From DASVDK01 sp036381125 [NCBI: Thermodesulfobacteriota bacterium] (lineage in GTDB: Bacteria; DASVDK01), in the NCBI GenBank assembly GCA_036381125.1, contig DASVDK010000077.1, positions 1 to 6,875 of the forward strand: a stretch of DNA of 6,875 nt, in the 5' to 3' direction. The notes under the pieces are model-generated. The model did not search any database, was not told where the DNA came from, and worked only from the letters and a program-made list of their open reading frames with translations. Both the position numbers and the translations under genes were made by a program. This document shows, piece after piece, positions 1-6,875 of this stretch. The first letter of the stretch is position 1. Every line of letters begins with the position of its first letter.

Positions 1-260
1 AGAGGCGCCGCCGGTGTCTCCGTCGCCGACGCTCCGCCCCCCTCCTGACAACCTCCCCATCACGTCACTCGCTCCGGGCGGAGTGAATCCGGCCCTCGCT
101 CCAGAGGCGCCGCCGGTGTCTCCGTCGCCGACGCTCCGCCCCCCTCCTGACAGGTCGTCAGCAGGCGCAGCGACTCGCGCCGCGCCGCGGCGCAACCTCC
201 CCATCACGTCACTCGCTCCGGGCGGAGTGGATCCGCCCTCCGATCCAGAGGGGCGCCGGT
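1..260. repeat. Tandem repeat, two full units and the start of a third
   Basis: Units begin at 1, 103 and 247. The first 50 bases of unit 1 (1-50) recur exactly at 103-152. A second block of 37 bases (49-85) recurs exactly at 193-229, followed by a degenerate 17-base tail (86-102 against 230-246, 12 of 17 matching). Unit 1 is 102 bp and unit 2 is 144 bp; the difference is one 42-bp segment near 153-194. The third copy is recognisable only at 247-260, just before the stop of the neighbouring gene. Both unit lengths and the insert are multiples of three. The 37-base block holds short inverted pairs (CACTC/GAGTG, CTCCG/CGGAG). I do not recognise a named repeat family. The left limit is unknown because the window starts at a unit boundary. 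Confidence 0.93.
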
Positions 261-279
261 CGCTCACGAGACCCTCCAT
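1..279 (-). CDS. Possible partial ORF through the repeats, at the isomerase small-subunit position
   Basis: An ATG at 277-279 opens a minus-strand frame of 93 codons with no stop before the window edge. It overlaps the end of the upstream gene by 16 bp, and a purine-rich GGAAGG lies six bases before the ATG, so translational coupling is possible. The product begins MEGLVSDRR and then runs into the tandem repeat. There PPGASDVMGRL and SGGGRSVGDGDTGGAS each occur twice, with a 14-residue insert in the first copy. The second gene of an aconitase-type pair (LeuD/DmdB family) is expected exactly here, and family members often start M-x-G, but nothing after residue 3 resembles that family. It may be a small-subunit gene with repeats inserted near its start, a repeat protein, or a chance open frame in GC-rich non-coding DNA. 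The last is quite possible, since the opposite strand is also open here. Confidence 0.25.
   Translation of the reverse strand, partial: MEGLVSDRRPSGSEGGSTPPGASDVMGRLRRGAARVAAPADDLSGGGRSVGDGDTGGASGARAGFTPPGASDVMGRLSGGGRSVGDGDTGGAS
177..193. repeat. GC-rich hairpin inside repeat unit 2
   Basis: A perfect 7-bp inverted repeat, GCGCCGC and GCGGCGC around a 3-base loop, lies in the 42-bp segment that distinguishes repeat unit 2 from unit 1. It is about 70 bp downstream of the isomerase stop codon. No T run follows on either strand, so it is not a standard intrinsic terminator. It could pause transcription or simply reflect the base composition. Confidence 0.5.
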
Positions 280-1544
280 CTGCCGCCTTCCACCTCGCGC
301 GGGTCGGTCAGCCGGCCGGTCAGCGCCGAGGCGGCGACGGTCGCCGAGGAGGCGATCCAGATCTCGGACCGCGGGTTGCCGAGCCGCCCCTGGAAGTTGC
401 GGTTGGCGGACGAGACGACCACCTCGCCGTCTCCGGGGATCAGCCGACCGGTGACGCCGGTACAGGTGCCGCACCCGGCCGCGTCGACCGACGCGCCCGC
501 CGCGGTGAGCGCCTCGATGAGCCCCTCGCGCGCCGCGGCGAGCCAGACGGCACGCGACGCCGGGGTGACGATCATCCGCACGCCCGGGGCGACCCGCCGC
601 CCCTCGAGGATCGCCGCGGCCTGGCGGATGTCGTCGAGCCGGCCGTTGGTGCAGGAGCCGACGAGGGCGAGGTCGATCCGCTCGCCGGCCGCCTGCGGCA
701 CCGGAACCACGTCGTCGATCCGGTGGGGCCGGGCGACCTGCGGCGGGAGCGCGGAGGCGTCCACGGCGATCCGCATCGCGTAGACCGCGTCCGGGTCCGG
801 CGCGACCGGCCGCGGCTCGCGCGCACCGTGCGCCGCCAGCCAGGCCGCCGTCTTCGCGTCGGCCTCGACGATGGCCGCCTTCGCTCCCAGCTCGGCGGCG
901 TGGTTGCAGAGGGTCATCCGGTCGTCGATGTCCATCGCGGCGACCGCGGGGCCGGCGTACTCGATGGCCCGGTAGTTCGCACCTTCCGCGCCGAGCCGGC
1001 CGAGCATGTGGAGCGTCACGTCCTTGGCCCAGACCCCCGGCGAGAGCCGCCCCGACAGCTCCACGCGGATCGTCTCGGGGACCCGGAACCAGAGCCGGCC
1101 GGTCGCCAGCACCGCCGCGAGGTCGGTCCCCTCGACCGGCGTGCCGAAGGCGTTGAAGGCGCCGTACGTGGTGGAGTGCGTGTCGGCGCCGACGACGAGG
1201 TCGCCCGCCGTCAGGTGCCCCCCTTCGGGGAGGACCTGATGGCAGATCCCGTCGCCCACGTCGTAGAGGACGGCGCCGGTCCTGGCGGCGAAGGCCCGCA
1301 TCGCCGCGTGCGTGTTGGCCGCCTCCCGGTTCGGCGGCGGCGAGTAGTGGTCGAGGACCAGGGCGGTCCGCGGCGCCATCGGCAGCGCCGCCGCGCCGAG
1401 GCGGTCCACCCTCCTCAAGGCGCTCGCCCCGCGCGCGTCGTGCAGCATGGCGAAGTCGACGCGCGCGACGACGACCTCGCCGGCGCGCGCCGGCCGACCC
1501 GAGGCGTGAGCCCCCAGGATCTTCTCCGCGATCGTCGCTCCCAA
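264..1544 (-). CDS. Aconitase / 3-isopropylmalate dehydratase family large subunit
   Basis: A 426-residue iron-sulfur dehydratase large subunit, close to the usual length of the archaeal-type LeuC/HacA/DmdA branch. Such enzymes isomerise a hydroxy acid by removing and re-adding water. The protein starts MGATIAEKIL, a typical family opening. It has GADTHST at 119-125, the cluster cysteines C298 (in GSCTNGR) and C358 and C361 (in GCGTC), and the signature NRNFQGRLGNP at 381-391. It ends normally at TDPREV. I chose the TTG at 1544 because it gives this opening and has GGGAGGG upstream; an ATG at 1640 would overlap the preceding gene by 62 bp and add a basic, family-unlike extension. The gap to the preceding gene is 34 bp. 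The partner small subunit, which sets substrate specificity in this family, is not recognisable in the window. Leucine synthesis, citramalate, dimethylmalate or a citrate-like substrate are all possible; the operon points to catabolism. Confidence 0.93.
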   Translation of the reverse strand: MGATIAEKILGAHASGRPARAGEVVVARVDFAMLHDARGASALRRVDRLGAAALPMAPRTALVLDHYSPPPNREAANTHAAMRAFAARTGAVLYDVGDGICHQVLPEGGHLTAGDLVVGADTHSTTYGAFNAFGTPVEGTDLAAVLATGRLWFRVPETIRVELSGRLSPGVWAKDVTLHMLGRLGAEGANYRAIEYAGPAVAAMDIDDRMTLCNHAAELGAKAAIVEADAKTAAWLAAHGAREPRPVAPDPDAVYAMRIAVDASALPPQVARPHRIDDVVPVPQAAGERIDLALVGSCTNGRLDDIRQAAAILEGRRVAPGVRMIVTPASRAVWLAAAREGLIEALTAAGASVDAAGCGTCTGVTGRLIPGDGEVVVSSANRNFQGRLGNPRSEIWIASSATVAASALTGRLTDPREVEGGRWRVS

Positions 1545-1553
1545 CGGCCGTGG

Positions 1554-1560
1554 CCCTCCC
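1554..1560 (-). promoter_or_regulatory. Ribosome binding site for the TTG start at 1544
   Basis: GGGAGGG on the minus strand, with 10 bases between its GGAGG core and the TTG. It lies between the OCD-family stop codon and the isomerase start. It supports the TTG over the in-frame ATG at 1640, which lies inside the OCD-family gene. Confidence 0.6.
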
Positions 1561-1578
1561 TGCGCCGGCAGGTCGTGA

Positions 1579-2589
1579 CTACATCTCGACCACGACGCCG
1601 GCACCCTCCTTCGCCGCCTTCTCGTAGACGAAGGCCGCAACCGCGACGTCCTCGATCGCGACGCCGATGGACTTGAACAGCGTGATCTCCTCGGGCGAGG
1701 TCCGGCCGGGCGCCCGGCCGGTGACGACCTCGCCGAGCTCGGCCGCGACGGCCTCCTCGGTGATCTCGCCCGCGCGCAGCGGGACGACGAGGTCGCCCGC
1801 CTCCTCCCAGGCCTGCGCCCGGTACTCGACGACGACGCGCGACCGGGTGACGAGCGCGGTGTCGACCTCCCGACGGTTCGCGAGGTTGGCGCCGACCGCG
1901 TTCACGTGGGTGCCGGGCCGCACCCAGTCGCCCCGGACGACCGGCTCGCGCGAGGTCGTCGCGAGAGCGACCACGTCGCTCTCGCGCACGGCGGCTTCGA
2001 CGTCGTCGGTCACCTCGACCGTGAGCCCCTGCTCGGCCATCCGCCGCGCGAAGGCCTCCCGGTTGGCGGCCGACCGGCTGGTCGCGACGATCCGTTCCGG
2101 CCGCATGAGGGCCGCGAGGTTGGTCGCCTGCGTCTCCGCCTGCTCGCCGGTGCCGACGATGCAGAGCCGAGACGCGCCGGGCTTCGCCATCCACTTCGTG
2201 GCGACCGCCGCCGTCGCGCCGGTCCGCAGCGCCCCCAGGTAGCGGGCGGCCACGATGGCGAGGAGCGCGCCGTCGCGCATGTCGTGCAGGAGGACCGTGA
2301 ACCGGTCCTTCGACAGGTCCTTGAAGACCGGCCCGACGTAGCCGGTGTAGACCTTGACGCCCAGGTAGCCTCGCGTGGGCGGCACCGGTCTCGGGGTCGG
2401 CATGACCTTCACCGCGGGGAGGATCCGCATGTTGCCCGCGATGCCCGGGATCGGCACCGTGATCCGGGCGGCCATGCGGGAGATGCCGTTGGTGAAGTCC
2501 TGGAACGCCTGCTCGACGCACCGCTGCGCGTCGAGCGGCCCGACGAGCCGGCGGACGTCGGCCTCGCTGAGGATGCGGACCTTGCCCAT
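1579..2589 (-). CDS. Ornithine cyclodeaminase / mu-crystallin family protein
   Basis: A 336-residue NAD(P)-binding protein of the OCD/mu-crystallin family, full length for the group. The dinucleotide-binding loop is GTGEQA at 146-151. The conserved Lys (K79 in LGVKVYTGY), an Arg in LRTGA (R122), and an Asp in NRREVD (D243) sit where the family's substrate and catalytic residues are expected. The C-terminal signature (ITLFKSIGVAIEDVAVA) is present. Members include ornithine and lysine cyclodeaminases, alanine dehydrogenases, ketimine and pyrroline-2-carboxylate reductases, and ectoine-pathway EutC, so the substrate cannot be read from sequence. The ATG at 2589 is four bases after the preceding stop codon, so its ribosome binding site lies in the end of that gene and translation is probably coupled. 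In this operon a role on an imino or amino acid that feeds the carboxylate pathway is a guess. Confidence 0.93.
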   Translation of the reverse strand: MGKVRILSEADVRRLVGPLDAQRCVEQAFQDFTNGISRMAARITVPIPGIAGNMRILPAVKVMPTPRPVPPTRGYLGVKVYTGYVGPVFKDLSKDRFTVLLHDMRDGALLAIVAARYLGALRTGATAAVATKWMAKPGASRLCIVGTGEQAETQATNLAALMRPERIVATSRSAANREAFARRMAEQGLTVEVTDDVEAAVRESDVVALATTSREPVVRGDWVRPGTHVNAVGANLANRREVDTALVTRSRVVVEYRAQAWEEAGDLVVPLRAGEITEEAVAAELGEVVTGRAPGRTSPEEITLFKSIGVAIEDVAVAAFVYEKAAKEGAGVVVEM

Positions 2590-2593
2590 CGCG

Positions 2594-3703
2594 CTAGCGC
2601 CCCGCCTCGCGCGACGGCAGGACGACCTCCGCCTCGCCGGCCGTCGTTGTGGCGCCGACCTGGTTCACCCCGCCGATCTCCACCTTCACGACGGCGCAGT
2701 CGCCCTCGCGAGCCTTCTCGCGCACCCGCCCGCCGAGCCAGAGGGTGTCGCCGTAGATCCCGGGGGCCCGCACCTGCACGTAGAGGCGCCGCAGGAAGCC
2801 GCGGTCCCCCATCCAGTTCGTCACGAGCGGCGCGACCCAGGCGAAGCGCATCACGCCGTTGTCGAAGGGCCCCGGCATGCCGCGCTGCGAGGCGAGGTTG
2901 AAGTCCTCGTGCTGCTGCGAGTACTTGACCGGCCAGCCGGTGACGGGGTTCTTGACGGTCGTGTGCGGGGACTTGAGGCAGTCGAGGTAGCCGAGCCGGC
3001 CGGCGCGGTAGGACGGGCCGATGGCCGCCTGCCAGCAGACCATGTCGCCGATCGTGAGCGGGCCCCGGACGATCTGCGGGAGCTCCTGGCCGACCTGGAC
3101 GTCCTCCCAGTGGAGCGTTCCGGCCGTCCGCGTCTCGTGCTGCTGGGCGGCGCCGATCTGCTCGAGCTCCTCGGCCGAGTAGCGGTAGAGCGGCCGATCG
3201 AAGAGCAGCTCGGTGCCGACCTGCGTCGCCCGGATCATCGTGCCGGTGGCCGTGCCGACGACCTCGTCCCGCTGGTTCCAGTAGGTGACCTCCGAGATGA
3301 CGAACACGAGGCGGCGGCCGCTGCTGCTCTTCTTCTCGTAGAGGTCCTTCTGGACGCTCTCGGCGCGCAGCCGGTCCCCCTCGAGGATGGGGCGCTGCCA
3401 CCGGTACTCGACCCCGCCGATGAGCGACGAGAGCGGCGCCTCCATCGGCGCGCCGTGCAGGATGGGGTAGAGCACCGAGGTGAGGTACGCCGGCGGGGCG
3501 GCGAGCGTGCCGTACGGCCCCCTGGCCGCGTACTCGGGGTCGAGCCAGAGCGGGTTGTCGTCGCTCGTGCCGAAGGCGAAGTGCCGGATGGAGTCGGCCG
3601 TGACGGTGGTGTTCCAGGCGGTCCGCTCCCGGACGACCTTGCCGGTCAGCTCGCGCGAGCGGGCGACGAACTCATCGATGCGTGACTGGACGGTGTCGGA
3701 CAC
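2594..3703 (-). CDS. Double hot-dog MaoC/FAS1-like acyl-CoA dehydratase
   Basis: A 369-residue protein with two hot-dog folds. The N-terminal half (about 15-160) is of the FAS1/HTD2-like dehydratase type, with DDNPLWLDPEYA at 48-59 and RPILEGDRLRAE at 104-115. The C-terminal half (about 195-362) is MaoC-like, with HEDFNLASQRGMPGPFDNG at 265-283 and the strand-rich RAPGIYGDTLWLGG at 312-325. Relatives hydrate enoyl-CoA or related thioesters, including mesaconyl- and itaconyl-CoA. The canonical Asp/His pair of hydratase 2 appears split: the N-half keeps the Asp (D49) but has Trp (W53) at the His position, while the C-half keeps His (H265) but has Tyr (Y261) at the Asp position. The GTG start follows an AGGAGGAGG stretch at 3708-3716. 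The gap to the ligase gene is 36 bp. The exact substrate is unknown; a neighbouring CoA ligase makes an acyl-CoA substrate likely. Confidence 0.9.
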   Translation of the reverse strand: MSDTVQSRIDEFVARSRELTGKVVRERTAWNTTVTADSIRHFAFGTSDDNPLWLDPEYAARGPYGTLAAPPAYLTSVLYPILHGAPMEAPLSSLIGGVEYRWQRPILEGDRLRAESVQKDLYEKKSSSGRRLVFVISEVTYWNQRDEVVGTATGTMIRATQVGTELLFDRPLYRYSAEELEQIGAAQQHETRTAGTLHWEDVQVGQELPQIVRGPLTIGDMVCWQAAIGPSYRAGRLGYLDCLKSPHTTVKNPVTGWPVKYSQQHEDFNLASQRGMPGPFDNGVMRFAWVAPLVTNWMGDRGFLRRLYVQVRAPGIYGDTLWLGGRVREKAREGDCAVVKVEIGGVNQVGATTTAGEAEVVLPSREAGR

Positions 3704-3739
3704 CCTGCCTCCTCCTCTCGGCCGGGGCGCGCCCCGGGA

Positions 3740-4663
3740 TCAGGCCGACCGCGCGCCGCTCGCTCGCCTGGAGGCCAGCGCCTCGGCGACGAGCCGCGGC
3801 ACGTCGGAGAACGTGTCGGCGACGAGCGCGCCCGCGTCGCGCAGGCGCCGCTTCTTGCCGGATGTCGAGCCGACGCCGCGGCCGACCAGGGCGCTCGTGT
3901 GGCCGAAGGCGGTCCCCTTCGGGACGGCCTCGAGCGCCTCGCCGACGACGAGCGCGACGAGCGGCTTGGTGAACGCCCCGCGGGCCAGCATGTCGGCGGC
4001 CTCCTCCTCGTGCGCCGTCCCCGCCTCGCCGAAGATCACGACCGCCTCGGTCTCCGGGTCGGCCTCGTAGAGCGGCAGGAGGTCGGCGAACGCGGTGCCG
4101 ATCATCAGGTCGCCGCCGATGGCAACGTAGGTGCTCTGGCCGATCCCGGCGCGCGTGAGGGCGTGACCGATCTCCCCGCCCATGCCGCCGCTGCGCGAGA
4201 CGATGCCGACCGGACCCCGGCGGAACATCCGGTCGGGGATCGGCCCGCCGGTGCCGCCGATCTTCGCCTTCCCGGGGCTGATCATCCCCTGGGAGTTCGG
4301 CCCGATGACGCGCACCCCGTTGGCCCGGGCCGCGGCGATGATCTCCGCGCCGTCGTGGTGCGGCACCCCCTCGGCCAGGACGACGACGGTCCGGATCCCG
4401 GCCTCGATCGACTCGAGCGCGGCGTCGCGCACGCCGCGCGCCGGCACGAAGAGGACGGCCAGGTCGGACGGGTGCTCCGCGACCGCGCGCCGGACCGTGT
4501 CGTAGACCGGGACGCCGTCGACCGACGCGCCGCCGCGTCCCGGCGCGACGCCCGCGACGACGGTGGTGCCGTAGGCGCGCATGTACCCGACGTGCCGGCG
4601 CGCCTGCTGTCCGGTGATCCCCTGCACGAGGACCCGCGTGCTGCCGTCGAGGAGGATGCTCAT
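3740..4663 (-). CDS. CoA ligase alpha subunit, SucD / citryl-CoA synthetase-like
   Basis: A 307-residue CoA-binding subunit of an ATP- or GTP-dependent acid:CoA ligase (succinyl-CoA synthetase alpha family; usual length near 290). The CoA-binding Rossmann part starts with GITGQQ at 15-20 and continues with GVAPGRGG at 38-45 and GPNSQGMISPGKAKIGG at 121-137; Ser124 replaces the usual Cys of GPNCPG. The ligase part has VSRSGGM at 155-161, GEAGTAHEEEAA at 212-223, and the phospho-acceptor His255 in FGHTSALV. Phosphoryl transfer is therefore probably intact. SRSGGM and GGTGG (136-140) recall ATP-citrate lyase rather than SucD (SRSGTL), as far as I remember those families. The ATG at 4663 overlaps the beta-subunit stop as ATGA, which signals translational coupling and a heteromeric enzyme. 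Its acid substrate is not established. Confidence 0.92.
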   Translation of the reverse strand: MSILLDGSTRVLVQGITGQQARRHVGYMRAYGTTVVAGVAPGRGGASVDGVPVYDTVRRAVAEHPSDLAVLFVPARGVRDAALESIEAGIRTVVVLAEGVPHHDGAEIIAAARANGVRVIGPNSQGMISPGKAKIGGTGGPIPDRMFRRGPVGIVSRSGGMGGEIGHALTRAGIGQSTYVAIGGDLMIGTAFADLLPLYEADPETEAVVIFGEAGTAHEEEAADMLARGAFTKPLVALVVGEALEAVPKGTAFGHTSALVGRGVGSTSGKKRRLRDAGALVADTFSDVPRLVAEALASRRASGARSA

Positions 4664-5868
4664 CGGTAGGCCAGCTCCACGATCCGCTTCACGGCGGCGT
4701 CGAGCGGGGTCGTGCCGTCGAGGAACTCCACCCCCGGCAGCGACGCGGCCAGGCGCCGCGCCTCCTCGATGTTCGGCCCGTCGAACCGGAAGACGACCGG
4801 GAAGGCGCGGGTGTCGACCCCCGCCTCGGCGAGGGCCCGGACGACCCCGCGCACCTTGATGTCGATCGGGATGAAGTTCGAGATGTTGCCGCCGACGATG
4901 AGCCCCTTGAGGCCGGGCCGGCGCAGCACGGCCGCGACCGACCGGCGCATCTTCTCCTCGACCTGGCCCGGGGTGATGTCGAACGACGTCGCCGGCCGGC
5001 CGCCGACCCGCAGCATGGTGTCGAACGAGAGGAGCCCGCTGCCGCCGCCGGTCATCATGAAGCCGATGTCGCCGTCCTCGAACTCGTTGAAGCGGATGGC
5101 GGTCGTCGGGTCCTCGCGGTCGATCGCCCGGATCTCCCGCTCGAGCGGCGTGAGCGGCCGCCAGCCGTTGGAGAGGTCGGGGTCGATGCGCCCCTCGAGC
5201 TCCGGGTGGCGCCAGAGCGCCTGATCGTCCACCGAGACCACGGCCGAGACGGCCACCGCCTCCCCCTCGGGGTCGAGCGCGAGGGGGTTGACCTCGACGA
5301 GCTGCGCGTCGGTCGAGCGGAAGACCCGGTAGAGCGCGACGAGCGCGTCGGCGACCGAGACGAGCGCCCGGCCCTCGAGGCCGGCCTCGGCGCAGCGCTC
5401 GCGCGCCTCGAACGGCCTGAGCCCCTTCAGGATGTCGACCGGCCAGACGTGCAGGGCGCCCGGCGCCTCCTCGGCCAGCGTCTCGATGTCGACGCCGCCC
5501 GAGGCCGAGAAGAGGACGATCGGCTGCCGAAGCTGGCTGTCGAAGGTGATCGACGCGAACAGCTCGCGCTCGATCGGCGCGAGGGCGCTCACGAGCACCG
5601 CGTCGACCGGGAAACGCTGCACCGTCGTGCCGAGCATCGCGCCCGCGGCGGCCGCGGCCTCGGCCGGGCCGTCGACCCGCCTGACCGCCCCCGCCTTGCC
5701 GCGCTTCCCCGCGGGAACGAGCGCCTTGACCACGACCGGCCCGCCCCCGCCGACCGCCTGCGCCGCCTCGCGCGCCTCGGCGGCGCTCCTGGCGACCCGG
5801 ACGGCCGGCGTGGCGACGCCCGCCTCCGCGAGCAGCGCGAGGCTCGCGTCCTCGAGGAGCCGCGCCAC
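4660..5868 (-). CDS. CoA ligase beta subunit, ATP-grasp, SucC / citryl-CoA synthetase-like
   Basis: A 402-residue ATP-grasp subunit, near the usual SucC length. The N-terminal domain shows VVVKA with K48, the nucleotide loop GKRGKAG at 54-60, SASGGVDIE at 121-129 and VEVNPLAL at 191-198 with the metal-ligand Asn194. The second metal-ligand Asp (D213 in E. coli SucC, aligned without gaps) is Ser208 here. The C-terminal domain carries TGGGSGLLSFDTM at 273-285, GGNISNF at 326-332 and RFDGPN at 361-366. The GGNISNF loop resembles the citrate-binding loop of ATP-citrate lyase (GGSIANF, from memory), where SucC has NIFGGI. It probably joins a carboxylic acid to CoA at the cost of ATP together with the alpha subunit; succinate is not a safe assumption. 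The GTG start is two bases after the regulator's stop, with GGAG eight bases upstream inside the regulator gene. Confidence 0.92.
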   Translation of the reverse strand: MARLLEDASLALLAEAGVATPAVRVARSAAEAREAAQAVGGGGPVVVKALVPAGKRGKAGAVRRVDGPAEAAAAAGAMLGTTVQRFPVDAVLVSALAPIERELFASITFDSQLRQPIVLFSASGGVDIETLAEEAPGALHVWPVDILKGLRPFEARERCAEAGLEGRALVSVADALVALYRVFRSTDAQLVEVNPLALDPEGEAVAVSAVVSVDDQALWRHPELEGRIDPDLSNGWRPLTPLEREIRAIDREDPTTAIRFNEFEDGDIGFMMTGGGSGLLSFDTMLRVGGRPATSFDITPGQVEEKMRRSVAAVLRRPGLKGLIVGGNISNFIPIDIKVRGVVRALAEAGVDTRAFPVVFRFDGPNIEEARRLAASLPGVEFLDGTTPLDAAVKRIVELAYR

Positions 5869-5870
5869 CG

Positions 5871-6623
5871 CTACCGCTCCGATCTCGATCCGGCCGCGGC
5901 GCCGGCGCGCGCGGGCCGGCGGCGCGGCCGCAGGACGGCGAGCCCGCCCCGCTCGGCCACCACCTCGGCCAGCGCGGGCGCCAGCTCACGCCCCGCGCGC
6001 TCCACGTGCTCGCGCGTCAGCCGCTCCGCCTCGTCGGCGTCGCGGCGCCGCATCGCGTCGAGGATCGCCCGGTGATCGGCGAGCGACACCGGGATCCGCC
6101 CCGGCCGCGACAGCGACAGGGCGCGCAGCCAGTGGATCTTCTGGTCGATCCCCCGGTGGATCTCCACGAGCGCGGCGTTGCCGCTCGCCGAGATGATGGC
6201 GTTGTGGAACCGCCGGCTCGCCTCGAGGTAGCGCGCGCCGCTCGGGTGGCCCGCCTCCGCCTCCATCCGCTGGAAGTACCGGCCGAGGGTGTCGAGTTCC
6301 GCGTCGGTCATCCGCTGCGTGGCGAGGCGGGCGGCGTAGCCCTCGGTCATGCTCTTGACCGCGTAGGCCTCGAGCACGTCCTCCGCGGTGAGCACCCGGA
6401 CGAAGGCGCCGCGACCCGGCCGGACGACGACGAGCCCCTCCTGCCCCAGCATCCGGAGCGCCTCGCGGATCGGCGTGCGGCTGATGTGGTAGGCGTCGGC
6501 GATCTCCGACTCGTTGATCCGGTCGCCTGGGCGGAGCTTGCCGCCGACGATGGCCTGGCGCAGGACGTCGGCCAGGCGGTCGGGCATCAGCCGCGGGACC
6601 GGGAGGTTGAGCTTGCCGAACAT
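5871..6623 (-). CDS. GntR-family transcriptional regulator, FCD type
   Basis: A 250-residue repressor-like protein. The N-terminal winged helix (about 12-76) has LRQAIVGGKLRPGDRINE, the recognition-helix region SRTPIREALRML at 48-59 and the wing GLVVVRPGRGAFV at 63-75. The helical FCD effector domain (about 80-222) has FHNAI at 139-143, DHRAI at 183-187 and EHVERA at 205-210. The metal-site consensus D-x3-H before the first His is Ser136 here instead of Asp. Ligands of FCD regulators are commonly organic acids, which fits the ligase and isomerase downstream. I chose the ATG at 6623 because GAGGG lies seven bases upstream; a GTG at 6698 would add a low-complexity Ala/Pro tail and place the start beside the predicted operator. 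The tail after about 225 is Arg/Ala-rich. As first gene of the operon, with a palindrome at its promoter, it probably controls itself and the genes below. Confidence 0.94.
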   Translation of the reverse strand: MFGKLNLPVPRLMPDRLADVLRQAIVGGKLRPGDRINESEIADAYHISRTPIREALRMLGQEGLVVVRPGRGAFVRVLTAEDVLEAYAVKSMTEGYAARLATQRMTDAELDTLGRYFQRMEAEAGHPSGARYLEASRRFHNAIISASGNAALVEIHRGIDQKIHWLRALSLSRPGRIPVSLADHRAILDAMRRRDADEAERLTREHVERAGRELAPALAEVVAERGGLAVLRPRRRPARAGAAAGSRSER

Positions 6624-6630
6624 GGCGGTT

Positions 6631-6635
6631 CCCTC
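6631..6635 (-). promoter_or_regulatory. Ribosome binding site for the regulator
   Basis: GAGGG on the minus strand, seven bases before the ATG at 6623. It decides between this start and the GTG at 6698, which lacks a purine-rich site. Confidence 0.6.
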
Positions 6636-6696
6636 GAGCGGCGCGGCGGCGGCCGCGCCAGGGGGCGCCGGCCGCGGCGCGCGCCGGGCGTCCGTC

Positions 6697-6714
6697 ACGA
6701 CTGTCGACAGTGGT
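6697..6714. promoter_or_regulatory. Palindromic operator candidate
   Basis: ACTGTCGACAGT at 6700-6711 is a perfect 12-bp palindrome. It extends to 16 of 18 symmetric positions across 6697-6714. It lies over the predicted transcription start, about 77 bp before the regulator's start codon. Its TGT-ACA symmetry is compatible with sites of FadR-type GntR proteins, which often have a T-x-G-T / A-C-x-A core. Autorepression by blocking the promoter is the likely role (inference). Confidence 0.6.
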
Positions 6715-6715
6715 C

Positions 6716-6745
6716 AGTGTTCAATCGGCAGGCGGCCGATGTCAA
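6716..6745 (-). promoter_or_regulatory. Sigma-70-type promoter of the operon
   Basis: On the minus strand a perfect TTGACA (6740-6745) is followed, after 18 bases, by AACACT (6716-6721), which keeps only the A at -10 position 2, the A at position 4 and the final T. Transcription would start near 6709, inside the palindrome. A second possible -10, TATAAC (6762-6767, minus strand), has no good -35 upstream. Confidence 0.5.
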
Positions 6746-6762
6746 CCATGAACTAAACCATG
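6744..6762. repeat. Pair of AACCATG direct repeats at the promoter
   Basis: AACCATG occurs at 6744-6750 and 6756-6762, 12 bp apart, close to one helical turn. The pair overlaps the edge of the -35 box and extends upstream of it, in the only AT-rich stretch of the window. It could be a second protein-binding site, or chance. Confidence 0.35.
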
Positions 6763-6875
6763 TTATATCTTTCACGAACCGGCAGCGGGGCCGCAACGCG
6801 TGTCACGCCTGCGCGTTCCGCGTCGCCGTCGTCGTCGCCTCGCGCGGTCGTTGCCGCGCTCGTCTATCTCAGAAC
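6763..6875. other. Upstream end of window, no gene supported
   Basis: After the AT-rich stretch the sequence returns to high GC. Both strands have short open frames reaching the edge: an Arg-rich minus frame ending at 6772-6774, and plus-strand frames from about 6800. They are low-complexity and lack a good ribosome binding site. A divergent gene may begin beyond the edge, but I see no support for one here. Confidence 0.4.

Follow-up and report, generated by a model that had tools for sequence, protein, structure and literature searches.

A ligase resembling succinyl-CoA synthetase is the probable ancestor of both citryl-CoA synthetase and ATP-citrate lyase. In the citryl-CoA synthetase of Hydrogenobacter (CcsAB, PDB 6hxq), the beta subunit combines an ATP-grasp_2 domain with a Citrate_bind domain, and the latter domain is also found in ATP-citrate lyase (AclAB, or ACLY in human). 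SauCD, SqwKL and HpfYZ are relatives of the succinate-CoA ligase SucCD with changed substrates, and the known ADP-forming ligases include ones for sulfoacetate and 3-sulfopropionate (PMC12890257, PMC11489063). In the itaconate and mesaconate pathways, a branched C5 dicarboxylate is activated by a CoA-transferase and then passed to a hydratase (PMC5592240, PMC12290011), and mesaconyl-CoA is hydrated by MaoC-family enzymes (PMC5592240).

The window studied here, by which we mean the whole stretch of 6,875 nucleotides, carries on its minus strand a pair of ligase genes that overlap by 4 nt. The beta gene (4660..5868, 402 aa, GTG start) encodes an ATP-grasp_2 N-terminal domain (residues 4-197) and a Citrate_bind C-terminal domain (238-370), and the alpha gene (3740..4663, 307 aa, ATG start) encodes CoA_binding and Ligase_CoA / Succ_CoA_lig domains. 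Across the adjacent subunits PF08442 (153 bits), PF02629 (79.5 bits) and PF00549 (50.2 bits) scored over cut-off. The phosphate, Mg and reacting-carboxylate residues compared in a published model are N, S and H of alpha and G of beta (PMC11489063), and these positions are filled alike in the alignment with the window; in alpha they correspond to N123, S158 and H255, the last lying in FGHTS as the candidate phosphohistidine. Judged from sequence, the pair is very probably an ADP-forming acid-CoA ligase. The citrate-synthase-like lyase domain PF00285 was absent from the pair, alpha ending at 307 aa, and was detected in the Sulfurovum AclA control; thus the ligase should not cleave its own product. 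CcsB is presumably likewise a stand-alone alpha subunit without a lyase domain.

The motifs from which the preliminary description had proposed a two-subunit CoA ligase are all in place. In beta, GGGSGLLSFDT (274-284; 5017..5049, minus) stands where SucC has GAG, and GGNISNF (326-332; 4873..4893, minus) stands where human ACLY has GGSIANF and SucC N-FGG; CcsA reads GGGGSTVTIET and GGTANNT. In alpha, GGTGG is found at 136-140 and SRSGGM at 156-161 (4181..4198, minus). The strings that had been quoted for human ACLY (GGSIANF, GGGASVVYSDT, VRRGG), for ACLY in alpha (SRSGGM), E. coli SucC (NIFGGI, GAGLAM) and SucD (SRSGTL) agreed with the sequences. Since GGGSGL and GGNISNF are both kept in the beta subunit of the sole ortholog pair found, locus L004 of a Nitrospinota MAG (58% identity in beta, 68% in alpha), these strings are more than chance.

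In an alignment of 31 betas, GGG for GAG, a longer GG..N loop, GP for GT/GN and ∼10-14 extra residues just ahead of the C-terminal domain were each present in the window, L004 and all five citrate enzymes, and in 0/24 other rows. Within the extra stretch, RP and T letters are common to the window pair (window and L004), CcsA and Chlorobium AclB, and are absent from human ACLY, Methanosaeta and Sulfurovum. The likeness to CcsAB covers the two-subunit form, the beta domain architecture, the GGG and long GG..N loops and the RP.T stretch. With AclAB/ACLY the window shares Citrate_bind, the GGGAS loop, the GG(S/A)IANF loop, an N(T/V)GG insert in alpha, (S/T)RSGG and a loop before FGH that is longer by three residues, but it lacks the citrate-synthase domain, the second citrate Arg and the Thr. 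With SucCD it shares the overall fold, alpha as a whole and the catalytic residues, and differs in the acid-binding loops, the Tyr167 position and the C-terminal Pfam domain.

Asn346, Thr348 and Arg379 of human ACLY are taken here to be citrate contacts, Thr348 and Arg379 presumably with a binding role. These positions read N/T/R in 5/5 citrate enzymes, N/I/F in the window and N/I/Y in L004; with both arginines of the site counted, N/T/R/R becomes N/I/R/F in the window (Ile333, Phe362), whereas CcsA has the Thr and both Arg. The Asn346 position, kept in the window and L004, is replaced in all 24 non-citrate rows. Phe362 of beta (4783..4785, minus), which with Arg361 sits within VVFRFDGPN, aligned with human ACLY Arg379, confirming the claim that it occupies the place of the lyase's second citrate Arg. 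Contacts for succinate are altered as well: the GIV loop of SucC is replaced in the aligned beta, and the succinate-contact Tyr167 of alpha becomes Gly163, just behind SRSGGM. With Asn346 retained but Ile in place of Thr348, Phe/Tyr in place of Arg379 and Gly in place of the alpha Tyr, the acid is probably neither succinate nor citrate. The description of the acid as citrate-like but not citrate fits this pattern of residues.

Domain and whole-chain comparisons gave different pictures. Citrate_bind was found over cut-off, and Ligase_CoA was not found, in the window and L004 betas, although the window score is barely over threshold (27.4 versus 26.8 bits); CcsA and both AclB chains scanned also had Citrate_bind, whereas all eight other non-citrate betas scanned (SucC, MtkA, SauC-context and one odd chain) had Ligase_CoA and no Citrate_bind. 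The best PDB match of the beta C-terminal domain by phmmer was citryl-CoA synthetase. Full-length beta and alpha, however, scored highest with SucC and SucD, and CcsB matched the window alpha at 178.8 bits, lower than bacterial and archaeal SucD chains. Structure models, built on alignments of mostly SucCD rows, placed beta nearest SucC (Z 40.7, versus 33.7 for CcsA and ∼30 for ACLY) and alpha nearest SucD (Z 36.7, versus 33.7 for CcsB and 33.1 for AclA). When a 49-residue alpha piece was searched, 12 human ACLY sequences ranked above every SucD; this fragment test is weak because the Methanosaeta and Chlorobium lyase alphas fell below several SucD chains and CcsB was unlisted at E 1, and a longer alpha C-terminal stretch ranked four SucD chains first. 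Thus, the suggested ATP-citrate-lyase-like rather than SucCD-like character holds for the acid domain (Pfam, phmmer and the beta tree) but not for the whole chains and folds, which are nearer SucCD.

The beta tree contained 31 rows (20 of the 34 loci L001-L034, the window, L067, L076, L077 and 7 PDB sequences), taken as aligned by HMMER and some without ends. A split separating the window, L004 and five citrate enzymes from 24 others had support 100/99. Support was 85/90 without the motif columns and 75/90 without CcsA, and long branches meet at this split; in the main tree CcsA, itself on a long branch, does not join the window pair as its sister, and the branch separating them has 85/46. The window lay outside the SucC rows and did not group with MtkA, represented by one row. 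The placement inside a SucCD or malate-CoA ligase clade that the preliminary description had considered was accordingly not seen in the beta trees made. The corresponding alpha split (23 rows, with CcsB and human ACLY left out and AclA shortened to 330 aa) was supported at 93/91, the branch leading to AclA being very long.

Relatives of the pair were sought more widely. A pattern scan of genome contigs gave 584 pattern matches, reduced to 31 relatives of which one, L004, is an ortholog, but is no measure of rarity because peptide patterns reach close relatives only. In L004's own phylum the ligase was present in 1/5 genomes, that of L004 alone. Other searches gave empty answers that show little: a beta profile at E 1e-70 in 0/398 genomes of Pseudomonadota (phylum of G002), alpha at E 1e-95 in 0/45 genomes of the phylum of G005 and, as a profile, in 0/396 of Actinomycetota (phylum of G452), and MaoC at E 1e-75 in 0/398 genomes of Pseudomonadota. 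The viral contigs searched held no relative of the ligase, and the plasmid beta relatives (92 records, best 40 of 92 examined) were all below 60% identity. Citrate_bind, searched in 11 genomes, was found in one, that of L004, and in 0/14 controls. Among the matches listed from the open literature searched, judged by titles and the starts of abstracts, no description of this ligase was found.

The reading we prefer, though it has somewhat less than an even chance of being right as a whole, is a ligase on the citryl-CoA synthetase/ATP-citrate lyase side that activates a branched dicarboxylate and has a MaoC partner. ATP would phosphorylate His255 of alpha, as expected from the phosphohistidine chemistry of the family, and the phosphate would pass to the acid held in the beta C-terminal domain, after which CoA would attack the acyl phosphate to give a CoA ester. 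A hydrophobic group of the acid may sit where citrate has its further carboxylate. The CoA ester could then be hydrated or dehydrated by the neighbouring MaoC-type enzyme; this order of steps, and any parts played by the neighbouring OCD-type and aconitase-type genes, are conjectural. As for the acid, the leading candidate, put forward tentatively, is a dicarboxylate of the C5-C6 class that is branched and either hydroxylated or unsaturated, for example citramalate, itaconate, mesaconate or another alkylmalate. The pair might then, and here we are more doubtful, stand as a lineage of its own next to those of citryl-CoA synthetase and SucCD, the third stand-alone one, in which a CoA ligase for branched dicarboxylates (citramalate, itaconate or an alkylmalate) uses ATP and works with a MaoC hydratase, filling a role known for CoA-transferases and having a citrate-binding domain without the second citrate Arg. 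The itaconate and mesaconate pathways differ from this proposal in their CoA-transferase, and the genes identified in the window and at L004 include no lyase for a CoA ester of the citramalyl type. A citrate-type acid domain on a SucCD-like body, with the citrate site partly changed, bears on the question of which altered loops turn a ligase into a citrate enzyme and which alterations follow afterwards, and such an assignment would also give an activity to genes scoring below the NCBIfam succinate-CoA ligase cut-offs.

A succinate-CoA or malate-CoA ligase isoenzyme whose loops have drifted would explain why SucC and SucD are the best full-length and fold matches, and why the nearest NCBIfam models are those of succinate-CoA ligase subunits, albeit below cut-off (beta 222 of 370 bits, alpha 277 of 336). 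Such an enzyme is nevertheless unlikely, given the position outside the SucC/MtkA group in the 100/99 beta tree, the change of Tyr167 to Gly with replacement of the GIV loop, a score of 175 of 604 bits with the malate-CoA ligase beta model PRK14046, and the presence in the L004 genome of a separate SucC-like gene, which adjoins a gene read as malate dehydrogenase. We consider it equally unlikely that the pair has a remodelled pocket and is a citryl-CoA synthetase or a ligase for another tricarboxylate, such as methylcitrate or aconitate: Thr348 and Arg379, constant in 5/5 citrate enzymes, have given way to Ile and Phe/Tyr, and the genes identified at the two loci, window and L004, include no citryl-CoA lyase, even though the ATP-grasp_2 plus Citrate_bind architecture is that of CcsA, Asn346 is kept and an aconitase-family gene lies in the same run.

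It is quite improbable that the pair, in the manner of SauCD or HpfYZ, acts on a short acid bearing a sulfonate or phosphonate group. After L004, the nearest full-length betas among the matches listed were plasmid SauCD-context betas (37-39%), and L004 adjoins a transporter for which the NCBIfam models of 2-aminoethylphosphonate ABC proteins score best, though below cut-off. A joint clade of the window with the SauC-context rows was compatible with alpha (p 0.204) and with a beta tree made without the lyases (p 0.109), but the main beta tree rejected it (p 0.014). These rows, labelled from neighbouring genes rather than by assay, with the assayed SauCD, SqwKL and HpfYZ outside the tree, carry GAG and NFCGAF loops and the SucC-type Ligase_CoA domain in place of Citrate_bind, and neither xsc nor an aldehyde dehydrogenase gene is among the six genes of the window.

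Directly after the ligase genes comes the partner proposed in the branched-dicarboxylate reading, a MaoC-type double hot-dog (FAS1_DH_region) acyl-CoA hydratase/dehydratase (2594..3703, minus). The L004 genome holds a 72% identical ortholog of it on contig L064, immediately upstream of a ligase-beta start; the beta fragment there aligns to a SauC-context row at a higher score than to the window. The usual His is missing from the first half of the MaoC family here. A molybdoenzyme set in L001, L002 and contig L064 had raised the idea of a sulfite oxidase, which was dropped because L002 and L064 do not share a best NCBIfam model (PhsA versus DmsA/YnfE, below cut-off). An ornithine cyclodeaminase/mu-crystallin family protein (OCD-type; 1579..2589, minus, by family match) follows, and then a LeuC/HacA-type aconitase-family large subunit (264..1544, minus) with three cluster Cys (SCTN, GCGTC). 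The aconitase-family neighbour described earlier is real, but the MaoC-type and OCD-type genes lie between it and the ligase, and its link is weaker than thought, since LeuC relatives in the L004 genome are only 41-43% identical, versus 72% for the MaoC beside the ligase-beta start.

The nearest plasmid relatives of this LeuC (best 20 of 156 records, six regions read) are mostly haloarchaeal. In four of the six regions the gene shares an operon with one for a CoA-transferase and another resembling HMG-CoA lyase, and two, one of them bacterial, have neither; this is suggestive of a hydroxydiacid route, the window itself being without a CoA-transferase or HMG-CoA-lyase-like gene. An Rfam scan of the window gave 0 matches. 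A GntR/FCD regulator (5871..6698, minus), 2 nt before beta, is the first gene of the same-strand run within the window, and the aconitase-family gene at the far end probably starts with TTG at 1544, behind GGGAGGG.

The two-subunit ligase (beta, 4660-5868; alpha, 3740-4663; both on the minus strand) is a genuine variant of the ADP-forming CoA ligases, and no assayed member was found in the searches made. It is predicted to work like succinyl-CoA synthetase (SucCD) and citryl-CoA synthetase (CcsAB), but identity with either of these fails at least one of the defining features tested. The preliminary description had proposed a ligase with ATP-citrate-lyase-like motifs, perhaps acting on a citrate-like acid other than citrate. 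Its motifs and residue numbers were all correct when checked on the window beta and alpha, as were its quoted ACLY and SucCD strings, and it had rightly spotted the variant from sequence alone; the resemblance was checked by Pfam, phmmer, alignment and trees.

The single ortholog pair found, L004, from a MAG labelled Nitrospinota J063, has the same motifs in both subunits and is 57.9% identical to the window beta over 356 columns and 68.2% identical to the alpha over 305. In the alignment, GGG, a longer GG..N loop, GP and extra residues before the C-terminal domain occur in the beta subunits of this pair and in all five citrate enzymes (CcsA and ATP-citrate lyases), and are absent from all 24 other betas. 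The alpha (G/N)(T/V)GG insert, SGG and a three-residue longer loop before FGH are shared by the pair and the sole AclA aligned, and are found in none of 20 other alphas. Pfam assigns Citrate_bind rather than Ligase_CoA to the beta C-terminal domain, at 32.6 bits for L004 and at 27.4 bits for the window, the latter barely above the cut-off of 26.8. Citrate_bind was also found in CcsA (59 bits) and two AclB (190 and 258 bits), and all eight non-citrate betas scanned (L001, L002, L003, L005, L009, L021, L067 and L076) gave the reverse, Ligase_CoA at 46.9 to 115 bits and no Citrate_bind.

The beta tree (31 rows, 399 columns) separated the window pair and the five citrate enzymes from the 24 others with a support of 100/99, falling to 85/90 without the motif columns, to 97/95 with CcsA as the sole citrate enzyme and to 75/90 with the lyases only. 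The alpha split was supported at 93/91. Within the main beta tree the pair lies between CcsA and the SucC group, on a branch of 85/46; it thus falls to the side of the citrate enzymes without a clear position inside their group. A clade with the SauC-context rows, SucC relatives named for a sulfoacetate-CoA ligase setting by their neighbour genes, was rejected by the main beta tree (p 0.014), but by neither the lyase-free beta tree (p 0.109) nor the alpha tree (p 0.204). Plasmid-borne SucCD-like ligases at L001, L002 and L003 may, by context, be sulfoacetate-CoA ligases: an aldehyde dehydrogenase lies alongside in all three, a tripartite tricarboxylate transporter in L001 and L002, and xsc in L002 and L003. 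The annotation reads ADP-forming succinate-CoA ligase for two of their betas and succinate-CoA ligase for the third. Another pair, from Spirochaetaceae (L021, 7917-9925), sits on a long branch, with an alpha 46% identical to the window alpha and odd beta loops (VTFGTI, CIRGT); this pair is neither a typical SucCD nor of the window type.

When full-length chains are compared, both subunits lie closer to SucCD. In a phmmer search restricted to the beta C-terminal domain, citryl-CoA synthetase was the top match (54 bits), followed by Thermus SucC (47), E. coli SucC (44), Chlorobium AclB (41) and human ACLY (28). A 49-residue alpha fragment placed human ACLY weakly above every SucD (E 4e-5 vs 5e-4), and several SucD chains outranked the two remaining lyases; for the longer alpha C-terminal part four SucD chains were at the top, Chlorobium AclA was fifth and CcsB far lower. 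AlphaFold2 models had a mean pLDDT of 90.1 (beta) and 80.9 (alpha), with input alignments made up mostly of SucCD rows and low confidence in the alpha loops of interest. The beta model fitted best on a SucC (Z 40.7, rmsd 2.7, 376 aligned), ahead of CcsA (33.7; 4.7, 390) and ACLY (30.7; 3.8, 380), and the alpha model on SucD (36.7; 1.9, 285), ahead of CcsB (33.7; 2.4, 297) and AclA (33.1; 2.2, 285). A fair reading is that the ligase has a SucCD-like body carrying a citrate-type acid domain.

According to PMC11489063, alpha Tyr167 and the backbone of a beta GIV motif contact the distal carboxylate of succinate in succinyl-CoA synthetase. At the aligned places the window has Gly and the longer GGNISNFI loop. 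The citrate contacts of human ACLY we take to be Asn346, Thr348 and Arg379, a numbering that fits the human sequence. These places hold N, T and R in all five citrate enzymes; the window has N, I and F, and L004 has N, I and Y. The available text of PMC9504748 names the three ACLY residues as inhibitor contacts only. Because of the Gly and longer loop at the succinate contacts and N, I, F/Y at the citrate contacts, the simplest fit for the acid would be a dicarboxylate in which a hydrophobic group replaces the further carboxylate.

The ligase belongs to one tight run of six minus-strand genes across the window: a GntR/FCD regulator (5871-6698), beta, alpha, a MaoC-type double hot-dog protein (2594-3703), an ornithine cyclodeaminase/mu-crystallin family protein (OCD; 1579-2589) and a LeuC/HacA-type aconitase large subunit (264-1544), with intergenic gaps, in that order and from the coordinates, of 2, -4, 36, 4 and 34 nt. 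All three cluster cysteines are present in the aconitase protein, and no small-subunit gene was identified between its gene and the window end. Downstream of the aconitase gene, at 1-254, two direct-repeat families are interleaved, a 62-nt unit (49-110 and 193-254, 90% identical) and a 50-nt unit (1-50 and 103-152, identical); they lie where one might look for the start of a LeuD-type small-subunit gene.

In L004 the ligase genes are followed by those of an ABC transporter, for which the best models are 2-aminoethylphosphonate ones, and by a class III CoA-transferase on the other strand; all score below the NCBIfam cut-offs of their best models. A MaoC protein of this genome (72.3% identical to the window MaoC) is encoded on a different contig, L064, at its end. 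Immediately after it, at 1-178, come a ribosome site and an ATG-started ligase beta, cut off after 53 residues by the contig end and too short to be assigned to a subfamily. Aligned with the window beta, the fragment agrees at 23 of 54 positions; it scores 108 against a SauC-context row and 91 against the window, where the maximum of 1000 shuffles was 54. Its end matches the L004 start at 41/51 bases, and at the contig end it has Glu where aligned ligases carry Lys; it may be either a second gene copy or a variant from another strain. The same genome also holds LeuC and OCD relatives (41-43% and 35-39% identical), which were not accepted as orthologs, and thus the linkage of MaoC and ligase is seen twice, and that of the aconitase and OCD genes once.

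Plasmid MaoC relatives comprise 29 records with 28-36% identity to the window MaoC, and four regions were examined. Two of these relatives have a pair of CoA-transferases, another MaoC and a CoA-ester lyase as neighbours, an arrangement reminiscent of C5-dicarboxylate routes; those on Streptomyces and Variovorax plasmids have different surroundings. Hydration of mesaconyl-CoA by MaoC-family enzymes is described in PMC5592240, and the itaconate and methylsuccinate routes of PMC12290011 start with a CoA-transferase. Together, these layouts, the hydration and the transferase-started routes support, and do not prove, a reading in which the window ligase would take the activating step for a C5-dicarboxylate-type acid. 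In the long MaoC family the usual His is absent from the first-half DxNPxH motif (Trp, Tyr or Phe in 6/6 long sequences), and the second-half His is kept in 7/7 aligned sequences. Haloarchaeal plasmid operons around LeuC relatives (L046, L047 and L050), with isochorismatase, amidohydrolase, CoA-transferase, HMG-CoA-lyase-like, LeuC-like and LeuD-like genes, look like a degradation route with a final hydroxydiacyl-CoA cleavage.
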